The position numbers and the translations under genes are program-made. 64,000 nucleotides of DNA, taken from the NCBI RefSeq assembly GCF_020523965.1, contig NZ_JAJAPX010000005.1, forward strand, positions 1-64,000, in the 5' to 3' direction. The notes under the pieces were generated by a model, which had not been told where the DNA came from, searched no databases, and was given only the letters and a program-made list of their open reading frames with translations. Source of the stretch: Neotamlana sargassicola. GTDB taxonomy: Bacteria > Bacteroidota > Bacteroidia > Flavobacteriales > Flavobacteriaceae. Numbering within the stretch: position 1 is the stretch's first letter; every line of letters starts with the position of its first letter. Positions 1 to 64,000 of this stretch are shown here, piece after piece.

Positions 1-1
1 A

Positions 2-127
2 GGAGTAACATGTGTAGGTATGGGGTCGCAATTAATTTCAAAAGAAATTGTAGCTAACCAAGATTTCGATACACTAACTAAAAAAGTGGCTAGTGCATTA
101 AGCATTATTAAAGACTTAAGAAAATAA
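2..127 (+). CDS. eda: KDPG/KHG aldolase, C-terminal end (partial)
   Basis: Only the last 41 codons are present; the gene begins outside the window. The frame reads GVTCVGMGSQLISKEIVANQ and ends IIKDLRK-stop, which matches the C-terminus of bifunctional 4-hydroxy-2-oxoglutarate / 2-dehydro-3-deoxy-phosphogluconate aldolases, including the G-x-G-S phosphate-binding turn. Such enzymes split KDPG into pyruvate and glyceraldehyde-3-phosphate in the cytoplasm, often at the end of uronate/alginate catabolism in flavobacteria. The next gene starts 6 nt later on the same strand, so the two are probably cotranscribed. Recognition rests on the tail only. Confidence 0.75.
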   Translation, partial: GVTCVGMGSQLISKEIVANQDFDTLTKKVASALSIIKDLRK

Positions 128-133
128 TTAATT

Positions 134-982
134 ATGAAAACGTCGTCTATCATTTCTAAACTATTAGTTGCTATTTGTGCAGTTGTAGTTTTGTGTTGCA
201 ATTCATCACCAGATATTGTAGTTCAAAATCTTAATATGAACATTCCTGAAGGAGAACAAGTATTTTCCGAAGATTTGTTAATTAATGAAATTGCAGAAAC
301 CAAAATTGAACATTTTGCATTTGTTGGACCTACCAATCAAACAGTAAACTTTACGCAAGAAAATGTTACGATGTTCTTATTTTTAAAAGGTAATGCTGTT
401 ATAAAAGCTGATACTATTGTAAAGACTGTAAATCCAGAGTCCATTGCAATTCCAATGGACAATCTTAGCAAAGTTGAAATTAACGTGCCTAACGGCGAAA
501 CTTTACATTTTGTAAAGTTTACTAAAACATTATCAAGTCAAGACAAATTAGACTTAGCTAGTTTTCCTGCCGAAAACAAATACAAATTATTTTATACACG
601 TTTTATTGATTGCGAACCTTATACCGAAAAAATAAAAAGTCCTAATACAACTAGTCGAACGGTTTTACCTGCCGATATTGTTCCAAGAGTATCTTTGGGT
701 ACTGTTGAAGCTATGGGACCAGATGAAGTAGGAGCGCATAAGCATCCTATGTTAGATCAGTTATTTTTAGGTTTAACCGATAACGATATTACTGTGTTTG
801 CAGACGATGCCTCGGTTCAATTAAAAGAATTTGCGTTATTACATATTCCAATAGGTTCGAGCCATTGGGTAAAAGTAGAAGAAAACAAAAGAATGAATTA
901 TATGTGGATGGATTTTTTCTTAACTAAAGAAGGACAGGAATGGCTAAAAACGCATAAACCGTCAAGTACCGATAAAAAGTAA
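134..982 (+). CDS. Secreted cupin-domain lipoprotein
   Basis: A 282-residue protein. The N-terminus has a basic start, a hydrophobic stretch to about residue 22 and a lipobox (VVLCCN), so export and lipid anchoring are predicted. The C-terminal half (about residues 190-265) has a cupin-like pattern: GAHKHPMLDQLFLGL with an H-x-H metal-ligand pair, then a second strand pattern IPIGSSHWVKV. The N-terminal half may be a second, degenerate barrel. The gene lies 6 nt after a KDPG aldolase tail and before a terminator, which suggests a sugar-acid role. It is too long for the single-domain cupin KdgF. Substrate unknown. Confidence 0.6.
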   Translation: MKTSSIISKLLVAICAVVVLCCNSSPDIVVQNLNMNIPEGEQVFSEDLLINEIAETKIEHFAFVGPTNQTVNFTQENVTMFLFLKGNAVIKADTIVKTVNPESIAIPMDNLSKVEINVPNGETLHFVKFTKTLSSQDKLDLASFPAENKYKLFYTRFIDCEPYTEKIKSPNTTSRTVLPADIVPRVSLGTVEAMGPDEVGAHKHPMLDQLFLGLTDNDITVFADDASVQLKEFALLHIPIGSSHWVKVEENKRMNYMWMDFFLTKEGQEWLKTHKPSSTDKK

Positions 983-1010
983 TAAAGAGGTTTAAAATAA
1001 CCTTTAAAAT

Positions 1011-1044
1011 AAAAAGAGCTACAATTTAAATTGTAGCTCTTTTT
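1011..1044 (+). terminator. Rho-independent terminator (likely bidirectional)
   Basis: A perfect 17+17 nt inverted repeat: AAAAAGAGCTACAATTT followed directly by its complement, ending in a T run. It closes the aldolase-cupin operon; the A-rich left arm means it could also work on the minus strand. Confidence 0.8.
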
Positions 1045-1169
1045 ATTTACAGAAAAGATAGGCAAATAATATCATCTTTATCAATAAAACCATAAACAAC
1101 ATAAGTAATTTTAAAAGTTTTATTTGAGTCTATCTATTCAAAATAAGTTTAAAACATCTTTAAAATAAA

Positions 1170-1199
1170 AAAAACCTTTACAGTAATGTAAAGGTTTTT
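1170..1199 (-). terminator. Terminator downstream of tRNA-Ser
   Basis: Inverted repeat AAAACCTTTACA-GTAA-TGTAAAGGTTTT, with an A run on the plus strand that reads as a U run on the minus strand. It sits 2 nt after the tRNA-Ser 3' end and should terminate that transcript. Confidence 0.75.
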
Positions 1200-1200
1200 G

Positions 1201-1285
1201 CGGAGAAAGAGGGATTCGAACCCCCGGAGGTGTGACCCTCAACAGTTTTCAAGACTGCCGCATTCGACCACTCTGCCATTTCTCC
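1201..1285 (-). tRNA. tRNA-Ser (UGA anticodon)
   Basis: On the minus strand the sequence starts GGAGAAAUGGCAGAG and ends UUUCUCC plus discriminator G, giving a 7-bp acceptor stem. The anticodon arm reads CAGUC-UUGAAAA-CUG with anticodon UGA. A long variable arm (GAGGGUCACACCUC region) and the T arm GGUUCGAAUCC are visible, as expected for a class II serine tRNA. CCA is not encoded. Total 85 nt. Confidence 0.95.
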
Positions 1286-1440
1286 TTGAGTGCCTCATAA
1301 GGTATTTCCTTAATGCGGGTGCAAATATAAAGTCCTTTTTTAACTCTTTCAAATAAAATAGCACTTTTTTTTAAAAATATTTTTTTCGCGATATGTCGGC
1401 AATTTTATCGCATTTTTAGTAAAATGAATTAATCAAATGT

Positions 1441-1448
1441 TATTTTTG
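1441..1448 (+). promoter_or_regulatory. Putative -7 promoter element of the nitroreductase gene
   Basis: TATTTTTG matches the Bacteroidota -7 consensus TAnnTTTG and lies 19 nt before the ATG at 1468. No convincing TTG box sits 19-21 bp upstream, so the call rests on the -7 element alone. Confidence 0.4.
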
Positions 1449-1467
1449 CTAAGCTATAAAATAATGT

Positions 1468-2097
1468 ATGGATATTCTTAAGCAATTAAACTGGCGTTAT
1501 GCCACAAAAAAATTCGATACCACAAAAACAATATCGCCAGAACAGCTTGATATTTTAAAACAAGCCTTCAATTTAACGGCAACCTCCTATGGTTTACAAA
1601 CTATATCAATGGTTGTTGTAGAAAATAAAAAATTGCGAGAACAACTAGTTAAAAGTGCTTTCAATCAAAAACAAGTGGTCGAGGCGTCACACCTTTTAGT
1701 AATTTGCATACAAGAAAAAATAACGGCACAAGACGTTATAAATTATTACGAAAATATAAAACAAGTCCGTAATACACCAGACCACATATTAAAGCCATAT
1801 CAAGACGGACTTGTTGCAACCATCGAGAAAATGACGGAAGCAGAGCGCCAGCAATGGTCCAAAAATCAAGCCTATATAGCACTCGGTAATTTAATGACCG
1901 TTTGTGCCAGTATTCAGGTCGATGCTTGCCCAATGGAAGGCTTCCTGCCAGAAGTATACGATAGTGTTTTAGGCCTATCGCAAAGAGGCTTAAAATCGGT
2001 TTTACTACTTCCCGTAGGCATACGCGATCAAGACGATTTATTTGCAAGCCTTAAAAAAGTACGCAAACCAATAAACGAAACAGTAATAGAAATTTAA
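1468..2097 (+). CDS. NAD(P)H-dependent FMN oxidoreductase (nitroreductase family)
   Basis: A 209-residue cytoplasmic protein of typical nitroreductase length. The N-terminus MDILKQLNWRYATKKFD is the family signature (RYATKxF contacts FMN), and the C-terminal region LLPVGIRDQDD is the usual end of the NfsB/YdgI group. These homodimeric flavoproteins reduce quinones, nitroaromatics or flavins with NAD(P)H; the physiological substrate cannot be told from sequence. It is monocistronic in appearance: a terminator-rich region lies upstream and a repeat element separates it from the next gene. Confidence 0.85.
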   Translation: MDILKQLNWRYATKKFDTTKTISPEQLDILKQAFNLTATSYGLQTISMVVVENKKLREQLVKSAFNQKQVVEASHLLVICIQEKITAQDVINYYENIKQVRNTPDHILKPYQDGLVATIEKMTEAERQQWSKNQAYIALGNLMTVCASIQVDACPMEGFLPEVYDSVLGLSQRGLKSVLLLPVGIRDQDDLFASLKKVRKPINETVIEI

Positions 2098-2099
2098 AA

Positions 2100-2196
2100 T
2101 ATTTGGGCGTTACCCCGAAACTTCGGGGTCGGGCTTTCGGCAGTCGCTCTCTGCGAGTAGCTCCAACAAAGCCTCAATCCCTAACGCAGCTATCAA
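2100..2196 (+). repeat. Dispersed intergenic repeat, copy 1
   Basis: It starts with TATTTGGGCGTTACCCCG, holds a perfect hairpin ACCCCGAA-AC-TTCGGGGT, then GGCTTTCGG and ends near ATCCCTAACGCAG. The same left end (18/18 nt) and similar right end occur inverted at 26602-26695. It is clearly more GC-rich than its surroundings. Confidence 0.65.
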
Positions 2197-2211
2197 CAAA
2201 ATAAAAATATT

Positions 2212-3405
2212 ATGCCAGGATTTGAACTATTTGGAGAATTAGAAAAACAACAAGTAAACGACGTACTAGATAATGGCGTACTTATGCGCTACGGTTTCGA
2301 TGGCATGCGAAAAGGCCACTGGAAAGCCAAAGAACTAGAAACCGAATTATCAAAAGCATTTCAATCCAAACATGTGCAACTAGTCTCTAGCGGAACCGCA
2401 GCAGTAAGCGTTGCACTGGCAAGCGCGGGCGTGGGAGCGGGCGATGAAGTAATTATGCCAACATTTACCTTTGTAGCCAGTTTCGAAGCTATCATGTTGC
2501 TTGGTGCCATTCCAGTATTAGTTGATATCGACGATACACTATGTTTAAATCCAGAAGCAGTACAGGAAGCCATTACACCAAAAACAAAAGCCATTATGGT
2601 GGTGCAAATGTGTGGTAGTATGGGCAATATGGAAGCGTTACAAAATATCGCTCAAAAAAATAATTTATTGTTAGTCGAAGATGCTTGTCAAGCAATTGGT
2701 GGAACTTACAATAATAAACCACTCGGAAGTATTGGAGATTTAGGTTGTTTCTCGTTCGATTTTGTAAAAACCATAACCTGCGGCGAAGGTGGGGCAGTAA
2801 TTACAAATAATGAAACCTTTTATACCAACGCCGATCATTATAGCGATCATGGTCACGATCATGTTGGAAACGATCGCGGAGCAGAAACGCATCCGTTTTT
2901 AGGTTATAATTTTCGAATTTCAGAACTTCATGCTGCAGTTGGTTTAGCACAAGTAAAGCGTTTACCAGAGTTTTTAGAAATTCAGCGTAAATATCTTAAA
3001 ATATTTCAAGACGTTGTTGGCGCTTTGCCACAAGTTACTTTACGAACCGTTCCATCTGGTGGCGAAGAAAGTGGTGCTTTTTTCAACTTCTTTTTACCCG
3101 ATTTAGAAGCGTCTAGAAAAGTAATTCATGGTTTTAAAAACGGTGGTATCGATGCCTGTTGGAATTATTACGATAACAACTGGCATTACATTCGTAAATG
3201 GGATCATTTAAAAAATTTAAAATCCCTTTTCCCAATTACCCAAGAAGTAAAAACAGGATTACAGTACCTAGAAACTGCTACGTTCCAAAAGTCAGATCAT
3301 TTTATAGGGCGAAATATTTCTTGTCTAATTAAATTATCTTGGACCGAAGACGAGGTTAACGCTAGAGCTCAAAAAATGGCTCAAATTATTGATTCCGTTT
3401 TATAA
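2212..3405 (+). CDS. DegT/DnrJ/EryC1/StrS-family PLP aminotransferase
   Basis: A 397-residue protein of family length. The PLP-binding pattern is complete: SSGTAAVSVAL near residue 60 (phosphate cup), VEDACQAIGGTY near 155 (the Asp that contacts the pyridine nitrogen), and FSFDFVKTITCGEGGAV with the Schiff-base lysine at K186. The C-terminal part has YNFRISELHAAVGLAQ, typical of sugar aminotransferases acting on nucleotide-linked keto-sugars or related substrates. There is no adjacent sugar-biosynthesis cluster, so the substrate is unknown. It converges on ribB with 15 nt between the stops. Confidence 0.85.
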   Translation: MPGFELFGELEKQQVNDVLDNGVLMRYGFDGMRKGHWKAKELETELSKAFQSKHVQLVSSGTAAVSVALASAGVGAGDEVIMPTFTFVASFEAIMLLGAIPVLVDIDDTLCLNPEAVQEAITPKTKAIMVVQMCGSMGNMEALQNIAQKNNLLLVEDACQAIGGTYNNKPLGSIGDLGCFSFDFVKTITCGEGGAVITNNETFYTNADHYSDHGHDHVGNDRGAETHPFLGYNFRISELHAAVGLAQVKRLPEFLEIQRKYLKIFQDVVGALPQVTLRTVPSGGEESGAFFNFFLPDLEASRKVIHGFKNGGIDACWNYYDNNWHYIRKWDHLKNLKSLFPITQEVKTGLQYLETATFQKSDHFIGRNISCLIKLSWTEDEVNARAQKMAQIIDSVL

Positions 3406-3420
3406 TAGCTTGTATAAAAA

Positions 3421-4581
3421 CTAGTAATTTACATACTCAACAATCTCTAAACCATAGCCAATTAAACCAACACGTTTGGTTTGTTGGCTATTTGATAATA
3501 GTTTTAGCTTGTGAATATTTAAATCGTGAAGTATTTGTGCACCAATACCAAAATCTCTAGCGTCCATACTAATTTTTGGAGCATTAGTAATTTGGTTAGG
3601 TGTTTGTTGGGCTTTTAAAGTTTGCAAGCGCTTTAAAATATTCATCGACTGCGATTCTTGGTTTATAAACAGTATGGCCCCTTTGCCTTCGTTGTTTATA
3701 ACCTCGAACATATTGTTTAATTGTGCGTCAACGTTACTCGTAATGGCTCCTAAAACATCGTTATTTGTTGGGTTAGAGTTTATTCGGGTAAGTACTTCTT
3801 CATTTTCATTCCAAGTTCCTTTTGTTAATGCAATATGAACTTGGTTGTTTGTAGTTTGTTGGTAAGCACGAAGCCTAAAACTACCAAAACGCGTTTCAAT
3901 CTGGAAATCTTCCTTTTTTTCAATTAGGGAGTCGTGTTGCATTCTGTAAGCCACTAAATCTTCAATAGAAACTATTTTTAAATCTAGTTTTTTAGCCACA
4001 TCCATAAGTTCAGGTAGTCGTGCCATACTACCATCTTCATTCATAATTTCAACAATAACACCAGCGGGTTGTAATCCTGCTAATCTAGCAAAATCGATAG
4101 CCGCCTCGGTATGGCCTGTTCTTCTTAGTACGCCACCTTCTTTTGCTACCAAAGGAAAGATGTGTCCTGGACGTGCTAATTCAAAAGGTTTGGTGTTTTT
4201 ATTAATTAAAGCTTCTATGGTTTTTGCTCTATCACTTGCAGAAATTCCTGTAGTTACGCCACCACCTCTCAAATCTACAGAAACGGTAAAAGCCGTTTCC
4301 ATTGGGTCGGTGTTATTGTTAACCATCATGTTAAGTTCTAACTCTTTACAACGCGTTTCGGTTAAAGGAGCACAAATTAAACCACGACCATGGGTGGCCA
4401 TAAAGTTTATTATTTGCGGTGTAACGGTTTCGGCTGCCGCTACAAAATCGCCTTCGTTTTCACGATTTTCATCATCCACAACTATAATTACTTTGCCATT
4501 TTTAATGTCATCAATAGCTTCTTGAATAGAATGTAACTTAAATTTTGAAGCTTTTTTTTGTGTCATAGTTTCTGCTAACAT
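3421..4581 (-). CDS. ribB: 3,4-dihydroxy-2-butanone-4-phosphate synthase with degenerate GTP cyclohydrolase II domain
   Basis: A 386-residue RibBA-like protein. Residues about 15-215 form the RibB domain with acidic-loop motif DDENRENEGDFV and ATHGRGLIC; it makes the four-carbon unit of riboflavin from ribulose-5-phosphate. Residues about 225-386 align with RibA but have lost its catalytic features: the zinc-cysteine motif (normally CLTGD...RCDC) reads NPTNNDVLGAITSNVD, with none of the three cysteines, and the RQEGRG segment reads INQESQS. So only RibB activity is expected, and GTP cyclohydrolase II must be elsewhere. Last gene of the ftsK-lolA-lptF-ribB run; the start lies 16 nt after lptF. 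Confidence 0.88.
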   Translation of the reverse strand: MLAETMTQKKASKFKLHSIQEAIDDIKNGKVIIVVDDENRENEGDFVAAAETVTPQIINFMATHGRGLICAPLTETRCKELELNMMVNNNTDPMETAFTVSVDLRGGGVTTGISASDRAKTIEALINKNTKPFELARPGHIFPLVAKEGGVLRRTGHTEAAIDFARLAGLQPAGVIVEIMNEDGSMARLPELMDVAKKLDLKIVSIEDLVAYRMQHDSLIEKKEDFQIETRFGSFRLRAYQQTTNNQVHIALTKGTWNENEEVLTRINSNPTNNDVLGAITSNVDAQLNNMFEVINNEGKGAILFINQESQSMNILKRLQTLKAQQTPNQITNAPKISMDARDFGIGAQILHDLNIHKLKLLSNSQQTKRVGLIGYGLEIVEYVNY

Positions 4582-4597
4582 GTTGCAAAGATATTAC

Positions 4598-6580
4598 TTA
4601 TTTTAAAGATTTTAAATAATTTAACTTTAAGTCTTCTTTTACTTTTTCTTTAAACAATAGGTGAGAAATAAAGTATAACGGAAAGCCTAATATTACTAAA
4701 ATAAGTGCCGGTTTTTTACGTGGTTTATTAATGAAGCTGTAAAACGAAAATAAATCTTTTAAGGATTTTAAATAATAAACTACAAATAGGATAAGAGACA
4801 TAATACTTAACTGAATGGAAGCCATTGCTACCGACGGTAACTTATTATTTTTAAATACAAAATGAAGCACTAAAAGTACCACACCAACTATAAACAGACT
4901 GATTGCAAATTTAGCATGTGGCATGTACGATTTGTTTATTAGGTCTTCTGAAGCTTTGTAGCTATTATTAATTATTAAGCCATTTTCGGTTAAATCATTT
5001 AAATCGTTGCCCCTTGAAGTTAACACTTTATAGGCTTCATGTCGGCACGTTTCGTCGTGACCTAAATCTTCATAATTGTTAATGATGTCTATAAGCTCAT
5101 GATTTTTTTTAGAATTTAAAAACTTATAATCATGTGTGTTTTTCTGTTTTATTCTGAAGATTTTTTTCAGCGGGTCTAAAATACTATCAAAATCAAATAA
5201 ACCTTTATCGGCTGTGGCTCGTTTGGTTAGAAAAATGCCTAAAGGAAGCATTATTAAGGTTGAAAACCAAGGAGCTAAAACAGGGTTAAAACCACCTTTT
5301 TTTGCACTGTTTGTGGCAAAAATACCAATAAAGTGATAGGTTAAAAATAGCAAAATGGCTATTACCATTGGTAATCCTATTCCCCCTTTACGAATAAGGG
5401 CGCCTAAAGGTGCACCAACAAAAAACAGAATAATACAGGCAAAACCTAAGGCATACTTTTCGTGCAACGAAATAATGTGACGATTGTAAATTTCGTTTTG
5501 AACTTTTAGGTTCGTTTCTTTAGATTTAATTATTTGTTGCGGACTTGATAGGGTACGCATTGTGTTTTCAATGAGTTGAAGTTTTTTCTTCGTGTTATAA
5601 ATATCTAACAGGTTTCCTAAATAGGTTGAATCTGGAGCTTTTGTTTTACTATTAGGAGCTGCTATATTTTTAGGCAATAATAAGCTGGACCTCTGGTGTA
5701 AATTTTTTGCGAATATTTCGTAGTCGCGTTTTGCTTTCTCTCCAAGTGAATCTATAGATTGATATAAACCAGAAACATTAAGCATACTGTATTTATCGGT
5801 TTGCGATTTTTCGTCAATATCTACATTGTTTAATTCTGATAAGTCTATGTTTATAATTTTAGTTTCGAACTTGGTTTTTGCAAATGGTTTTTTTTCGCGG
5901 TCTTTTCTTTTTTCTGGAGAAATATCGCTGTAATAATAACCGTCTGTTAGTATTAATTTTAAAACATTAGAATCTTTTTCGCTTGCTAGTTCACCTTCCT
6001 TCGAAATTATGGTTGTGGAATTTTCATTTTTAGAGCCTTTTACATGAATAACAACATCGTTTAAAAATTGATCGCGATCACCATATTTCGATTTAACTTT
6101 TATATTGTATGGTGTTGACTCAATAGGATTGAATTGTCCTTCGGCAATAGCCATAGAAGGCTTTAATTTAGCAATGTTTCGGCGTAAATTGTAAAAGTTT
6201 AATTCTGCCCAAGGTATGGCGTTATTTGCAAATAAAAATGTTGTAATGCCAAGTATTACAATAAATACGCTTAGGCCAGACATTGCACGTTGTAACGAAA
6301 TACCTGTAGATTTCATGGCAGCAAACTCATAATTTTCGGCAAAACTACCAAAAACCATAATTGAAGCTAACAAAATGGTAAGTGGAACAACTAATGGAAT
6401 TAATTTTGGAAGTGCATAAAGCAGAAATTTGCCAATTATAACAATGTCCATGTCTTTACCAGCTAACTCTCTAATATAAAGCCAAACAGTTTGTAATATA
6501 AAAATCAGCATGAGTATAGTAAACACGCTGAAAAATGTACGGAGGTACGTGGTTAGTATGTAACGGTCTAAAATTTTCAC
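4598..6580 (-). CDS. LptF/LptG-family LPS export permease
   Basis: A 660-residue inner-membrane protein of the YjgP/YjgQ family, part of the machine that takes LPS from the inner membrane to the Lpt bridge. Visible: N-terminal MKILDRYILTTYLRTFF, membrane helices to about residue 120, the conserved NYEFAAMKSTGISLQR coupling region, a periplasmic beta-rich part (about 130-360), and further helices near 375-460. E. coli LptF/G have about 360 residues; here an extra C-terminal part of about 200 residues adds two to three membrane helices (about 565-650). It lies 7 nt after lolA, which fits a shared envelope-biogenesis operon. Confidence 0.85.
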   Translation of the reverse strand: MKILDRYILTTYLRTFFSVFTILMLIFILQTVWLYIRELAGKDMDIVIIGKFLLYALPKLIPLVVPLTILLASIMVFGSFAENYEFAAMKSTGISLQRAMSGLSVFIVILGITTFLFANNAIPWAELNFYNLRRNIAKLKPSMAIAEGQFNPIESTPYNIKVKSKYGDRDQFLNDVVIHVKGSKNENSTTIISKEGELASEKDSNVLKLILTDGYYYSDISPEKRKDREKKPFAKTKFETKIINIDLSELNNVDIDEKSQTDKYSMLNVSGLYQSIDSLGEKAKRDYEIFAKNLHQRSSLLLPKNIAAPNSKTKAPDSTYLGNLLDIYNTKKKLQLIENTMRTLSSPQQIIKSKETNLKVQNEIYNRHIISLHEKYALGFACIILFFVGAPLGALIRKGGIGLPMVIAILLFLTYHFIGIFATNSAKKGGFNPVLAPWFSTLIMLPLGIFLTKRATADKGLFDFDSILDPLKKIFRIKQKNTHDYKFLNSKKNHELIDIINNYEDLGHDETCRHEAYKVLTSRGNDLNDLTENGLIINNSYKASEDLINKSYMPHAKFAISLFIVGVVLLVLHFVFKNNKLPSVAMASIQLSIMSLILFVVYYLKSLKDLFSFYSFINKPRKKPALILVILGFPLYFISHLLFKEKVKEDLKLNYLKSLK

Positions 6581-6587
6581 TAAAAAC

Positions 6588-7223
6588 CTAGTCTAAATTA
6601 TTGATATAATAATCACTGTATTTGCTAGCATCAAAGGTAAATAAGGTTTTTGATAATGGTGTGTTTGTTTTAAAGGAATTTACCGTAAGTGTTGTTTTTG
6701 TGCCGTTTTTTCCAACTTGAATTAAATTATAAATATTTTTAGTTTTCGCATCTATACCTAAATGAATTGTTTTAATTTCAGAATTCGAATCAATAGGGGT
6801 TAATTTTACATATTGAATTTTGCGGCCATTAATATTTTGTTCAATATCGAGCTTATAAGTATAGCCTTCTTCGTAAAAAGATAGCATTTTACTTGGTGTA
6901 ATGGCGCTACCATCATCGTCAGTTTCTGCAGAAATGGTTACTTCTTCATCCTCAGGACTTATGCTGTATAGTTTGTTTCCATCAAATAGTCTGGTTACAC
7001 CTAATATGTTTAAACGGTATTTTTCACCTTGCATAATAACATCTCCTTTGGTTTCTTGTTTTACGTTTTCGGAGGTGTTTTCAAGAGTATATTTAAAGTC
7101 TATGGCTATGTTATTATAACTTTTTACTTTTTCTGAAACTTCGTTTAATAGTGCTTTGCCTTTATTTTGGGCAAATACCGAAATTGAAAGTGTAAGTAAG
7201 GCTAATGTTATAAATTTTTTCAT
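6588..7223 (-). CDS. LolA-like outer-membrane lipoprotein carrier
   Basis: A 211-residue periplasmic protein. The signal peptide MKKFITLALLTLSISVFAQ has a clear SPase I site after FA. The mature part has the LolA-like pattern: an early helix with SYNNIAIDFKYTLEN, then G-D-V-I-M-Q-G-E-K-Y-R-L and further beta strands including RLFDGNKLYSISPED. LolA carries lipoproteins across the periplasm to the outer membrane. It lies 13 nt after ftsK and 7 nt before the LptF/G gene. Sequence divergence from E. coli LolA is normal for Bacteroidota. Confidence 0.8.
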   Translation of the reverse strand: MKKFITLALLTLSISVFAQNKGKALLNEVSEKVKSYNNIAIDFKYTLENTSENVKQETKGDVIMQGEKYRLNILGVTRLFDGNKLYSISPEDEEVTISAETDDDGSAITPSKMLSFYEEGYTYKLDIEQNINGRKIQYVKLTPIDSNSEIKTIHLGIDAKTKNIYNLIQVGKNGTKTTLTVNSFKTNTPLSKTLFTFDASKYSDYYINNLD

Positions 7224-7236
7224 TGTTGTTTATTAA

Positions 7237-9645
7237 TTAAATTTCGTTTTCTAAGTGTTGATCTAATGCAATTAAATCGGGTATTAATACCTGGCGTGCT
7301 TTACTGCCTTCAAACGGACCTACAATGCCCGCCGCTTCCAGTTGATCAATGATTCGGCCAGCTCTGTTGTATCCCAATTTTAATTTTCGTTGTAATAACG
7401 AGGCAGAACCTTGTTGTGCTGTAACAATTACAATGGCCGCGTCTTTAAACAATTTATCGCGATCTGCAATGTCTATATCAAGACTTGTGCCACTTTCTTC
7501 TCCTACATATTCTGGAAGTAAATAAGCATCAGGATAGGCTTTTTGAGCTCCAATATAGTCGGTTATTTTTTCAACTTCAGGAGTGTCAACAAAAGCACAT
7601 TGTACACGAATTAAATCGTTACCTTGCGTGTAAAGCATATCTCCGCGACCAATAAGTTGGTCGGCTCCAGAGCCATCTAAAATGGTACGTGAATCTATTT
7701 TTGAGGTTACCCTAAATGCAATTCGAGCAGGGAAATTTGCCTTAATAATACCGGTAATAACGTTAACCGAAGGACGTTGCGTTGCAATAATTAAGTGAAT
7801 TCCAATGGCACGTGCTAACTGAGCTAAACGAGCGATTGGTGTTTCAACTTCTTTACCCGCAGTCATTATTAAATCGGCAAACTCATCGACCACTAAAACA
7901 ATGTAGGGTAAAAATTGATGCCCATCGTTAGGGTTTAATTTTCTGTCTTTAAACTTTTTATTATACTCAACAATGTTACGGCACATCGCATTTTTTAGCA
8001 ATTCGTAACGATTGTCCATTTCAATACAAAGCGAATTTAAGGTGTTTATAACCTTGGTGTTATCGGTAATAATGGCTTCTTCGCTATCGGGTAGTTTCGC
8101 TAAGTAATGACGTTCAATTTTATTAAAAAGCGTTAATTCTACTTTTTTAGGATCGACTAGAATAAATTTAACTTCGGCAGGATGTTTTTTGTAAAGTAAC
8201 GAGGTTAAAATAGCATTAAGTCCAACAGATTTACCTTGTCCTGTAGCACCCGCCATAAGCAAGTGAGGCATTTTAGCTAGATCGACTACAAAAGTTTCGT
8301 TACTAATGGTTTTACCAAGAGCAATGGGTAAATGCATGTCGGAACCTTGAAACTTTTTAGCCGCAATAACCGAGCGCATAGAAACTATGGTAGCATTTGT
8401 GTTTGGCACCTCAATACCAATAGTTCCTTTTCCTGGAATTGGGGCAATTATACGAATACCAAGAGCAGAAAGCGAAAGCGCAATGTCGTCTTCTAAGTTT
8501 TTAATTTTTGAAATTCTAATACCAGCTTCAGGAACAATTTCGTAAAGTGTAACTGTTGGGCCTATAGTGGCTTTTATACTAGCAATACCTATTTTGTAGT
8601 TGCTAAGTGTTTCTACAATACGGTTTTTATTGGCTTCAAGTTCTTCTTGATTTATGGTAATGCCTTCGGTGTCGTATTTTTTTAATAAATCGAGTGGTGG
8701 AAATTGGTATTTCGATAGCTCTAAAGTAGGGTCGAATTCGCCAAAATCTTCAACTAATTTGTTAGCTAAATTGTTTCTTTCGGCATCTTCATCAACAACT
8801 GTTTTAACTTCCATTTCCAGTTCAATGTCTTCCTCATCTTCAGCTTCTGCAACATTCACTTCTAAAGGTGCCGAAACAGGCTCGGTTTTTACAACTTTAA
8901 TAGGTTCTGGAGTTGGCTCAGGTTTAGGCTCTGGTTTATTGCCCAAATTAACTTCGAAAGCTTCTTTAAAAGCTTCAGCTTCATCAGACAAATTATTATC
9001 AACCGGAATTATGGTGTCTTTGTTAGCATCGGCAAATTCATCTTTTAAATCTTTTTTAGCCGATTTAAACAAATTTGAAATGCTCTCGAAAGTGACTTTA
9101 AAACGTATAGCTAAATAGGTTATTAGTCCAAATAAGAGGAGGAGTGACGTTCCTATTTTTCCAATATAATCTTGTAAAAATGAGTTAAGTTCAAAACCAA
9201 CTGTACCTCCAAGAATATCGGTTTGGGTTTTAAAAAAGCCGAATAAAATTGATAGCCAAATAACAATTAAAGTTCCCCAAAACCAATGTTTACGTAATTT
9301 GGCTGTATTTAAATTCATTAAAACATAAATTCCAGACAAGAAAATTAATCCAGAAAATATAAATGATGCAACGCCAAATCCACGCTGAATAAAAAAATCG
9401 CTTAACCAAGCTCCGGTTTTGCTCAACCAGTTTTTGGTTTCTGTATTTCTATCTGTAAAATTTGAAAGATGACTTTGGTCGGCCTCTCCTGTAAAGAAAA
9501 ATGAGATAAAGGCGATGCAGAGTATAATACCAAAAATAACCAAAAAGCTACCTAATACCAGTTTTTGTTGGTTTGATAGTTTAAAACTAGGTAGTTTTAT
9601 TTTTTTACTAGGTGCTTTTTTAGTTTTGGGTTTACGCTTAGCCAT
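7237..9645 (-). CDS. ftsK: DNA translocase FtsK/SpoIIIE
   Basis: About 802 residues from the chosen start. Order: basic N-terminus (MAKRKPKTKK), four membrane helices (to about residue 190), an acidic/proline linker (about 200-290), the RecA-like motor with Walker A GATGQGKSVGLNA and Walker B LVVDEFADLIM, and a C-terminal gamma winged helix (ASLLQRKLKLGYNRAGRI) that reads chromosome polarity sequences. It pumps DNA at the septum. An open frame extends to a TTG at 9666, but that TTG is part of a TATTTTTG -7 promoter element, so the ATG at 9645 is preferred. First gene of the run to ribB. Confidence 0.95.
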   Translation of the reverse strand: MAKRKPKTKKAPSKKIKLPSFKLSNQQKLVLGSFLVIFGIILCIAFISFFFTGEADQSHLSNFTDRNTETKNWLSKTGAWLSDFFIQRGFGVASFIFSGLIFLSGIYVLMNLNTAKLRKHWFWGTLIVIWLSILFGFFKTQTDILGGTVGFELNSFLQDYIGKIGTSLLLLFGLITYLAIRFKVTFESISNLFKSAKKDLKDEFADANKDTIIPVDNNLSDEAEAFKEAFEVNLGNKPEPKPEPTPEPIKVVKTEPVSAPLEVNVAEAEDEEDIELEMEVKTVVDEDAERNNLANKLVEDFGEFDPTLELSKYQFPPLDLLKKYDTEGITINQEELEANKNRIVETLSNYKIGIASIKATIGPTVTLYEIVPEAGIRISKIKNLEDDIALSLSALGIRIIAPIPGKGTIGIEVPNTNATIVSMRSVIAAKKFQGSDMHLPIALGKTISNETFVVDLAKMPHLLMAGATGQGKSVGLNAILTSLLYKKHPAEVKFILVDPKKVELTLFNKIERHYLAKLPDSEEAIITDNTKVINTLNSLCIEMDNRYELLKNAMCRNIVEYNKKFKDRKLNPNDGHQFLPYIVLVVDEFADLIMTAGKEVETPIARLAQLARAIGIHLIIATQRPSVNVITGIIKANFPARIAFRVTSKIDSRTILDGSGADQLIGRGDMLYTQGNDLIRVQCAFVDTPEVEKITDYIGAQKAYPDAYLLPEYVGEESGTSLDIDIADRDKLFKDAAIVIVTAQQGSASLLQRKLKLGYNRAGRIIDQLEAAGIVGPFEGSKARQVLIPDLIALDQHLENEI

Positions 9646-9778
9646 TAATGGTTTTTGTTTGAGCAAAAATACAAATTACTAACGTTAACGAAACTTTATT
9701 TTGAAAAATTGCATTCCAAAATTGCGAAAGCACTTTGTAAAGCATGTTTAGTGGCCTTTTGCAGTATAATTGTTGTTT

Positions 9779-10147
9779 TTAAAGAAGTTTTGGGATGTAA
9801 ATAATTAGCCCAATAATTACAGCAAAAACCGATGCTATAAAAACAGCTCCGGCAGCTATATCTTTAATTAAGCCTATTTTAGTATGGTGTTCTGGATGTA
9901 TAAAATTAGCAATTTCTTCAATGGCAGTATTCATGCCTTCGGCACTCATAACAAGAGCAATGGCTAAAGTTTGCACAATCCATTCGTACGCAGAAATGTT
10001 TAGGTAAAAACCAAAAACCGTAACTAGTATACCAATTGCAAATTGAATTTTTATACTAGCTTCGGTTTTTAGTAGTAGCATCATGCCTTTAAATGCATAA
10101 CCTACACTTTTTAAGCGATTTATTATAAAAGGCTCTTTTTTTTGCAT
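9779..10147 (-). CDS. dgkA: Diacylglycerol/undecaprenol kinase family protein
   Basis: A 122-residue integral membrane protein with three membrane helices. The conserved DgkA block is plain: SAEGMNTAIEEIANFI near residue 68 (catalytic Glu and metal-binding region) followed by IGLIKDIAAGAVFIASVFAVIIG. The family phosphorylates diacylglycerol or undecaprenol for lipid recycling; which one is not decided by sequence. It lies 8 nt after tpx, so it is probably cotranscribed with it, and 133 nt before ftsK. Confidence 0.9.
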   Translation of the reverse strand: MQKKEPFIINRLKSVGYAFKGMMLLLKTEASIKIQFAIGILVTVFGFYLNISAYEWIVQTLAIALVMSAEGMNTAIEEIANFIHPEHHTKIGLIKDIAAGAVFIASVFAVIIGLIIYIPKLL

Positions 10148-10155
10148 TAAGTGTT

Positions 10156-10656
10156 TTAGTAAAGTACTTCTAGTGCAGCTTTATAGTTAGGTTCATCAAC
10201 GGTTTCACTTACTTGCTCGGTATAAATTACCTCGCCAGCTTCGTTAAGTACAACCACACTTCTAGATAAAAGCCCTTCTAAAGGCCCATCAACAAATGTA
10301 ACGCCGTAATCTTTACCAAAACTTCCAGTTTTAAAGTCAGATAAATTAATAACATTGTCTAAACCTTCGGCACCACAAAAGCGATCTTGTGCAAAAGGTA
10401 AATCTTTAGAAATACAAAGTACTTTTGTGTTTTCTAATTCGCTTGCTTCGGTGTTAAATTGTCTAACAGATTGTGCACATGTTCCGGTATCTACACTTGG
10501 GAAAATGTTTAAAACAACTCTGCTTCCACTAAAGTCAGTTAAAGATTTAGTAGATAAATCTGTTGCCGTTAACAAAAAGTCTGGTGCTTTATCTCCAGTT
10601 TTTGGAAGTTCTCCAATAGTGTTTAATGCGTTTCCTTTTAAGGTTACTGTTGCCAT
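10156..10656 (-). CDS. tpx: Thiol peroxidase Tpx
   Basis: A 166-residue atypical two-cysteine peroxiredoxin. The peroxidatic cysteine is C60 in PSVDTGTCAQSVRQF and the resolving cysteine is C94 in DRFCGAEG, the same spacing as E. coli Tpx (C61/C95). It reduces organic hydroperoxides and H2O2 using thioredoxin. It is divergent from katG, with 276 nt between them, so this intergenic region serves two peroxide-defence genes. Length is normal. Confidence 0.95.
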   Translation of the reverse strand: MATVTLKGNALNTIGELPKTGDKAPDFLLTATDLSTKSLTDFSGSRVVLNIFPSVDTGTCAQSVRQFNTEASELENTKVLCISKDLPFAQDRFCGAEGLDNVINLSDFKTGSFGKDYGVTFVDGPLEGLLSRSVVVLNEAGEVIYTEQVSETVDEPNYKAALEVLY

Positions 10657-10880
10657 AGTTTTTATTTAATTTTTTATAAAAGTAAGCATATTTATAACGT
10701 TAAACTCGTAAAATGTTGCTAAAATTTTAGCATTAATGTAACACTTTCATTTTGTTTAAAGGTTTAATTTTTCTTATTTTTATAAGAAATAATTATGGTT
10801 TGATATTTAATCATAAATTTTATTGATATAAATATAATTTATAGAAATTGATTATAATATTTAAAAACATTATTAAACGA

Positions 10881-10888
10881 TACATTTG
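10881..10888 (+). promoter_or_regulatory. Putative -7 promoter element of katG
   Basis: TACATTTG is a full match to TAnnTTTG, 44 nt before the katG ATG. The surrounding divergent tpx-katG region (10657-10932) is very AT-rich; I see no clear OxyR-type palindrome in it. Confidence 0.5.
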
Positions 10889-10917
10889 ACTAAATTAAAA
10901 ATTGATTAATAACCTAA

Positions 10918-13101
<2,184 letters not shown>

Positions 13102-13120
13102 ATTTTTATTAAAAATGTAG

Positions 13121-13201
13121 TTAGGCTGTTTAAAAAGTGCAAAAGCTGTCATTCTGTGTTGAGTTCAGATTGGCGAAAATGTAATTTTTTAAACAGCCTA
13201 A
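13121..13201. repeat. Palindromic intergenic element with 16-bp perfect arms
   Basis: Left arm TTAGGCTGTTTAAAAA (13121-13136) and exact inverted right arm (13186-13201) enclose about 49 nt that contain TGTCATTCTG and TTGAGTTCAG, resembling the cores of repeats at 22.6-23.4 kb and 28.87 kb. It may double as the katG terminator. Confidence 0.65.
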
Positions 13202-13221
13202 TTTTATAAATTTGGAATGAT

Positions 13222-13698
13222 ATGGATGATAAAAATAGTTTTTTTGGAGCTATACAAAGTGGAAATATTCCTGCTATTTATCAACTAATACAACGAAATC
13301 CTGAATTGGTAAACGCAAAAGATGCTCGAGAATTTACACCTTTAATTTTAGCATCATATTTCGATAAAGAAGACATTGTAAAAGTTTTAGTTGAAAAAAA
13401 TGCAAATTTAAACGATACCGATGCTTCTGGAAATACTGCCTTAATTGGCGTATCTTTTAAAGGTAGTGTAAATTTGGTGAATTATTTATTGGAGCAAGGT
13501 GCTAATATAAATGCTAAAAACTCTAATGGAGCAACGGCCTTAATTTTCGCTGCCATGTATAATCAATACGATGTGGTGAAAATTTTACTTAAAAATAATG
13601 CAGATAAAACCATTGTTGATAACGAAGGAAAAACAGCGTTGCAGTATGCCCAAGAAAAGAAATTTACACCAATTATAGATCTTCTGTCCGATGAATAG
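13222..13698 (+). CDS. Ankyrin-repeat protein, probable KatG partner
   Basis: A 158-residue cytoplasmic protein made almost wholly of ankyrin repeats: units of about 33 residues with the pattern D-x-x-G-x-T-A-L-x-x-A and G-A-x-x-N/D (for example ASGNTALIGVSFKGSVNLVN and NSNGATALIFAAM). There are about four repeats. No signal peptide. Ankyrin genes next to catalase genes are a recurring arrangement, and in Pseudomonas aeruginosa the ankyrin protein AnkB supports catalase KatB; a similar role for this protein is inferred from position only. Confidence 0.8.
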   Translation: MDDKNSFFGAIQSGNIPAIYQLIQRNPELVNAKDAREFTPLILASYFDKEDIVKVLVEKNANLNDTDASGNTALIGVSFKGSVNLVNYLLEQGANINAKNSNGATALIFAAMYNQYDVVKILLKNNADKTIVDNEGKTALQYAQEKKFTPIIDLLSDE

Positions 13699-13751
13699 TT
13701 TTGTTGTTAATGATATGTTTTAAAATACTATTGTGTTTGTTATTAATAAAG

Positions 13752-13784
13752 GTCGCTTAAAAAATTATTAAGCGACTTTTTTTT
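13752..13784 (+). terminator. Terminator after the katG-ankyrin pair
   Basis: Hairpin GTCGCTTAA-loop-TTAAGCGAC followed by eight T. Of the 302 nt between the ankyrin gene and the next gene, this and the hairpin at 13951 are the only structure I see. Confidence 0.8.
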
Positions 13785-13946
13785 GTTTGTAAATTGAGCG
13801 TTTAAAAATGAATACAATATTATTCTATGAGTTTTATTTCATTGGTTTTAGTGATGCATTCCTTTTTTATTCCTTATTAAAATACAACTATGTTACTTGA
13901 TTAAAATAAAACATAACCTTTTATTAGCTTTAATTAAGCATATAAA

Positions 13947-13977
13947 AAAAGCCACTTAAATTTTAAATTTAAGTGGC
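13947..13977 (-). terminator. Terminator of the peroxiredoxin-thioredoxin operon
   Basis: Palindrome GCCACTTAAATTT-T-AAATTTAAGTGGC with a run of seven A before it on the plus strand, which is a U run for minus-strand transcripts. Confidence 0.8.
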
Positions 13978-14000
13978 TTTAACAATTTAAAGTACTGTTT

Positions 14001-14258
14001 TTATTTATCAATTGAACCTAGAACACGAGACATAAACGTGTTCAGCGCTTCTTTTTTTGGCGTACCATCTTTAATCATTTTGTTAACTTCAATGGCGCCG
14101 TACATATTAGATATTAGTTCGCCTATAACGTCTAATTCTTCATCTTTTAGTGAGGAAACTTCGGTTAAATTTTCTAGCGTATCAATGGTTTCTAATACGT
14201 AATCTTCGTCGTTCTCTTCAATAAACTGCGTTAATTGCTTAATTACTGGTAACTTCAT
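14001..14258 (-). CDS. Small conserved protein of unknown function in peroxiredoxin-thioredoxin operon
   Basis: An 85-residue acidic, helix-rich protein without signal peptide or cysteines (MKLPVIKQLTQFIEENDEDY...). I recognise this size and position, directly after a thioredoxin-like gene, as a flavobacterial conserved family (possibly DUF6952), but cannot confirm that. It overlaps the thioredoxin-like gene by 20 nt, so translation is probably coupled. The context suggests a link to thiol redox work, but no catalytic residues are visible. Confidence 0.7.
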   Translation of the reverse strand: MKLPVIKQLTQFIEENDEDYVLETIDTLENLTEVSSLKDEELDVIGELISNMYGAIEVNKMIKDGTPKKEALNTFMSRVLGSIDK

Positions 14259-14553
14259 TAACTAAATCTTTTAGAACGTCAAACTTATTGGTCTGCACTT
14301 GGTTTACAAAAGAACCTCCTTTAAACGTTGCAAAAGTTGGTAAATTATCAACGGTAGCAAGTTTTCTAGATTCTGGAAATTTTTCAGCATCAGCAATAAC
14401 GAAAGTTACATTTTCGTTTTCTGTAGCAAGTTTTTTAAACTTTGGTTTCATAATTCTACAGTTTCCACACCAAGTGGCAGAATACTGCACGATTACTGTA
14501 TCGTTTCCTGAAACTAAGTCTGGTAAATTATCTTGATCTAATTCTTTAATCAT
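14239..14553 (-). CDS. Thioredoxin-family protein
   Basis: A 104-residue cytoplasmic thioredoxin fold with active site WCGNC (C29, C32) after strand TVIVQYSATW, and the cis-proline region DNLPTFATFK. The motif differs from classical WCGPC (Asn in place of Pro), which raises redox potential in known variants, so it may be a specialised reductant. It is 14 nt after a peroxiredoxin gene, its likely partner, and overlaps the next small gene by 20 nt. Confidence 0.9.
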   Translation of the reverse strand: MIKELDQDNLPDLVSGNDTVIVQYSATWCGNCRIMKPKFKKLATENENVTFVIADAEKFPESRKLATVDNLPTFATFKGGSFVNQVQTNKFDVLKDLVNEVTSN

Positions 14554-14567
14554 GATTATTGTTTTTT

Positions 14568-15206
14568 TTAGTTAGCAGCAAGGTATTCAGCAACACCATT
14601 ACGGTTAGCATTCATAGCTTCTTTACCTTCTTCCCAGTTAGCAGGACAAACTTCACCTTTTTCTTGTACGTGAGTTAAGGCATCAACTAATCTTAAGTAT
14701 TCACCAACATTTCTACCTAAAGGCATGTTGTTTATACTTTCGTGTTGTACTAAACCATCTTCGTCAATAATATAAGTAGCTCTGTAGGTTACATTGTCGC
14801 CTTCAACTTGCACTGTGTTAGTTGCTTCATCAAAAGTCTCGTTTGTAATATCTAAAATACCTAAAATGCTAGATAAGTTTCTGTTGCTATCTGCTAAAAT
14901 TGGGTAAGTTACACCTTCAATACCACCGTTATCTTTCGCTGTGTTTAACCAAGCAAAATGTACTTCTGGAGTATCGCAAGAAGCACCAATAACAATTGTG
15001 TTACGTTTTTCAAATTCTGGTAAAGCCGCTTGAAATGCGTGTAATTCTGTTGGACAAACAAAAGTGAAGTCTTTTGGGTACCAAAATAATACTACTTTTT
15101 TCTTGTTGTTTACAGCTTCTTCTAAAACATTTAGTTTAAAAGTGTCGCCCATTTCGTTCATGGCGTCTACATTTAAATCTGGGAATTTTTTTCCTACTAA
15201 AGACAT
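14568..15206 (-). CDS. Typical 2-Cys peroxiredoxin (AhpC/Prx1 type)
   Basis: A 212-residue peroxiredoxin. Peroxidatic cysteine C51 lies in KDFTFVCPTELHAFQ and the resolving cysteine C187 in GEVCPANWEEGKEA, the standard arrangement. It reduces H2O2 and alkyl hydroperoxides in the cytoplasm. First gene of an operon with a thioredoxin-like and a small unknown protein. The start follows an AT-rich leader with a TAGATTTG -7 box 33 nt upstream. Confidence 0.95.
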   Translation of the reverse strand: MSLVGKKFPDLNVDAMNEMGDTFKLNVLEEAVNNKKKVVLFWYPKDFTFVCPTELHAFQAALPEFEKRNTIVIGASCDTPEVHFAWLNTAKDNGGIEGVTYPILADSNRNLSSILGILDITNETFDEATNTVQVEGDNVTYRATYIIDEDGLVQHESINNMPLGRNVGEYLRLVDALTHVQEKGEVCPANWEEGKEAMNANRNGVAEYLAAN

Positions 15207-15238
15207 AATATATTGTATTTTTAATTAATTTCTTGCTG

Positions 15239-15246
15239 CAAATCTA
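15239..15246 (-). promoter_or_regulatory. Putative -7 promoter element of the peroxiredoxin operon
   Basis: On the minus strand TAGATTTG, a full match to TAnnTTTG, 33 nt before the peroxiredoxin ATG. No clear TTG box at the ideal distance. Confidence 0.45.
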
Positions 15247-15400
15247 GGCGAAGAAGTGTCTATTAAAAATAAATTATAATTATAAAATTTTATGTTGCAA
15301 TAGGTTTTAAAAATGCTATTAAAAACAGGAGTCTTAATTTATTAAGTATTAAATTTTTGACTTATAAAATTATAAATTTAGCAATATTAGTGTTAAATGG

Positions 15401-16873
15401 TTATTTATTTGAATTGTTTATTTCTCTAATTTTAATTTTTAGTGCAGCAAATAATAAGGTTGTAAACGGACTTAACCAATTAAATATAGCATAAGCAAAA
15501 TATTCGCCAACACCAACGCCTAAAACGCCACTTTGGTAAGCACCACAGGTGTTCCATGGAATTAGTACAGAGGTTACGGTTCCAGAATCTTCGAGAGTTC
15601 TACTTAAATTTTCGGGTGCTAAGCCTTTATCTTCAAATGCTTTTTTAAACATTTTGCCCGGAATTACAATGGCTAAATATTGATCGGAAGCTATCGTGTT
15701 TAAACCTAAACAGCTAAATACGGTACTTGCAAAAATTCCGAAAATAGAAGAGGCTATAGATAGTAAAACTTTAGTAATTCTAGCTAAAGCACCAATGCCA
15801 TCCATTACACCTCCAAAAATCATGGCACTTATAATTAAATAGATGGTCCAGAGCATACCATTCATTCCGCCAGCTGAAAAGAGTTCGCTTAGTTTTTCAT
15901 TATCGGTTGCAATTTGCGTGTTGGTTAAAATAGATTTAACTACCGCATTTAATTTTGTGTCATTTAAGTTTGATAGGATATCTGGTTGAAATATGAAAGC
16001 AAAAATGGCAGCAATAATAACTCCAGAGGTTAACGCTATTAACGGTTTAATTTTGAGTAAAATAAGTGCAATAACGATTACAGGGACTAAAAATAACCAT
16101 GGTGTAATGTTAAAGGTACTGTCTATTGTGTTTAATAGGTTGCTCACGTCGGCATCTCCAGAAACATCGGCTGTTGCACTTAAAATTGCAAAAACAATTA
16201 AAGTTACAATAATGGTAGGTACAGTGGTAAAAGTCATGTATCGAATGTGCGTAAACAAATCGGTTCCTGCCACGGCTGGGGCAAGATTTGTGGTGTCGCT
16301 TAATGGAGACATTTTATCTCCAAAATAAGCACCAGAAATTACGGCTCCAGCAATCATTCCGGAATGAATTCCTAAGGCATTACCAATGCCAACTAGTGCA
16401 ATACCAACAGTGGCGGAGGTGGTCCATGAGCTTCCTGTTGAAATAGAAATTAAGGCACATATTATTACACAAGCGGGTAGAAATATAGATGGACTTAAAA
16501 AATCTAGACCATAATAAACCATTGCGGGAATAACGCCGCTTATTAACCATGTGCCTGCCAAAGCCCCAACTAATAATAAAAGCAGAATTGGGATGAAAAC
16601 ACTTTTTAGGTTTTCCCAGACTTCTTTTAGCATTAGCATTAAACTTACTTTATTGAATAAACCAACACCCACAGCTACCAATGCAGCAATTACTAATATT
16701 AATTGATTTGAGTAACCGCCTAACATTTCACCATCGGCAAAAAAGATATTATAAGCTAATAATCCCATTAATATAATTACGGGTATTAACGCCTCCCAAA
16801 TGTTTAATTCGGAGTTTTCTATAATAGTTTGTTTGTCGGTTTTAAGCTCTGAAATGTTGTCGTTTTCTTGCAT
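15401..16873 (-). CDS. nhaC: NhaC-family Na+/H+ antiporter
   Basis: A 490-residue inner-membrane protein with about 11-12 hydrophobic helices. Family motifs visible: STGSSWTTSATVGIALVGIG and AVISGAYFGDKMSPLSDTTNLA (the ion-site region), and a C-terminal LIPWNTCGAYQSGVLGV block. NhaC proteins exchange Na+ for protons and are frequent in marine flavobacteria; some relatives carry malate or lysine, so the substrate is inferred. Monocistronic: AT-rich gaps on both sides. Confidence 0.9.
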   Translation of the reverse strand: MQENDNISELKTDKQTIIENSELNIWEALIPVIILMGLLAYNIFFADGEMLGGYSNQLILVIAALVAVGVGLFNKVSLMLMLKEVWENLKSVFIPILLLLLVGALAGTWLISGVIPAMVYYGLDFLSPSIFLPACVIICALISISTGSSWTTSATVGIALVGIGNALGIHSGMIAGAVISGAYFGDKMSPLSDTTNLAPAVAGTDLFTHIRYMTFTTVPTIIVTLIVFAILSATADVSGDADVSNLLNTIDSTFNITPWLFLVPVIVIALILLKIKPLIALTSGVIIAAIFAFIFQPDILSNLNDTKLNAVVKSILTNTQIATDNEKLSELFSAGGMNGMLWTIYLIISAMIFGGVMDGIGALARITKVLLSIASSIFGIFASTVFSCLGLNTIASDQYLAIVIPGKMFKKAFEDKGLAPENLSRTLEDSGTVTSVLIPWNTCGAYQSGVLGVGVGEYFAYAIFNWLSPFTTLLFAALKIKIREINNSNK

Positions 16874-17052
16874 TTGGTAGTGTTTACAAATGTAATGTTA
16901 CGATAAACTTATTTTTTTTACAAATATTAAGGTGTTACAATTTAGTGCTAAGAGTGACAATTTGTAAGTTTTTGTGTCTAAGTTTTATCAATAATCAATT
17001 TAAATTTAATGTGTTAAAGGTTTTTCTGAGTTCTGTTTTAAATTATGCTTAT

Positions 17053-17376
17053 ATGCCTTTGCCTGAAAAATCTCAGGTAATTTGTGGTATAAATGCATTT
17101 GGTTTGGAAGAGAAAGATGATATGTCATTAGGTCTGAATGACTTTTTAAAAGAAAGAAACACAATCAACGAAATTGAGGTACAATCTAATAAGTTATTAA
17201 CGCTTTACAAAAACCATTTAAAGTCGAATTTAAAAATGCTTGATTTTTTAAGTTTTTTAGAAGAAAAACTAACGTTAAATTTAAAGACCGATCAGCTTTC
17301 TGAGGTGAAACAAATGAAAATGAAACTACAAAACGATATTGTAGAATTAACCGATAAAATTAATCTTTTAGATTAA
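17053..17376 (+). CDS. Hypothetical coiled-coil protein
   Basis: About 107 residues from the ATG at 17053. An open frame runs back to a GTG at 16945, but that extension reads like a random hydrophobic leader; another possible start is the Met at 17122. The C-terminal 60 residues are heptad-like (KQMKMKLQNDIVELTDKINLLD), so a short coiled coil is likely. Its last 17 nt overlap the convergent lyase gene. I do not recognise the family, and the start is uncertain. Confidence 0.45.
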   Translation: MPLPEKSQVICGINAFGLEEKDDMSLGLNDFLKERNTINEIEVQSNKLLTLYKNHLKSNLKMLDFLSFLEEKLTLNLKTDQLSEVKQMKMKLQNDIVELTDKINLLD

Positions 17377-18568
17377 TTTTTAGTTCACGCATGCAAGCTT
17401 TCATCATGGTGTAGGTTCGCTCGATATCTGCATCTAATCCAATTGAAAATCGTATTAAACCATCACTTAAACCCATTTCTTTTTGTTCTGTTTCAGGTAT
17501 TTCCGATGAGGTAGATGTGCCAGGAGCACTAAACAAGGTTTTATAAAACCCTAAACTTACGGCTAAATATCCCAAGTTTTTTTGCTGCATGAGTTCCATG
17601 AGTTTATTCGCCATTTCCAAGGAGCCAACGTCAATGGTTAACATTCCTCCAAAACCATATTGTTTGTTCATCATGTTTTTAAATAGCTCGTGGGAAGGGT
17701 GTGATTTTAATCCTGGATATACCGTTTTTAAGCCATCAGATTCAAATTTTTCAGCTAAATACAATGTATTTTTACTATGTTGTTGTATTCTAATATGCAG
17801 TGTACGCAAGTTTTTTAATACAGAGGCTGCTCGTAAACTATCCATTGTGCTTCCTAACAACATAGCTGCTCCATCGTTTACATTTCTTAAAGCATTTATA
17901 AATTCTTGAGAGCCGCAAATTACGCCACCAACAGTATCGCTAGTACCATTTATAAATTTTGTTAAACTATGCAATACAACGTCGGCTCCTAAAATGCTGG
18001 GGGATATGGAAAGGGGAGAAAAAGTATTGTCTACTACAAGTTTTAAGTTGTGCTTTTTTGCAATTTCCGATAAGGCTTTTATATCTGCAACTTCTAATAA
18101 GGGATTACTAACCGATTCGCAATATAACACCTTTGTTTTTGGAGTAATAGCAGCTTCAACCGTTTTTAGATTGGTAATATTTACAAACGAAGTTTCAATA
18201 TTTAATTTTGGCGTAAAGTTTTTTAAAAAGGCGTAAGTGCCGCCATAAATAGTTCTACTAGAAATTATATGGTCTCCAGCAGCACAAAGCTGCATTAATA
18301 CTGCTGTTATCGCTCCCATTCCCGATGCAGTAACGTGTGCCGTTTCGGTGCTTTCCATAGCAGCTAAAGCTTCGCCTAGATATAAATTTGAAGGTGATGA
18401 GTGCCTCGAATATAAATAACAGCCATCTGCGTTACCTTCAAACGTGTCGAACATCGTTTTAGCCGATAAAAAGGTGTAGGTTGATGAATCGGATATAGAA
18501 GGGTTTACTCCTCCAAATTCACCAAAATATTGTAAGTCCTGTATGTTATTTGCGGGTTTAAAAGTCAT
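17360..18568 (-). CDS. Cys/Met-metabolism PLP lyase (methionine gamma-lyase / cystathionine lyase type)
   Basis: A 402-residue fold-type I PLP enzyme. Visible: YSRHSSPSNLYLGEAL (phosphate contact), SSRTIYGGTYAFL (aromatic stacking Tyr), LVVDNTFSPLSISP (D180, pyridine N) and HSLTKFINGTSDTVGG with Schiff-base K204. Classical methionine gamma-lyases have Cys in the YGCTF position; here it is YGGTY, as in cystathionine lyases, so the substrate is open. The gene is divergent from an Lrp/AsnC regulator, an arrangement typical of methionine gamma-lyase loci, which argues for methionine catabolism. Confidence 0.8.
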   Translation of the reverse strand: MTFKPANNIQDLQYFGEFGGVNPSISDSSTYTFLSAKTMFDTFEGNADGCYLYSRHSSPSNLYLGEALAAMESTETAHVTASGMGAITAVLMQLCAAGDHIISSRTIYGGTYAFLKNFTPKLNIETSFVNITNLKTVEAAITPKTKVLYCESVSNPLLEVADIKALSEIAKKHNLKLVVDNTFSPLSISPSILGADVVLHSLTKFINGTSDTVGGVICGSQEFINALRNVNDGAAMLLGSTMDSLRAASVLKNLRTLHIRIQQHSKNTLYLAEKFESDGLKTVYPGLKSHPSHELFKNMMNKQYGFGGMLTIDVGSLEMANKLMELMQQKNLGYLAVSLGFYKTLFSAPGTSTSSEIPETEQKEMGLSDGLIRFSIGLDADIERTYTMMKACMRELKINLKD

Positions 18569-18657
18569 GCGAGTTGTTTTTTGTCTTATTGAAGCTGATT
18601 CGTTTTTGATACAAATACTGTATTGGTAAACTATATAATGGTAAAAAAAACTTCGTG

Positions 18658-18691
18658 TTATGTTATCCTGAAATTAATCAGAATAACATAA
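18658..18691. promoter_or_regulatory. Inverted repeat in the lyase-Lrp divergent region (candidate operator)
   Basis: Arms TTATGTTATCCTGA and TCAGAATAACATAA (13 of 14 positions complementary) around a 6-nt AATTAA centre. It lies in the 285-nt divergent region, 89 nt from the lyase start and 162 nt from the regulator start. Without a U run it is less like a terminator; an Lrp-type operator is inferred. A TATTTTTG -7-like box is at 18781-18788. Confidence 0.45.
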
Positions 18692-18853
18692 ACCTTGAAG
18701 TTAAACTAAAAATGTAATCAAAATTCAGGCTATTTAGTTTAATAATCAATATTTGTTATTTATTTTGGAAAATAAATCGGTATTTTTGCGTATTTTTAAT
18801 AAATTTATCTAATCAAATATCGATTTTGATTTTTTTTAGAATAATTATCACTT

Positions 18854-19312
18854 ATGATTTTTGACAAAACAGACAAAAAACTACTTGAGCTACTACAAAC
18901 CGATAGTAAACAAACTAATAAAGAACTGTCTTTAAAACTTAATTTATCGGTTACTGCGGTTTACGAGCGCATAAAAAAAATGGAACGCGCTGGTTTTATT
19001 AATGGTTATGTGGCTTTAATAAATAAGAAAAAAGTTGATAAAAATTTTGTGGTGTTTTGTCATGTTAAATTGGTGCAACATACTCAAGATTATGTCATGA
19101 AATTTGAACAGGAAGTTGCTAAAATTCCAGAAATTTTGGAGTGTTATCATTTAAGTGGCGATTACGATTATTTACTTAAGGTTTTAGTTAAAGATATGGA
19201 GGCGTTTAGAGTATTTATGGTAACTAAACTTACTACTATTAGCCATATTGGAAGTACACGCAGTATGTTTGTTATTAATGAAGTTAAGCACTCTACAGTT
19301 ATTCGGTTTTAA
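18854..19312 (+). CDS. Lrp/AsnC-family transcriptional regulator
   Basis: A 152-residue regulator of normal length. The N-terminal winged HTH reads DKTDKKLLELLQTDSKQTNKELS followed by SVTAVYERIKKMERAGFI; the C-terminal RAM/AsnC domain has ECYHLSGDYDYLLKV, the ligand-binding turn. Such proteins form octamers and sense amino acids. Its divergent neighbour is a Met/Cys lyase, the probable target. Confidence 0.92.
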   Translation: MIFDKTDKKLLELLQTDSKQTNKELSLKLNLSVTAVYERIKKMERAGFINGYVALINKKKVDKNFVVFCHVKLVQHTQDYVMKFEQEVAKIPEILECYHLSGDYDYLLKVLVKDMEAFRVFMVTKLTTISHIGSTRSMFVINEVKHSTVIRF

Positions 19313-19439
19313 AAGATTTAAAAGAACAAAATATTGAAGTAATAAATGCGAGTATTACAAAATATCGTGTTCATTATAACCAAGAGCCCTACATATTGAA
19401 TTTTAAGTTGTAACTTAAACAAGTTGTAAATTGTAAATT

Positions 19440-20066
19440 ATGAAGTCTAAACTCTATAAAACTTGCGAGTTTTTTATTATTTTTATTTTACTTCCTGTAA
19501 GTTTTATTTTTCCATATGCTGTTTATGTAAAATTAGGTTTGGGGGTTGTTGGTTTTGCTTATGTAATTTATATGTTATTAAAAATTGAAAATCAAGAATT
19601 TACAATTAACAAGCATCTTAATTGGTATAAGTTCTGGAAAGTAACCCTATTAAAGTTTTTTGTTATTGCTGTTTTAACAACGTTTTTCGTTTATATAACT
19701 AACAAATCGTTATTATTTCAAGTCGTTTTAAACAAACCAAAAATGTGGCTTGTTATTTTATTCGTTTATAGCTTGTTTTCGGTTTACCCGCAAGAGTTAT
19801 TGTATCGTACGTTTTTCCATGTGCGATATTCCGATTTAGTTAGTAATACAAAAGGTTTAATTTTTATTAATGCCTTGGTGTTTAGTTTAGGTCATATTTT
19901 TTTTAAAAATGCTTTGGTATTGTTGTTTACCTTTATTGGCGGATTGTTGTTTGCAATAACTTTTGTAAAAACGAAATCTACAGTTTTAGTGTCTGTCGAG
20001 CATGCCATTTACGGGTGTTGGTTGTTTACTGTTGGGTTAGGGGAAATGTTGGGGTTTCCTACGTAG
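19440..20066 (+). CDS. CPBP-family intramembrane glutamic protease
   Basis: A 208-residue membrane protein with about six hydrophobic helices. The CPBP/Abi motifs are seen as YPQELLYRTFF (motif 1, normally EExxxR; here QExxxR keeps the second Glu and the Arg), SLGHIFFKN (motif 2 His) and VEHAIYG (motif 3 His). Rce1-like members cut prenylated proteins; bacterial substrates are mostly unknown. It starts 127 nt after the Lrp gene and seems to be a separate unit. Confidence 0.8.
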   Translation: MKSKLYKTCEFFIIFILLPVSFIFPYAVYVKLGLGVVGFAYVIYMLLKIENQEFTINKHLNWYKFWKVTLLKFFVIAVLTTFFVYITNKSLLFQVVLNKPKMWLVILFVYSLFSVYPQELLYRTFFHVRYSDLVSNTKGLIFINALVFSLGHIFFKNALVLLFTFIGGLLFAITFVKTKSTVLVSVEHAIYGCWLFTVGLGEMLGFPT

Positions 20067-20134
20067 TGAAAAATAATATACATTTTAAAAGTTTTTATTA
20101 CTTTTAGCGAGCATACAATTAAAACGATAACGTT

Positions 20135-20653
20135 ATGAAAAAAATATTTTACCTCATTTTGGGTTTAATAATAGGTGCAATTTTAACCTATTTTTTTTGC
20201 CCCAAACAATGCGTTGTTGGTACCCCTGAAAATACAATGCCTAAAGCACCGAAAGATACCATATCGGTTGCAGAAGCTACTAAATTAAGCGATAATTGGG
20301 CAAATAATAATATAACAGAAATAGATGTTGTTTTAGAGGTGGATGGTTCCAGAAAAAAAACACGGTCGGTGTGGTGGTCTTTAGATGAGATTAACCAGTA
20401 TTTAGCTTATGCTCAGGCAGAATCAGATACTTTGGGTTATACCATGACAGGTGTTCGTGTGTATTTAGGGAACTACGGTAAAGATTCTAAACCATCAAAA
20501 AAAAATAGGAACACTATGTTTATTGTGCCTACAGGTCCCAAAAAAGTTTTTAAAGCGAGTAGTTTAAATATAATCTTGCCACCTACAGATGGCGATATTC
20601 CTGTTCCGCCTTTAAATAATGCATCAGGAGGAAATAATGGATATCCAAATTAA
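20135..20653 (+). CDS. Membrane-anchored protein of unknown function
   Basis: A 172-residue protein with one N-terminal membrane helix (residues 3-20) followed by CPKQC, then a soluble exported part. The C-terminal tail is rich in Pro, Gly and Asn (ILPPTDGDIPVPP...). The central part (residues 45-130) has VWWSLDEINQYLAYAQ and YTMTGVRVYLGNYG. I believe this is a flavobacterial conserved hypothetical type but do not know a function. Monocistronic in appearance. Confidence 0.65.
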   Translation: MKKIFYLILGLIIGAILTYFFCPKQCVVGTPENTMPKAPKDTISVAEATKLSDNWANNNITEIDVVLEVDGSRKKTRSVWWSLDEINQYLAYAQAESDTLGYTMTGVRVYLGNYGKDSKPSKKNRNTMFIVPTGPKKVFKASSLNIILPPTDGDIPVPPLNNASGGNNGYPN

Positions 20654-20852
20654 AGAATAGATATGACCTTTTTTAAGTGTTTATTTACTGCGAAATAAAA
20701 TACTTTAAAGAAACTAATTTAGCTGTTGGGATATAAACCTTGTTAAAAAAGCTTCATGCTAAGTTGTTTTTCTTTTTCAACTATAACCATGTTTTATTCC
20801 CTATGCTTATTAAAGCCAATTGGTAGGCAATATGCCTATTTACGTGAATTAA

Positions 20853-21560
20853 ATGAAAGATTTTTTATTAGAACATTACCTAACTATTTCATTATCAGTG
20901 GAGTTTTTATCCGCTATAATAGGTTTGTTATTTTATAAAAAGTATAAATCTACAGTAGCTAAATATTTTCTATGGTTTTTGGTATACCTTTCTGTTTGTG
21001 ATTTTATAAGTACATATGTTTACTACGTACGTAACGATGGTTTTTTTAGTTTTTTAGAAGGAACTGTATTGGTTAGTAACTATTGGTGGTCTACAATATT
21101 TTGGAAAATAGGTGCAATTATATTCTTTGCGTTTTATTTTTATAAAATTATTAAAAGCAAACAATTAAAAGCAATTATTAAATATTCTGGGATTATATTT
21201 TTTCTATTTTCAGTTGTTTATGTATTAACACATTGGGGCGATTTTTTTAAGCGATATTTTCCAATAATAGACGTTATAGGGGCTTTTATTATATTTTTAT
21301 GTACAATTTTTTATTTTTTCGAGGTTTTGCAAAGCGATAGAATTTTAACCTTTAATAAGTCTTTAAATTTTTACATAAGTTCGGCTATTTTTATATGGTG
21401 GTTAATCGTTACGCCAATAGTTTTTTATGATATTTATAATTCCAACAGAGATTGGGATTTTATTTTCTTAAAATGGGAAATTTACTTGTTTGCAAATTTA
21501 TGTATGTACCTTACTTTTAGTTTTGCAATAATATACTGCAAGCCAGATATCATAGACTAG
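20853..21560 (+). CDS. Multi-spanning membrane protein (about seven helices), unknown function
   Basis: A 235-residue very hydrophobic protein with seven likely membrane helices and no soluble domain. Residues include YWWSTIFWKIGAIIFF and ISSAIFIWWLIVTPIVFYD. Proteins of this size and topology often precede NarL-type histidine kinases in Bacteroidota, as here (221 nt upstream of the kinase), so a sensory role is possible. No motif names a function. Confidence 0.65.
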   Translation: MKDFLLEHYLTISLSVEFLSAIIGLLFYKKYKSTVAKYFLWFLVYLSVCDFISTYVYYVRNDGFFSFLEGTVLVSNYWWSTIFWKIGAIIFFAFYFYKIIKSKQLKAIIKYSGIIFFLFSVVYVLTHWGDFFKRYFPIIDVIGAFIIFLCTIFYFFEVLQSDRILTFNKSLNFYISSAIFIWWLIVTPIVFYDIYNSNRDWDFIFLKWEIYLFANLCMYLTFSFAIIYCKPDIID

Positions 21561-21781
21561 CAATAGAAAAAAAAGCCTTTTTTACAAAATCATTACAACA
21601 TTATAAATTTTGTTAGGAGCTTAATAAAAACGTGAATTTTTTCTGCTTTTTAGGTTGATTATTATAACTTATTTTCATTTTTTTATTGTTATACCGCCAC
21701 GTCCTATTGTAATTATGTATTTTTAAAAAGACAAATTTGTATGATGACTAATATTTTTAAGTATTTAAATTTTACTTTATT

Positions 21782-22582
21782 ATGATGCAAACCACAGAAC
21801 GTATAGCTAGTACTGCTTCCGAGCGTTATTTACTTATGTATATGGTAGGTGTTTTGGTTATTATTACCTCTTTGGTTATTGTGTTTTTTGTGGTTTTTCA
21901 AAAGCGTAAAAATAAGTTACTGCTTGATAAAATAAAGCAGCAGCAAGAATTTGAGGAAGAAATTGCCCAAGCCCAAACCGAAACTCAAGAGCAAACATTA
22001 AAAAATGTTGGTTGGGAATTGCACGATAATGTCGGGCAATTATTGTCGTTTGCTAATATGCAACTAAGTATTTTAAAAATGCAGGTTGGTGATGAGTTAA
22101 AAGATAAGTTTAAAGATACTACCGAAGCATTAAGTCAAAGCTTACATGAAGTAAGACAGCTATCTAGAACTTTAAATAATGAGGTTATTTTAAATGTTGG
22201 TTTCGAAAAATCTATCAGTAACGAGTTAAAGCGTTTAAAAAAGATGAAGTTCGCTTCCGCGGAATTAAAAGTATTTGGTGATAAAATTGAGTTTAAAAAC
22301 AGAAAGCACGAAATAATTATTTTTAGAATTTTACAAGAATTTTTATCTAACTCAGTTAAATATTCTGAAGCCGAAAATTTAACTGTTACTCTTAATTATA
22401 CCAAAGAGTGTTTAGCCATAACTGCTGAAGATGATGGAATAGGTTTTGGAGTAAATACAGTTAAAAAGGGAGCGGGGCTATTGAATATGAAGAGTAGAGC
22501 GAACCTTGTTAATGCCAACTTAAATATTACTTCTCAACCTAACGAAGGCGTTAAAATGGTTATTAATTATCCGTTTGATTAA
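21782..22582 (+). CDS. NarL-type sensor histidine kinase (HisKA_3)
   Basis: A 266-residue kinase. One membrane helix (about residues 18-40), a coiled linker, the phosphoacceptor box WELHDNVGQLL with H81, and an HATPase domain with N box EFLSNSVKYS, G1 EDDGIGF and GAGLLNMKSRA. Only a short N-terminal tail precedes the helix, so it has no sensor domain of its own. HisKA_3 kinases normally have a LuxR-type response regulator next to them; none is here. Instead a repeat array follows 30 nt after the stop. Confidence 0.9.
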   Translation: MMQTTERIASTASERYLLMYMVGVLVIITSLVIVFFVVFQKRKNKLLLDKIKQQQEFEEEIAQAQTETQEQTLKNVGWELHDNVGQLLSFANMQLSILKMQVGDELKDKFKDTTEALSQSLHEVRQLSRTLNNEVILNVGFEKSISNELKRLKKMKFASAELKVFGDKIEFKNRKHEIIIFRILQEFLSNSVKYSEAENLTVTLNYTKECLAITAEDDGIGFGVNTVKKGAGLLNMKSRANLVNANLNITSQPNEGVKMVINYPFD

Positions 22583-22614
22583 TGTTGTTTATTTATGATG
22601 CTGTTTGGTTTAGT

Positions 22615-22653
22615 GCAGCCGAAATCCACTAGAAGTAATTTATATAATTGTTA
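22615..22653 (+). repeat. Repeat array: 3' remnant of a unit plus spacer
   Basis: The string GTGCAGCCGAAATCC followed by ACTAGAAGTAATTTATATAA is a diverged copy of the right end and spacer seen at 23186-23227, but its left part is missing. It marks the left limit of the array. Confidence 0.6.
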
Positions 22654-22663
22654 GTTATAAAAG

Positions 22664-22744
22664 CACTTCGACTGCGCTCAGTGAGACATTACGTTTGTTT
22701 AAAGTTGTTAAGTTCGGTTGTCAGGTTGAGCGCAGTCGAAACCC
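22664..22744 (+). repeat. Repeat array unit 1
   Basis: An 81-nt unit starting CACTTCGACTGCGCTCAGTG and ending TGAGCGCAGTCGAAACCC. Arms TTCGACTGCGCTCA and TGAGCGCAGTCGAA are perfectly complementary, so the unit folds as a long hairpin. The GIY-YIG gene starts 36 nt later. Confidence 0.85.
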
Positions 22745-22779
22745 TAATTACTAATATCTATATAACAAATAAAGAGAAT

Positions 22780-23094
22780 ATGTTTTCGTACCAAGTTTAC
22801 ATACTTAAATGTTCTGATAGTTCATACTACACTGGTATAACTAATAATTTAGAAAGAAGATTTTTAGAACATCAAAATGGTATAAAAAGAGATTGTTATA
22901 CTTATAAAAGAAGACCTCTAGAAATTGTTTTTTCTGAATCTTTTAATGATGTTCTTCAGGCAATTTATTTTGAAAAGAAAATCAAAAAATGGTCAAGGTT
23001 AAAAAAAGAAGCATTAATAAAAGGTGATTTTGATATGTTGCAAATTTTATCTGAATGTAGAAATGCTACTCATTTTAAGTATAAAGGTGATTAG
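22780..23094 (+). CDS. GIY-YIG nuclease-domain protein
   Basis: About 104 residues from the ATG at 22780 (the frame is open back to 22648, but that part lies in repeat unit 1 and is not expected to be coding). It is a stand-alone GIY-YIG domain: YQVYILKCSDSSYYTGITNN gives the two signature strands, then NLERRFLEHQNG with the catalytic Arg and IYFEKKIKKW with the metal-binding Glu. Single-domain members of this type are common in Bacteroidota with unknown role. It occupies the place of the spacer between repeat units 1 and 2, which suggests that gene and repeats belong together. Confidence 0.85.
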   Translation: MFSYQVYILKCSDSSYYTGITNNLERRFLEHQNGIKRDCYTYKRRPLEIVFSESFNDVLQAIYFEKKIKKWSRLKKEALIKGDFDMLQILSECRNATHFKYKGD

Positions 23095-23118
23095 GTGTAA
23101 TGCTTTAAAGTATATAAA

Positions 23119-23200
23119 CACTTCGACTACACTCAGTGAGACATTGCGTTTAGTTTAATGTTGTAAAATTCAAATGTCAGGTTGAGCGCAGTCGAAACCC
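23119..23200 (+). repeat. Repeat array unit 2
   Basis: Second unit, same orientation as unit 1, starting CACTTCGACTACACTCAGTG and ending GCGCAGTCGAAACCC. Its left arm has two changes relative to unit 1 that weaken the hairpin, while the right arm is unchanged. A 36-nt spacer (23201-23236) separates it from unit 3. Confidence 0.85.
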
Positions 23201-23236
23201 ACTAGAAGTAATTTATATAATTGTTAGGTAAAAAAG

Positions 23237-23318
23237 CACTTCGACTACGCTCAGTGAGACATTGCGTTTAGTTTAAAGTTGTTAAGTTCAAGTGTCAGGT
23301 TGAGCGCAGTCGAAACCC
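23237..23318 (+). repeat. Repeat array unit 3
   Basis: Third unit, 118 nt after unit 2 start to start. The left arm differs from the perfect stem by one base (ACTACGCTCA). The right end GCGCAGTCGAAACCC is identical to units 1 and 2. Confidence 0.85.
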
Positions 23319-23353
23319 AATGAAGTAATTTATATTGTTTCAGAAATAAAAAG

Positions 23354-23391
23354 CACTTCGACTGCGCTCAGTGCGACATTACGTTTAGTTT
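23354..23391 (+). repeat. Repeat array unit 4, left half only
   Basis: It starts CACTTCGACTGCGCTCAGTG, 117 nt after the start of unit 3, and continues CGACATTACGTTTAGTTT before diverging. The right arm is absent, so the array is cut at both ends. The 329 nt between the GIY-YIG gene and the next gene consist almost wholly of units 2-4. Confidence 0.75.
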
Positions 23392-23423
23392 TCTAGTCTG
23401 GTTGCAATTTAAAATATTAAAGA

Positions 23424-24122
23424 TTACAAACAAGCCTCCCAAAGTGCATCATTAGGTAATGGTGCCTCAATAAATAAAGGTTCTTTTTTTACAGGATGTT
23501 CAAAGGCTAAATAGCGTGCGTGTAAATGAATACTAGCATCTTTATTACTTCTATCAAAACCATATTTTAAATCCCCTTTAATAGGGCATCCAATTGAAGC
23601 TAATTGTGTTCGTATTTGGTGATGACGACCAGTTTCTAAGTTTATTTCAAGCAGAAAATAAGAGTTTAACTTTTTTATAAGCTCGTAATGTAAAATGGCT
23701 TTTTTACTATCTTTAACTTCTTTATTATGTGGGTAAGATTTATTGTTTTTAGGATTCTTTTTCAACCAATGTATTAAAGTGTCTTTTGATTTTGGCGGTT
23801 CGTTTTTAACTACAGCCCAATATGTTTTTTTAGCATCTTTTTGGGCAAACAACTTATTAAGGCGTGGTAAAGCTTTGCTTGTTCTGGCAAAAACAACAAT
23901 GCCAGTGGTTGGTCGGTCTAACCTATGTACAACCCCCAAATAAACATTTCCAGGTTTGTTATACTTTTCAGCAATATATTCTTTTACAACATCACTAAGT
24001 GGTTTATCGCCAGTTTTATCTCCCTGAACAATATCGCCAGCACGCTTATTTACAATAATAACATGATTATCTTCGTAAAGTACCTTTAGGTTATTTTTAT
24101 TCGAAAGTGTTTTTTTTATCAC
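23424..24122 (-). CDS. RluA-family rRNA/tRNA pseudouridine synthase
   Basis: About 232 residues. The catalytic motif HRLDRPTTGIVVFAR carries the essential Asp, and LETGRHHQIRTQLASIGCPIKGDLKYG is the second family block. There is no N-terminal S4 domain. No ATG precedes the conserved start region NLKVLYEDNH; the open frame reaches a TTG at 24155 inside a 7-bp tandem repeat, and a GTG at 24122 is the more plausible start. It changes uridine to pseudouridine in RNA; the target site is unknown. Confidence 0.85.
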   Translation of the reverse strand: MIKKTLSNKNNLKVLYEDNHVIIVNKRAGDIVQGDKTGDKPLSDVVKEYIAEKYNKPGNVYLGVVHRLDRPTTGIVVFARTSKALPRLNKLFAQKDAKKTYWAVVKNEPPKSKDTLIHWLKKNPKNNKSYPHNKEVKDSKKAILHYELIKKLNSYFLLEINLETGRHHQIRTQLASIGCPIKGDLKYGFDRSNKDASIHLHARYLAFEHPVKKEPLFIEAPLPNDALWEACL

Positions 24123-24141
24123 AAATAAAGAAATATTGTCG

Positions 24142-24183
24142 CTAACAACTAACAACTAACAACTAACAACTAACAACTAACAA
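24142..24183. repeat. Tandem repeat (CTAACAA)6
   Basis: Six perfect copies of a 7-bp unit, CTAACAA on the plus strand (TTGTTAG on the strand of the pseudouridine synthase). It lies between panB and the start of the synthase gene, 20 nt before the preferred GTG start. Confidence 0.95.
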
Positions 24184-24194
24184 GTAATAACGAA

Positions 24195-25013
24195 CTAATA
24201 CTTCTCGCTATCGTTAGGGAAATCTCTAGTTTTAACGTCATCAACATATTGTGCGATGGCATCCGTCATATCATCAAATAAATTTAAATAGCGACGTAAA
24301 AAACGCGGATTAAATTCATGTGTCATTCCAATCATATCATGCAATACTAAAACTTGACCATCAACATCTGGACCAGCACCAATACCAATTACAGGAATGC
24401 TAATACTTTCTGCCACTTTTTTAGCCAAATTGGAAGGAATCTTTTCTAAAACCACACCAAAACAGCCAATACGTTCTAGCATTTTAGCATCTTCAATTAA
24501 TTTTTCAGCTTCAGCTTCTTCTTTGGCTCGTACGGTATAAGTCCCAAATTTATAAATAGATTGTGGTGTTAAACCTAAATGCCCCATAACAGGAATTCCT
24601 GCATTCAAAATACGTTTTATAGAGTCTTTTATTTCCTTTCCGCCTTCAAGCTTTACGGCATGCCCGCCGCTTTCTTTCATAATTCTAATCGCAGAACGCA
24701 ACGCTTCTTTAGGGTCGCTTTGGTAGCTTCCAAAAGGTAAATCTACAACCACTAAACTACGATTTACAGCTCTTACAACAGAAGATGCATGGTAAATCAT
24801 TTGGTCTAATGTAATAGGCAAAGTGGTTTCATGGCCTGCCATAACATTACTAGCCGAATCACCAACCAAAATAACATCTATACCTGCGCCATCTACAATT
24901 TTGGCCATGGTATAATCGTAAGCAGTTAGCATAGAAATTTTTTCGCCATTGGCTTTCATATCAACCAATGTTTTTACGGTAATGCGTTTATATTCTTTTT
25001 TAGCTGTAGACAT
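24195..25013 (-). CDS. panB: 3-methyl-2-oxobutanoate hydroxymethyltransferase
   Basis: A 272-residue TIM-barrel enzyme, first step of pantothenate synthesis: it transfers a hydroxymethyl group from methylene-THF to 2-oxoisovalerate. Motifs: [39 protein letters not shown] (Mg-binding Asp), [26 protein letters not shown] and [12 protein letters not shown] with the catalytic Glu. Full length. The pseudouridine synthase gene follows after 72 nt holding the tandem repeat. Confidence 0.97.
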
Positions 25014-25102
25014 TTTGTATTATTTTTTGGAGATGCTAAAGTAATAAATTAATAGCTGAAACTTTTTTGAATTTTAAATTTTAATATGGGTTTATTAAAA
25101 TA

Positions 25103-26524
25103 TTAGCAATCGGTTAAGTTAACACCAACAGCTAAACCACCTTCGCTGGTTTCTTTATATTTAGTGTTCATGTCTTTGGCGGTTTCCCACATGGTAGAAA
25201 CCACTTTATCTAAAGGCACTTTTATGTTTTCTGGCGAGGTATCTAGTGCAAGTTCTGCAGCATTTATAGCTTTTATAGCGCCCATAGCATTGCGCTCAAT
25301 ACATGGTATTTGTACCAAACCACCAATAGGATCGCAGGTTAAACCTAAATGATGTTCCATTGCAATTTCGGCAGCAATTAAAACTTGCTCTGGTGAGCCA
25401 CCTAAAAGTTCGCAAAGTGCTCCTGCAGCCATAGCAGACGATACGCCAATTTCGGCTTGACAACCACCCATGGCGGCACTAATAGTTGCACCTTTTTTAA
25501 ATATGCTACCAATTTCGCCTGCAACTAATAGGAACTTTTTAATGTCTTCAAAATTTCCGTCGTGGTTTTCTATAACTAAATAATACATTAAAACGGCAGG
25601 AATTACGCCTGCGCTTCCGTTTGTAGGTGCGGTAACCACACGACCAAGCGATGCATTAACTTCGTTAACAGCCAAAGCAAAACAACTTACCCATTTAAAA
25701 ATTTGTCTGAACTTTACTTTTGTGTCTCGAATGGTGTAAATCCATTCTGTGCCATTAGTATATGGTTTAGTGCCGATAAGATTTTTATGCATATCGAACG
25801 CACGACGCCTTACGTTTAACCCGCCAGGTAATGTGCCTTCGGTGTGGCAACCCGTGTACATGCATTCTAGCATAACATGCCAAATATCTTGTAGCTCTTT
25901 ATCTATATCTTTTTCTGGTTTAAGCGATTTTTCGTTTTCTAAAACCACTTGAGAAACTGACATTTTTAATAATTTACAAAAATTGAGGAGTTCTGTACCT
26001 TTATCTATTGGGTAAGGAAAGCTGCATTTTATTTCAATATTCTTTTTTGCGTTTTTGCGTTTTTTCTTTACCACAAACCCACCACCTATTGAATAGTATT
26101 TTTTGGTTTGTTTTTTACCATTAATATGCGCTGTAAAACTCATGCCATTGGCATGAAAGGGTAGAAACTCTTTATTAAAAATAATATCGATTTCAGGGTT
26201 AAAAGACAATACTTTTTCGTTGCCAAAATTTATAGTCTTGGTTTCTTTAATGCTATTTACAATAGTATGAATGTTTTCTGGTGGAATGGTTACCGGATCT
26301 TTACCACTTAACCCGAGCATAACAGCATAATCTGTGGCATGACCTTTACCGGTAAGTGATAACGAACCGTAAAGGTTTACGGTAATTTTATCTACGTTCT
26401 GAAATGTGTTTTTTTCTTTTAGTTTGTTAATCCAACGTTCGGCAGCACGCCAAGGACCTAACGTGTGCGAACTAGAAGGGCCAATGCCAATTTTAAGCAT
26501 ATCGAAAACAGAGATACATTCCAT
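25103..26524 (-). CDS. sdaA: L-serine ammonia-lyase (single-chain, iron-sulfur type)
   Basis: About 473 residues from the ATG at 26524, the length of one-chain serine dehydratases. The N-terminal beta domain starts [20 protein letters not shown]; the alpha domain has [15 protein letters not shown] and the cluster cysteines in [20 protein letters not shown] and [10 protein letters not shown]. It converts L-serine to pyruvate and ammonia using a [4Fe-4S] cluster in the cytoplasm. The open frame extends 18 codons further, but the promoter (TTG-N19-TATATTTG) lies in that extension, so the later ATG is chosen. Confidence 0.95.
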
Positions 26525-26548
26525 AAAATAACACCTTAATTGTAATAA

Positions 26549-26578
26549 CAAATATATACGGATTTTAAAGGCGTACAA
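26549..26578 (-). promoter_or_regulatory. Bacteroidota-type promoter of sdaA
   Basis: On the minus strand: TTG (26578-26576), exactly 19 nt, then TATATTTG (26556-26549). This matches the flavobacterial sigma-A consensus TTG-N19-TAnnTTTG and is the best promoter in the window. The -7 box ends 25 nt before the chosen ATG. Confidence 0.75.
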
Positions 26579-26601
26579 TATTATTTAATGTTAATTATGA
26601 A

Positions 26602-26695
26602 GCCCGCGTTAAGGATAGTAGTGGAAAGCCCACAGCGTAGCGAGGACTTGTAACGGATAGCCTGACCCCGCCCAATGCGGGGTAACGCCCAAATA
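26602..26695 (-). repeat. Dispersed intergenic repeat, copy 2
   Basis: Read on the minus strand it begins TATTTGGGCGTTACCCCG (18/18 with copy 1 at 2100), has a CCCCGC...GCGGGG hairpin, GGCTATCCG, and ends near ATCCTTAACGC. The middle differs from copy 1. It sits between sdaA and dnaK. Confidence 0.65.
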
Positions 26696-26716
26696 GCAGT
26701 TTTAAATAGCTAAATA

Positions 26717-26756
26717 TGACAGTGTGTCAGTATTTTTTGGTTGGCATAATGATTGA
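26717..26756 (+). promoter_or_regulatory. Putative dnaK control region: TGACA palindrome and -24/-12-like box
   Basis: TGACA-GTG-TGTCA (26717-26729) is a perfect 5+5 palindrome. Eleven nt later TTGGCATAATGATTGA (26741-26756) resembles a sigma-54 site (TGGCA-N6-TTGC) with A in place of the final C. Both lie upstream of the dnaK ATG (26832). That they control heat-shock expression is inferred. Confidence 0.4.
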
Positions 26757-26831
26757 CTAATATTAACCGAAATTAAAAATGAATAAATGTTTTCCGTTAA
26801 ATCGGAAATATATAAAACACAAATAAACATT

Positions 26832-28742
26832 ATGAGTAAAATTATTGGAATTGATTTAGGAACAACAAACTCTTGCGTTTCGGTAATGGAAGGTAACGAG
26901 CCTGTTGTAATACCTAATGCAGAAGGAAAAAGAACAACACCATCTGTAATTGCTTTTGTTGAAGGAGGCGAAATTAAAGTTGGTGACCCTGCAAAAAGAC
27001 AAGCGGTAACTAACCCTACAAAAACGGTTTATTCTATTAAACGTTTTATGGGTAATAAATACTCTGAGTCTAAAAACGAAGCAGAACGTGTACCTTACAA
27101 AGTTGTAAAGGGAGATAACGATACACCTCGTGTAGATATTGATGGTCGTTTATATACACCACAAGAATTAAGTGCGATGGTGCTACAAAAAATGAAAAAA
27201 ACAGCTGAAGATTACTTAGGTGCCGATGTAAGTCGTGCGGTAATTACAGTACCTGCTTATTTTAACGATAGCCAACGTCAAGCTACTAAAGAAGCTGGTG
27301 AAATTGCTGGTTTAAAAGTAGAGCGTATTATTAACGAACCTACGGCTGCAGCTTTAGCTTACGGTTTAGATAAAAAAGGATCGGACCAAAAAATTGTAGT
27401 ATTTGATTTTGGTGGTGGTACACATGACGTTTCTATTTTAGAATTAGGTGATGGCGTTTTTGAAGTATTATCTACAGATGGTGATACTCACTTAGGTGGT
27501 GACGATGTTGATGAAAAAATTATTAACTGGTTAGCCGATGAGTTTCAAGCTGAAGAAAACATGGATTTACGTAAAGATCCAATGTCTTTACAACGTTTAA
27601 AAGAAGCTGCTGAAAAAGCGAAGATTGAATTATCATCGTCTGCACAAACAGAAATTAACTTACCATATATTACGGCTACTGCTAGCGGACCAAAGCACTT
27701 AGTGCGCACGTTAACACGTAGTAAATTCGAGCAATTAATTGACGATTTAGTAAAACGTACTATCGAGCCTTGTGAGTCTGCACTTAAAGCAGCAGGTTTA
27801 TCGAAATCTGATATTGATGAGGTAATTTTAGTAGGTGGTTCTACACGTATTCCTGCGGTACAAGCAGCCGTAGAAAAATTCTTTGGTAAAGCGCCAAGTA
27901 AAGGTGTTAACCCAGATGAGGTTGTATCTTTAGGTGCTGGTATACAAGGTGGTGTATTAACAGGAGATGTTAAAGATGTATTACTTTTAGATGTAACACC
28001 TTTATCTCTTGGTATTGAAACTATGGGTAATGTATTTACTAAGTTAATCGAGGCAAATACAACTATTCCTACCAAAAAATCGCAAGTATTCTCAACAGCG
28101 GCCGATAATCAGCCTTCTGTAGAAATTCACGTATTACAAGGTGAAAGAGCTATGGCTGCCGATAATAAAACTATTGGACGTTTTCACTTAGATGGTATTC
28201 CACCAGCACGTCGTGGTACACCACAAATTGAAGTAACTTTCGATATTGATGCAAACGGTATTATTAAAGTATCTGCTGAAGATAAAGCGACTGGTAAAAA
28301 ACAAGATATTAGAATTGAAGCGTCTTCTGGATTAACTGAGGAAGAAATCGAGAAAATGAAAGCTGATGCTGAAGCTAATGCTGAAGCGGATAAAGCTGCT
28401 GCAGAAACGGCACAAAAGCTAAATGAAGCAGATTCTATGATTTTCCAAACAGAAAAGCAATTAGAAGAGTTTGGTGATAAATTATCTGATGATAAGAAAA
28501 AGCCAATTGAAGAAGCTTTAGAAGAACTTAAGAAAGCTTACGAAAGCAAAGATTTAGCAGTTATTACACCAGCTTTAGATAAAATTAACGAAGCTTGGAA
28601 AGTAGCTAGCGAAGAAATGTACAAAGCACAAGCCGAAGCACAACAAGCTGGAGGCGCGCAACCAGGACCAGATGCAAGCGCCGGTGGCGATGCTAACGAA
28701 GGTAGCGATGTAGAAGACGTAGACTTCGAAGAAGTAAAGTAA
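26832..28742 (+). CDS. dnaK: Molecular chaperone DnaK (Hsp70)
   Basis: 636 residues from the ATG at 26832 ([21 protein letters not shown]); the open frame extends 15 codons upstream, but the family start is clear. ATPase motifs: [33 protein letters not shown]; the substrate domain and helical lid follow, and the tail ends EDVDFEEVK. It folds and protects proteins in the cytoplasm with DnaJ and GrpE, which are not adjacent here. A run of short inverted repeats follows the stop. Confidence 0.98.
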
Positions 28743-28754
28743 GCAGAGAGCCGC

Positions 28755-28774
28755 TTTTTACTAAGGTAAAAAGT
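28755..28774 (+). terminator. Hairpin after dnaK
   Basis: CTTTTTAC-TAAG-GTAAAAAG, a perfect 8-bp stem 13 nt after the dnaK stop. It has no U run, so it could be an mRNA 3'-end stem rather than a true terminator. Confidence 0.4.
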
Positions 28775-28784
28775 GTGTGAATCG

Positions 28785-28816
28785 CTTATTCCGAACTCGT
28801 TTCGGAATCGTATAAG
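28785..28816. repeat. Inverted repeat resembling the 28871 element
   Basis: GCTTAT-TCCGAA-CTCGT-TTCGGA-ATCGT-ATAAGC: nested inverted arms with centre GAACTCGTTTC, the same centre as the element at 28871. Confidence 0.6.
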
Positions 28817-28870
28817 CAAAATCTTTAAGTTAGAGTCAAAGTACAGGTATTTCGTATAAATAAAATACAC

Positions 28871-28899
28871 TGTCATGCTGAACTCGTTTCAGCATCTCA
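28871..28899. repeat. Short palindromic repeat (TGTCATGCTGA type)
   Basis: TGTCATGCTGAACTCG followed by TTTCAGCATCTCA; GCTGAA and TTCAGC form the stem. I recall near-identical strings scattered in intergenic regions of flavobacterial genomes, but only partly similar copies are in this window. Confidence 0.55.
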
Positions 28900-28931
28900 A
28901 AAATAATAAGCTTAAAGCTTGATTTAAAAAG

Positions 28932-28960
28932 CGCAATCATTAATTTGGTTGCGTTTTTTT
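28932..28960 (+). terminator. Terminator downstream of dnaK region
   Basis: Stem CGCAATC / GGTTGCG (one G-U pair) with a loop of about 8 nt, followed by eight T. It separates the dnaK transcript from the next gene. Confidence 0.65.
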
Positions 28961-29027
28961 GTCTTCTTATTTCTAAAAAACAATAAAAATCAATAGTTTA
29001 GCGTGCCTAACAAACAGGGTTTATTTT

Positions 29028-29549
29028 ATGAGAAAAATTGTTGTTTTATTCGTTGTTTTATCTTCGTTTTTATGGTCTTGTTCTGGAGATTCTGAAAACG
29101 GTTCTAATCAAGATATTGATGATTTAGTTGGTACTTGGGTTGCCCAAAATATTGAAACAACAGGAACAGCCACTTTCGAGGTTTTAGATCAAAACATTAC
29201 AGCGCCAATAACAGGCGAAGGTTACGATGTGGATTTTAGTTTAACTTTTTCCGAAAACCCGAATAATTACACCACAGAAGGTTCCTTTGGTCTTGAAATA
29301 TCGATAACTTATTTGTTTCAAACAATGAGCGAACGTATTGATGATCAGGAGTTTTTAGGAAGTGGTACTTGGAGTAAAGATGGCAATGTTTTAACTATTG
29401 TTGAAAACGGAGAAACCACGGTTTTAACTATTTCAGAGTTAACCAATACAAGTTTGGTTTTAACAGCACAAGAAACCGAAACTATCACTGAAGATGGAAT
29501 AACTTACGAGTCAGAATTCGATTTGGAGGTTAGTTTTATTAAACAGTAA
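29028..29549 (+). CDS. Lipocalin-like lipoprotein
   Basis: A 173-residue lipoprotein with signal peptide and lipobox LWSCSG (C18). The rest is beta-rich with DLVGTWVAQNIE, GSGTWSKDGNVLTI and LTAQETETI, the layout of Bacteroidota lipocalin-like/DUF5004-type domains: start LxGTW, alternating strands, negative charge. Function unknown; probably sits on the outer membrane or periplasmic face. It is 9 nt before the next lipoprotein gene, so the two form an operon. Confidence 0.65.
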   Translation: MRKIVVLFVVLSSFLWSCSGDSENGSNQDIDDLVGTWVAQNIETTGTATFEVLDQNITAPITGEGYDVDFSLTFSENPNNYTTEGSFGLEISITYLFQTMSERIDDQEFLGSGTWSKDGNVLTIVENGETTVLTISELTNTSLVLTAQETETITEDGITYESEFDLEVSFIKQ

Positions 29550-29558
29550 AATTATTTT

Positions 29559-30479
29559 ATGAGTAGGGGTTTTTTAACAGTTATATTATTGATTTTAGCG
29601 TTTTCTTGTAAAAAGAAAGCTGGATACGAAACGCATTTAGAGCAATCTGCTGAATTAATTAAGTCTGATGGTTTTCAATTGGTAAAATCGCCTAACGAAA
29701 AAGGACTTTTGGTGTTGTTTCCTTGTTTTCCATGCGATGCAGAAAATACGCTTACAGAATTTAAAATAGCAGATATAGCTACGAAAAATGGCTTTTCGGT
29801 TTTAGCTTTAAATTTAAATAGAAAACTATTCCTTTCTGAAAAAGAAAAGGAAGAAATAACTTTGATGCTTCAAAATATAATTAAAAAGCAAAGTTTAGTT
29901 ACTAAAACTATTTATTTCGGTGGTTTTTCAAGTGGAGGTAACATGGCTTTATTAATTAGTAATCATCTTATAAAAAACAATAAAAGTATACAACCCGATG
30001 GTGTTTTCGTAGTTGATTCACCTTTGGATTTATTGGCTTTATACAACACTGCAGAAAAGAATTTAAAACTGAATACCGCCGAAGTTTCGGTTGAAGAATC
30101 TCAGTTTTTAAAGCAATTGTTCGATGCTGAGTTTGGAAACCCTAAGGATAGTTTAGCAGTTTACGAGAAGCAATCACCTTTTACATTTCAAACAAAAAAT
30201 ATTTCAAATCTTTCAGCATTAAAAAATACAAAATTGCGTTTTTATACCGAACCCGATTTACAGTGGTGGAAAGAACAAAGACAAAACAATTACGAAGATT
30301 TAAATGCCTATTATTTAAAGCAACTAAGTAATATCTTAAAGTCTGAATTTAAAGGAATTGATGTAGAATTAATTGAAACGGAAAACAAAGGATATCGCGC
30401 TAATGGCGAACGCCATCCGCATTCGTGGTCTATTGTTAATCCTGAAGAATTAGTTTCTTGGATGCAAAAAGGAAATTAG
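29559..30479 (+). CDS. Lipoprotein with alpha/beta-hydrolase fold
   Basis: A 306-residue protein. Lipobox-like end LAFSCKKK puts the lipid cysteine at about C17. The nucleophile elbow is GGFSSGGNMAL (G-x-S-x-G) near residue 125, an acid candidate follows in VFVVDSPLDLL, and a C-terminal histidine lies in GERHPHSWSI. This fits a periplasm-facing esterase or related hydrolase. The substrate is unknown. Cotranscribed with the lipocalin-like gene 9 nt upstream. Confidence 0.65.
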   Translation: MSRGFLTVILLILAFSCKKKAGYETHLEQSAELIKSDGFQLVKSPNEKGLLVLFPCFPCDAENTLTEFKIADIATKNGFSVLALNLNRKLFLSEKEKEEITLMLQNIIKKQSLVTKTIYFGGFSSGGNMALLISNHLIKNNKSIQPDGVFVVDSPLDLLALYNTAEKNLKLNTAEVSVEESQFLKQLFDAEFGNPKDSLAVYEKQSPFTFQTKNISNLSALKNTKLRFYTEPDLQWWKEQRQNNYEDLNAYYLKQLSNILKSEFKGIDVELIETENKGYRANGERHPHSWSIVNPEELVSWMQKGN

Positions 30480-30553
30480 GGTTATAATTCTTCAATTTTA
30501 AACAGAAGCATTCTTTTATATCTTTCGTACTTTCGCAGTCTTAACGGTTTTCA

Positions 30554-31777
30554 ATGTCATTTTCAGAAAAAATAAAATCAAAACATTCATCTAAACGATT
30601 GGCGGTAAAGCTTAATGCTAAAGGCGAACAATTTGTGTTAAAAGGTCATCCCTGGGTGTTTTCAAATAACATTACCAAAATTAACGACGATGCTAAAACT
30701 GGCGATTTAGCTATAGTTTTTAGTAAAAATAAAAACCGAGTTATAGGTTTAGGTTTGTACGATGCCAATTCGCCCATTCGTATTAAAATGTTGCATAGTG
30801 GCGTGGAAAAGGCAGAAATTAATGCGGCTTTTTTTAAAAACAAAATACAACAAGCCTTTAAAAAACGAGCCTCGTTGTTAAAAACGAATACGAATAGTTA
30901 CAGATTAATTTTTGGGGAAAATGATGGTTTTCCTGGTTTAATTGCCGATGTATATGCTTCGGTTTTAGTAATAAAATTATACTCTGAAATTTGGCTGCCT
31001 TATTTAGAATCTATTTTTCAAGACTTGCAACAAACCTCAAAAGCAGCAACAGTAGTATTACGTTTAAGTAGAAGTCTGCAAAACTCAAAAGCGCACCATT
31101 TTACAGATGGCGAAGTTATTTATGGCACATTAGAAAATGAAGTTGTAAAATTTGTAGAGCATGGGGTTAATTTTTCGGCAAACGTTATAAAAGGGCATAA
31201 AACCGGTTATTTTTTAGATCATAGAGCCAACAGAAAACAAGTAGGCGAGTGGAGCACAGGTAAAACTGTTTTAGATGTTTTTAGTTATGCCGGAGGGTTT
31301 TCGGTACATGCTTTAGCAAATAATGCAAAAGAAGTAACCAGTTTAGATATTAGTAAGCAAGCGCTTGAAATTGCTGTTGAAAACGGTAAACTAAACGACT
31401 ATACAGGTCAGCATAAAACCATTGCAGGTGATGCTTTCTATGAGTTAAATAAACTTATAAAAAACCGCGTTACTTTTGATGTTGTAGTTATTGATCCGCC
31501 AAGTTTTGCAAAACAAGCTTCAGAAATAGCTTTGGCACAAAAAAAATATGCGCAATTAGCTGAGTTAGGTGTGAAACTTACCAGTAAAAATGGACTTTTG
31601 GTATTAGCTTCGTGCTCATCGCGAGTTACTGCCGATGTGTTTTTTAGCATTAATGCTGAGGCTTTAAATACATCGAACAGAACCTATAAAAATATATTAA
31701 AAACCTATCACGATACCGATCATCCTATTGGTTTTCCTGAAGGTGCTTATTTAAAATGTGGATATTATAAATTTTAA
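30554..31777 (+). CDS. RlmI-like SAM-dependent rRNA methyltransferase
   Basis: A 407-residue protein with an N-terminal PUA domain (GHPWVFSNNI, DLAIVFSKN) and a C-terminal Rossmann methyltransferase: ENDGFPGLIADVY, KTGYFLDHRANR, VLDVFSYAGGFSVHAL (SAM loop) and VIDPPSFAK (motif IV), then LVLASCSS. RlmI methylates 23S rRNA cytosine C5 at position 1962 in E. coli; the same role is probable. Length is normal. Confidence 0.88.
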   Translation: MSFSEKIKSKHSSKRLAVKLNAKGEQFVLKGHPWVFSNNITKINDDAKTGDLAIVFSKNKNRVIGLGLYDANSPIRIKMLHSGVEKAEINAAFFKNKIQQAFKKRASLLKTNTNSYRLIFGENDGFPGLIADVYASVLVIKLYSEIWLPYLESIFQDLQQTSKAATVVLRLSRSLQNSKAHHFTDGEVIYGTLENEVVKFVEHGVNFSANVIKGHKTGYFLDHRANRKQVGEWSTGKTVLDVFSYAGGFSVHALANNAKEVTSLDISKQALEIAVENGKLNDYTGQHKTIAGDAFYELNKLIKNRVTFDVVVIDPPSFAKQASEIALAQKKYAQLAELGVKLTSKNGLLVLASCSSRVTADVFFSINAEALNTSNRTYKNILKTYHDTDHPIGFPEGAYLKCGYYKF

Positions 31778-31832
31778 ACAATTAATCGGAACGGTTTTTG
31801 AGAGTAAAATATTAGTTTATAAATAATTCATT

Positions 31833-32339
31833 ATGAAAAGATTACTATTTATTTTTGCTTCTCTAATTTTATTTAGTTGTTGTAATAAAACGGGCAAAGA
31901 GAATCATTCTATTCTAGGAATGGAATTTATGAACTTCAATGAAATAGATAAACTTTCTGATTATTCTAAAATAAGTGACACTACTATTTACGGAAATAAT
32001 TCTGAGCCTAAACACGGAATTCTTCATTTAAGGGACAAAAAAAATAATCTGATAATTTTGAATAACATAACTTCTGATCCAAAAAATGAGAAAAGAATTT
32101 TTAAAATTTTGGATACCTTAATAATACCTAATTTAGATAAGCCTGAATTAATTACGATTGGATATTGTCAAATAAATGAAAACAATGATGAAAACCTGAT
32201 TGCTATTGTAGACAAAACCGATAGTTTAAAAATTCAAAATATTAGAAGAATATGGAGAGCTAATACAAGTACAAATAAAATCGAAATAGTAAACAATCGA
32301 AACGGAATCAATTGCTTTAATGAATGGTTTTTGGATTAA
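31833..32339 (+). CDS. Hypothetical lipoprotein
   Basis: A 168-residue protein with a signal peptide ending in lipobox LFSCCN (C16 or C17). The mature part has no motif I know. Residues such as KHGILHLRDKKNNLIILNN and ITIGYCQINENND suggest a small mixed alpha/beta domain. The 243 nt after it (32340-32582) hold no gene I can support, only the promoter of the next gene. Confidence 0.55.
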   Translation: MKRLLFIFASLILFSCCNKTGKENHSILGMEFMNFNEIDKLSDYSKISDTTIYGNNSEPKHGILHLRDKKNNLIILNNITSDPKNEKRIFKILDTLIIPNLDKPELITIGYCQINENNDENLIAIVDKTDSLKIQNIRRIWRANTSTNKIEIVNNRNGINCFNEWFLD

Positions 32340-32551
32340 AAACTGTTTAAAAAATTTAAAACGGTAATTACTACGGATTCTATTACTCTTGGACTTTCTT
32401 CGACATTGGCTTCCAAATCCATTTGGAGCTGTTATATTCAGTGCTAAACCGAAAACTTTGCTTACTTTAAATCGATACTGACTGTAAAATGAAACAATTT
32501 TCCTCCTAAAAAATTTAAGATACTAAAAAACTATGCATGCATAATATTTAT

Positions 32552-32559
32552 TATATTTG
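32552..32559 (+). promoter_or_regulatory. Putative -7 promoter element of nitronate monooxygenase gene
   Basis: TATATTTG, a full TAnnTTTG match, 23 nt before the ATG. A palindrome ATGCATGCAT lies just upstream (32533-32542) at about the -33 position. Confidence 0.5.
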
Positions 32560-32582
32560 TCTACCAATAAAAACTAAATATT

Positions 32583-33530
32583 ATGTCTACAAAGCTTACC
32601 TCTTTATTAAAAATTAATCATCCTATAATTATGGCACCCATGTTTTTGGTGTCTAATGTAAAAATGGTTAAAGAAGCGATGGATTGTGGAATTGCAGGTT
32701 GTATTCCAGCTTTAAATTACAGAACTATAGATGAACTTAAAGCTGCTTTGCGCGAATTAAAAGCTGCAAAGCCAAAGGGAGGTGCGTTTGGTTTTAATTT
32801 AATTGTAAATAAATCGAATATAAAATATCGTGACCAACTTAATGCAATTTGCGAAATAGGTTGCGATTTTATAATAACATCTCTAGGAAACCCTAAAGAA
32901 ACTATAGAAAAAGCACACGAAGTAGGCATAAAAGTGTTGTGTGATGTTACCGATTTAAAATTTGCCCAAAAAGTTGAAGCTTTAGGAGCCGATGCAATTA
33001 TTGCCGTAAACAATGAAGCTGGTGGTCATAGAGGAAATATATCACCAGGAGAATTAATAAAACAGTTAAAAAACAATTGTAGTATTCCTATAATTTCTGC
33101 CGGGGGTGTTGGTGTAAAAGAAGATTTAGATATTATGTTGGCTTACGGCGCCGACGGTGTTTCTGTTGGAAGTCCGTTTATTGCGTCTGTTGAAGCTGGC
33201 GTTACCGACGAGTACAAACAAGCATGTGTAGATTATGGCGCTGATGATATTGTTATGACCGAACGAATTTCAGGAACACCTTGTACGGTTATAAATACAC
33301 CTTACGTTAAAAAAATAGGCACAAAAGCCACTTGGATTGAAAATTTACTAAACAAAAACCGAAAACTAAAAAAATGGGTAAAAATGATTCGGTTTTCAAT
33401 TGGTATGAAAGCTACCGAAAATGCAGCTACTAAAGCCACTTATAAAACGGTTTGGGTAGCAGGCCCAAGTATTGAACATACTACAGAAATTTTACCAGTT
33501 AGTGAGATTGTAAAAAAACTAATTAACTAA
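32583..33530 (+). CDS. Nitronate monooxygenase family flavoprotein
   Basis: A 315-residue FMN TIM-barrel protein: HPIIMAPMFLVSN at the start, GGAFGFNLIVN, VNNEAGGHRG with the conserved H149, PIISAGGVGVKEDL and GADGVSVGSPFIAS for FMN phosphate. It would oxidise nitronates such as propionate-3-nitronate to protect the cell. The fold is shared with enoyl-ACP reductase FabK, a weaker alternative. It converges on the next gene with a 12-nt overlap. Confidence 0.85.
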   Translation: MSTKLTSLLKINHPIIMAPMFLVSNVKMVKEAMDCGIAGCIPALNYRTIDELKAALRELKAAKPKGGAFGFNLIVNKSNIKYRDQLNAICEIGCDFIITSLGNPKETIEKAHEVGIKVLCDVTDLKFAQKVEALGADAIIAVNNEAGGHRGNISPGELIKQLKNNCSIPIISAGGVGVKEDLDIMLAYGADGVSVGSPFIASVEAGVTDEYKQACVDYGADDIVMTERISGTPCTVINTPYVKKIGTKATWIENLLNKNRKLKKWVKMIRFSIGMKATENAATKATYKTVWVAGPSIEHTTEILPVSEIVKKLIN

Positions 33531-33872
33531 AGCGACGTCCTTTGTTTTTTTCTTTTTACCAATAAATAAACTAAAGCTAGTGCTAGCAACTAAGCCGCCA
33601 ACGCCAGTCGCTAATGCTTCACCTGTATCAAGTTTTGAATTGAACTCACGGCTATCTGCATATTCTTTTGCAAAACCTGCAAGCAGTGAAGAGCCAAAAC
33701 TAAGGTAAAATGCTAACTTTTTATTTTTTGTAGTTGCGTATATAGTTGTATACGTAAGGCCAGAAATAACAAAGCCAGCCCCAGTATGCTTTATTTGGTC
33801 GTTGCTTATTTGCTGAGAATAACTAAAATGAGTGTAGGTAAACAAGAAAAGGGTAATTAAAAAAATCTTCAA
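33519..33872 (-). CDS. Small envelope protein, YfiM/DUF2279-like
   Basis: A 117-residue protein with signal peptide (cut near SYSQ). Pattern HTGAGFVISGLTYTTIYATT ... LLAGFAKEYADSREF ... LDTGEALATGVGGLVAS recalls the YfiM/DUF2279 family of small envelope proteins: two to three hydrophobic helices with H-x-G-A-G, a K-E-x-x-D segment and a later Asp. The function is not known. Its 3' end overlaps the convergent monooxygenase gene by 12 nt. Confidence 0.6.
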   Translation of the reverse strand: MKIFLITLFLFTYTHFSYSQQISNDQIKHTGAGFVISGLTYTTIYATTKNKKLAFYLSFGSSLLAGFAKEYADSREFNSKLDTGEALATGVGGLVASTSFSLFIGKKKKTKDVALVN

Positions 33873-34003
33873 TGTTTATATGATATTTGAAGCTCTTAGG
33901 ATATTTTTTTTTAAAAGTAGCGATTATTTTTTAAATCCATAGCTAAATTGTTAATTAATTATAAATCAGTACTCTAAGAGTTTTCAAAATGTGTTTTTTT
34001 GTT

Positions 34004-34585
34004 TTATAAGTTCTTAACTAGATTTCCTTTTATTGTTGACCATTCTTCATTTAAAATACCATACACGCAAGTATTTCGTTTAAAGCCATCTGGCATAAGT
34101 ACATCTTTTCTTAATAAACCTTCTAAAGTAGCACCAAGTTTTTCAACGGCTTTTCTTGAGCGTATATTTCGTTCGTCAACAGTAAAAACAACTTTATCAA
34201 ATTTTAAAGTTTCAAAAGCGTATTCTAACATTAAAAACTTCATATTTGTGTTTAATCCTGTACCTTGAAAATCGCGCCCAATCCAAGTCCAACCTAAATA
34301 AATCACTTTATTTTTCCAATTTATATTACCTAAACGTGTAGAACCAGCAAAAGCGTTCTTTTTTTTATCAAAAATAATAAAAGGAATGGTATTGTTTTTC
34401 TCCTGTTGTTCAATGGTCGCTTCTACATATTCCTTTAAATCCTTAGGCGTATTAATAATAGATGGCGAATATTGCACCAACTTATCTTCTTTAGCAATAG
34501 CAATTAGTTCGGTATAATTACTTAAGGTTAAAGGCAATAATTTTACACGATTGTTTTCTAGAGTTGGTACGCTTAGTTTTTCCAT
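34004..34585 (-). CDS. GNAT-family N-acetyltransferase (RimJ/RimL type)
   Basis: A 193-residue acetyltransferase. Motif A is seen as IGRDFQGTGLNTNMKFLML (acetyl-CoA pyrophosphate loop) and motif B as VDERNIRSRKAVEKLGATLEG, the typical RimJ/RimL form; the N-terminal RVKLLPLTLSNYTEL is also typical. Some relatives modify ribosomal proteins; others act on small molecules. Divergent from the menI-menF pair with a short 77-nt gap. Confidence 0.85.
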   Translation of the reverse strand: MEKLSVPTLENNRVKLLPLTLSNYTELIAIAKEDKLVQYSPSIINTPKDLKEYVEATIEQQEKNNTIPFIIFDKKKNAFAGSTRLGNINWKNKVIYLGWTWIGRDFQGTGLNTNMKFLMLEYAFETLKFDKVVFTVDERNIRSRKAVEKLGATLEGLLRKDVLMPDGFKRNTCVYGILNEEWSTIKGNLVKNL

Positions 34586-34627
34586 TTTTTTAAGAATGAA
34601 TTCTGAAAGTTTTACTTAGGTGTTTTG

Positions 34628-34635
34628 TACTTTTG
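34628..34635 (+). promoter_or_regulatory. Putative -7 promoter element of menI-menF
   Basis: TACTTTTG, a full TAnnTTTG match, 27 nt before the menI ATG, in the 77-nt divergent gap. Confidence 0.5.
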
Positions 34636-34662
34636 TAATCTTAAATAAAATTACGGTATTCT

Positions 34663-35085
34663 ATGCAATTATCTAAAGAAGAAGTTTTAAAACAAGCAAA
34701 TTTGGCTTGTAAAAATACATTAATGGAAACGTTGAATATTGAAATGATAGATTATGGCGAAGATTTTTTAGTTGCCAGAATGCCCGTAAATTCTAGAGTG
34801 CACCAGCCAGATGGTGTTTTGCATGGTGGAGCAACAGCAGCTTTAGCCGAAAGTGTTGGTAGTTTTGCAACACACGTGTTTGTAGATACTAAAAATTTAT
34901 TTGTTCGTGGTTTAGAAATTACAGCCAACCATTTAAAAAGTGTAAAGGAAGGTTTTGTTTACGCCAAAGCCACGTTTATTCATAAAGGAAGAACGACCCA
35001 ATTGTTAGATATTAGAGTAACAGATGAAGCCGATAATTTAATATCGGTATGTAAATTATCTACCATTTCGTTGCCTAAAAAATAA
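34663..35085 (+). CDS. menI: Hotdog thioesterase, probable DHNA-CoA thioesterase
   Basis: A 140-residue PaaI/YbdB-type hotdog protein: RVHQPDGVLHGGATAALAESVGS is the signature helix with the catalytic Glu, then RGLEITANHLKSV and CKLSTISL. It ends 2 nt before isochorismate synthase, so it very probably removes CoA from 1,4-dihydroxy-2-naphthoyl-CoA in menaquinone synthesis. The family motif is certain; the substrate is from context. Confidence 0.82.
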   Translation: MQLSKEEVLKQANLACKNTLMETLNIEMIDYGEDFLVARMPVNSRVHQPDGVLHGGATAALAESVGSFATHVFVDTKNLFVRGLEITANHLKSVKEGFVYAKATFIHKGRTTQLLDIRVTDEADNLISVCKLSTISLPKK

Positions 35086-35087
35086 AG

Positions 35088-36206
35088 ATGACCTCAAACG
35101 AATTTTTTAAGCGTATTGAAACCCAATACCAAAATAATTTACCTTTTGTAGTATATAGAAAACCTAATGAAGCTTCAGTTTTTGGCATGCTTCAAAAGGA
35201 TGATAAATTACATTTTACATCAAATTTTACAGAGAAAGGTTTTGTATTTTCACCGTTTGAAAATATAAATGAATCGGTGTTAATTCCAACGGAAGTTTCA
35301 GAATATTTCGAAAGCGAAACCGATTTTCCAGATTTAAATTCAGTTGAAAATTCTATGGATAGCAGCAATACTTCCGAAGAAAATCATCATATAAAATTAG
35401 TAGAAAAAAGCGTAAGAGCTATTAAAAACGGTGCATTTAAAAAAGTGGTGGTATCCAGAGCTGAAGCTATACAACTGGACGAACCGAATCCATTATTAAT
35501 TTTTAAGCGTTTAGTACATAAATATAAATCGGCGTTTGCCTATTGTTGGTTTCACCCAAAAGTAGGGTTGTGGTTGGGCGCTACGCCAGAAACACTAATG
35601 AAAGTTGAAGGCGCAAATTTTTCAATTATGGCATTGGCAGGCACACAAGAATACAAACGTGTAAGCAAAGTAGTTTGGCAAGATAAGGAAAAAGAAGAGC
35701 AGCAATTTGTAACCGATTTTATTGTAGAACAATTAAAACCATGGGTTTCAACATATAAATTATCGGATGTAGAAACGGTAAAAGCTGGAAATTTACTGCA
35801 TTTAAAAACCATGATTAATGCACGCTTAAAACCAGAAATTCCGTTAAAAAATATTATAGAAAGTATACACCCAACACCTGCAGTTTGCGGTTTGCCAAAA
35901 GCTGAAACCAAAACGTTTATTTTAGAAAACGAAAATTACAACCGTGAGTTTTACACCGGTTTTTTAGGCGAATTAAATTTTGAAACCATCGCAAAGCCAC
36001 GTTCTGGCAGAAGAAATATTGAAAATAGAGCTTACGCCATTCCAAAAAAAAGTACGCAACTATACGTAAATTTACGTTGTATGCAAATACAAAATAACAA
36101 CGCAATAGTTTATGTTGGTGGCGGAATTACCGAAACTTCGGTGCCAGAAAACGAATGGCAAGAAACGGTTTTTAAATCGAAAGTTATTAAAAATGTGCTT
36201 TCCTAA
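35088..36206 (+). CDS. menF: Isochorismate synthase
   Basis: A 372-residue chorismate-utilising enzyme: KVVVSRAEAIQ, VGLWLGATPETLMKV, LAGTQEY (Ala-Gly-Thr), HPTPAVCGLPKAE, EFYTGFLGELNF and YVGGGITETSVPENEW (Mg-binding Glu residues). It makes isochorismate for menaquinone, the quinone used by flavobacteria. It follows menI by 2 nt; menD is 7 kb downstream on the same strand. Siderophore EntC is an alternative, but no siderophore genes are near. Confidence 0.9.
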   Translation: MTSNEFFKRIETQYQNNLPFVVYRKPNEASVFGMLQKDDKLHFTSNFTEKGFVFSPFENINESVLIPTEVSEYFESETDFPDLNSVENSMDSSNTSEENHHIKLVEKSVRAIKNGAFKKVVVSRAEAIQLDEPNPLLIFKRLVHKYKSAFAYCWFHPKVGLWLGATPETLMKVEGANFSIMALAGTQEYKRVSKVVWQDKEKEEQQFVTDFIVEQLKPWVSTYKLSDVETVKAGNLLHLKTMINARLKPEIPLKNIIESIHPTPAVCGLPKAETKTFILENENYNREFYTGFLGELNFETIAKPRSGRRNIENRAYAIPKKSTQLYVNLRCMQIQNNNAIVYVGGGITETSVPENEWQETVFKSKVIKNVLS

Positions 36207-36324
36207 AAAATTGCCGTCGATAGAAAGTTGATTTCCGTCGAGACAATCACCCAGAACTTCCATTACCTTATAATATAACACGTAATTGTTTCAATTTTGA
36301 AGTGTAAAATTAAATACTTTAAAA

Positions 36325-37647
36325 ATGAAACCATTTATATACATCTGTTTTTTTGCACTTAGCAGCTTGGGCGTTTTTGCTCAAGAAAGCCAAGTTAAGC
36401 AATGGACGTTCCAAGAGTGTTTGGAGTATGCTGTAGAACATAATATTAGTATAAAAAATATTGAATATTCTGCAGAAACTGCCAATGTAACGCTTCAGCA
36501 ATCTAAAGATAGTCGTTTGCCAGTTGTAAACGGAAGTGCATCTCAGGCTTTTAGAAATGGGCAATCTATCGACCCAATTACCAGCGAGTTTGTCGATCAG
36601 CAAATTAACACCACTAGTTTTGGTGTAAATGCATCGGTTAATTTGTTTCAAGGCAATCAAATTAAAAATAGAATTAAGCAGAACACTTTATTAGCAGACC
36701 AAAACAGTTTATATGTTGAAGAAGCTAAAAACAGTATTAAATTAAGCGTAGCCGAAGCTTATTTACAAGCGTTGTATGCCAAAGAAGGTATTGTTGTAGC
36801 AGAAAAAACATTAGAAGCTTCAACTAAAGAAGCCGAACAAGCGAAAGCCAGATTAGATGCCGGAAGTATTGCTATGCAAGATTATACAGATGCTATTTCG
36901 CAAGAAGCAACAAACCGATACGATTTAATTGAAGCTAAAAATAATTACGAGCAGCAAGTTATTGTTTTAAAACAATTATTAGAGTTGGAGCCCGAAGTAG
37001 AATTCGATATTGTAACGCCAAATAATGACATTTATACAGCGCCTATTTTACCAAATAAAATAGCTGTTTACGAAGCGGCGTTAGGTATGTTGCCAGAATA
37101 CGAAGCTGTGCAATTGGATGTCGATGTTACCGAAAAAGACTTAGATATTGCCAAAGGCGATTATTTACCAACATTGGCTTTAACAAGTAGTTTAGGCACT
37201 GGTTATACAAGTTCTCAGGACATGAATTTTTCAAACCAATTAAATGGTAATTTTAATCAAACCGTAGGTTTATCGTTAACTATTCCCATTTTTAACGGAT
37301 TTCAAACAAAAGCCGAAGTGCAAAAGGCAAAAATAGCAATCGATCAATCTAAACTCGAAGTTGTTAGTCTTCAAAAAGAAATTTATAAAAATGTAGCAAC
37401 CGCTTACCAAAATGCGCTGTCGTCTCAAGAACAATTAGAAGCAGCAAAAGCAGCTAATAAAGCGGCAGAGGAATCGTATAAACTGGCTCAAAAAAAATAC
37501 GATTTAGGCGCTTTAAGTACCACAGATTTAGTAGTAAGCCAAAACGCTTTTACCAACGCACAATTAAACTATTTACAAGCTAAATATTTAAATATTCTTT
37601 ACAATCAATTATTACAATATTATCAAGGAAACGCGATAACACTTTAA
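36325..37647 (+). CDS. TolC-family outer-membrane efflux protein
   Basis: A 440-residue protein with signal peptide (MKPFIYICFFALSSLGVFAQ) and two outer-membrane factor repeats of long coiled coils: WTFQECLEYAVEHNISIKN, then SLTIPIFNGFQTKAEVQKAK, and YKLAQKKYDLGALSTTDLV. It forms the outer-membrane channel for the MacA/MacB-like pump in the next three genes (10 nt gap). First gene of a seven-gene same-strand run to 43371. Confidence 0.92.
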   Translation: MKPFIYICFFALSSLGVFAQESQVKQWTFQECLEYAVEHNISIKNIEYSAETANVTLQQSKDSRLPVVNGSASQAFRNGQSIDPITSEFVDQQINTTSFGVNASVNLFQGNQIKNRIKQNTLLADQNSLYVEEAKNSIKLSVAEAYLQALYAKEGIVVAEKTLEASTKEAEQAKARLDAGSIAMQDYTDAISQEATNRYDLIEAKNNYEQQVIVLKQLLELEPEVEFDIVTPNNDIYTAPILPNKIAVYEAALGMLPEYEAVQLDVDVTEKDLDIAKGDYLPTLALTSSLGTGYTSSQDMNFSNQLNGNFNQTVGLSLTIPIFNGFQTKAEVQKAKIAIDQSKLEVVSLQKEIYKNVATAYQNALSSQEQLEAAKAANKAAEESYKLAQKKYDLGALSTTDLVVSQNAFTNAQLNYLQAKYLNILYNQLLQYYQGNAITL

Positions 37648-37657
37648 TATCAACATC

Positions 37658-38875
37658 ATGAAAAATAAAAACAAAAAACTAATTATAGCAGGAATAATTA
37701 CTGCCATTATTGCATTAGTACTTTACAATATTTTTAAGCCTAGTCAGGATGCAGTTGTAGAAGTTAAAATTATAGCAGCTAAAAAAGGAGATGTTACCAC
37801 TGTAGTAACATCAACAGGAACCATAGAACCTATAACACAAGTTGATGTTGGTACACAGGTATCTGGTGTTGTGGAAAAAATTTATGTAGATTATAATAGC
37901 GAAGTAAAAGCAGGTCAGCTAATTGCAGAGTTAGATAAAACAAATTTAAAAGCGGCAGTAGTACAAGCACAAGCCAGTTATAATAATGCTGTTAGTCAAA
38001 AAAGTTATACAGAAACTATTTATAAAAGGCAAAAAACGTTATACGATAATCAAGTTATAAGCAAATCAGATTTTGATGATGCTAATTACGATTATCAAAT
38101 TGCAAAAGGAACGGTTTCTCAGCGTTTATCAGAATTAAAAACAGCACAAACAAATTTAGAATATGCCAATATTTATTCACCAATAAATGGTGTGGTTTTA
38201 TCGCGAGATATAGACGAAGGACAAACCGTTGCGGCAAGTTACAGTACGCCAACATTATTTACCATTGCTCAAGATTTAAAAGAAATGCAAGTAGAAGCCG
38301 ATGTGGATGAAGCCGATATTGGTAATGTAAAAGAAGGACAACGTGTAACGTTTACTGTTGATGCTTTTATAGGCGAAACGTTTGAAGGAGAAGTAACTCA
38401 AGTGCGTTTAGATTATACCGAAACATCAAACGTAATAACCTATACCGTTGTAATTAAAGCCGATAATCCCGATTTAAAATTAAAACCAGGGTTAACAGCA
38501 ACTGTTTCTATTTACACTTTAGAATTAAACGATGTATTAACGGCCGAAGCTAAAGCTATCAACTTTAAGCCAGAACCCGATGTAATGATGCAATATATGC
38601 AACAGGAAAATATAACACCACCAAACGGGAAACCAGAGGCAAATAATGATGCTACAGTACTTTGGGTTTTAAATAACGACAAATCTATTACACCAAAACC
38701 AGTAAAATTAGGCGCTAGCGATGGGGTTAATGTACAAGTTTTAGAAGGATTAAATGAAGGTGATAAATTAGTTTATAGCTTAAAAAGTTCAAATCCTAAC
38801 GCAATAAATGGTCTACAAGGTGGTGGTTCAGGCGAGAGTCCGTTTATGCCAAAACCGCCAGGTGCAAAAAAATAA
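37658..38875 (+). CDS. MacA-like periplasmic adaptor
   Basis: A 405-residue membrane-fusion protein with one N-terminal membrane helix (about residues 8-25), lipoyl half-motifs (VDVGTQVSGVVEKIYVDY and NIYSPINGVVLSRDIDEGQ), a coiled-coil hairpin between them, and a beta-barrel segment (AEVDEADIGNVKEGQRV). It links the ABC transporter to TolC. The ATPase starts 5 nt later. The C-terminal tail is Gly/Pro rich. Confidence 0.92.
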   Translation: MKNKNKKLIIAGIITAIIALVLYNIFKPSQDAVVEVKIIAAKKGDVTTVVTSTGTIEPITQVDVGTQVSGVVEKIYVDYNSEVKAGQLIAELDKTNLKAAVVQAQASYNNAVSQKSYTETIYKRQKTLYDNQVISKSDFDDANYDYQIAKGTVSQRLSELKTAQTNLEYANIYSPINGVVLSRDIDEGQTVAASYSTPTLFTIAQDLKEMQVEADVDEADIGNVKEGQRVTFTVDAFIGETFEGEVTQVRLDYTETSNVITYTVVIKADNPDLKLKPGLTATVSIYTLELNDVLTAEAKAINFKPEPDVMMQYMQQENITPPNGKPEANNDATVLWVLNNDKSITPKPVKLGASDGVNVQVLEGLNEGDKLVYSLKSSNPNAINGLQGGGSGESPFMPKPPGAKK

Positions 38876-38880
38876 AAATC

Positions 38881-39624
38881 ATGGCAAAAGAAATTATAAA
38901 AATAGAAAACCTTAAGCGCGAGTTTACCATGGGATCGGAAACTGTGCATGCTTTAAAAGGTATTTCTTATAGCATTACAGAAGGGGAGTTTGTAACCATT
39001 ATGGGATCCAGTGGTTCTGGTAAAAGTACTATGCTAAATATTTTAGGTTGTTTAGATCAGCCAACATCTGGAACTTACGAGATTGATGGCGTTAAAATGA
39101 AAGATTTAAGTAAAAACGAACTCGCTACCATTCGAAATGAAAAAATAGGGTTTATTTTTCAATCGTATAACTTGTTGGCAAGAACAACAGCTATTGAAAA
39201 CGTAGAATTGCCCTTATTGTATAACAGTAAAGTAACTTCTGAAGAGCGAAGGGAGCGCGCAATTAAAGCTTTAGAGATGGTTGGTTTAGGTGAACGATTG
39301 CATCATACCCCTTCGCAACTTTCAGGAGGTCAACAACAACGTGTTGCTATAGCAAGATCTTTGGTAAATAATCCGGTAATGATTCTTGCCGATGAAGCCA
39401 CAGGTAACTTAGATACCCGAACATCGTACGAAATAATGGCACTTTTTCAAGAATTAAATAAACAAGGTATAACTATTACGTTTGTTACCCATGAGCCAGA
39501 TATAGCCACATTTAGTAATAGAACTATTGTGTTAAAAGATGGCGATATTATTCAAGATTATAAAAACCATAAAGTACAATCGGCAGCAGAACAATTAGCA
39601 AAATTACCACAGGAAAATCATTAG
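38881..39624 (+). CDS. MacB-type ABC transporter ATPase
   Basis: A 247-residue ATPase with Walker A GSSGSGKST (residues 42-50), Q loop FIFQSYNLL, signature LSGGQQQRVAIARSL and Walker B ILADEATGNLD, closest to the LolD/MacB group. The permease is a separate gene 2 nt later, while in E. coli MacB both are one chain. It powers efflux or lipoprotein/peptide extrusion from the periplasm with TolC. Confidence 0.95.
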   Translation: MAKEIIKIENLKREFTMGSETVHALKGISYSITEGEFVTIMGSSGSGKSTMLNILGCLDQPTSGTYEIDGVKMKDLSKNELATIRNEKIGFIFQSYNLLARTTAIENVELPLLYNSKVTSEERRERAIKALEMVGLGERLHHTPSQLSGGQQQRVAIARSLVNNPVMILADEATGNLDTRTSYEIMALFQELNKQGITITFVTHEPDIATFSNRTIVLKDGDIIQDYKNHKVQSAAEQLAKLPQENH

Positions 39625-39626
39625 TT

Positions 39627-40847
39627 ATGAGAATTTTAAACTTAGTAAAAATTGCATTTAAAGCTATTGTTCTTAATAAAATGAGAACATTACTCACCAT
39701 GCTTGGTATTATAATTGGTGTGGCATCTGTTATAGCTATGTTGGCTATTGGTGAAGGCTCTAAAGAAAGTATTCGAACTACAATTTCTAGCATGGGCTCG
39801 AATATGATTAATATTCGTCCTGGTGAAGATACACGTGGTGGTGTTAGGCAGGAAGCCAGTGCCATGGAAACCTTAACTCTAGACGATTATTATGCTATAA
39901 AAGAACAAGCCGATTTATTAACCTATACGACACCAATGGTAAATGGTAGCGGACAAGTAATTAATGGATCGAACAACTGGCCATCTACCATTTATGGTGT
40001 AAATCCTGAGTATTTAAATATTAAGGTTTTAGATTTACAAAGCGGAAGTATGTTTACAGATGCCGAAGTTAAATCGGCTTCAAAAGTGGTATTGTTAGGG
40101 CAAACTGTGGTCGATAATGTTTTTCCAGATGGTACAGATCCTGTTGGTGCTACCATTCGTTTTGGTAATATTCCATTTAAAGTTATTGGTGTTTTATCAG
40201 AAAAAGGAGAGAATACCTTTGGGCAAGATCAAGATGATGTTGTTATTGCACCATACACCACTGTTCAAAAACGTATTTTAGCTATAGATTATTTAAACCA
40301 AATAATGGCTTCGGCAGCAAGCGAAGAGCAAGCGCCAGATGCTGTAACTCAAGTTACTGAAATTTTAAGAACTCAGCATAAGTTGGCAGATAATGAAGAT
40401 GATGATTTTAACGTGCGTTCTATGGAAGAATTAATTTCAACATTTAGTTCAACCAGCGAAATGTTAACCGTATTATTAGTTGCCGTTGCAGGAATATCAC
40501 TTTTAATTGGAGGTATTGGTATTATGAATATTATGTACGTTTCGGTTAAAGAACGTACCAAAGAAATTGGTTTACGTATGGCTGTGGGAGGTAAAGGTTC
40601 AGATATTTTAATGCAGTTTTTAATTGAAGCCATTTTAATAAGTGTAACAGGAGGTGTTTTAGGTGTGGCTTTAGGTTTAGGAGCTACGGTTTTCATAGAA
40701 AATTTCTTAAATTGGCCAACAAGTGTAGCGCTATATTCTATAGTTGTTTCTTTTGCTGTTTGTGCAGTAACGGGCATATTTTTTGGCTGGTATCCTGCAA
40801 GAAAGGCAGCTAGTTTAGACCCTATAACCGCGTTGCGATACGAATAA
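39627..40847 (+). CDS. MacB-type ABC permease (FtsX family)
   Basis: A 406-residue permease with one N-terminal helix (TLLTMLGIIIGVASVIAMLAIG), a large periplasmic domain (residues about 45-280) and three C-terminal helices with VKERTKEIGLRMAVGGKGSDIL and WYPARKAASLDPITALRYE, the MacB family ending. Works with the preceding ATPase and adaptor. The kinase gene starts 4 nt later, so regulator genes are in the same operon. Confidence 0.94.
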   Translation: MRILNLVKIAFKAIVLNKMRTLLTMLGIIIGVASVIAMLAIGEGSKESIRTTISSMGSNMINIRPGEDTRGGVRQEASAMETLTLDDYYAIKEQADLLTYTTPMVNGSGQVINGSNNWPSTIYGVNPEYLNIKVLDLQSGSMFTDAEVKSASKVVLLGQTVVDNVFPDGTDPVGATIRFGNIPFKVIGVLSEKGENTFGQDQDDVVIAPYTTVQKRILAIDYLNQIMASAASEEQAPDAVTQVTEILRTQHKLADNEDDDFNVRSMEELISTFSSTSEMLTVLLVAVAGISLLIGGIGIMNIMYVSVKERTKEIGLRMAVGGKGSDILMQFLIEAILISVTGGVLGVALGLGATVFIENFLNWPTSVALYSIVVSFAVCAVTGIFFGWYPARKAASLDPITALRYE

Positions 40848-40851
40848 AATT

Positions 40852-41877
40852 ATGAAGCATAATAAAAAATTAACGCTATTCTCTCATGTTTTAACATGGC
40901 TTATATTAATAAGTTTGCCCTATATACTTTCTTATGGGCAAGAGCAAGAAATAAATAGAATTATAGCACATTTTTGGGTGCCTTTATGTTTTTATGCGGT
41001 TATTTTTTATATCAATTATTTTGTGCTTATCGATAGGTTTTTGTTTAAAAAAGAGACTGTTTTATTTGTGTTAATAAACATTTTAATGATTGCCATTTTT
41101 GTAACATTAAAAGAACAAATTGAAACAGCTTTTTTTACTGATATACTTAGAAATAAAAACGGTAATGCGCCACCGTTAAAAATGGTGATTTATGTGCAAA
41201 TGCTTTCGTTTTTAGCACCATTATTATTTTCAATAGCTATAAAAACAACAAAACGCTGGGTAAAAACAGAAGCCGAACGTAAAGAAGCAGCTAACTTTAA
41301 GTTACAATCGGAATTACAACATCTACATTATCAGTTACAGCCACATTTCTTTTTTAATTCATTAAACAACATTTACGCACTAGTTGATATTTCTCCGGCT
41401 GAAGCAAAAAGTTCTATTCATAGCTTAAGTAAGTTAATGCGTTATATGCTGTACGAAACTAATGTAGATAAGGTTTTATTATCGAAAGAAATAGAATTTT
41501 TACAAAAATATATCGAGTTAATGAAGCTTCGTTTATCCGATAAAACAAAGGTGAATTACGCATTTCCTTCTGCAGAAACAGGCATTAAAATAGCGCCTTT
41601 ACTTTTTATTTCATTAATTGAAAATGCTTTTAAACATGGCGTTTCGGCAAGTAATTTAAGCCATATTAACATCGAAATGATTTGTGAAAATACAGCAGTA
41701 ATTTTCAAAATAAATAATAATAATTACCCGAAACAAACAAGCGATAAAAGCGGTTCTGGTATAGGTTTACAAAATTTAGAAAAACGTTTACAATTATTAT
41801 ATCCTAACAAATTTGAATTTAATAATACTTTAGAAAATAATATTTTCTCGGTTACTTTAAAAATAGAAACTAGTTAA
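40852..41877 (+). CDS. LytS/YehU-type sensor histidine kinase
   Basis: A 341-residue kinase with four membrane helices (to about residue 135) and the His_kinase domain of the LytS type: HYQLQPHFFFNSLNNIYALV with phosphoacceptor H165, and a HATPase part with ISLIENAFKHGVSASN and SGSGIGLQNLEKRL. It has no extracellular sensor domain, so stimulus may come from the membrane. Pairs with the LytTR regulator 2 nt later; position suggests control of the efflux genes. Confidence 0.92.
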   Translation: MKHNKKLTLFSHVLTWLILISLPYILSYGQEQEINRIIAHFWVPLCFYAVIFYINYFVLIDRFLFKKETVLFVLINILMIAIFVTLKEQIETAFFTDILRNKNGNAPPLKMVIYVQMLSFLAPLLFSIAIKTTKRWVKTEAERKEAANFKLQSELQHLHYQLQPHFFFNSLNNIYALVDISPAEAKSSIHSLSKLMRYMLYETNVDKVLLSKEIEFLQKYIELMKLRLSDKTKVNYAFPSAETGIKIAPLLFISLIENAFKHGVSASNLSHINIEMICENTAVIFKINNNNYPKQTSDKSGSGIGLQNLEKRLQLLYPNKFEFNNTLENNIFSVTLKIETS

Positions 41878-41879
41878 AA

Positions 41880-42614
41880 ATGAGTGTTTTAAAAATATCT
41901 TGTATTGTAGTTGATGATGAGCCAATGGCGCTAAATCTGGTTGAAAGTTATGTTGAAAAAACGCCTTTTTTAAAGTTAAAAGGAAAGTTTAGTAATGCCA
42001 TTGAAGCTATGGATTTTATAAAAGAAAACCTGGTAGATTTATTGTTTCTAGACATACAAATGCCCGATTTAACAGGGGTGGAATTTTCGAAAATGTTGCC
42101 AAAAGGCACTCGTGTTATTTTTACAACAGCCTTTAACGAATATGCGCTTGAAGGTTTTAAAGTAGATGCCATTGATTATTTATTAAAACCCTTTGATTAT
42201 GCCGAATTTTTAACCGCTGCAAATAAAGCGCAGCAATGGTTTAATTTAGTTAAAAATAAAGAAAACCAAACCAGTAAATCTTTAAACGAAAAAGAGTTTA
42301 TATTCGTAAAATCGGAGTACAAACAGCTTCGTATTAGGTTGGCAGAGGTGTTGTATTTTGAAGGTTTAAAAGATTATATTAAAATTTGGTTAAAAGATAC
42401 ACCAAAACCCATTTTAACGTTACTAAGCTTAAAGGCGCTAGAAAAAGAATTACCAGAAACCAAATTTATGCGTGTACATCGGTCGTTTATTGTGGCATTA
42501 AATAATATAGATGTTATAGAACGAAGCCAAATAATAATAAATAAACAACGAATTACCATCTCAGAACAATATAAAAATAAGTTTATAGAATTTCTAGATC
42601 GTAATTCGCTTTAA
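41880..42614 (+). CDS. LytTR-family response regulator
   Basis: A 244-residue regulator: receiver domain with VVDDEP, phosphoacceptor D58 in LLFLDIQMPD, and KPFDYAEFL; the LytTR DNA-binding domain covers about residues 140-240 (FIFVKSEYKQLRI, MRVHRSFIVALNNID). Cognate to the kinase before it. LytTR proteins bind direct repeats; the likely target is the promoter before the TolC gene, but I see no clear site in 36207-36324. Confidence 0.93.
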   Translation: MSVLKISCIVVDDEPMALNLVESYVEKTPFLKLKGKFSNAIEAMDFIKENLVDLLFLDIQMPDLTGVEFSKMLPKGTRVIFTTAFNEYALEGFKVDAIDYLLKPFDYAEFLTAANKAQQWFNLVKNKENQTSKSLNEKEFIFVKSEYKQLRIRLAEVLYFEGLKDYIKIWLKDTPKPILTLLSLKALEKELPETKFMRVHRSFIVALNNIDVIERSQIIINKQRITISEQYKNKFIEFLDRNSL

Positions 42615-42627
42615 ATAAAACCTAGTT

Positions 42628-43371
42628 ATGAAACTACTTCGTAAGTTTAGAAGAAACTTAATTAATTTAGGTAAGTTTAAATCGTATTTAATTTATGCGT
42701 TAGGTGAAATTGTGCTAATCGTAATTGGTGTAACCATTGCTTGGAAAATTAACGATTTAAATGATATAAGAAAAAGCCAAATATTAACCCATAAAATAGA
42801 AGTTAATTTAAATGAAGAATTAAGTGCTAATTTGCGTTTATTAAAACGAAAAATAGCTATTGATTCTGAAATGGTTGCATATTTGGAAAACACCTTAAAA
42901 TATGTTGGTAAAAACGAATCAGAATTAAGTCAAGGAGCTAAAGATACCATCACAAACATTGCCCACGTTGAGGTGCAGTTATTAGAAAGTACGCTAAATT
43001 CAGTATTAACAACCAGTAAATTAGAGCAAATAAGTAACGTTAAGCTAAAAGATTTACTGTCGTTGTATTATCATAAAATCGAAAAATTTAAAAATCAAGA
43101 AAAGGTAATTGAAGCTATTATTTCGGAGAAATTAAAACCTATTTTAGAAGAATATGTGTCATTATCCGAAATACTTCCAGAAAACGAAAAATATAAGCAC
43201 ATTAAAACCTATGGTAACCCATCGAACTACTCCGGTTTATTAAGCAGTAAAAAGTATCAAAACAGTGTAATAGATAGGTTGTTAGAAACTCAAATACAGC
43301 TAGAAAACTCCAAAACATTATTAAGTAAAACAAAAACGATTATCGTGGAGCTTGAAGCCGAAATGAAATGA
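42628..43371 (+). CDS. DUF6090-type membrane protein
   Basis: A 247-residue protein with one membrane helix near residues 20-42 in the typical form KSYLIYALGEIVLIVIGVTIAWKIND, followed by a long helical, coiled-coil part. This N-terminal pattern is a frequent flavobacterial family (I recall DUF6090). Function unknown. It starts 13 nt after the LytTR gene and closes the operon. Confidence 0.75.
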   Translation: MKLLRKFRRNLINLGKFKSYLIYALGEIVLIVIGVTIAWKINDLNDIRKSQILTHKIEVNLNEELSANLRLLKRKIAIDSEMVAYLENTLKYVGKNESELSQGAKDTITNIAHVEVQLLESTLNSVLTTSKLEQISNVKLKDLLSLYYHKIEKFKNQEKVIEAIISEKLKPILEEYVSLSEILPENEKYKHIKTYGNPSNYSGLLSSKKYQNSVIDRLLETQIQLENSKTLLSKTKTIIVELEAEMK

Positions 43372-43448
43372 TAGAAATATCAATAAAAATAATTCATTTA
43401 AAATACACTTAATAATCCTTAGCTTTGTATTTCTATATAAATAGCTAA

Positions 43449-45209
43449 ATGAAATACCCAAAAATTCCACTAGCGCAAACTGTAGTACAGCTTTGTAAGG
43501 CAAAAAATATTAAACACATAGTAATTTCCCCAGGAAGCCGAAATGCTCCTTTAACAATTGGGTTTACGCACGACGAATTTTTTACATGTTACAGCATTGT
43601 AGACGAGCGTGCTGCTGCCTTTTTTGCTTTAGGTATAGCACAGCAGTTGCAAGAGCCTACAGCTATTGTGTGTACATCGGGTAGTGCGGTTTTAAATTAT
43701 TATCCGGCTGTAGCCGAAGCTTTTTATAGTAATATTCCTTTAGTGGTTTTGTCGGCAGACAGACCAAAACATTTGGTTGGCATAGGCGATGGGCAAACTA
43801 TAAATCAAAAAAACGTTTTTGAGAATCATATACTATATTCAGCAAATTTAAAGCTAGATTTAAAAGACGAACATAATATTCCAGAGCATGAGGATATTCC
43901 AATAATTAAAAATTTGGAAAATAAATTTGAGCGTTTTTTAGGGTTACAAAAAGATATACAACAGTATAACGAAGAAGAAATTAATGTAGCTTTAAACTCA
44001 GCAATCACAAAAAAAGGACCTGTGCACATCAATATCCCTTTTGATGAACCTTTGTACGATATTGTTGATACGCTTAGTGTAACACCAAAAGTTATTGAAC
44101 CCGTTTTAAAACCAGCAAAGGTTGAAGATTACGTTGTACAGTCGTGTTTAGAGGATTGGAACAATGCTACAAAAAAAATGATTTTAGTGGGTGTAAATTA
44201 TCCGGACGAAACTGATGAGCAGTGGTTAGAAGAAATATCGAAAGATGATAGTATTGTAGTGTTTACCGAAACCACATCAAACCTACATCATAAAAGTTTT
44301 TTTTCTAGAATAGATCAAATTATTGCGCCTTTAAATGACGAGGAGTTAAAAAAACTGCAACCAGATATATTAGTAACATTTGGAGGTTTAATAGTTTCAA
44401 AAAAAATAAAACAATTCTTACGAAAGTATAAACCTAAGCAACATTGGCATATTGATGCAAAAATGGCGAACGATACCTTTTTCAGCTTAAACAATCATAT
44501 AAAACTTCAGCCAAATGTGTTTTTTAATATATTTTTACCAAAAGTAAAACATTATGTAAAAAGCGATTATTTACCATTGTTAACAGCTGTAAAAAAACAT
44601 CGTTTAAAAAAACATAAAGATTATTTAGCAGAAATACCATTTTCAGATTTTACAGTATTTCAAAAAGTTTTAAAATCTATTCCAAAGCATTCTATACTGC
44701 AAGTAAGTAATAGTTCTGCAATTCGCTACACGCAATTATTTAATATAAATAAATCAATAAAAGTGTTCTGTAATAGAGGTACAAGCGGTATCGATGGAAG
44801 TACATCTACAGCTATTGGGTGTGCCGTAGCAAACAGCCAACCAACGGTTTTTATTACAGGCGATTTAAGCTTTTTTTACGATAGTAATGCGCTATGGAAC
44901 AATTATATACCTAATAATTTTAGAATTATTGTAGTGAATAATGCTGGTGGAGGTATTTTTAGAATATTACCAGGCCATAAAAACACCGAAAATTTTAATA
45001 CTTATTTTGAAACTAACCATAATTTAAATGCAGAGCATTTATGTAAAATGTATGGTTTTACGTATTCGTCAGCTTCAGATGATAATAGTTTAGTTGAAGC
45101 TTTAAATAATTTTTACAGTGAAGAAAATCAGCCCAAATTGCTAGAAATATTTACCCCAAAACAATTAAACGACGAGGTGCTTTTAAACTATTTTAAATAT
45201 ATAAGCTAA
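43449..45209 (+). CDS. menD: SEPHCHC synthase (menaquinone synthesis)
   Basis: A 586-residue thiamine-diphosphate enzyme. N-terminal part: VISPGSRNAPLTIGF and VDERAAAFFALGIAQ (catalytic Glu region), SADRPKHLVGIGDGQTINQ; C-terminal part: NRGTSGIDGSTSTAIGCAVA and TGDLSFFYDSNAL, the TPP/Mg-binding loop. It joins isochorismate with 2-oxoglutarate. It follows the efflux operon by 77 nt, and menI-menF lie upstream of that operon. Confidence 0.96.
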   Translation: MKYPKIPLAQTVVQLCKAKNIKHIVISPGSRNAPLTIGFTHDEFFTCYSIVDERAAAFFALGIAQQLQEPTAIVCTSGSAVLNYYPAVAEAFYSNIPLVVLSADRPKHLVGIGDGQTINQKNVFENHILYSANLKLDLKDEHNIPEHEDIPIIKNLENKFERFLGLQKDIQQYNEEEINVALNSAITKKGPVHINIPFDEPLYDIVDTLSVTPKVIEPVLKPAKVEDYVVQSCLEDWNNATKKMILVGVNYPDETDEQWLEEISKDDSIVVFTETTSNLHHKSFFSRIDQIIAPLNDEELKKLQPDILVTFGGLIVSKKIKQFLRKYKPKQHWHIDAKMANDTFFSLNNHIKLQPNVFFNIFLPKVKHYVKSDYLPLLTAVKKHRLKKHKDYLAEIPFSDFTVFQKVLKSIPKHSILQVSNSSAIRYTQLFNINKSIKVFCNRGTSGIDGSTSTAIGCAVANSQPTVFITGDLSFFYDSNALWNNYIPNNFRIIVVNNAGGGIFRILPGHKNTENFNTYFETNHNLNAEHLCKMYGFTYSSASDDNSLVEALNNFYSEENQPKLLEIFTPKQLNDEVLLNYFKYIS

Positions 45210-45308
45210 AAAATGTGACTATTTTACCATGTGTAGTGTCTAAAAAATAGTATCTTTAAAGGGAGATATTAGTTAAATTATTAATCAATTTTAAACACAA
45301 ATAACATC

Positions 45309-45647
45309 ATGAGTAAACGTGACGAACTTATTGCAAAATACGCAGTAGATTTAAAAGAAAAATGTGGAGTAGAGGCAGATATGGATTTATTAAAAAAAGT
45401 AACCATTGGTTGCGGTCCATCAATCTATAATGCAGATGCTTCAACTGTATCAGGATCAGATGCATCTGAGTTAGCTACAGTAAAAAACAATTTTTTAATT
45501 AAAAAACTAGGTCTTAGCGAAAGCGACGATTTAGATGGTGCAATTGCTAGCGTAATAGAGCAATATGGTAAGTCTAACAGAACTAAATACAGAGCTGTTG
45601 TGTATTACTTATTAACTAAACATTTTGGTAAAGAATCTATTTACTAG
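45309..45647 (+). CDS. DUF2853-family protein
   Basis: A 112-residue soluble, helical protein without signal peptide. The pattern VTIGCGPSIYNADASTVSGSDASELATVKNNF and the C-terminal YRAVVYYLLTKHFGKES are those of DUF2853, a family of small proteins of unknown function. Monocistronic, with a TATCTTTA -7-like box and a clear terminator after it. Confidence 0.85.
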   Translation: MSKRDELIAKYAVDLKEKCGVEADMDLLKKVTIGCGPSIYNADASTVSGSDASELATVKNNFLIKKLGLSESDDLDGAIASVIEQYGKSNRTKYRAVVYYLLTKHFGKESIY

Positions 45648-45672
45648 AATAAATAAGAAATAAAATTAAAAA

Positions 45673-45702
45673 AAGGCGTTACAATATTGTAGCGCTTTTT
45701 TA
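45673..45702 (+). terminator. Terminator after DUF2853 gene
   Basis: Hairpin GCG-T-TACAATATTGTA-G-CGC with one internal mismatch and a T run. The A-rich left side would let it act in both directions. Confidence 0.75.
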
Positions 45703-45724
45703 TTTTATAAAAAGCTAATATCAC

Positions 45725-45732
45725 TACCTTTG
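45725..45732 (+). promoter_or_regulatory. Putative -7 element immediately before the CvfB-like gene
   Basis: TACCTTTG, a full TAnnTTTG match, only 4 nt before the ATG at 45737, which would give an almost leaderless mRNA. Confidence 0.45.
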
Positions 45733-45736
45733 TGGC

Positions 45737-46567
45737 ATGGAATTAGGAAAAATAAATACACTAGAAATACTTCGCGAAACAGATCATGGCATTTATTTAA
45801 TTGATGCGAATGATGAAGAAGTATTATTGCCAAACAGGTATGTACCAGCAGAATTTAAAATTTGGGACAAGATTGATGTTTTTGTGTATTTAGATAACGA
45901 GGAGCGTCCGGTTGCAACAACCGATAAACCTTACGTTACCCGTGATAATTTTGCCTTATTACGTTGTAGCCAAGTTACAGAATATGGTGCCTTTTTAGAT
46001 TGGGGCTTAGTGAAAGAATTATTTTGCCCGTTTAAAGAGCAGGCCTTTAAAATGAAACCAGGAGGTTGGTATTTAATACATTGCTATTTAGATGAAAGGA
46101 CTAATAGGTTGGTTGCATCTAGTAAAACAAATAGATTTTTAGATAATAAACATTTAACCGTTAAAGAATTTGATGAAGTCGATTTGATTGTGTCGCACCC
46201 ATCAGAAATAGGGATGAATGTTATAGTAAACAATAAACACCACGGATTAATTTTTAAAGATACTATTTTTAAAGATATAAGCGTAGGAGATAAGTTAAAA
46301 GGAGTTGTTAAAAAAATACGCCCTGGAAATAAATTAGATATTGTTTTGGGCCAAATAGGTTATAGAAATATAGAGCCAAACGCAGATCGAATTTTGCAGG
46401 AACTTCAAGATAATAATGGATATTTAAATTTAAACGATAAGTCTAGTCCAGAAGATATTAAAGAGCAACTTCAAATGAGTAAAAAAAGCTTTAAAAAAGC
46501 CTTAGGAACACTTTACAAACAAAGGCAAATAGAAATAAAGCCAAACGGAATTTATTTAGTTAAATAG
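45737..46567 (+). CDS. CvfB-like S1 RNA-binding protein
   Basis: A 276-residue protein of the CvfB/YitL type: tandem S1-like OB domains (residues about 1-215; for example LRCSQVTEYGAFLDWGL and VGDKLKGVVKKIRPGNKLDIVLG) and a C-terminal winged helix (MSKKSFKKALGTLYKQRQIEIKPNGIYLV). CvfB binds RNA and affects virulence-gene expression in Staphylococcus; the role here is unknown. Its end overlaps the convergent gene by 8 nt. Confidence 0.87.
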   Translation: MELGKINTLEILRETDHGIYLIDANDEEVLLPNRYVPAEFKIWDKIDVFVYLDNEERPVATTDKPYVTRDNFALLRCSQVTEYGAFLDWGLVKELFCPFKEQAFKMKPGGWYLIHCYLDERTNRLVASSKTNRFLDNKHLTVKEFDEVDLIVSHPSEIGMNVIVNNKHHGLIFKDTIFKDISVGDKLKGVVKKIRPGNKLDIVLGQIGYRNIEPNADRILQELQDNNGYLNLNDKSSPEDIKEQLQMSKKSFKKALGTLYKQRQIEIKPNGIYLVK

Positions 46568-46982
46568 CCAAATTAAGATTTTTCACTTTGCTATTAACGT
46601 TAAAAATAGCTTCGTAAATATTGTCGTAACCAATATCATTCGAAAGGCAAAAGTTACTTTCAATAGCAGCATTCATTATTCCTGCGGGGTCATGACCAAC
46701 TACGGCATAAGCTTTTAAGTTAGTAACTTGTTCCCTTAAAGCAGGAATATCTAATAGTTTAACCGAATAGGAATTTACTCGGTTTGCTATAACACCAAAA
46801 GGTTCTTTTGTACCAAAATAAGATTTAAGTTCGTTGAATATAGATTTGGTATTGTTTAGCTCAACATGGACCCCTTCATTAAATTCTATTATGGCAATAT
46901 GATTTATAAAATGCATATAGCCCAATTCATTTTTAATCGATTTTAAAATGTGTTTTCTTAAATCTGAATCTGTAATTCTCAT
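46560..46982 (-). CDS. Hypothetical cytoplasmic protein, possibly STAS-like
   Basis: A 140-residue soluble protein. The segment HFINHIAIIEFNEGVHVELNN followed by alternating helices and strands (PFGVIANRVNSYSVKLLD, LKAYAVVGHD) recalls the SpoIIAA/STAS-like fold of flavobacterial hypothetical proteins, but no motif proves it. The 3' end overlaps the CvfB-like gene by 8 nt. The 149 nt before it and mnmE hold only promoter sequence. Confidence 0.6.
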   Translation of the reverse strand: MRITDSDLRKHILKSIKNELGYMHFINHIAIIEFNEGVHVELNNTKSIFNELKSYFGTKEPFGVIANRVNSYSVKLLDIPALREQVTNLKAYAVVGHDPAGIMNAAIESNFCLSNDIGYDNIYEAIFNVNSKVKNLNLAI

Positions 46983-47119
46983 TACTACTAAAAATTGAGG
47001 TTATTAATGGTATTAATTAATTTGTCATTTTATGACACATTATTTTTAAATAGGTCACAATGAGTTTGTTAGTGATTTTAATTTTTTTTCAATTGAAATT
47101 TTGAAAGGCTTATTTTTTC

Positions 47120-47127
47120 TATTTTTG
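47120..47127 (+). promoter_or_regulatory. Putative -7 promoter element of mnmE
   Basis: TATTTTTG matches TAnnTTTG; it ends 4 nt before the ATG, so the mRNA would be leaderless. TTTG lies 16 nt upstream of the box, slightly short of the usual 19. Confidence 0.4.
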
Positions 47128-47131
47128 CCAA

Positions 47132-48547
47132 ATGATTTATAATGATACCATAGTAGCATTAGCAACGGCTTCAGGTGCTGGTGCAGTGGCCATAATACGT
47201 TTGTCTGGAAAGGATGCTATCGCTTTAGCATCGGCCAATTTTAAGTCGGTTACTAATAATAAAAAATTAGTTAATCAAAAAACGCATACAATTCACTTAG
47301 GGCATATTGTAGAAGGAACTCGAGTTATCGACCAAGTTTTAGTGTCCATTTTTAAAAATCCGAATTCTTATACGGGTGAAGATGTGGTTGAGGTGTCTTG
47401 TCATGGTTCGGTGTACATTCAGCAGGAAATTATTCAATTATTTTTACGCAAAGGTTGCCGTATGGCAAACCCGGGAGAATTTACGCTGCGCGCTTTTTTA
47501 AATGGTAAATTAGATTTAAGTCAAGCTGAAGCAGTTGCCGATTTAATAGCCAGTGATAACGAAGCATCGCACCAAATTGCCATGCAACAAATGCGCGGTG
47601 GATTTTCTAGCGAAATAGCAAAACTACGCGAAGAATTACTCAATTTTGCTTCGTTAATAGAACTCGAACTCGATTTTGCAGAAGAAGATGTAGAATTTGC
47701 CGATAGAACCCAATTTAAAGATTTAGTAGAGCGAATTTCGTTTGTTTTAAAACGATTAATAGACAGTTTTGCAGTAGGAAACGTGATTAAAAACGGAATA
47801 CCGGTAGCCATTGTAGGCGAGCCAAACGTTGGTAAATCAACACTGTTAAACGCACTTTTAAACGAAGAACGCGCCATAGTTAGCGATATTGCTGGAACCA
47901 CACGTGACACGATTGAGGATGAATTGGTGATAAACGGCATTGGTTTTCGATTTATAGATACGGCAGGTATTCGCGATACCAAAGATGTGGTGGAAAGTAT
48001 TGGAATTAAAAAAACCTTCGAGAAGATAGAACAGGCACAAGTTGTTGTTTATTTATTCGATGCTGATGTTATTTCAAGCGATGATAAGAAATCTGAAAAC
48101 ATTGTAGTTGAAATTGAAAAAATCAAAAATAAATATCCGTTAAAACCACTACTAATTATCGCCAACAAAATTGATAAATTAACTGAAGATAAAAAACAAA
48201 GTTTAAATAGTATTTTGAGCAAAGTTGAAGGTTCGCAATATTTATCGATATCTGCAAAAAGTGGCGAAGGTGTAGAAAATTTAAAAACCCAACTATTAAA
48301 TTTTGTTAATACGGGAGCATTAAAAAACAACGAAACTATTGTTACCAACACTAGGCATTACGATTCGCTTTTAAAGGCTTTTGAAGAAATTCAAAAAGTA
48401 AAATATGGTTTAGAAACAGGGTTGTCGGGCGATTTAATGGCTATTGATATTCGTCAGGCATTATATCACTTTGGTGAAATTACTGGAGAGATAACTAGTG
48501 ATGATTTACTTGGTAATATTTTTGCTAATTTTTGTATTGGGAAGTAA
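47132..48547 (+). CDS. mnmE: tRNA modification GTPase MnmE
   Basis: A 471-residue protein of normal length. N-terminal TrmE domain (ALATASGAGAVAIIRLSG, GEFTLRAFLNGKLDLSQAEAV), then a GTPase with G1 GEPNVGKS at residues 229-236, G3 DTAG and G4 NKID, and the invariant C-terminus FCIGK, whose cysteine is catalytic. With MnmG it installs the 5-carboxymethylaminomethyl group at tRNA wobble U34. The gene is intact although a mobile element begins right at its end. Confidence 0.98.
   Translation: MIYNDTIVALATASGAGAVAIIRLSGKDAIALASANFKSVTNNKKLVNQKTHTIHLGHIVEGTRVIDQVLVSIFKNPNSYTGEDVVEVSCHGSVYIQQEIIQLFLRKGCRMANPGEFTLRAFLNGKLDLSQAEAVADLIASDNEASHQIAMQQMRGGFSSEIAKLREELLNFASLIELELDFAEEDVEFADRTQFKDLVERISFVLKRLIDSFAVGNVIKNGIPVAIVGEPNVGKSTLLNALLNEERAIVSDIAGTTRDTIEDELVINGIGFRFIDTAGIRDTKDVVESIGIKKTFEKIEQAQVVVYLFDADVISSDDKKSENIVVEIEKIKNKYPLKPLLIIANKIDKLTEDKKQSLNSILSKVEGSQYLSISAKSGEGVENLKTQLLNFVNTGALKNNETIVTNTRHYDSLLKAFEEIQKVKYGLETGLSGDLMAIDIRQALYHFGEITGEITSDDLLGNIFANFCIGK
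48530..48547 (+). other. Candidate attachment core (attL) at the mnmE 3' end
   Basis: The last 18 nt of mnmE, TTTTGTATTGGGAAGTAA, code for FCIGK-stop. The same 3' end of mnmE/trmE is the attachment site of Salmonella genomic island 1. A mobile-element recombinase gene lies about 590 nt away. The other copy (attR) is not in the window, so the exact core is inferred. Confidence 0.55.
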
Positions 48548-48690
48548 CTTACTTTCTTTTATTTGTTAATCCTTTATTATTGTTGACTTTATAGTGTTTT
48601 ATCTTCTTTTATTTGTTGTTTATTTGCTCTTTTTTGATTAAATTTGTTGTATATCTGTTGCCTGAAATATAGAATTGTTGCCCATTTCTG

Positions 48691-48761
48691 TTGGCGAAGA
48701 TATTGGCGAAATGATGCACCATAACGCACCACGTTGCACCATTACGCTACATAAAGCACCA
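48691..48761 (+). repeat. Phased iterons before the first gene of the element
   Basis: Two TTGGCGAA copies 12 nt apart (48691, 48703), then five 10-nt-spaced copies of GCACCA: 48716, 48726, 48736, 48746 (as GCTACA) and 48756. The last ends 3 nt before the ATG at 48765. Three TGTTGSC strings lie upstream (48656, 48676, 48689). The 10-nt phase puts the copies on one face of the DNA, as for arm-type recombinase/excisionase sites or replication iterons. Confidence 0.65.
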
Positions 48762-48764
48762 TTT

Positions 48765-49130
48765 ATGAGCAGTAATTTATTCATTCCTAAAACTTGTAAG
48801 CATTGCGGTAATGCATTTACAGCACGTACAACAGTTACTAAATACTGTGGCGATACTTGTGCAAAAAGAGCTTATAAGGCACGCAAACGTCAAGAAAAAA
48901 TTCAAGCTACTCTTACTGAAGATATGCAACAGCAAAAACAAGTTGTTGAAGTTCGCAATCCTAATGCTGTAAATAACAAAGATTTTTTAAGCGTAACAGA
49001 AGCCTCACAACTGATTGGCGTGAGTAGATGGACCATTCAAAGAATGATTCAACAAGGACGTTTAAAAGCAGTTCCTTTTGGTAGAAAGCGTATTGTGGCC
49101 AGATGGCAAATAGAAAACCTTTTTAATTAA
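48765..49130 (+). CDS. Zinc-ribbon and HTH (excisionase-type) protein of the element
   Basis: About 121 residues from the ATG at 48765; the open frame extends to 48675 through the iteron region, which is not expected to be coding. N-terminal CKHCGNAF and YCGDTC form a four-cysteine zinc ribbon; the C-terminal half is a MerR/Xis-type HTH (DFLSVTEASQLIGVSRWTIQRMIQQGRLKAVPFGRKR). It ends 7 nt before the integrase gene, as in many flavobacterial elements, so it probably helps direct excision or integration. Confidence 0.8.
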   Translation: MSSNLFIPKTCKHCGNAFTARTTVTKYCGDTCAKRAYKARKRQEKIQATLTEDMQQQKQVVEVRNPNAVNNKDFLSVTEASQLIGVSRWTIQRMIQQGRLKAVPFGRKRIVARWQIENLFN

Positions 49131-49137
49131 TTCCATT

Positions 49138-50232
49138 ATGAAAGTAACATTAAGACAACGCAAGAAGAACGACAAAATAAGTCTGTATTTAGATTACTAT
49201 CATAAAGGCAAACGTAAAACAGAATACTTACGCTTATACCTTACACCTAATCCTAAAACCAAAACTGAAAGAGAGGTTAATAAGAAAACCAAACAATTGG
49301 CTGAAACTATATGTGCACAGCGACAAATAGAAATTCAAAATGGTATTTATGGCTTTCAAGATATTGAAAAGCTAAAAGGTAGTTTTATTACTTATATCAC
49401 AGCTTTAGCAGAAAAGAAAAATACAAGCTCTGGCAATTATGGTAATTGGAATAGTATGCTAAAACATTTAAAAAAGTTTTGTCCAACAGATGTTAGTTTT
49501 CAAGATATAGACAAATCGTTTGTTGAGCGTTTCAAAGAGTATTTAGATAAAGAAGCAATAGGTAGAGCAGGTAAGCAATTGTCTCAAAATTCAAAATATT
49601 CGTATTATGGTAAATTTTCAGCGGCATTAAAACAGGCTGTCAAGGATGGAATTTTAAAAGTAAATCCTGCAAATGGTGTAGAGTATTTTAAACAAGGAGA
49701 ACCTCAACGAGAATTTTTAACGCTTGATGAATTACAAAAAGCAGTTAATACAGAATGTGAACTGCCTATCTTAAAGAATGCTTTTATTTTTTCAGCTTTA
49801 ACCGGATTACGTTGGTCAGATATTGAAAAACTGATATGGTCAGAAATCCAGCACTCAAAAGAAATGGGATATTATATCCGATTTAGACAAAAGAAAACTA
49901 AAGGTGTCGAAACCTTACCAATATCAGACCAAGCAAGAAATCTATTAGGAGAAAAAGGTAATCCAGACGATAAAGTATTTGATGGCTTACATTATAGTGC
50001 CTGGTCTAATTTAAAATTACAACAATGGATGATGAAGGCAGGTATTACTAAAACTATTACGTTTCATTGTGCGCGTCATACCTACGCTACCTTACAATTA
50101 ACTTTGGGTACAGACATATATACTGTATCAAAATTATTAGGTCATAAAGAGTTACGAACTACACAGATATATGCCAAAGTAATTGACGATAAAAAGAAAG
50201 AAGCTGCTAACCGTATTCAACTGGATTTATAA
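49138..50232 (+). CDS. Site-specific tyrosine recombinase (integrase)
   Basis: A 364-residue phage-type integrase. N-terminal arm-binding and SAM-like core-binding regions are present; the catalytic domain has R225 in ALTGLRWSDIEKL, a Lys candidate near K252, H310-x-x-R313 in FHCARHTYATL, H336 in LLGHKELRTTQIYAK and nucleophile Y345. It should integrate the element into the mnmE 3' end. It overlaps the next start (TAATG). Confidence 0.95.
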   Translation: MKVTLRQRKKNDKISLYLDYYHKGKRKTEYLRLYLTPNPKTKTEREVNKKTKQLAETICAQRQIEIQNGIYGFQDIEKLKGSFITYITALAEKKNTSSGNYGNWNSMLKHLKKFCPTDVSFQDIDKSFVERFKEYLDKEAIGRAGKQLSQNSKYSYYGKFSAALKQAVKDGILKVNPANGVEYFKQGEPQREFLTLDELQKAVNTECELPILKNAFIFSALTGLRWSDIEKLIWSEIQHSKEMGYYIRFRQKKTKGVETLPISDQARNLLGEKGNPDDKVFDGLHYSAWSNLKLQQWMMKAGITKTITFHCARHTYATLQLTLGTDIYTVSKLLGHKELRTTQIYAKVIDDKKKEAANRIQLDL

Positions 50233-51179
50233 TGAAAGGAAGTATATTTTCAAGTTTGGTTTCTATAACCAATGGCTTACATAGAGATAATAGACAGGAA
50301 AAGGATTTTAAATACTTATTGTCTGATTTTAAATTGAACCAAAAAGCTAATAACGCAGTTTTTAAAGTAAACTTTAAAAAGCCTTTAAATGCGAAAAAAG
50401 AATGCTATCAAAAGCTAATAATTAATGAAACAGAAAATACAGTAGCATCATTTGTAAAGGAATTTCCGAAAAATGCAACTACACCAGAAAATAAATACAG
50501 CTATACCATTCTACTTAATAAATTTGATAAGTACTTAAATGACATTGCAACTTATATCAATAAAAGAGGTATAACAACAGATTTAAATAATGATGACAAT
50601 TATATCATAAACTACTTAAAAGTATCTGTAATAAGGTTGTATGCTGAACTACAAGAGCAATACGGACAATTTTCGGAAAATACAAAATTCTCAATTTCTG
50701 AAATTGCAGAAAAATACTTTAATGATGAAACTTTTGATGTTAGCTTAATAGAAAAGAACACCACTAAAAAAGTTGCTACCAAAAAAACATCAAAAACGAA
50801 AGCAACACCCAAGACTTCTTTTGGATATAAAAGTAATGACACTTCAACTTTGCTAACTGTACTTAAACAAGTAAATCTAAAAATCGATTTGTTAGATAAC
50901 CGCACAACTGTTGAACATTTGCACCAATTGTTATTAGCAAAAGATTTTGCAAATACAGAATCGCAAATTTATCTTCAATGCGAAACTACACAGTTTAGTT
51001 ACCTTGTAACAAAACTTAAACCATTTTTTAATGGTTTCAATCCTACCTCAATAGAACGTTCTGGAAAATTTATTACTAAAACAGGTACGCTATTAAAGGC
51101 GAATAATCTTCACAAAAACAAAATTCACAACCCAAAAGAAAAGGAAGAAATAGATAAAATCATCCAACAACTGCAATAA
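50232..51179 (+). CDS. Element protein of unknown function, coupled to integrase
   Basis: A 315-residue soluble, Lys/Asn-rich protein whose ATG overlaps the integrase stop by one base, so translation is coupled. The middle has a low-complexity basic stretch (KKVATKKTSKTKATPK, about residues 177-195); the C-terminal part (CETTQFSYLVTKLKPFFNGFNPTSIERSGKF) looks like a conserved domain found after integrases in flavobacterial elements. The position resembles RteC-type genes, but I cannot show homology. Confidence 0.6.
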   Translation: MKGSIFSSLVSITNGLHRDNRQEKDFKYLLSDFKLNQKANNAVFKVNFKKPLNAKKECYQKLIINETENTVASFVKEFPKNATTPENKYSYTILLNKFDKYLNDIATYINKRGITTDLNNDDNYIINYLKVSVIRLYAELQEQYGQFSENTKFSISEIAEKYFNDETFDVSLIEKNTTKKVATKKTSKTKATPKTSFGYKSNDTSTLLTVLKQVNLKIDLLDNRTTVEHLHQLLLAKDFANTESQIYLQCETTQFSYLVTKLKPFFNGFNPTSIERSGKFITKTGTLLKANNLHKNKIHNPKEKEEIDKIIQQLQ

Positions 51180-51182
51180 AAA

Positions 51183-51309
51183 ACAGTAAGAATAGTAAGA
51201 AACCTTACTGTTGTCTTACCCTTGTTTTACACTCTTACTAAAATCGGGAAGCCAATTTTCAACCTTTGTCCTGTTCTTGAAAACCAAGAATGACATTTGG
51301 CCAGATGTC
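51183..51309. repeat. Cluster of inverted and direct repeats (candidate origin or control region)
   Basis: Within 156 nt without genes: AGTAAG copies at 51185 and 51194, opposite CTTAC(T) copies at 51204, 51215 and 51234, of which ACAGTAAG (51183) and CTTACTGT (51204) are perfect inverted arms; TTCTTG-AAAAC-CAAGAA (51274-51290); and an 18-bp near-palindrome GACATTTGGCCAGATGTC (51292-51309). It lies upstream of the HTH-primase genes, a place where replication origins of such elements are expected. Confidence 0.5.
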
Positions 51310-51335
51310 CTCATTTATTTAAAACAAAATAAACG

Positions 51336-51638
51336 ATGGACACAAATATCATCGAAAAGTTAGACCGCATTGAAAAACTCTTATTAGAGCAACAAACAAT
51401 GCAAAAGCAAGTATTAAACTTTAATGAAACTTGCAAGTATTTAGAATTATCCCAATCGCACTTGTATAAACTCACAAGTACGGGAACCATTCCACATTAT
51501 AAACCGAATGGTAAAAAGATTTATTTCCAAAGAGAAGAGTTAGACCATTGGTTACTGCGTAACCGTATGAACTCAAGAGACGAAATCGAACAGCAAGCTG
51601 CCGATTACCTTATTAAGAAAGGAGCGGTGAAGTTATGA
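51336..51638 (+). CDS. Excisionase-type HTH protein
   Basis: A 100-residue protein: N-terminal coiled segment (IIEKLDRIEKLLLEQQTMQ), then a MerR/Xis-type HTH (LNFNETCKYLELSQSHLYKLTSTGTIPHYKPNGKKIYFQREELDHWL; helix-turn-helix plus wing). In CTnDOT-like elements such small proteins control excision. It overlaps the next HTH gene by 4 nt. Confidence 0.78.
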   Translation: MDTNIIEKLDRIEKLLLEQQTMQKQVLNFNETCKYLELSQSHLYKLTSTGTIPHYKPNGKKIYFQREELDHWLLRNRMNSRDEIEQQAADYLIKKGAVKL

Positions 51639-51931
51639 CTGAAATAATCGATTTACTCTTAACGCTCTCTCAAGAAATAAAGGACATTAAAGCACGTATC
51701 GAATTGTTACGACAATCGAGAGCAGAAGTATTAAAAGATACGTGGATAGACAATCAAGATGTATTGCAGACCTTACATATAAGTAAGCGAACGCTACAAA
51801 CTTTAAGAACCAATGGCACTTTGCCTTACAGCAAAGTAAAAGGTAAATTTTACTATAAAGTTGCTGACATAGAGCAATTGCTTCAAGACAACTACTACAA
51901 CCATAATTTCAAGCAAGATGGAAATAAGTAG
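51635..51931 (+). CDS. Second excisionase-type HTH protein
   Basis: A 98-residue paralogue-like protein with the same layout: helical N-terminus, then DTWIDNQDVLQTLHISKRTLQTLRTNGTLPYSKVKGKFYYKVADIEQLL. It starts with ATGA overlap to the gene before it and overlaps the primase gene by 14 nt, so the four genes 51336-54574 are one operon. Confidence 0.78.
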   Translation: MTEIIDLLLTLSQEIKDIKARIELLRQSRAEVLKDTWIDNQDVLQTLHISKRTLQTLRTNGTLPYSKVKGKFYYKVADIEQLLQDNYYNHNFKQDGNK

Positions 51932-52826
51932 AGAAGCAATTTTAGACAAAACACATTATGGTTTAAAAATCTATGCCTATGTGTTGAGACAGTATTATCC
52001 TAATCAAACAGTCCTTTCTGTAAAAGGAAGGGACTGTGGGATAACTCGAAACCCTTTTAATGGTGGTAAAGAAACCTTACGGATTCATATTGATGGTATT
52101 ATAGCAACACATCGAGATACAGAATTAGAAGCCTTTAAAGGTGATGTATTCGATTTTGCACAATATCATTTTAGAATAACCGATGAAGAAGATTTGTACC
52201 AGAAGATAAATCAAGAGTTACATCTTAATTTAGATGTCAAGGAAAAAGACAAATTGGAATGGTTGAATGAACCAGACGACACCTGGTATGCCAACTGTAG
52301 CTTTTTTAAAGCACCTGTTCGCAATGTGTTTCCTTCGGAAACCTTGCGATTGCATCAAGTATTTGCATTAATCACAAGTAATAAATACAAAAAAATTACT
52401 GAAGAATTAAGAGCAATTACCAATGTAAAAGAAGCACGTAAATTTAAAGCGAATCGATTTGATTACGTAACACTTTCAGGAACATTTGAAAAACGAAGCG
52501 ATAATAATTTGCTAAAGCATTCTAATTTATTAACCATTGATTTTGACCATTTAGAGAATCTACAAGAGTTAAGAACGCAACTCTTAAATGATGAATATTT
52601 TGAAACCGAAATGCTATTCATATCACCATCTGGCGATGGTTTAAAATGGATTATTAGAATAGATGTTTCAGAAGTAACACATTCAGAATATTTCACAGCA
52701 GTTGCAAATTATATTAAACACAATTATAACATTGAGGTTGACCAGTCAGGTAAAGACGTTTCCAGAGCGTGTTTTTTACCATACGACCCAACAGTCTTTC
52801 TACATAAAAGACATCAAGCATTATGA
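51918..52826 (+). CDS. BT4734/VirE-N-like primase-related protein
   Basis: A 302-residue protein. Residues 1-110 have a CHC2-like opening (LSVKGRDCGITRNPFNGGKETLRIH); residues about 135-300 match the BT4734-like/VirE N-terminal domain, related to archaeo-eukaryotic primases: NLLTIDFDHLENL (metal-binding D-x-D), ISPSGDGLKWIIRI and QSGKDVSRACFLPYDP. It probably acts in replication of the excised element together with the next gene, which it overlaps by 4 nt. Confidence 0.75.
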   Translation: MEISREAILDKTHYGLKIYAYVLRQYYPNQTVLSVKGRDCGITRNPFNGGKETLRIHIDGIIATHRDTELEAFKGDVFDFAQYHFRITDEEDLYQKINQELHLNLDVKEKDKLEWLNEPDDTWYANCSFFKAPVRNVFPSETLRLHQVFALITSNKYKKITEELRAITNVKEARKFKANRFDYVTLSGTFEKRSDNNLLKHSNLLTIDFDHLENLQELRTQLLNDEYFETEMLFISPSGDGLKWIIRIDVSEVTHSEYFTAVANYIKHNYNIEVDQSGKDVSRACFLPYDPTVFLHKRHQAL

Positions 52827-54574
52827 CTAAAATATTTAACCCAAAAGATTGGTTAGAAGTTCCTAAAGAGCCAACAAAACCAAAAAGCAACACCGCAACA
52901 ACTAATGTTGTTGCAGTTGCTGATAACGACATTGAATCCTACATTTCAGCAATCGAGCAATCAGGTACAGACATAACAGGAAGTTATGCCACTTGGCGAG
53001 ATTTAGGCTTTGCTTTAGCCGAAGAATATGGAGAAATAGGTAGAGATTATTTCCACCGAATAAGTAAAAATTATCCAGGTTACGATGCTAAAGAGTGTGA
53101 TGCACAATTCGATAAATGCTCAAACGCAAAAGGACACGGAATTACAATTGCTACCTTTTATCACTATGCACATCAGTCAGGTATCAAACCGACTAAACAA
53201 CAGTATAACAACGAAGTTGCAACAAACGTTGCAACTGTTGTCGATACAGCCAACCAATCAATGCCTACAATACCAGAAACGGTATATGAGAATTTGCCAC
53301 AGTTTTTACAACAAGTTGTAAATCCTGCTAATGGACAAGAAGAAAAGGACATTTTATTGTTAGGTGCATTAACAGCATTTAGTGCGTGTTTTCCTAAACT
53401 CTTTGGTATCTATGACCAACGTAGAGTATTCAGCAACTTATATTTATTTGTAACCGCACCTGCATCTGCAGGTAAAGGAAGACTTAACCAAATTAAAAAT
53501 TTGGTAGAGCCTGTTCATAAATTAAAACGAGAACAAGCCAAAGTATTAAAGCAGCAATTTCAAGCAGAAACTGCTACTTATAATATGAATAAAGGCAAAG
53601 ATGAAAACTTGGAAAAACCGAGTAAACCGCCAGAGCGAATGCTGTTCATTCCTGCTAACAATAGTGTAACAGGCGTATATCAATTAATTTCTGATAATAA
53701 AGGCAGAGGTTTAATTTTTGAAACCGAAGGCGATACATTAGCACAAGCCTTTAAAAGTGATTATGGCAATTATTCCGATGGATTTCGTAAAGCATTTCAT
53801 CACGAAACCATAAGCTATTATCGTAGAACAGATAGAGAATATGTAGATATTGAGAAACCGTGCTTGTCAACAGTATTATCAGGCACACCTAAACAAGTGG
53901 CAACCTTAATACCCAATGCAGAAAATGGGCTATTTAGTCGCTTTATGTTTTACTATATGAATATAAAACCAACTTGGAAAAATGTATTTCAAAATAGTAA
54001 TAAGTTAGGTTTAGATGATTACTATAACCAATTAGGTAGTGAGTTTTTAGAATTGTACAAAACGCTAAAAAACAACCCAGAGATTGAAATACGATTAACC
54101 ACAACCCAACAACAGCAATTCAATACGTTCTTTGAATCCTTACAGACCAAATACATCAACCTACAACCCGAAGAGTACATCGCAACAATAAGGCGATTAG
54201 GCTTAATTGCGTTTAGGATAATGATGCTATTCACAGCATTCCGAATTATGGAGGATGGTGATGTAAACGCAACTAAAGAATGTGAGGATATAGATTTTGA
54301 AAATGCACTAACCATAATTTCAATTTTAGTAAAACACAGTAGTAAAGTATTTAATGATTTACCAATAGAGCAAAAAGCAACAAAACGCTTAAATAGAAAA
54401 GAACGCTTTTTAGAAAGTTTGCCAAAGCAATTTAGCAGACAAGAGTATTTAGATTTAGCCACAAAACAAAGCATCCCACACAAAACCGCAGAAGGCTATA
54501 TTACCAAATTTGTTGATGCAGGTTTAATATACAGAGAAGCACACAACAACTATTCAAATCCTGCAAAGACATAG
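52823..54574 (+). CDS. PriCT-2 and DUF3987 replication protein
   Basis: A 583-residue protein. N-terminal part (about residues 35-115) is a primase C-terminal-2 domain (GSYATWRDLGFALAEEYGEIG, CSNAKGHGITIATFYHYA); residues about 160-560 are DUF3987, a helicase-like domain with TAPASAGKGRLNQI as the P-loop-like segment, LIFETEGDTLAQAF and SGTPKQVATLI, and a C-terminal winged helix. With the previous gene it likely forms a primase-helicase. Confidence 0.82.
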   Translation: MTKIFNPKDWLEVPKEPTKPKSNTATTNVVAVADNDIESYISAIEQSGTDITGSYATWRDLGFALAEEYGEIGRDYFHRISKNYPGYDAKECDAQFDKCSNAKGHGITIATFYHYAHQSGIKPTKQQYNNEVATNVATVVDTANQSMPTIPETVYENLPQFLQQVVNPANGQEEKDILLLGALTAFSACFPKLFGIYDQRRVFSNLYLFVTAPASAGKGRLNQIKNLVEPVHKLKREQAKVLKQQFQAETATYNMNKGKDENLEKPSKPPERMLFIPANNSVTGVYQLISDNKGRGLIFETEGDTLAQAFKSDYGNYSDGFRKAFHHETISYYRRTDREYVDIEKPCLSTVLSGTPKQVATLIPNAENGLFSRFMFYYMNIKPTWKNVFQNSNKLGLDDYYNQLGSEFLELYKTLKNNPEIEIRLTTTQQQQFNTFFESLQTKYINLQPEEYIATIRRLGLIAFRIMMLFTAFRIMEDGDVNATKECEDIDFENALTIISILVKHSSKVFNDLPIEQKATKRLNRKERFLESLPKQFSRQEYLDLATKQSIPHKTAEGYITKFVDAGLIYREAHNNYSNPAKT

Positions 54575-54576
54575 TT

Positions 54577-54636
54577 AAGGATTTTAAGGATTTAAGGATA
54601 TGATTAAATTGACTTCCTCAAATCCTTAATATCCTC
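54577..54636. repeat. Long imperfect inverted repeat after the replication operon
   Basis: Left arm AAGGATTTTAAGGATTT (54577-54593) pairs with AAATCCTTAATATCCTC (54620-54636) in 15 of 17 positions around a 26-nt loop. It begins 3 nt after the DUF3987 stop. It may end the replication operon transcript or bind a replication protein. Confidence 0.5.
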
Positions 54637-54694
54637 ATTACCTGTTAATAACTGTTTATATCTTTTTACTTTCCTTTGGTTTCCTTTTGTTAAA

Positions 54695-54718
54695 TTAGAC
54701 AAAATTTGACAAGTCTAA
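54695..54718. promoter_or_regulatory. Candidate operator of the HTH-HEPN-Argonaute module
   Basis: TTAGAC, 12 nt, GTCTAA: perfect 6-bp arms just before the HTH gene, with a GACAA direct repeat (54698, 54708) inside. It ends 11 nt before the ATG at 54730. Position and symmetry fit autoregulation by the HTH protein, as with C-boxes of restriction-modification controllers. Confidence 0.5.
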
Positions 54719-54729
54719 ATAATTCTATT

Positions 54730-55026
54730 ATGGAGTTTGGAGAGTACATACGTTCATTGCGTGAAAAACGCAATTTGCTATTAAGGGAAATGGCTGCAAA
54801 CCTAAATATGGATGTTGCCTATTTAAGTAAAATAGAACGAGGAAATCGGATGGCAAGACGCGAACAAGTAGTTGCTTTTGCCAAAACATTAAAAGAAGAC
54901 GAAAACGAATTAATTAAGCTATGGATGTCCGAACAAATTGTACTAATGCTCAAAAATGAAAAGGAGCGTACGGAAATCCTCAAAATAGCTGAAGAAAAAA
55001 TTAGTAAGATTGTAAAAAAGGGTTAG
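54730..55026 (+). CDS. XRE-family HTH regulator (defence-associated controller type)
   Basis: About 98 residues from the ATG at 54730 (the frame extends to a TTG at 54706, inside the operator-like repeat). MEFGEYIRSLREKRNLLLREMAANLNMDVAYLSKIERG is a classic XRE HTH; the tail is helical. Closely similar small proteins precede restriction-modification genes in many Bacteroidota, where they act as controllers. Here the next genes encode a HEPN-type protein (15 nt later) and an Argonaute, so it probably controls these. Confidence 0.88.
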   Translation: MEFGEYIRSLREKRNLLLREMAANLNMDVAYLSKIERGNRMARREQVVAFAKTLKEDENELIKLWMSEQIVLMLKNEKERTEILKIAEEKISKIVKKG

Positions 55027-55041
55027 GATTTAAAGTAATTT

Positions 55042-56295
55042 ATGTTTAAAGAGAATAAATATTATGGCGAGGTATGGTTTAAATCTGCAGAGGATAATAA
55101 GTGCTTTTGTGTATTAGAGTTAATTAATGATGAAGTACACATAACGACCAATTTGTCAGAAAGATTACCTGCCTATCAAATAGAGTTAATTTATGGGGTT
55201 TTTACAGGTTTAGGCTATTTAACTTTTGTAAACTGCAAGATTAAAAACAGTAGCAATGGAATAGTAGAGACTAAAACTTATAAGCCTAAATATACGTTTG
55301 CTTGTGCATATCATTTAATTGAACCTATAGGTTTGAAAATTAATGAATTTCAAATTGACAATTTAGCAATAGTGAGTTGGGTTAGAAAAATGCATTGGTA
55401 TAATTCTTTAGAAGACAAACTTGAAAAAGAGGATGACGTAGTCCACAATACGAATATTACTGAAGACTTATCTATTAAAATCACAAAATCAACATCATAT
55501 ACTTCTAACCACAACTTTTTTAGAATGGACAATGTTGGATATGTCGATTTTAAATCAGAAAAAAAATTGAGTATTCTTGAGAGTATAGATTTATATAATT
55601 CATTTCAAAAATTATTTCATTTTTTATACGGTAAGTCTGTACAATTTAAAGCTTTTAATTTTAAATGTTTAAGCTGTGGTAATTGGGCTTCGTTATATTA
55701 CAAGGATGATTTCAACAAAGAAAACATATCTGGTTTTATAGCGCTTGACTATGATACTATTAAAGATGATTTGTCCAATATAATTAAGCATTGGTATAAC
55801 AATGAAGGCATAGGTTATTGTGCTGATATTATTATCGAAAATTTACTCTCGGTTAAAACGAGCCATAGTAGGCGATTTACAAATTCCTATACAGCTTTCG
55901 AAGCTTATAGTTTGAAATTTGGTAATAAGATTAAGAACTCATCTTTTGCCAAAGATTTATTAGAACAAAAGCAATTATTAGTCGATATAACTAATATTCC
56001 AGAAGATGATATTAAAACATATGTATCAAAGATTGTTCGTCATCGAGATTATTTAATACATCGCACTAAAACAAAAAACAATATTTTTTCACAGTTTGAA
56101 CTATTGTATATATCCTTTTTATTAGATTATTTGGTTGGTTTAGGCTTGGTGAAACAAATGGAAGTTTCTGATAAAATTATTGAAAAAATAATAGAGCGTG
56201 CTAAATCTACATACCAAGATATGCAGTCTGTAAATAGACTACTAAACAAAGATTTATTAGTTGATAACAATAATAAAGTTCAACCTTCTATGTAA
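55042..56295 (+). CDS. ApeA-like protein with C-terminal HEPN RNase motif
   Basis: A 417-residue cytoplasmic protein. Residues about 5-120 are beta-rich and follow the ApeA N-terminal pattern (GEVWF..., G-x-L-T-F-V-N-C near 60, LAIVSWVRKMHWY near 115); a single CLSCGNW pair lies near 209. Residues about 255-390 are helical, with VRHRDYLIH at 333-340: R335-x4-H340 is the Rx4-6H catalytic motif of HEPN RNases. ApeA is a single-gene anti-phage abortive-infection protein. It ends 21 nt before the Argonaute gene, so it may be the effector of that protein; independence is also possible. Confidence 0.72.
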   Translation: MFKENKYYGEVWFKSAEDNKCFCVLELINDEVHITTNLSERLPAYQIELIYGVFTGLGYLTFVNCKIKNSSNGIVETKTYKPKYTFACAYHLIEPIGLKINEFQIDNLAIVSWVRKMHWYNSLEDKLEKEDDVVHNTNITEDLSIKITKSTSYTSNHNFFRMDNVGYVDFKSEKKLSILESIDLYNSFQKLFHFLYGKSVQFKAFNFKCLSCGNWASLYYKDDFNKENISGFIALDYDTIKDDLSNIIKHWYNNEGIGYCADIIIENLLSVKTSHSRRFTNSYTAFEAYSLKFGNKIKNSSFAKDLLEQKQLLVDITNIPEDDIKTYVSKIVRHRDYLIHRTKTKNNIFSQFELLYISFLLDYLVGLGLVKQMEVSDKIIEKIIERAKSTYQDMQSVNRLLNKDLLVDNNNKVQPSM

Positions 56296-56316
56296 AATTA
56301 CAATATAATTTCATTT

Positions 56317-58428
56317 ATGCAAGAACACCTCAAAACCAACATACTAAACTTTAAATGGCCTAATAGTGCGCCTACTATTTATTTAACTTTAGAGGATATT
56401 GAAGGTAGTCATCCTATCCATAAATCTAAATTTTCAAGGCAGATAAAAGAGGTGTTTCCAGATGCAGACTTATCTAACAAAGACCAAATATTTACAACAT
56501 TTACAACAGAAATACCAGATGCACCAAGCATTAAGCTAAATTTAGTAGATGGTAGAGAATTAAGAATTTATAAGCAATTCCTTAAACATAAATTAAGAAG
56601 CTATTTTAAATCGAAAGACTATATAGTAGTAAAAAACTTCGTTGGTGATGTACAAGTGTGGATGCCTTCAAAAAAAGGGAATACAGCAGACTATAACCTC
56701 TACTATAAATTTTCATTTAAGATACAGTTTGCAAAACTCACAGACTTACCAGAGTTAATTGTATCATACGATGGTACTTCAAAAGTCCTTACAACATCGG
56801 TTAAGGATATAGAGGATTCAGAGTTAATAAAACGTTGTGTATATGGTCAAAAAACGTTCAATTACCAAATGGACCTCGATACAGAGGAAAAACAAGAATT
56901 TTACAATGCTATTCAGTTTGACCAAGCATACCCAATTTTTAATTTGTCATTAGCACGAGCATTAGATATACCTATTGAGGAACCTATAAGACCAATTAAT
57001 AAATATCAAAAGTACGTAGCACTTATTAATAATTTTGCAACCAACTATCTGTTTAAAGAAGATTTTAAAGTCATATTTCCATTTAAAACTGATACGTTTA
57101 TAGATGTGCCACTCAATCGTATCAACCATATCGACCCACAAGTAGGTTTATTGGAATTTGGTAAAGACCAATACGGTAACAAGAAAACCCATTTAGTGCC
57201 TAAAAAGGCAATGAATATCCTAAACCCTTACAGACGTCCAAACAATCAAAATATCAAGATATTTTTCATTTGCCATACTTCTCATAAAGATTCGGTATTG
57301 TCTTTCTATCAAAATTTAAAGGAAGGTGTAAATACAGAAAAGAATTATTATAAAGGATTAGAAGCCTATGTGAACATTAAAGCATCATCATCCAAAGAAC
57401 ACTTCATTGAATTTACCAACGAAAACGACCCAATACCAGAAATAGTTGAAAAGTTAGAGAGTTTAACCTTCGACCACGATAATGTGCTTTACGCAGCTTT
57501 TTATTTAAGTCCTTTCGATAAGTTCACACAAAATCCCGAAGACCGCGAAATCTATATTCAAATCAAAGAACTGTTTTTAAATGAAGGCATTGTTACACAA
57601 GTGGTAGATTATGAAAAAATGGTGGTCAATATCGAGAATCAATACAACTTCCAATTTTCATTACAAAATATGGCATTGGCTATTCACGCTAAATTAGGTG
57701 GTGCACCTTGGAAACTTGCAGTAACCGATAAAAAAGAATTAGTAATTGGTGTTGGTGCATTTACCAATCAAGGCGAAAACAGGCGGTATATAGCAAGTGC
57801 CTTTAGTTTTCAAAACAATGGCTTATTTAGAAAGTTCGAATATTTTGACCAAAGCGAAACAGACCTATTGGCAGGAAGTATATGTAAAGCCATTAGAGAT
57901 TTTACATCGGTTGCAGAAGCAGATAAAGTAGTCATTCACTTCTATAAGGAAATGAGTTACGAGGAACTAAAACCAATTATTAGAGGGATGCATACATTAG
58001 GGTTAAAAATTCCGCTTTACATTCTAAATATCAATAAAACAGAAGCAGAAGATATTATTGCTTACGACCTTAATTGGAACAAAAAGTTAATGCCTGTAAG
58101 TGGCACATACATACGTATTAGCGAAAATCAATTCCTACTGTTTAATAATGCGCGTTACCCTAATTCACAGAGATATGCAGATACAGATGGTTATCCGTTT
58201 CCAATAAAAATTAAGGTAAGCAGTCCATATGAAGATGCTTTTGAAGATGCAGACGTAGTGTTAGAACTATTAACACAAGTATATCAGTTTAGCAGATTGT
58301 ATTGGAAATCACTTCGACAACAAAATGTACCAATCACAATTAAATATCCTGAAATGGTAGCACAAATAGCACCGCGTTTTAATAATGGCGTTCCAGACGA
58401 TGCTAAAGATGCTCTATGGTTTTTGTAA
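56317..58428 (+). CDS. Prokaryotic Argonaute, catalytically inactive PIWI
   Basis: A 703-residue protein. Residues about 1-310 are an N/L1/L2-like part with no clear PAZ domain; MID about 311-465; PIWI about 466-703. The guide 5'-phosphate pocket is intact: Y413-x3-K417 (REIYIQIKEL), Q428 (IVTQVV), K459 in AIHAKLGGAPW, and the chain ends LWFL, where the C-terminal carboxylate normally binds metal. The catalytic DEDX set is broken: the first Asp position reads VIGVGAFTN (Gly480) and the second reads VVIHFYKEM (Tyr543). So guide binding without slicing is predicted. It follows the HEPN gene by 21 nt. Confidence 0.9.
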   Translation: MQEHLKTNILNFKWPNSAPTIYLTLEDIEGSHPIHKSKFSRQIKEVFPDADLSNKDQIFTTFTTEIPDAPSIKLNLVDGRELRIYKQFLKHKLRSYFKSKDYIVVKNFVGDVQVWMPSKKGNTADYNLYYKFSFKIQFAKLTDLPELIVSYDGTSKVLTTSVKDIEDSELIKRCVYGQKTFNYQMDLDTEEKQEFYNAIQFDQAYPIFNLSLARALDIPIEEPIRPINKYQKYVALINNFATNYLFKEDFKVIFPFKTDTFIDVPLNRINHIDPQVGLLEFGKDQYGNKKTHLVPKKAMNILNPYRRPNNQNIKIFFICHTSHKDSVLSFYQNLKEGVNTEKNYYKGLEAYVNIKASSSKEHFIEFTNENDPIPEIVEKLESLTFDHDNVLYAAFYLSPFDKFTQNPEDREIYIQIKELFLNEGIVTQVVDYEKMVVNIENQYNFQFSLQNMALAIHAKLGGAPWKLAVTDKKELVIGVGAFTNQGENRRYIASAFSFQNNGLFRKFEYFDQSETDLLAGSICKAIRDFTSVAEADKVVIHFYKEMSYEELKPIIRGMHTLGLKIPLYILNINKTEAEDIIAYDLNWNKKLMPVSGTYIRISENQFLLFNNARYPNSQRYADTDGYPFPIKIKVSSPYEDAFEDADVVLELLTQVYQFSRLYWKSLRQQNVPITIKYPEMVAQIAPRFNNGVPDDAKDALWFL

Positions 58429-58473
58429 TTTACCAATCAATTTATTTGCAACACCATTGCATTCAATAATTTG

Positions 58474-58481
58474 TATATTTG
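58474..58481 (+). promoter_or_regulatory. Putative -7 promoter element of the heavy-metal operon
   Basis: TATATTTG, a full TAnnTTTG match, 10 nt before the ATG at 58492. It indicates that the metal-efflux genes start their own transcript after the Argonaute gene. Confidence 0.5.
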
Positions 58482-58491
58482 TATAAATTAT

Positions 58492-58887
58492 ATGAAAATA
58501 TTTGTTTCCATATCAATGTCTATTTTATTCTTTTTTCAAGGGATAAGCATAGATATGGACTTTTGTGGTCCAATTAAAGAAATTTCAAATGTAATTACCC
58601 ATTATCAAGACCATAAAGTTTATGGAGACTCTTTCTTTGAATATGTAGTTGAAGATTACATTGAGAGCGATGCTAAAAATGAAGAGCATCATCATAACCC
58701 AGATAAGGAGAATACACCAGTCCATTCCCATAATCAATGTTGTCACCCTTTGGTATTAATTATTGCGAACAATAATTTGGCTTTAACCAATCGATTAAAG
58801 TTTGAAGAGAAAAAACAATATAATTTACATAAAGTAAACTTCACTTCCAGATATTTGGAATCACTTTTCCAGCCACCTAAAGTATAA
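58492..58887 (+). CDS. HYC_CC_PP-like small protein of metal efflux operon
   Basis: About 131 residues from the ATG at 58492 (the frame extends to a TTG that lies before the -7 box). One N-terminal hydrophobic helix, then DFCGP, a His-rich segment (EEHHHNP, HSHNQCCHP) and a C-terminal FQPPKV. Cysteine singlet, CC pair and PP tail match the layout of the HYC_CC_PP family next to metal exporters in Bacteroidota. It may bind copper or another metal in the periplasm; that is inferred. CusA follows after 123 nt. Confidence 0.7.
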   Translation: MKIFVSISMSILFFFQGISIDMDFCGPIKEISNVITHYQDHKVYGDSFFEYVVEDYIESDAKNEEHHHNPDKENTPVHSHNQCCHPLVLIIANNNLALTNRLKFEEKKQYNLHKVNFTSRYLESLFQPPKV

Positions 58888-59010
58888 TTCAGTTTTTTAA
58901 TGGATAGCTATATCCAATTTTGAGCCTAAAGGGTTCATTTCATTTTGTGTAATTCTATTTTCTTATATCAGAATTGTATCGAATAGTTTAACTGAATTAA
59001 TACATTTTCT

Positions 59011-62000
59011 ATGATTAATAAAATCATTGATTTTTCAATCAATAACAAATTCATTATTGGTTTGCTTACGCTTACCATAATCGGAACAGGTATTTGGAGT
59101 ATGACCAAAGTGCCAATAGATGCTGTTCCAGATATTACCAATAACCAAGTACAGGTTATAACACAATCCCCCAATTTAGGTACTGAAGATATTGAGCAAA
59201 TTGTTACTTATCCAATTGAAGTGGCAATGAGCAATCTTCCTGATGTTCAGGAAATAAGGTCAATTTCTCGTTTTGGCTTATCTGTGGTTACTATTGTATT
59301 TGATGATGATATGGGAACATATCTACCTCGCCAATTAGTAGCCGAAAAACTAAACAAAGTCAAAGAGCAAATACCTGCTGGATTTGGCGAACCTACAATG
59401 GGTCCTATTTCAACAGGTTTAGGAGAGATTTACCAATACACACTAAAAGTTGCACCAGAGTTTAAAGACAAATACAACATTGCAGATTTACGCTCAATGC
59501 AAGACTGGATTGTACAGCGTCAAATGGCAATGGTTCCTGGTGTGGTAGAAGTAAACGCTATTGGTGGAAAAATAAAACAATACGAAGTAGCGGTTGACCC
59601 AAACGATTTAAATGCTATTGGCCTTACCATTACAGATGTGTTTAATGCACTTGAAGCCAATAATCAAAATACAGGAGGTGCATATATTGAAAAGAACCAT
59701 CAAGCCAATTTTATTCGTGGTGAAGGCTTGGTGAGAAGTTTAGAGGACATTAAAAAAATCACTGTCAAGAATATTAATAATATACCTGTCACTATTGGCG
59801 ATATTGCTACGGTACAATTTGGCTCTGCAATTCGTTACGGTGCATTAACCCAAGATGGTGAAGGAGAAGTTGTAGGTGGATTGGTAATGATGCTAAAAGG
59901 AGCTAATTCCAATGATGTTATTGCCAATGTAAAAGAGCGAATGACTCAAATTGAAAAGTCGTTACCAGAAGGCGTAATTATTGAACCATTATTAGACCGA
60001 AGTAAATTAATTGGCGAAACAACTTCTACAGTAACAACTAACCTTATTGAAGGTGCATTAATCGTCATTTTTGTGTTGGTCTTTTTATTAGGTAATTGGC
60101 GAGGAGGTTTAATAGTTGCCTCTACTATTCCATTATCCTTATTATTTGCTTTTATTTTAATGAATGTTTTTGATGTTTGGGTAAACCTAATGAGTTTAGG
60201 AGCAATTGATTTCGGAATCATTGTAGATGGTGCTGTAATTATTGTTGAAAGCACTGTTTTTCTTATAGCATCACAAGTTTTGAAAAAGAAACAACTTACA
60301 TCTAAAGAAAGAGATAAAGTTGCTTCTAATGCTTCAAAAAAGATGATGAATGCTGCCTTCTTCGGTCAGTTGATTATCCTTATCGTTTTTCTACCCATTT
60401 TAGCCTTACAAGGTATTGAAGGAAAGATGTTTAAACCAATGGCTTTGACCTTTATTTTTGCTATGATTGGTGCAATGGTACTTTGTTTAACCTATGTGCC
60501 AATGATGTCAGCTTTAATATTAAGAGCACCTAAAAACGATAAAAAATCTTATGGAGATAGATTTGTGCATTGGGTTGAAGATAAATACCAACTTTTATTG
60601 GTTAGAGCCTTGCGAAAAGGGAAATGGGTAATTGGTATTGCAGTTGTGTTGTTCGGAATAACCGTTTTTATGTTTTCAAGAATGGGTGGCGAGTTCATTC
60701 CGCAACTCGATGAAGGTGATATTGCATTTCACGCTATTTTAAAACCAGGTAGTTCACTTACAGAAACTATTGAAACTACTACCAAAATAGAACAAATAGT
60801 AAAAGCAAAATTTCCAGAAGTTGATAAAATTGTGAGTCGTATTGGTGTTGCCGAAATTCCAACCGACCCGATGCCTATGGATATTGCCGATGTTTTTGTA
60901 ATTCTGAAACCTAAAAGTGAATGGACTACTATAGAATCAAAAGATGAATTGATTGAAGCAATGAAAGAAGCAGTTGAAATGGTTCCTGGTGTTAATTATG
61001 AGTTTACACAACCTATTGAAATGCGTTTTAACGAGTTATTAGAAGGTGTTCGTGAAGATGTTGCTATAAAACTTTATGGTGAAGACATTGATATTCTATC
61101 TCAAAAAGCCGAAGAAATATCTAAAATTATCGCAGGTACTGAAGGTATTGGTGATATGAAAGCGGAAGCCACAATAGGTTTGCCACAAATGACAATCAAT
61201 TACAACAGGAATAAATTGGCGCAATATGGTCTTCAAATAAATACGCTTAATCAAACCGTACAATCTGCATTTGCAGGTGGTACAGCAGGTGTAATTTTTG
61301 AAGGTGAAAAACGCTTCGATTTAGTAGTACGATTAAGCGATCAAAACCGTAAGGATATTTCAGATGTTCAAAACCTGTATATCAATTTACCTTCGGGTGC
61401 TCAAATTCCTTTACGTGAAATTGCAGATGTAAGCTATAAAGCAGGACCAATGCAAATCAGTAGAGATAACACCAATAGAAGAACCTATGTAGGTGTTAAT
61501 GTTAGAGGACGTGATGTAAAATCGTTAGTAACTGAAATTAAATCAAAATTAGATGCACAATTAGAATTACCATCAGGTTATTTTATTCGTTATGGTGGTG
61601 CATTTGAAAATTTAGAACGTGCTAGCAACCGATTACAAACCGTTGTGCCTATTGCATTGTTACTCATATTTATACTAATATATTTTGCATTAAAATCTTT
61701 ACCACAGACCTTAATGATTTACATAGCTATTCCAATGGCAACTATTGGTGGTGTTGTGGCGTTGTGGTTACGTGATATGCCATTTAGTATTTCGGCAGGT
61801 GTTGGTTTTATTGTGCTGTTTGGTGTTGCAGTTTTAAATGGTTTGGTAATGATAAGCGGACTCAACGAATTAAAAGAAGAAGGTGTAACCAATCTAAAGG
61901 ATAGAATAGTTGAAGGTACTAAACGAAGAATCAGACCTATTATGCTAACTGCTTTTACAGATGTATTAGGCTTTCTACCAATGGCTATTTCATCATCAGC

Positions 62001-63345
62001 TGGTGCAGAAGTACAACGTCCATTGGCAACGGTTGTTATTGGTGGATTATTAACTTCAACTTTGCTTACCTTATTTGTTTTACCAATTTTATATCATTGG
62101 GTAGAAAACAAATCTTTTACGTTTAAGCCAAATAAAAAGTTAGTAACAGCAACAGCAGTTGTATTATTACTATTTGGCTTTTCACCACAAAGTAATGCAC
62201 AAGAGTTGAATGATACAATTCCCGAAATTTCATTACAGGAAGCTGTTAAACTCGCAAAAAGTAATTATCCATTATTGAAGCAAAAGCAGTTGGAAATTAC
62301 AAAACAAGAACAATTAAAATCGACTGCCTATGATTTCGGAACGACTCAAATTTTTACAGGTGGAGAAGAAATTGATAATGGAAATGGCATCTATACAACC
62401 ATTGGTATTGGTCAATCAAATATCGATGTATTTGGCATTGGTTCTAAAAAGAAGCTACAAGAACAACGCATTCAATTGGAACAAAAAGCCTTTCAACTTT
62501 CCGAGTTGGAATTAGAATTGGAAGTTAAAAAAGCTTGGTCTAATTGCTATCAAATGAAACAAAACTATGATTTGTATAAGGAATTGGATTCCATTTATTC
62601 CAAATTCGAGCAAGCAGTAGCTTTAAATTATGAAGTCGAAGCTATTTCTAAATTAGAATATTCGGCAGCAAAAAATCAAGCGTTTCAAATTCAGAATAAA
62701 AAAGCGCAAGCCTATAGTAATTATCTTATTGCCTTACAGCAATTCAATTTGTGGTTGGTATCAGAAGAAATTTTTACAGTTTCAGATGAATTTGAGGTAG
62801 CGATAGATAGTGATATGGAAACATTCAGTATTGAAAGTCATCCATTGTACAGTATGTCGCAGAACATTGTAGATGAAGCGGAAGCTAAATATAAAGCTGC
62901 AAAAGCAGATAATTTGCCAAAGTTCAATCTTCAAGGTGGTTTACAAAAAGTAAATGGCAATTCAGGATTTTACACCTATCAAGCAGGAATTTCAGTTCCG
63001 TTTTTATCAGGTTCTAGCAAAGCACAAGTTAGAAGTGCCAGAATTGATAAAGAAATAGCGGAAACCAATGTAGCGTTCAAAAAACAGGAAGTACAATCAA
63101 GGTTTGTTCAGGCTAAAGAAAATTATATGAAATGGAAAACATCTTGGGAGTTTTACAAAGACCAAGTTTTACCATTAACAAAAGAGCAAAAAACAGGTGC
63201 ATTACTGGCATATAGAGAAGGCGAAATTGATTATACTGCATTTACGCAGTTGATAAAAGAAGCAATTCAATCGGAACTGGAAGCACAGACTGCATTAGTA
63301 AACTATTTAGAAAGCACATTTCAATTACAATATTTTAATAAATAA
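59011..63345 (+). CDS. CusA/CzcA heavy-metal RND transporter fused to a TolC-type domain
   Basis: A 1444-residue fusion. Residues 1-1040 are a heavy-metal RND pump with 12 membrane helices: MINKIIDFSINNKFIIGL, GAIDFGIIVDGAVIIVES in helix 4 (proton-relay Asp), and a second half with TAFTDVLGFLPMAIS. Residues about 1066-1444 are an outer-membrane factor (SLQEAVKLAKSNYPLLKQKQ, YREGEIDYTAFTQLI). Between them VTATAVVLLLFGFSPQSNAQ looks like a complete signal peptide with cut site after A1063. It exports Cu/Ag or Zn/Co/Cd; which metal is not decided. Confidence 0.93.
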   Translation: MINKIIDFSINNKFIIGLLTLTIIGTGIWSMTKVPIDAVPDITNNQVQVITQSPNLGTEDIEQIVTYPIEVAMSNLPDVQEIRSISRFGLSVVTIVFDDDMGTYLPRQLVAEKLNKVKEQIPAGFGEPTMGPISTGLGEIYQYTLKVAPEFKDKYNIADLRSMQDWIVQRQMAMVPGVVEVNAIGGKIKQYEVAVDPNDLNAIGLTITDVFNALEANNQNTGGAYIEKNHQANFIRGEGLVRSLEDIKKITVKNINNIPVTIGDIATVQFGSAIRYGALTQDGEGEVVGGLVMMLKGANSNDVIANVKERMTQIEKSLPEGVIIEPLLDRSKLIGETTSTVTTNLIEGALIVIFVLVFLLGNWRGGLIVASTIPLSLLFAFILMNVFDVWVNLMSLGAIDFGIIVDGAVIIVESTVFLIASQVLKKKQLTSKERDKVASNASKKMMNAAFFGQLIILIVFLPILALQGIEGKMFKPMALTFIFAMIGAMVLCLTYVPMMSALILRAPKNDKKSYGDRFVHWVEDKYQLLLVRALRKGKWVIGIAVVLFGITVFMFSRMGGEFIPQLDEGDIAFHAILKPGSSLTETIETTTKIEQIVKAKFPEVDKIVSRIGVAEIPTDPMPMDIADVFVILKPKSEWTTIESKDELIEAMKEAVEMVPGVNYEFTQPIEMRFNELLEGVREDVAIKLYGEDIDILSQKAEEISKIIAGTEGIGDMKAEATIGLPQMTINYNRNKLAQYGLQINTLNQTVQSAFAGGTAGVIFEGEKRFDLVVRLSDQNRKDISDVQNLYINLPSGAQIPLREIADVSYKAGPMQISRDNTNRRTYVGVNVRGRDVKSLVTEIKSKLDAQLELPSGYFIRYGGAFENLERASNRLQTVVPIALLLIFILIYFALKSLPQTLMIYIAIPMATIGGVVALWLRDMPFSISAGVGFIVLFGVAVLNGLVMISGLNELKEEGVTNLKDRIVEGTKRRIRPIMLTAFTDVLGFLPMAISSSAGAEVQRPLATVVIGGLLTSTLLTLFVLPILYHWVENKSFTFKPNKKLVTATAVVLLLFGFSPQSNAQELNDTIPEISLQEAVKLAKSNYPLLKQKQLEITKQEQLKSTAYDFGTTQIFTGGEEIDNGNGIYTTIGIGQSNIDVFGIGSKKKLQEQRIQLEQKAFQLSELELELEVKKAWSNCYQMKQNYDLYKELDSIYSKFEQAVALNYEVEAISKLEYSAAKNQAFQIQNKKAQAYSNYLIALQQFNLWLVSEEIFTVSDEFEVAIDSDMETFSIESHPLYSMSQNIVDEAEAKYKAAKADNLPKFNLQGGLQKVNGNSGFYTYQAGISVPFLSGSSKAQVRSARIDKEIAETNVAFKKQEVQSRFVQAKENYMKWKTSWEFYKDQVLPLTKEQKTGALLAYREGEIDYTAFTQLIKEAIQSELEAQTALVNYLESTFQLQYFNK

Positions 63346-63349
63346 GACA

Positions 63350-64000
63350 ATGAAAAACAAAATATATAAAATCCTTACCGTAATGGTGTTAGCCATATTT
63401 GTTTCAGCTTGCGGAAATAAAGAAAATCATAACGAGAATGATGGTCATTCCCACGATGAGGAAGAAAAAACAGAAGTTAACGAAGAGCATCACGATGAAG
63501 ACGAAGTAATGCTTTCACAACAGCAATTCGATGCATTGAAAATGAAAATAGATACGTTAGCATTACGTAATATGAGCGGCTATGTAGAAGCAAACGGAAC
63601 GTTAGAAGTACCACCACAAAACGAAGCAGCTATTACTACTGTTGTTGGTGCAAATGTCGTTTCAATTGAAGTGATTGAAGGTGATAAGGTTAATAAAGGT
63701 CAAGTTGTGGCTTATCTATCGCACCCAAATATCATACAAGCGCAAACGGATTATTTAAACGCTTATAGCAATAGCGAGCTTGCAAAGAAAAATTATGAAC
63801 GTCAACAAAAATTATACGATGCTGGTGTTGGTTCTGGTGCTAATTTCCAGAAAGCAGAAGCAGAATATCAAGCATCAAAAGCAATGGTTAATGGTTTAGA
63901 AGCGCAATTAAGAATACTCAACGTTAACACTACATCAGTTCGCAATGGAACAATTGCACAGCGCATAGCATTGCGAAGTCCAATAGAAGGCTTTGTGCAA
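63350..64000 (+). CDS. CusB/CzcB-like periplasmic adaptor (partial, runs off the window)
   Basis: 217 codons are present with no stop. It begins 4 nt after the CusA-TolC stop: MKNKIYKILTVMVLAIFVSACGNK is a lipoprotein signal (SACG lipobox), followed by a His/Asp/Glu-rich metal-binding stretch (ENDGHSHDEEE, EEHHDEDE), then VEANGTLEVPPQNEAAI and VVSIEVIEGDKVNKGQVVAYLSH (lipoyl half) and a coiled-coil hairpin. It joins the pump to the outer-membrane part. Confidence 0.9.
   Translation, partial: MKNKIYKILTVMVLAIFVSACGNKENHNENDGHSHDEEEKTEVNEEHHDEDEVMLSQQQFDALKMKIDTLALRNMSGYVEANGTLEVPPQNEAAITTVVGANVVSIEVIEGDKVNKGQVVAYLSHPNIIQAQTDYLNAYSNSELAKKNYERQQKLYDAGVGSGANFQKAEAEYQASKAMVNGLEAQLRILNVNTTSVRNGTIAQRIALRSPIEGFVQ

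Follow-up and report, generated by a model that had tools for sequence, protein, structure and literature searches.

In the available text of Di Nocera et al. (2013, PMC3733652), CGTC-tagged REPs are described as having neither a dedicated transposase nor an associated transposase gene, TGTC is given as a frequent variant of the tag, and the Neisseria dRS3 repeats are equated with this class; the string 'giy' occurs nowhere in that text. The better-known GTAG REPs form REPtrons with RAYT/TnpAREP HUH enzymes. As far as the accessible parts of PMC8266576 and PMC3733652 go, REPtrons resemble the locus described here in having tagged short palindromes arranged as inverted dimers, in placing the gene between REPs of its own type, with several REP-enzyme pairs per genome, and in the occurrence of imperfect and perfect palindrome groups. 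On the enzyme side, the standalone Slx1-like/UPF0213 proteins consist, like ours, of a single GIY-YIG domain, and the accessible part of Dunin-Horkawicz et al. (2006, PMC1564403) examined genomic neighbourhoods and proposed repair or restriction roles, with no occurrence of the string 'palindrom'. A search of the open PMC literature by title and start of abstract, with subscription papers and preprints outside its scope, gave no report of a GIY-YIG/REP link among the matches listed, and the pairing described below is apparently unreported so far.

The window, a 64-kb stretch of the Neotamlana sargassicola genome, contains a small GIY-YIG gene within a palindromic repeat array. Read with the tags outward, the array consists of four complete tandem units at 22602-23378, each built as TGTC-REP...REP-GACA, with a period of 117-118 nt by direct-repeat analysis (Table 1). 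Three units have interiors of 36-37 nt and no gene, similar linkers of 30-31 nt separate the units, and the GIY-YIG gene forms the interior of the second unit. Two inverted REPs around a short spacer also make up a REPIN, which the three gene-free units resemble, the remaining unit carrying the gene in that position. Within the window, the repeat clusters in this array: all seven matches to TTCGACTGCGCTCA in the window (up to two mismatches) lie inside 22667-23370, compared with an expected 0.16, and none of 100 shuffles reached seven.

The original prediction of a repeat array around a GIY-YIG gene was borne out, every element that it listed being present in the window. Its period of 117-118 nt and conserved spacer between its units 2-4 agree with our measurement (36-37 nt for the spacer), as does its observation that the left-hand arms vary (TTCGACTGCGCTCA, TTCGACTACACTCA, TTCGACTACGCTCA) while the right end is invariant, the three intact right-hand arms being identical. 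Its division into units had to be redrawn. The 14-nt arms that it folded into one hairpin unit, for example 22667-22680 and 22727-22740, belong to two units facing each other across a linker; its edges of 22615-23391 move to 22602 and 23378; and its 'truncated unit' and 'half of unit 4' disappear, since the outward frame gives four whole units. The gene does lie between its units 1 and 2, but in the outward frame it fills a unit interior. We dropped the earlier A-linker-B frame in favour of the outward one, under which every unit is whole and which fits the gene-bearing units found elsewhere, and the absence of partial units implies that the gene replaces the interior of one unit. Two further features of the window were noted in passing: a CTAACAA tandem repeat at about 24140-24190, behind the RluD-like gene, differs in length between congeners, and at about 28746-28880, beside a different tagged palindrome (TGTCATGCTGAACTCGTTTCAGCAT), 114 nt are missing in the congener G002.

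Table 1 Positions of the repeats, units and gene in the window
Feature	Position	Strand
REP 1, degenerate, TGTT tag, left end of first unit	22602..22626	+
REP 2, right end of first unit, GACA tag outward	22664..22688	-
REP 3, left end of gene-bearing unit, TGTC tag outward	22719..22743	+
GIY-YIG nuclease gene, 104 aa, Slx1/UPF0213-like	22780..23094	+
REP 4, right end of gene-bearing unit, tag outward	23119..23143	-
REP 5, left end of third unit	23175..23199	+
REP 6, right end of third unit	23237..23261	-
REP 7, left end of fourth unit	23293..23317	+
REP 8, right end of fourth unit	23354..23378	-
First unit, left REP degenerate	22602..22688	
Gene-bearing (second) unit, TGTC-REP--GIY-YIG gene--REP-GACA	22719..23143	+
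Third unit	23175..23261	
Fourth unit	23293..23378	
Whole array, four outward-tagged tandem units, 30-31-nt linkers	22602..23378	no strand

Each REP of the window, about 25 nt long, bears an unpaired TGTC tag and is for the rest a small, imperfect palindrome. The core, TGAGCGCAGTCGAA, carries GA on each arm; as read from the sequence, the two doublets would lie opposite one another and give tandem G-A mismatches. The palindrome comprises an outer stem of 3-4 bp, the facing GA doublets and a longer interior. Throughout the window's own genome (G000; 41 contigs, 99.72% complete), an extended REP pattern allowing two mismatches matched 25 times, scattered over five contigs, and its reversed control had no match. 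In 35 distinct REP copies drawn from loci of this genome, including the eight of the window and one (L022) that may be a chance match, the four tag letters were kept in 31, 34, 32 and 30 copies and were not paired. Three outer stem positions varied yet paired in 33, 29 and 33 of the 35 copies, using several pair types, compared with shuffled means of 17.3, 13.2 and 13.4. The outer stem thus covaries, and its structure is under selection. When folded as DNA, two of the three gene-free units formed long single hairpins that none of 200 shuffles equalled (z -3.26 and -4.51), and no excess stability was found for the unit with the degenerate REP (z -0.91) or for single 25-nt REPs (z 0.34 and 0.40). 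A search for an Rfam family returned miRNA matches only, all under the gathering scores, and none was adopted.

Conservation of outer-stem structure rather than of sequence would also be expected if the nuclease acted on transcribed REP hairpins, for instance in autoregulation, with the DNA repeats incidental, and the REPs flank the gene closely enough to be in its transcript. We regard an RNA target as very improbable, since REP copies elsewhere in the genome, at a distance from the gene, have the same tag and stem, and the GIY-YIG families nearest in fold whose function is known have DNA branches as their substrate.

In architecture (tag, palindrome and dimers) the window REP resembles the CGTC-tagged superfamily by sequence: its unpaired TGTC tag falls within the CGTC/TGTC/CCTC set, and a stem-loop palindrome adjoins it. 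It does not fit CGTC families 1-4 as given in the available text of PMC3733652, which have an 8-9-bp stem starting with AT and a 4-5-nt loop, while at many other loci treated below the REPs are of the ATTCCCGC type and look like those families. Several hosts named in that text are shared as well: in Azospirillum lipoferum, Novosphingobium aromaticivorans, Neisseria and Bradyrhizobium we found REPs that match our rule (below) beside the gene, and in S. meliloti CTC-tagged hairpins, recognised by eye only. A Neisseria gonorrhoeae copy of the gene, from the PLSDB set, lies beside hairpins of the CGTC-REP kind.

The gene is an ORF of its own, intergenic between two genes. Its 104-aa product matched PF01541 (GIY-YIG) as its only Pfam family (E 2.2e-17), and a profile of 17 relatives retrieved the UPF0213 structures 1zg2 (E 1.9e-17) and 1ywl (1.8e-13), followed weakly by Slx1. 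An AlphaFold model (mean pLDDT 81.8, pTM 0.72) submitted to Foldseek gave the same order: 1zg2 first (E 1.2e-5, the sole match below 0.001), 1ywl second (0.007), then Slx1 entries at E 0.026-0.1 with TM-scores of 0.48-0.55. In an alignment of 27 sequences Y7, Y17, H31 and E65 were invariant and R27 nearly so; we take these five to be the catalytic residues. GIY-YIG homing endonucleases of the I-TevI type belong to the same nuclease superfamily and would offer a plausible precedent for repair-based spread, but the window gene is intergenic, and its product has no further domain in its 104 residues and no match to TIGR01453. The gene evolves under purifying selection, with dN/dS of 0.15 between the window gene and the G002 copy and 0.00-0.07 in four other pairs, three further pairs being saturated at silent sites.

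Slx1-type enzymes process branched DNA (cf. the title of structure 6seh), and the Slx1/UPF0213 fold and low dN/dS would suit a nuclease kept by the host for genome maintenance, trimming or resolving REP cruciforms and arrest and lying near REPs by co-selection. The trpB-trpA copy of the gene, common to four genomes and accompanied by worn hairpins, would suit it too. We consider this account improbable: a maintenance gene need not be inside a repeat unit, nor present several times per genome with a different REP type each time, and the corresponding site still holds REPs in close relatives that lack the gene.

The generality of the gene-REP association was examined in four locus sets. The discovery set came from a PF01541 search of 31 genomes, that of the window included, and comprised 40 regions around small GIY-YIG genes. 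By eye, many of these genes lay between inverted hairpins with outward GTC tags, whose sequences differed among loci. A first rule requiring a contiguous 6-bp stem was weak (hairpins on both sides of 3/40 GIY-YIG genes and 2/597 others) because many REPs have the facing GA doublets. The later rule demanded GTC, at most one base, and next, within 50 nt, a stem of either 6 bp or more, or 4 bp or more with GA following on both arms; a gene was scored positive when an outward-tagged hairpin lay within 200 nt on both sides. It was written by eye on the Flavobacteriales discovery set and then frozen for the three further sets, whose loci lie mostly outside Flavobacteriales. On the data used to set it, the rule was positive for 14/45 GIY-YIG ORFs and 1/620 others, and for 14/37 once tRNA-linked and long ORFs were removed. 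In the PLSDB set, 14 of 33 protein-search records picked to spread genera (12 genera), it was positive for 7/14 genes and 2/72 neighbours. The genome-contig set held the best 80 of at least 577 relatives, 75 of them testable and five too near a contig end; its record titles name Alpha-, Gamma- and Deltaproteobacteria, Bacteroidetes, Ignavibacteria, Nitrospirae, Anaerolineae, Omnitrophota, Armatimonadetes, Patescibacteria and others. In this set of best relatives, 37/75 genes and 11/416 neighbouring ORFs were positive (Fisher 4.5e-25, overstated since loci share phylogeny, as in every set). Upstream alone, hairpins were found for 55/75 compared with 64/416, downstream for 50/75 compared with 71/416, and on at least one side for 68/75 compared with 124/416, so that seven of the 75 genes had a rule-matching REP on neither side. 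A fourth, gammaproteobacterial set gave 16/24 compared with 0/48; 24 of its 30 loci were testable, six being dropped as near an end or because the motif was not found, and one locus (L237) shares its genome with a genome-contig locus (L171).

The association did not depend on the rule, as 44/75 genome-contig genes and 13/416 neighbours had flanks that share an inverted repeat with a score of 22 or more. Inward-tagged hairpins were enriched on both sides as well (17/75 compared with 14/416), and orientation alone is therefore not diagnostic. Other GIY-YIG families of the discovery genomes, mostly UvrC, had REP-like hairpins upstream in 0/11 cases. Within the family, the rule finds no REP beside the S. 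meliloti gene, whose hairpins are those with the CTC tag, or beside the trpB-trpA genes of G000, G001 and G003, whose hairpins lack the tag. REPs tend to lie in intergenic DNA, as do small mobile genes, and the two might simply pile up together wherever such space is permissive. Controls matched for this preference, each separated from the next ORF by 80 nt or more on both sides, contradict such a coincidence (1/153 compared with 14/45 in the discovery set, 6/133 compared with 37/75 in the genome-contig set), and we give it next to no weight.

The gene-REP pairing is thus directly observed and general across many phyla. It also answers the enrichment check proposed with the original prediction: the repeats do concentrate near GIY-YIG genes, with 13 of 150 listed exact TTCGACTGCGCTCA copies in eight related genomes having a small GIY-YIG gene at most 500 nt away, where about 0.2 would be expected (152 copies in all, two of G009 being unlisted; the 13 come from four loci, two of them orthologous, and both these copies and the small genes of each genome were counted by hand). 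The prediction is thereby supported in part, its suggestion that the nuclease may act on, spread or maintain the repeats being kept as a hypothesis. The accompanying analogy with REP-associated transposases holds for the anatomy, in that tagged inverted REPs flank the gene and such bracketing is enriched over neighbours; it fails for the parts, the tag being TGTC/CGTC and not GTAG and the enzyme a GIY-YIG nuclease and not an HUH/Y1 transposase. No Y1/HUH transposase match (PF01797) was obtained in G000 or its congeners G001 and G003. Other genomes with such REPs do have matches, one weak one each in G002 and G016, 14 in G009 and one to five in four more distant genomes. A RAYT as local mobiliser was rejected on this ground and is not needed to explain the REPs of the window genome.

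Several other GIY-YIG loci were recorded along the way. Small GIY-YIG genes of a second group are found near tRNA genes (Val, Leu, Asn, Arg; loci L082, L089, L091, L096, L031 and L075, in G020, G014, G001 and at G000:C10:944718). On their other side several of them have a partial copy resembling a tRNA, and none has a rule-matching REP at the loci examined for them; this group looks like a tRNA-targeted homing element. Another GIY-YIG clade of the same genomes sits, in several copies, inside a different tagged repeat, GTCACTTCGAGT...TATCGAGAAG (L069 at G000:C10:392381, L088, L092 and L094). On a Planktothrix plasmid (L104), a type IIL restriction gene and DISARM drmA border a REP-flanked GIY-YIG gene on its two sides.

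At the level of whole genomes, one degenerate exact REP spelling was present in 41/50 genomes holding such loci, compared with 0/50 for its reversed control. In the class to which G056 belongs, a genome picked because it has the gene, 185 genomes were compared: a single REP spelling, GTCATTCCCGCNNNNGCGGGAAT, occurred in 20/39 gammaproteobacterial genomes with an A2-clade gene (E at most 1e-25) and in 20/146 without it (Fisher 2.6e-6), and at five or more copies in 9/39 and 10/146. In a reverse search, four of the six outward REP pairs with 200-800 nt inside, among the matches listed, enclosed the gene, one of these lying in G033, which had been picked for carrying it. Protein and REP also covary. 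Similarity of the protein between genomes correlated with similarity of the REP in the discovery set (rho 0.196 over 22 loci with a REP; 17/2000 permutations as high) and in the genome-contig set (rho 0.230 over 72 loci; 1/2000 permutations), and in 9 of the 11 cases where the nearest protein lay in another genome, the REP beside it was closer than that of the nearest home paralogue. The window's own combination of gene and REP recurs in G016 with no neighbouring ORF in common. Protein and REP type therefore vary together, differing even between paralogues within one genome.

We then compared orthologous sites, and found the gene present or absent at four: HK-RluD, trpB-trpA, sufB-sufC and fnrL-response regulator. 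HK-RluD, the site of the array described above, carries gene and array in G000 and G002. By reading, the second of four units holds the gene in G000; in G002 it is the third unit, and the REP at the right of this unit is unrecognisable. G001 has a worn solo REP and no gene there, and G003 a different REP, again with the gene absent. Between trpB and trpA, the gene lies between tagless worn hairpins in G000, G001, G003 and G016, is decayed in G017 and is absent from G002, which has other repeats. Gaps of 5-11 nt in G009, G011, G012 and G018 hold neither gene nor REP. Wherever else both trpB and trpA were found, the gap measures 56 nt to 1.3 kb; G005, G008, G013 and G019 belong to this group and showed no GIY motif. 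A dispersed repeat, GGGCGTTACCACAAGGGTCGGGCTTTC...AATCCCTAACGC, was seen with variants in the trpB-trpA gap of gene-less genomes (L268 in G002, L278 in G008, L283 in G015) and elsewhere (L002, L086). In Azospirillum lipoferum 4B the gene lies in a sufB-sufC gap of 617 nt; three relatives of 95-97% identity lack it and have gaps of 91, 87 and 129 nt. No REP was found by the rule at these empty sites, indicating that a REP is not required at the target. At the fnrL-response regulator site, seven Sphingobium plasmids that cover the query fully carry the gene and four similar Tom plasmids lack it. Three of the latter were inspected: TYG64 has one double-tagged palindrome at the empty site, TYG74 a worn one and TYG72 none by the rule.

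A clean insertion junction or target duplication was not readable at any of the four sites, nor was a clean junction found in the syntenic 64 kb of three congeners, in 21 locus pairs, at sufB-sufC and fnrL, or on pSymB. A 50-kb pSymB stretch of four S. meliloti strains, which holds 2-3 tag-pattern sites only, showed no REP indel.

These comparisons bear on the main rival explanation, that a selfish GIY-YIG gene homes into pre-existing REP dimers as its cutting or landing site, the REPs spreading by other means and gaining nothing. Such a passenger would be expected to occupy exactly the interior that measures 36-37 nt in gene-free units, as the gene does, and to leave empty sites that still carry a REP, as in G001, TYG64 and TYG74. 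It would also account for REP-bearing genomes that lack such a gene: G001 holds 14 and G003 32 copies of the window-type REP, and no window-clade gene was found among the GIY-YIG matches of either. However, the covariation of protein and REP, with paralogues differing within a genome, is more than a passenger needs, and the REP-less empty sites of Azospirillum and of trpB-trpA in G009, G011, G012 and G018 do not suit one that lands in REPs. We therefore think this explanation unlikely, though less so than the other rivals.

The reading we favour, with a probability of roughly 0.6, is that the GIY-YIG nuclease is the cognate enzyme that cuts its REPs, and that repair of the breaks copies units with or without the gene. 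It is favoured by the anatomy, the tag, the covarying stem, the cross-phylum association, protein-REP covariation, purifying selection, presence or absence at orthologous sites and the lack of a Y1/HUH transposase match in the window's genome; against it count the REP-bearing genomes without the gene, the genes without a rule-matching REP and the lack of readable junctions. On this model, the widespread minimal element would be a single-domain GIY-YIG endonuclease encoded between inverted REPs with their CGTC/TGTC tags outward. The nuclease would recognise the tag together with the hairpin or cruciform of one REP, or of a facing REP pair, in DNA that is single-stranded or supercoiled, and we infer that it would cut at the tagged structure so recognised. 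GIY-YIG enzymes hydrolyse DNA, and we know of no rejoining of DNA by them, so that spread must rest on the host: break repair would copy the REP unit into the broken or a new site. A unit copied with the gene would be the autonomous form and one copied without it would give the short dimers, and tandem exchange between units could build arrays such as that of the window. More broadly, CGTC-type REPs may be the ends of unrecognised minimal mobile elements that have no transposase, in which a structure-specific nuclease of about 95 aa cuts the cognate tagged hairpin and host repair copies, the REP dimers being miniature derivatives; we hold this wider proposal at slightly under even odds.

The window locus is modest, yet it exposes a general gene-REP pairing and makes the GIY-YIG nuclease a strong candidate for the agent spreading a common class of bacterial repeats. 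A candidate enzyme for the CGTC REPs, Neisseria dRS3-type repeats included, makes their spread a bench question, with a tractable enzyme-substrate pair whose protein and DNA covary naturally. If the nuclease does spread REPs, at least 577 related genes, often annotated 'GIY-YIG nuclease family protein', would gain a function, and transposase-free transposition would be a common route shaping bacterial intergenic DNA.
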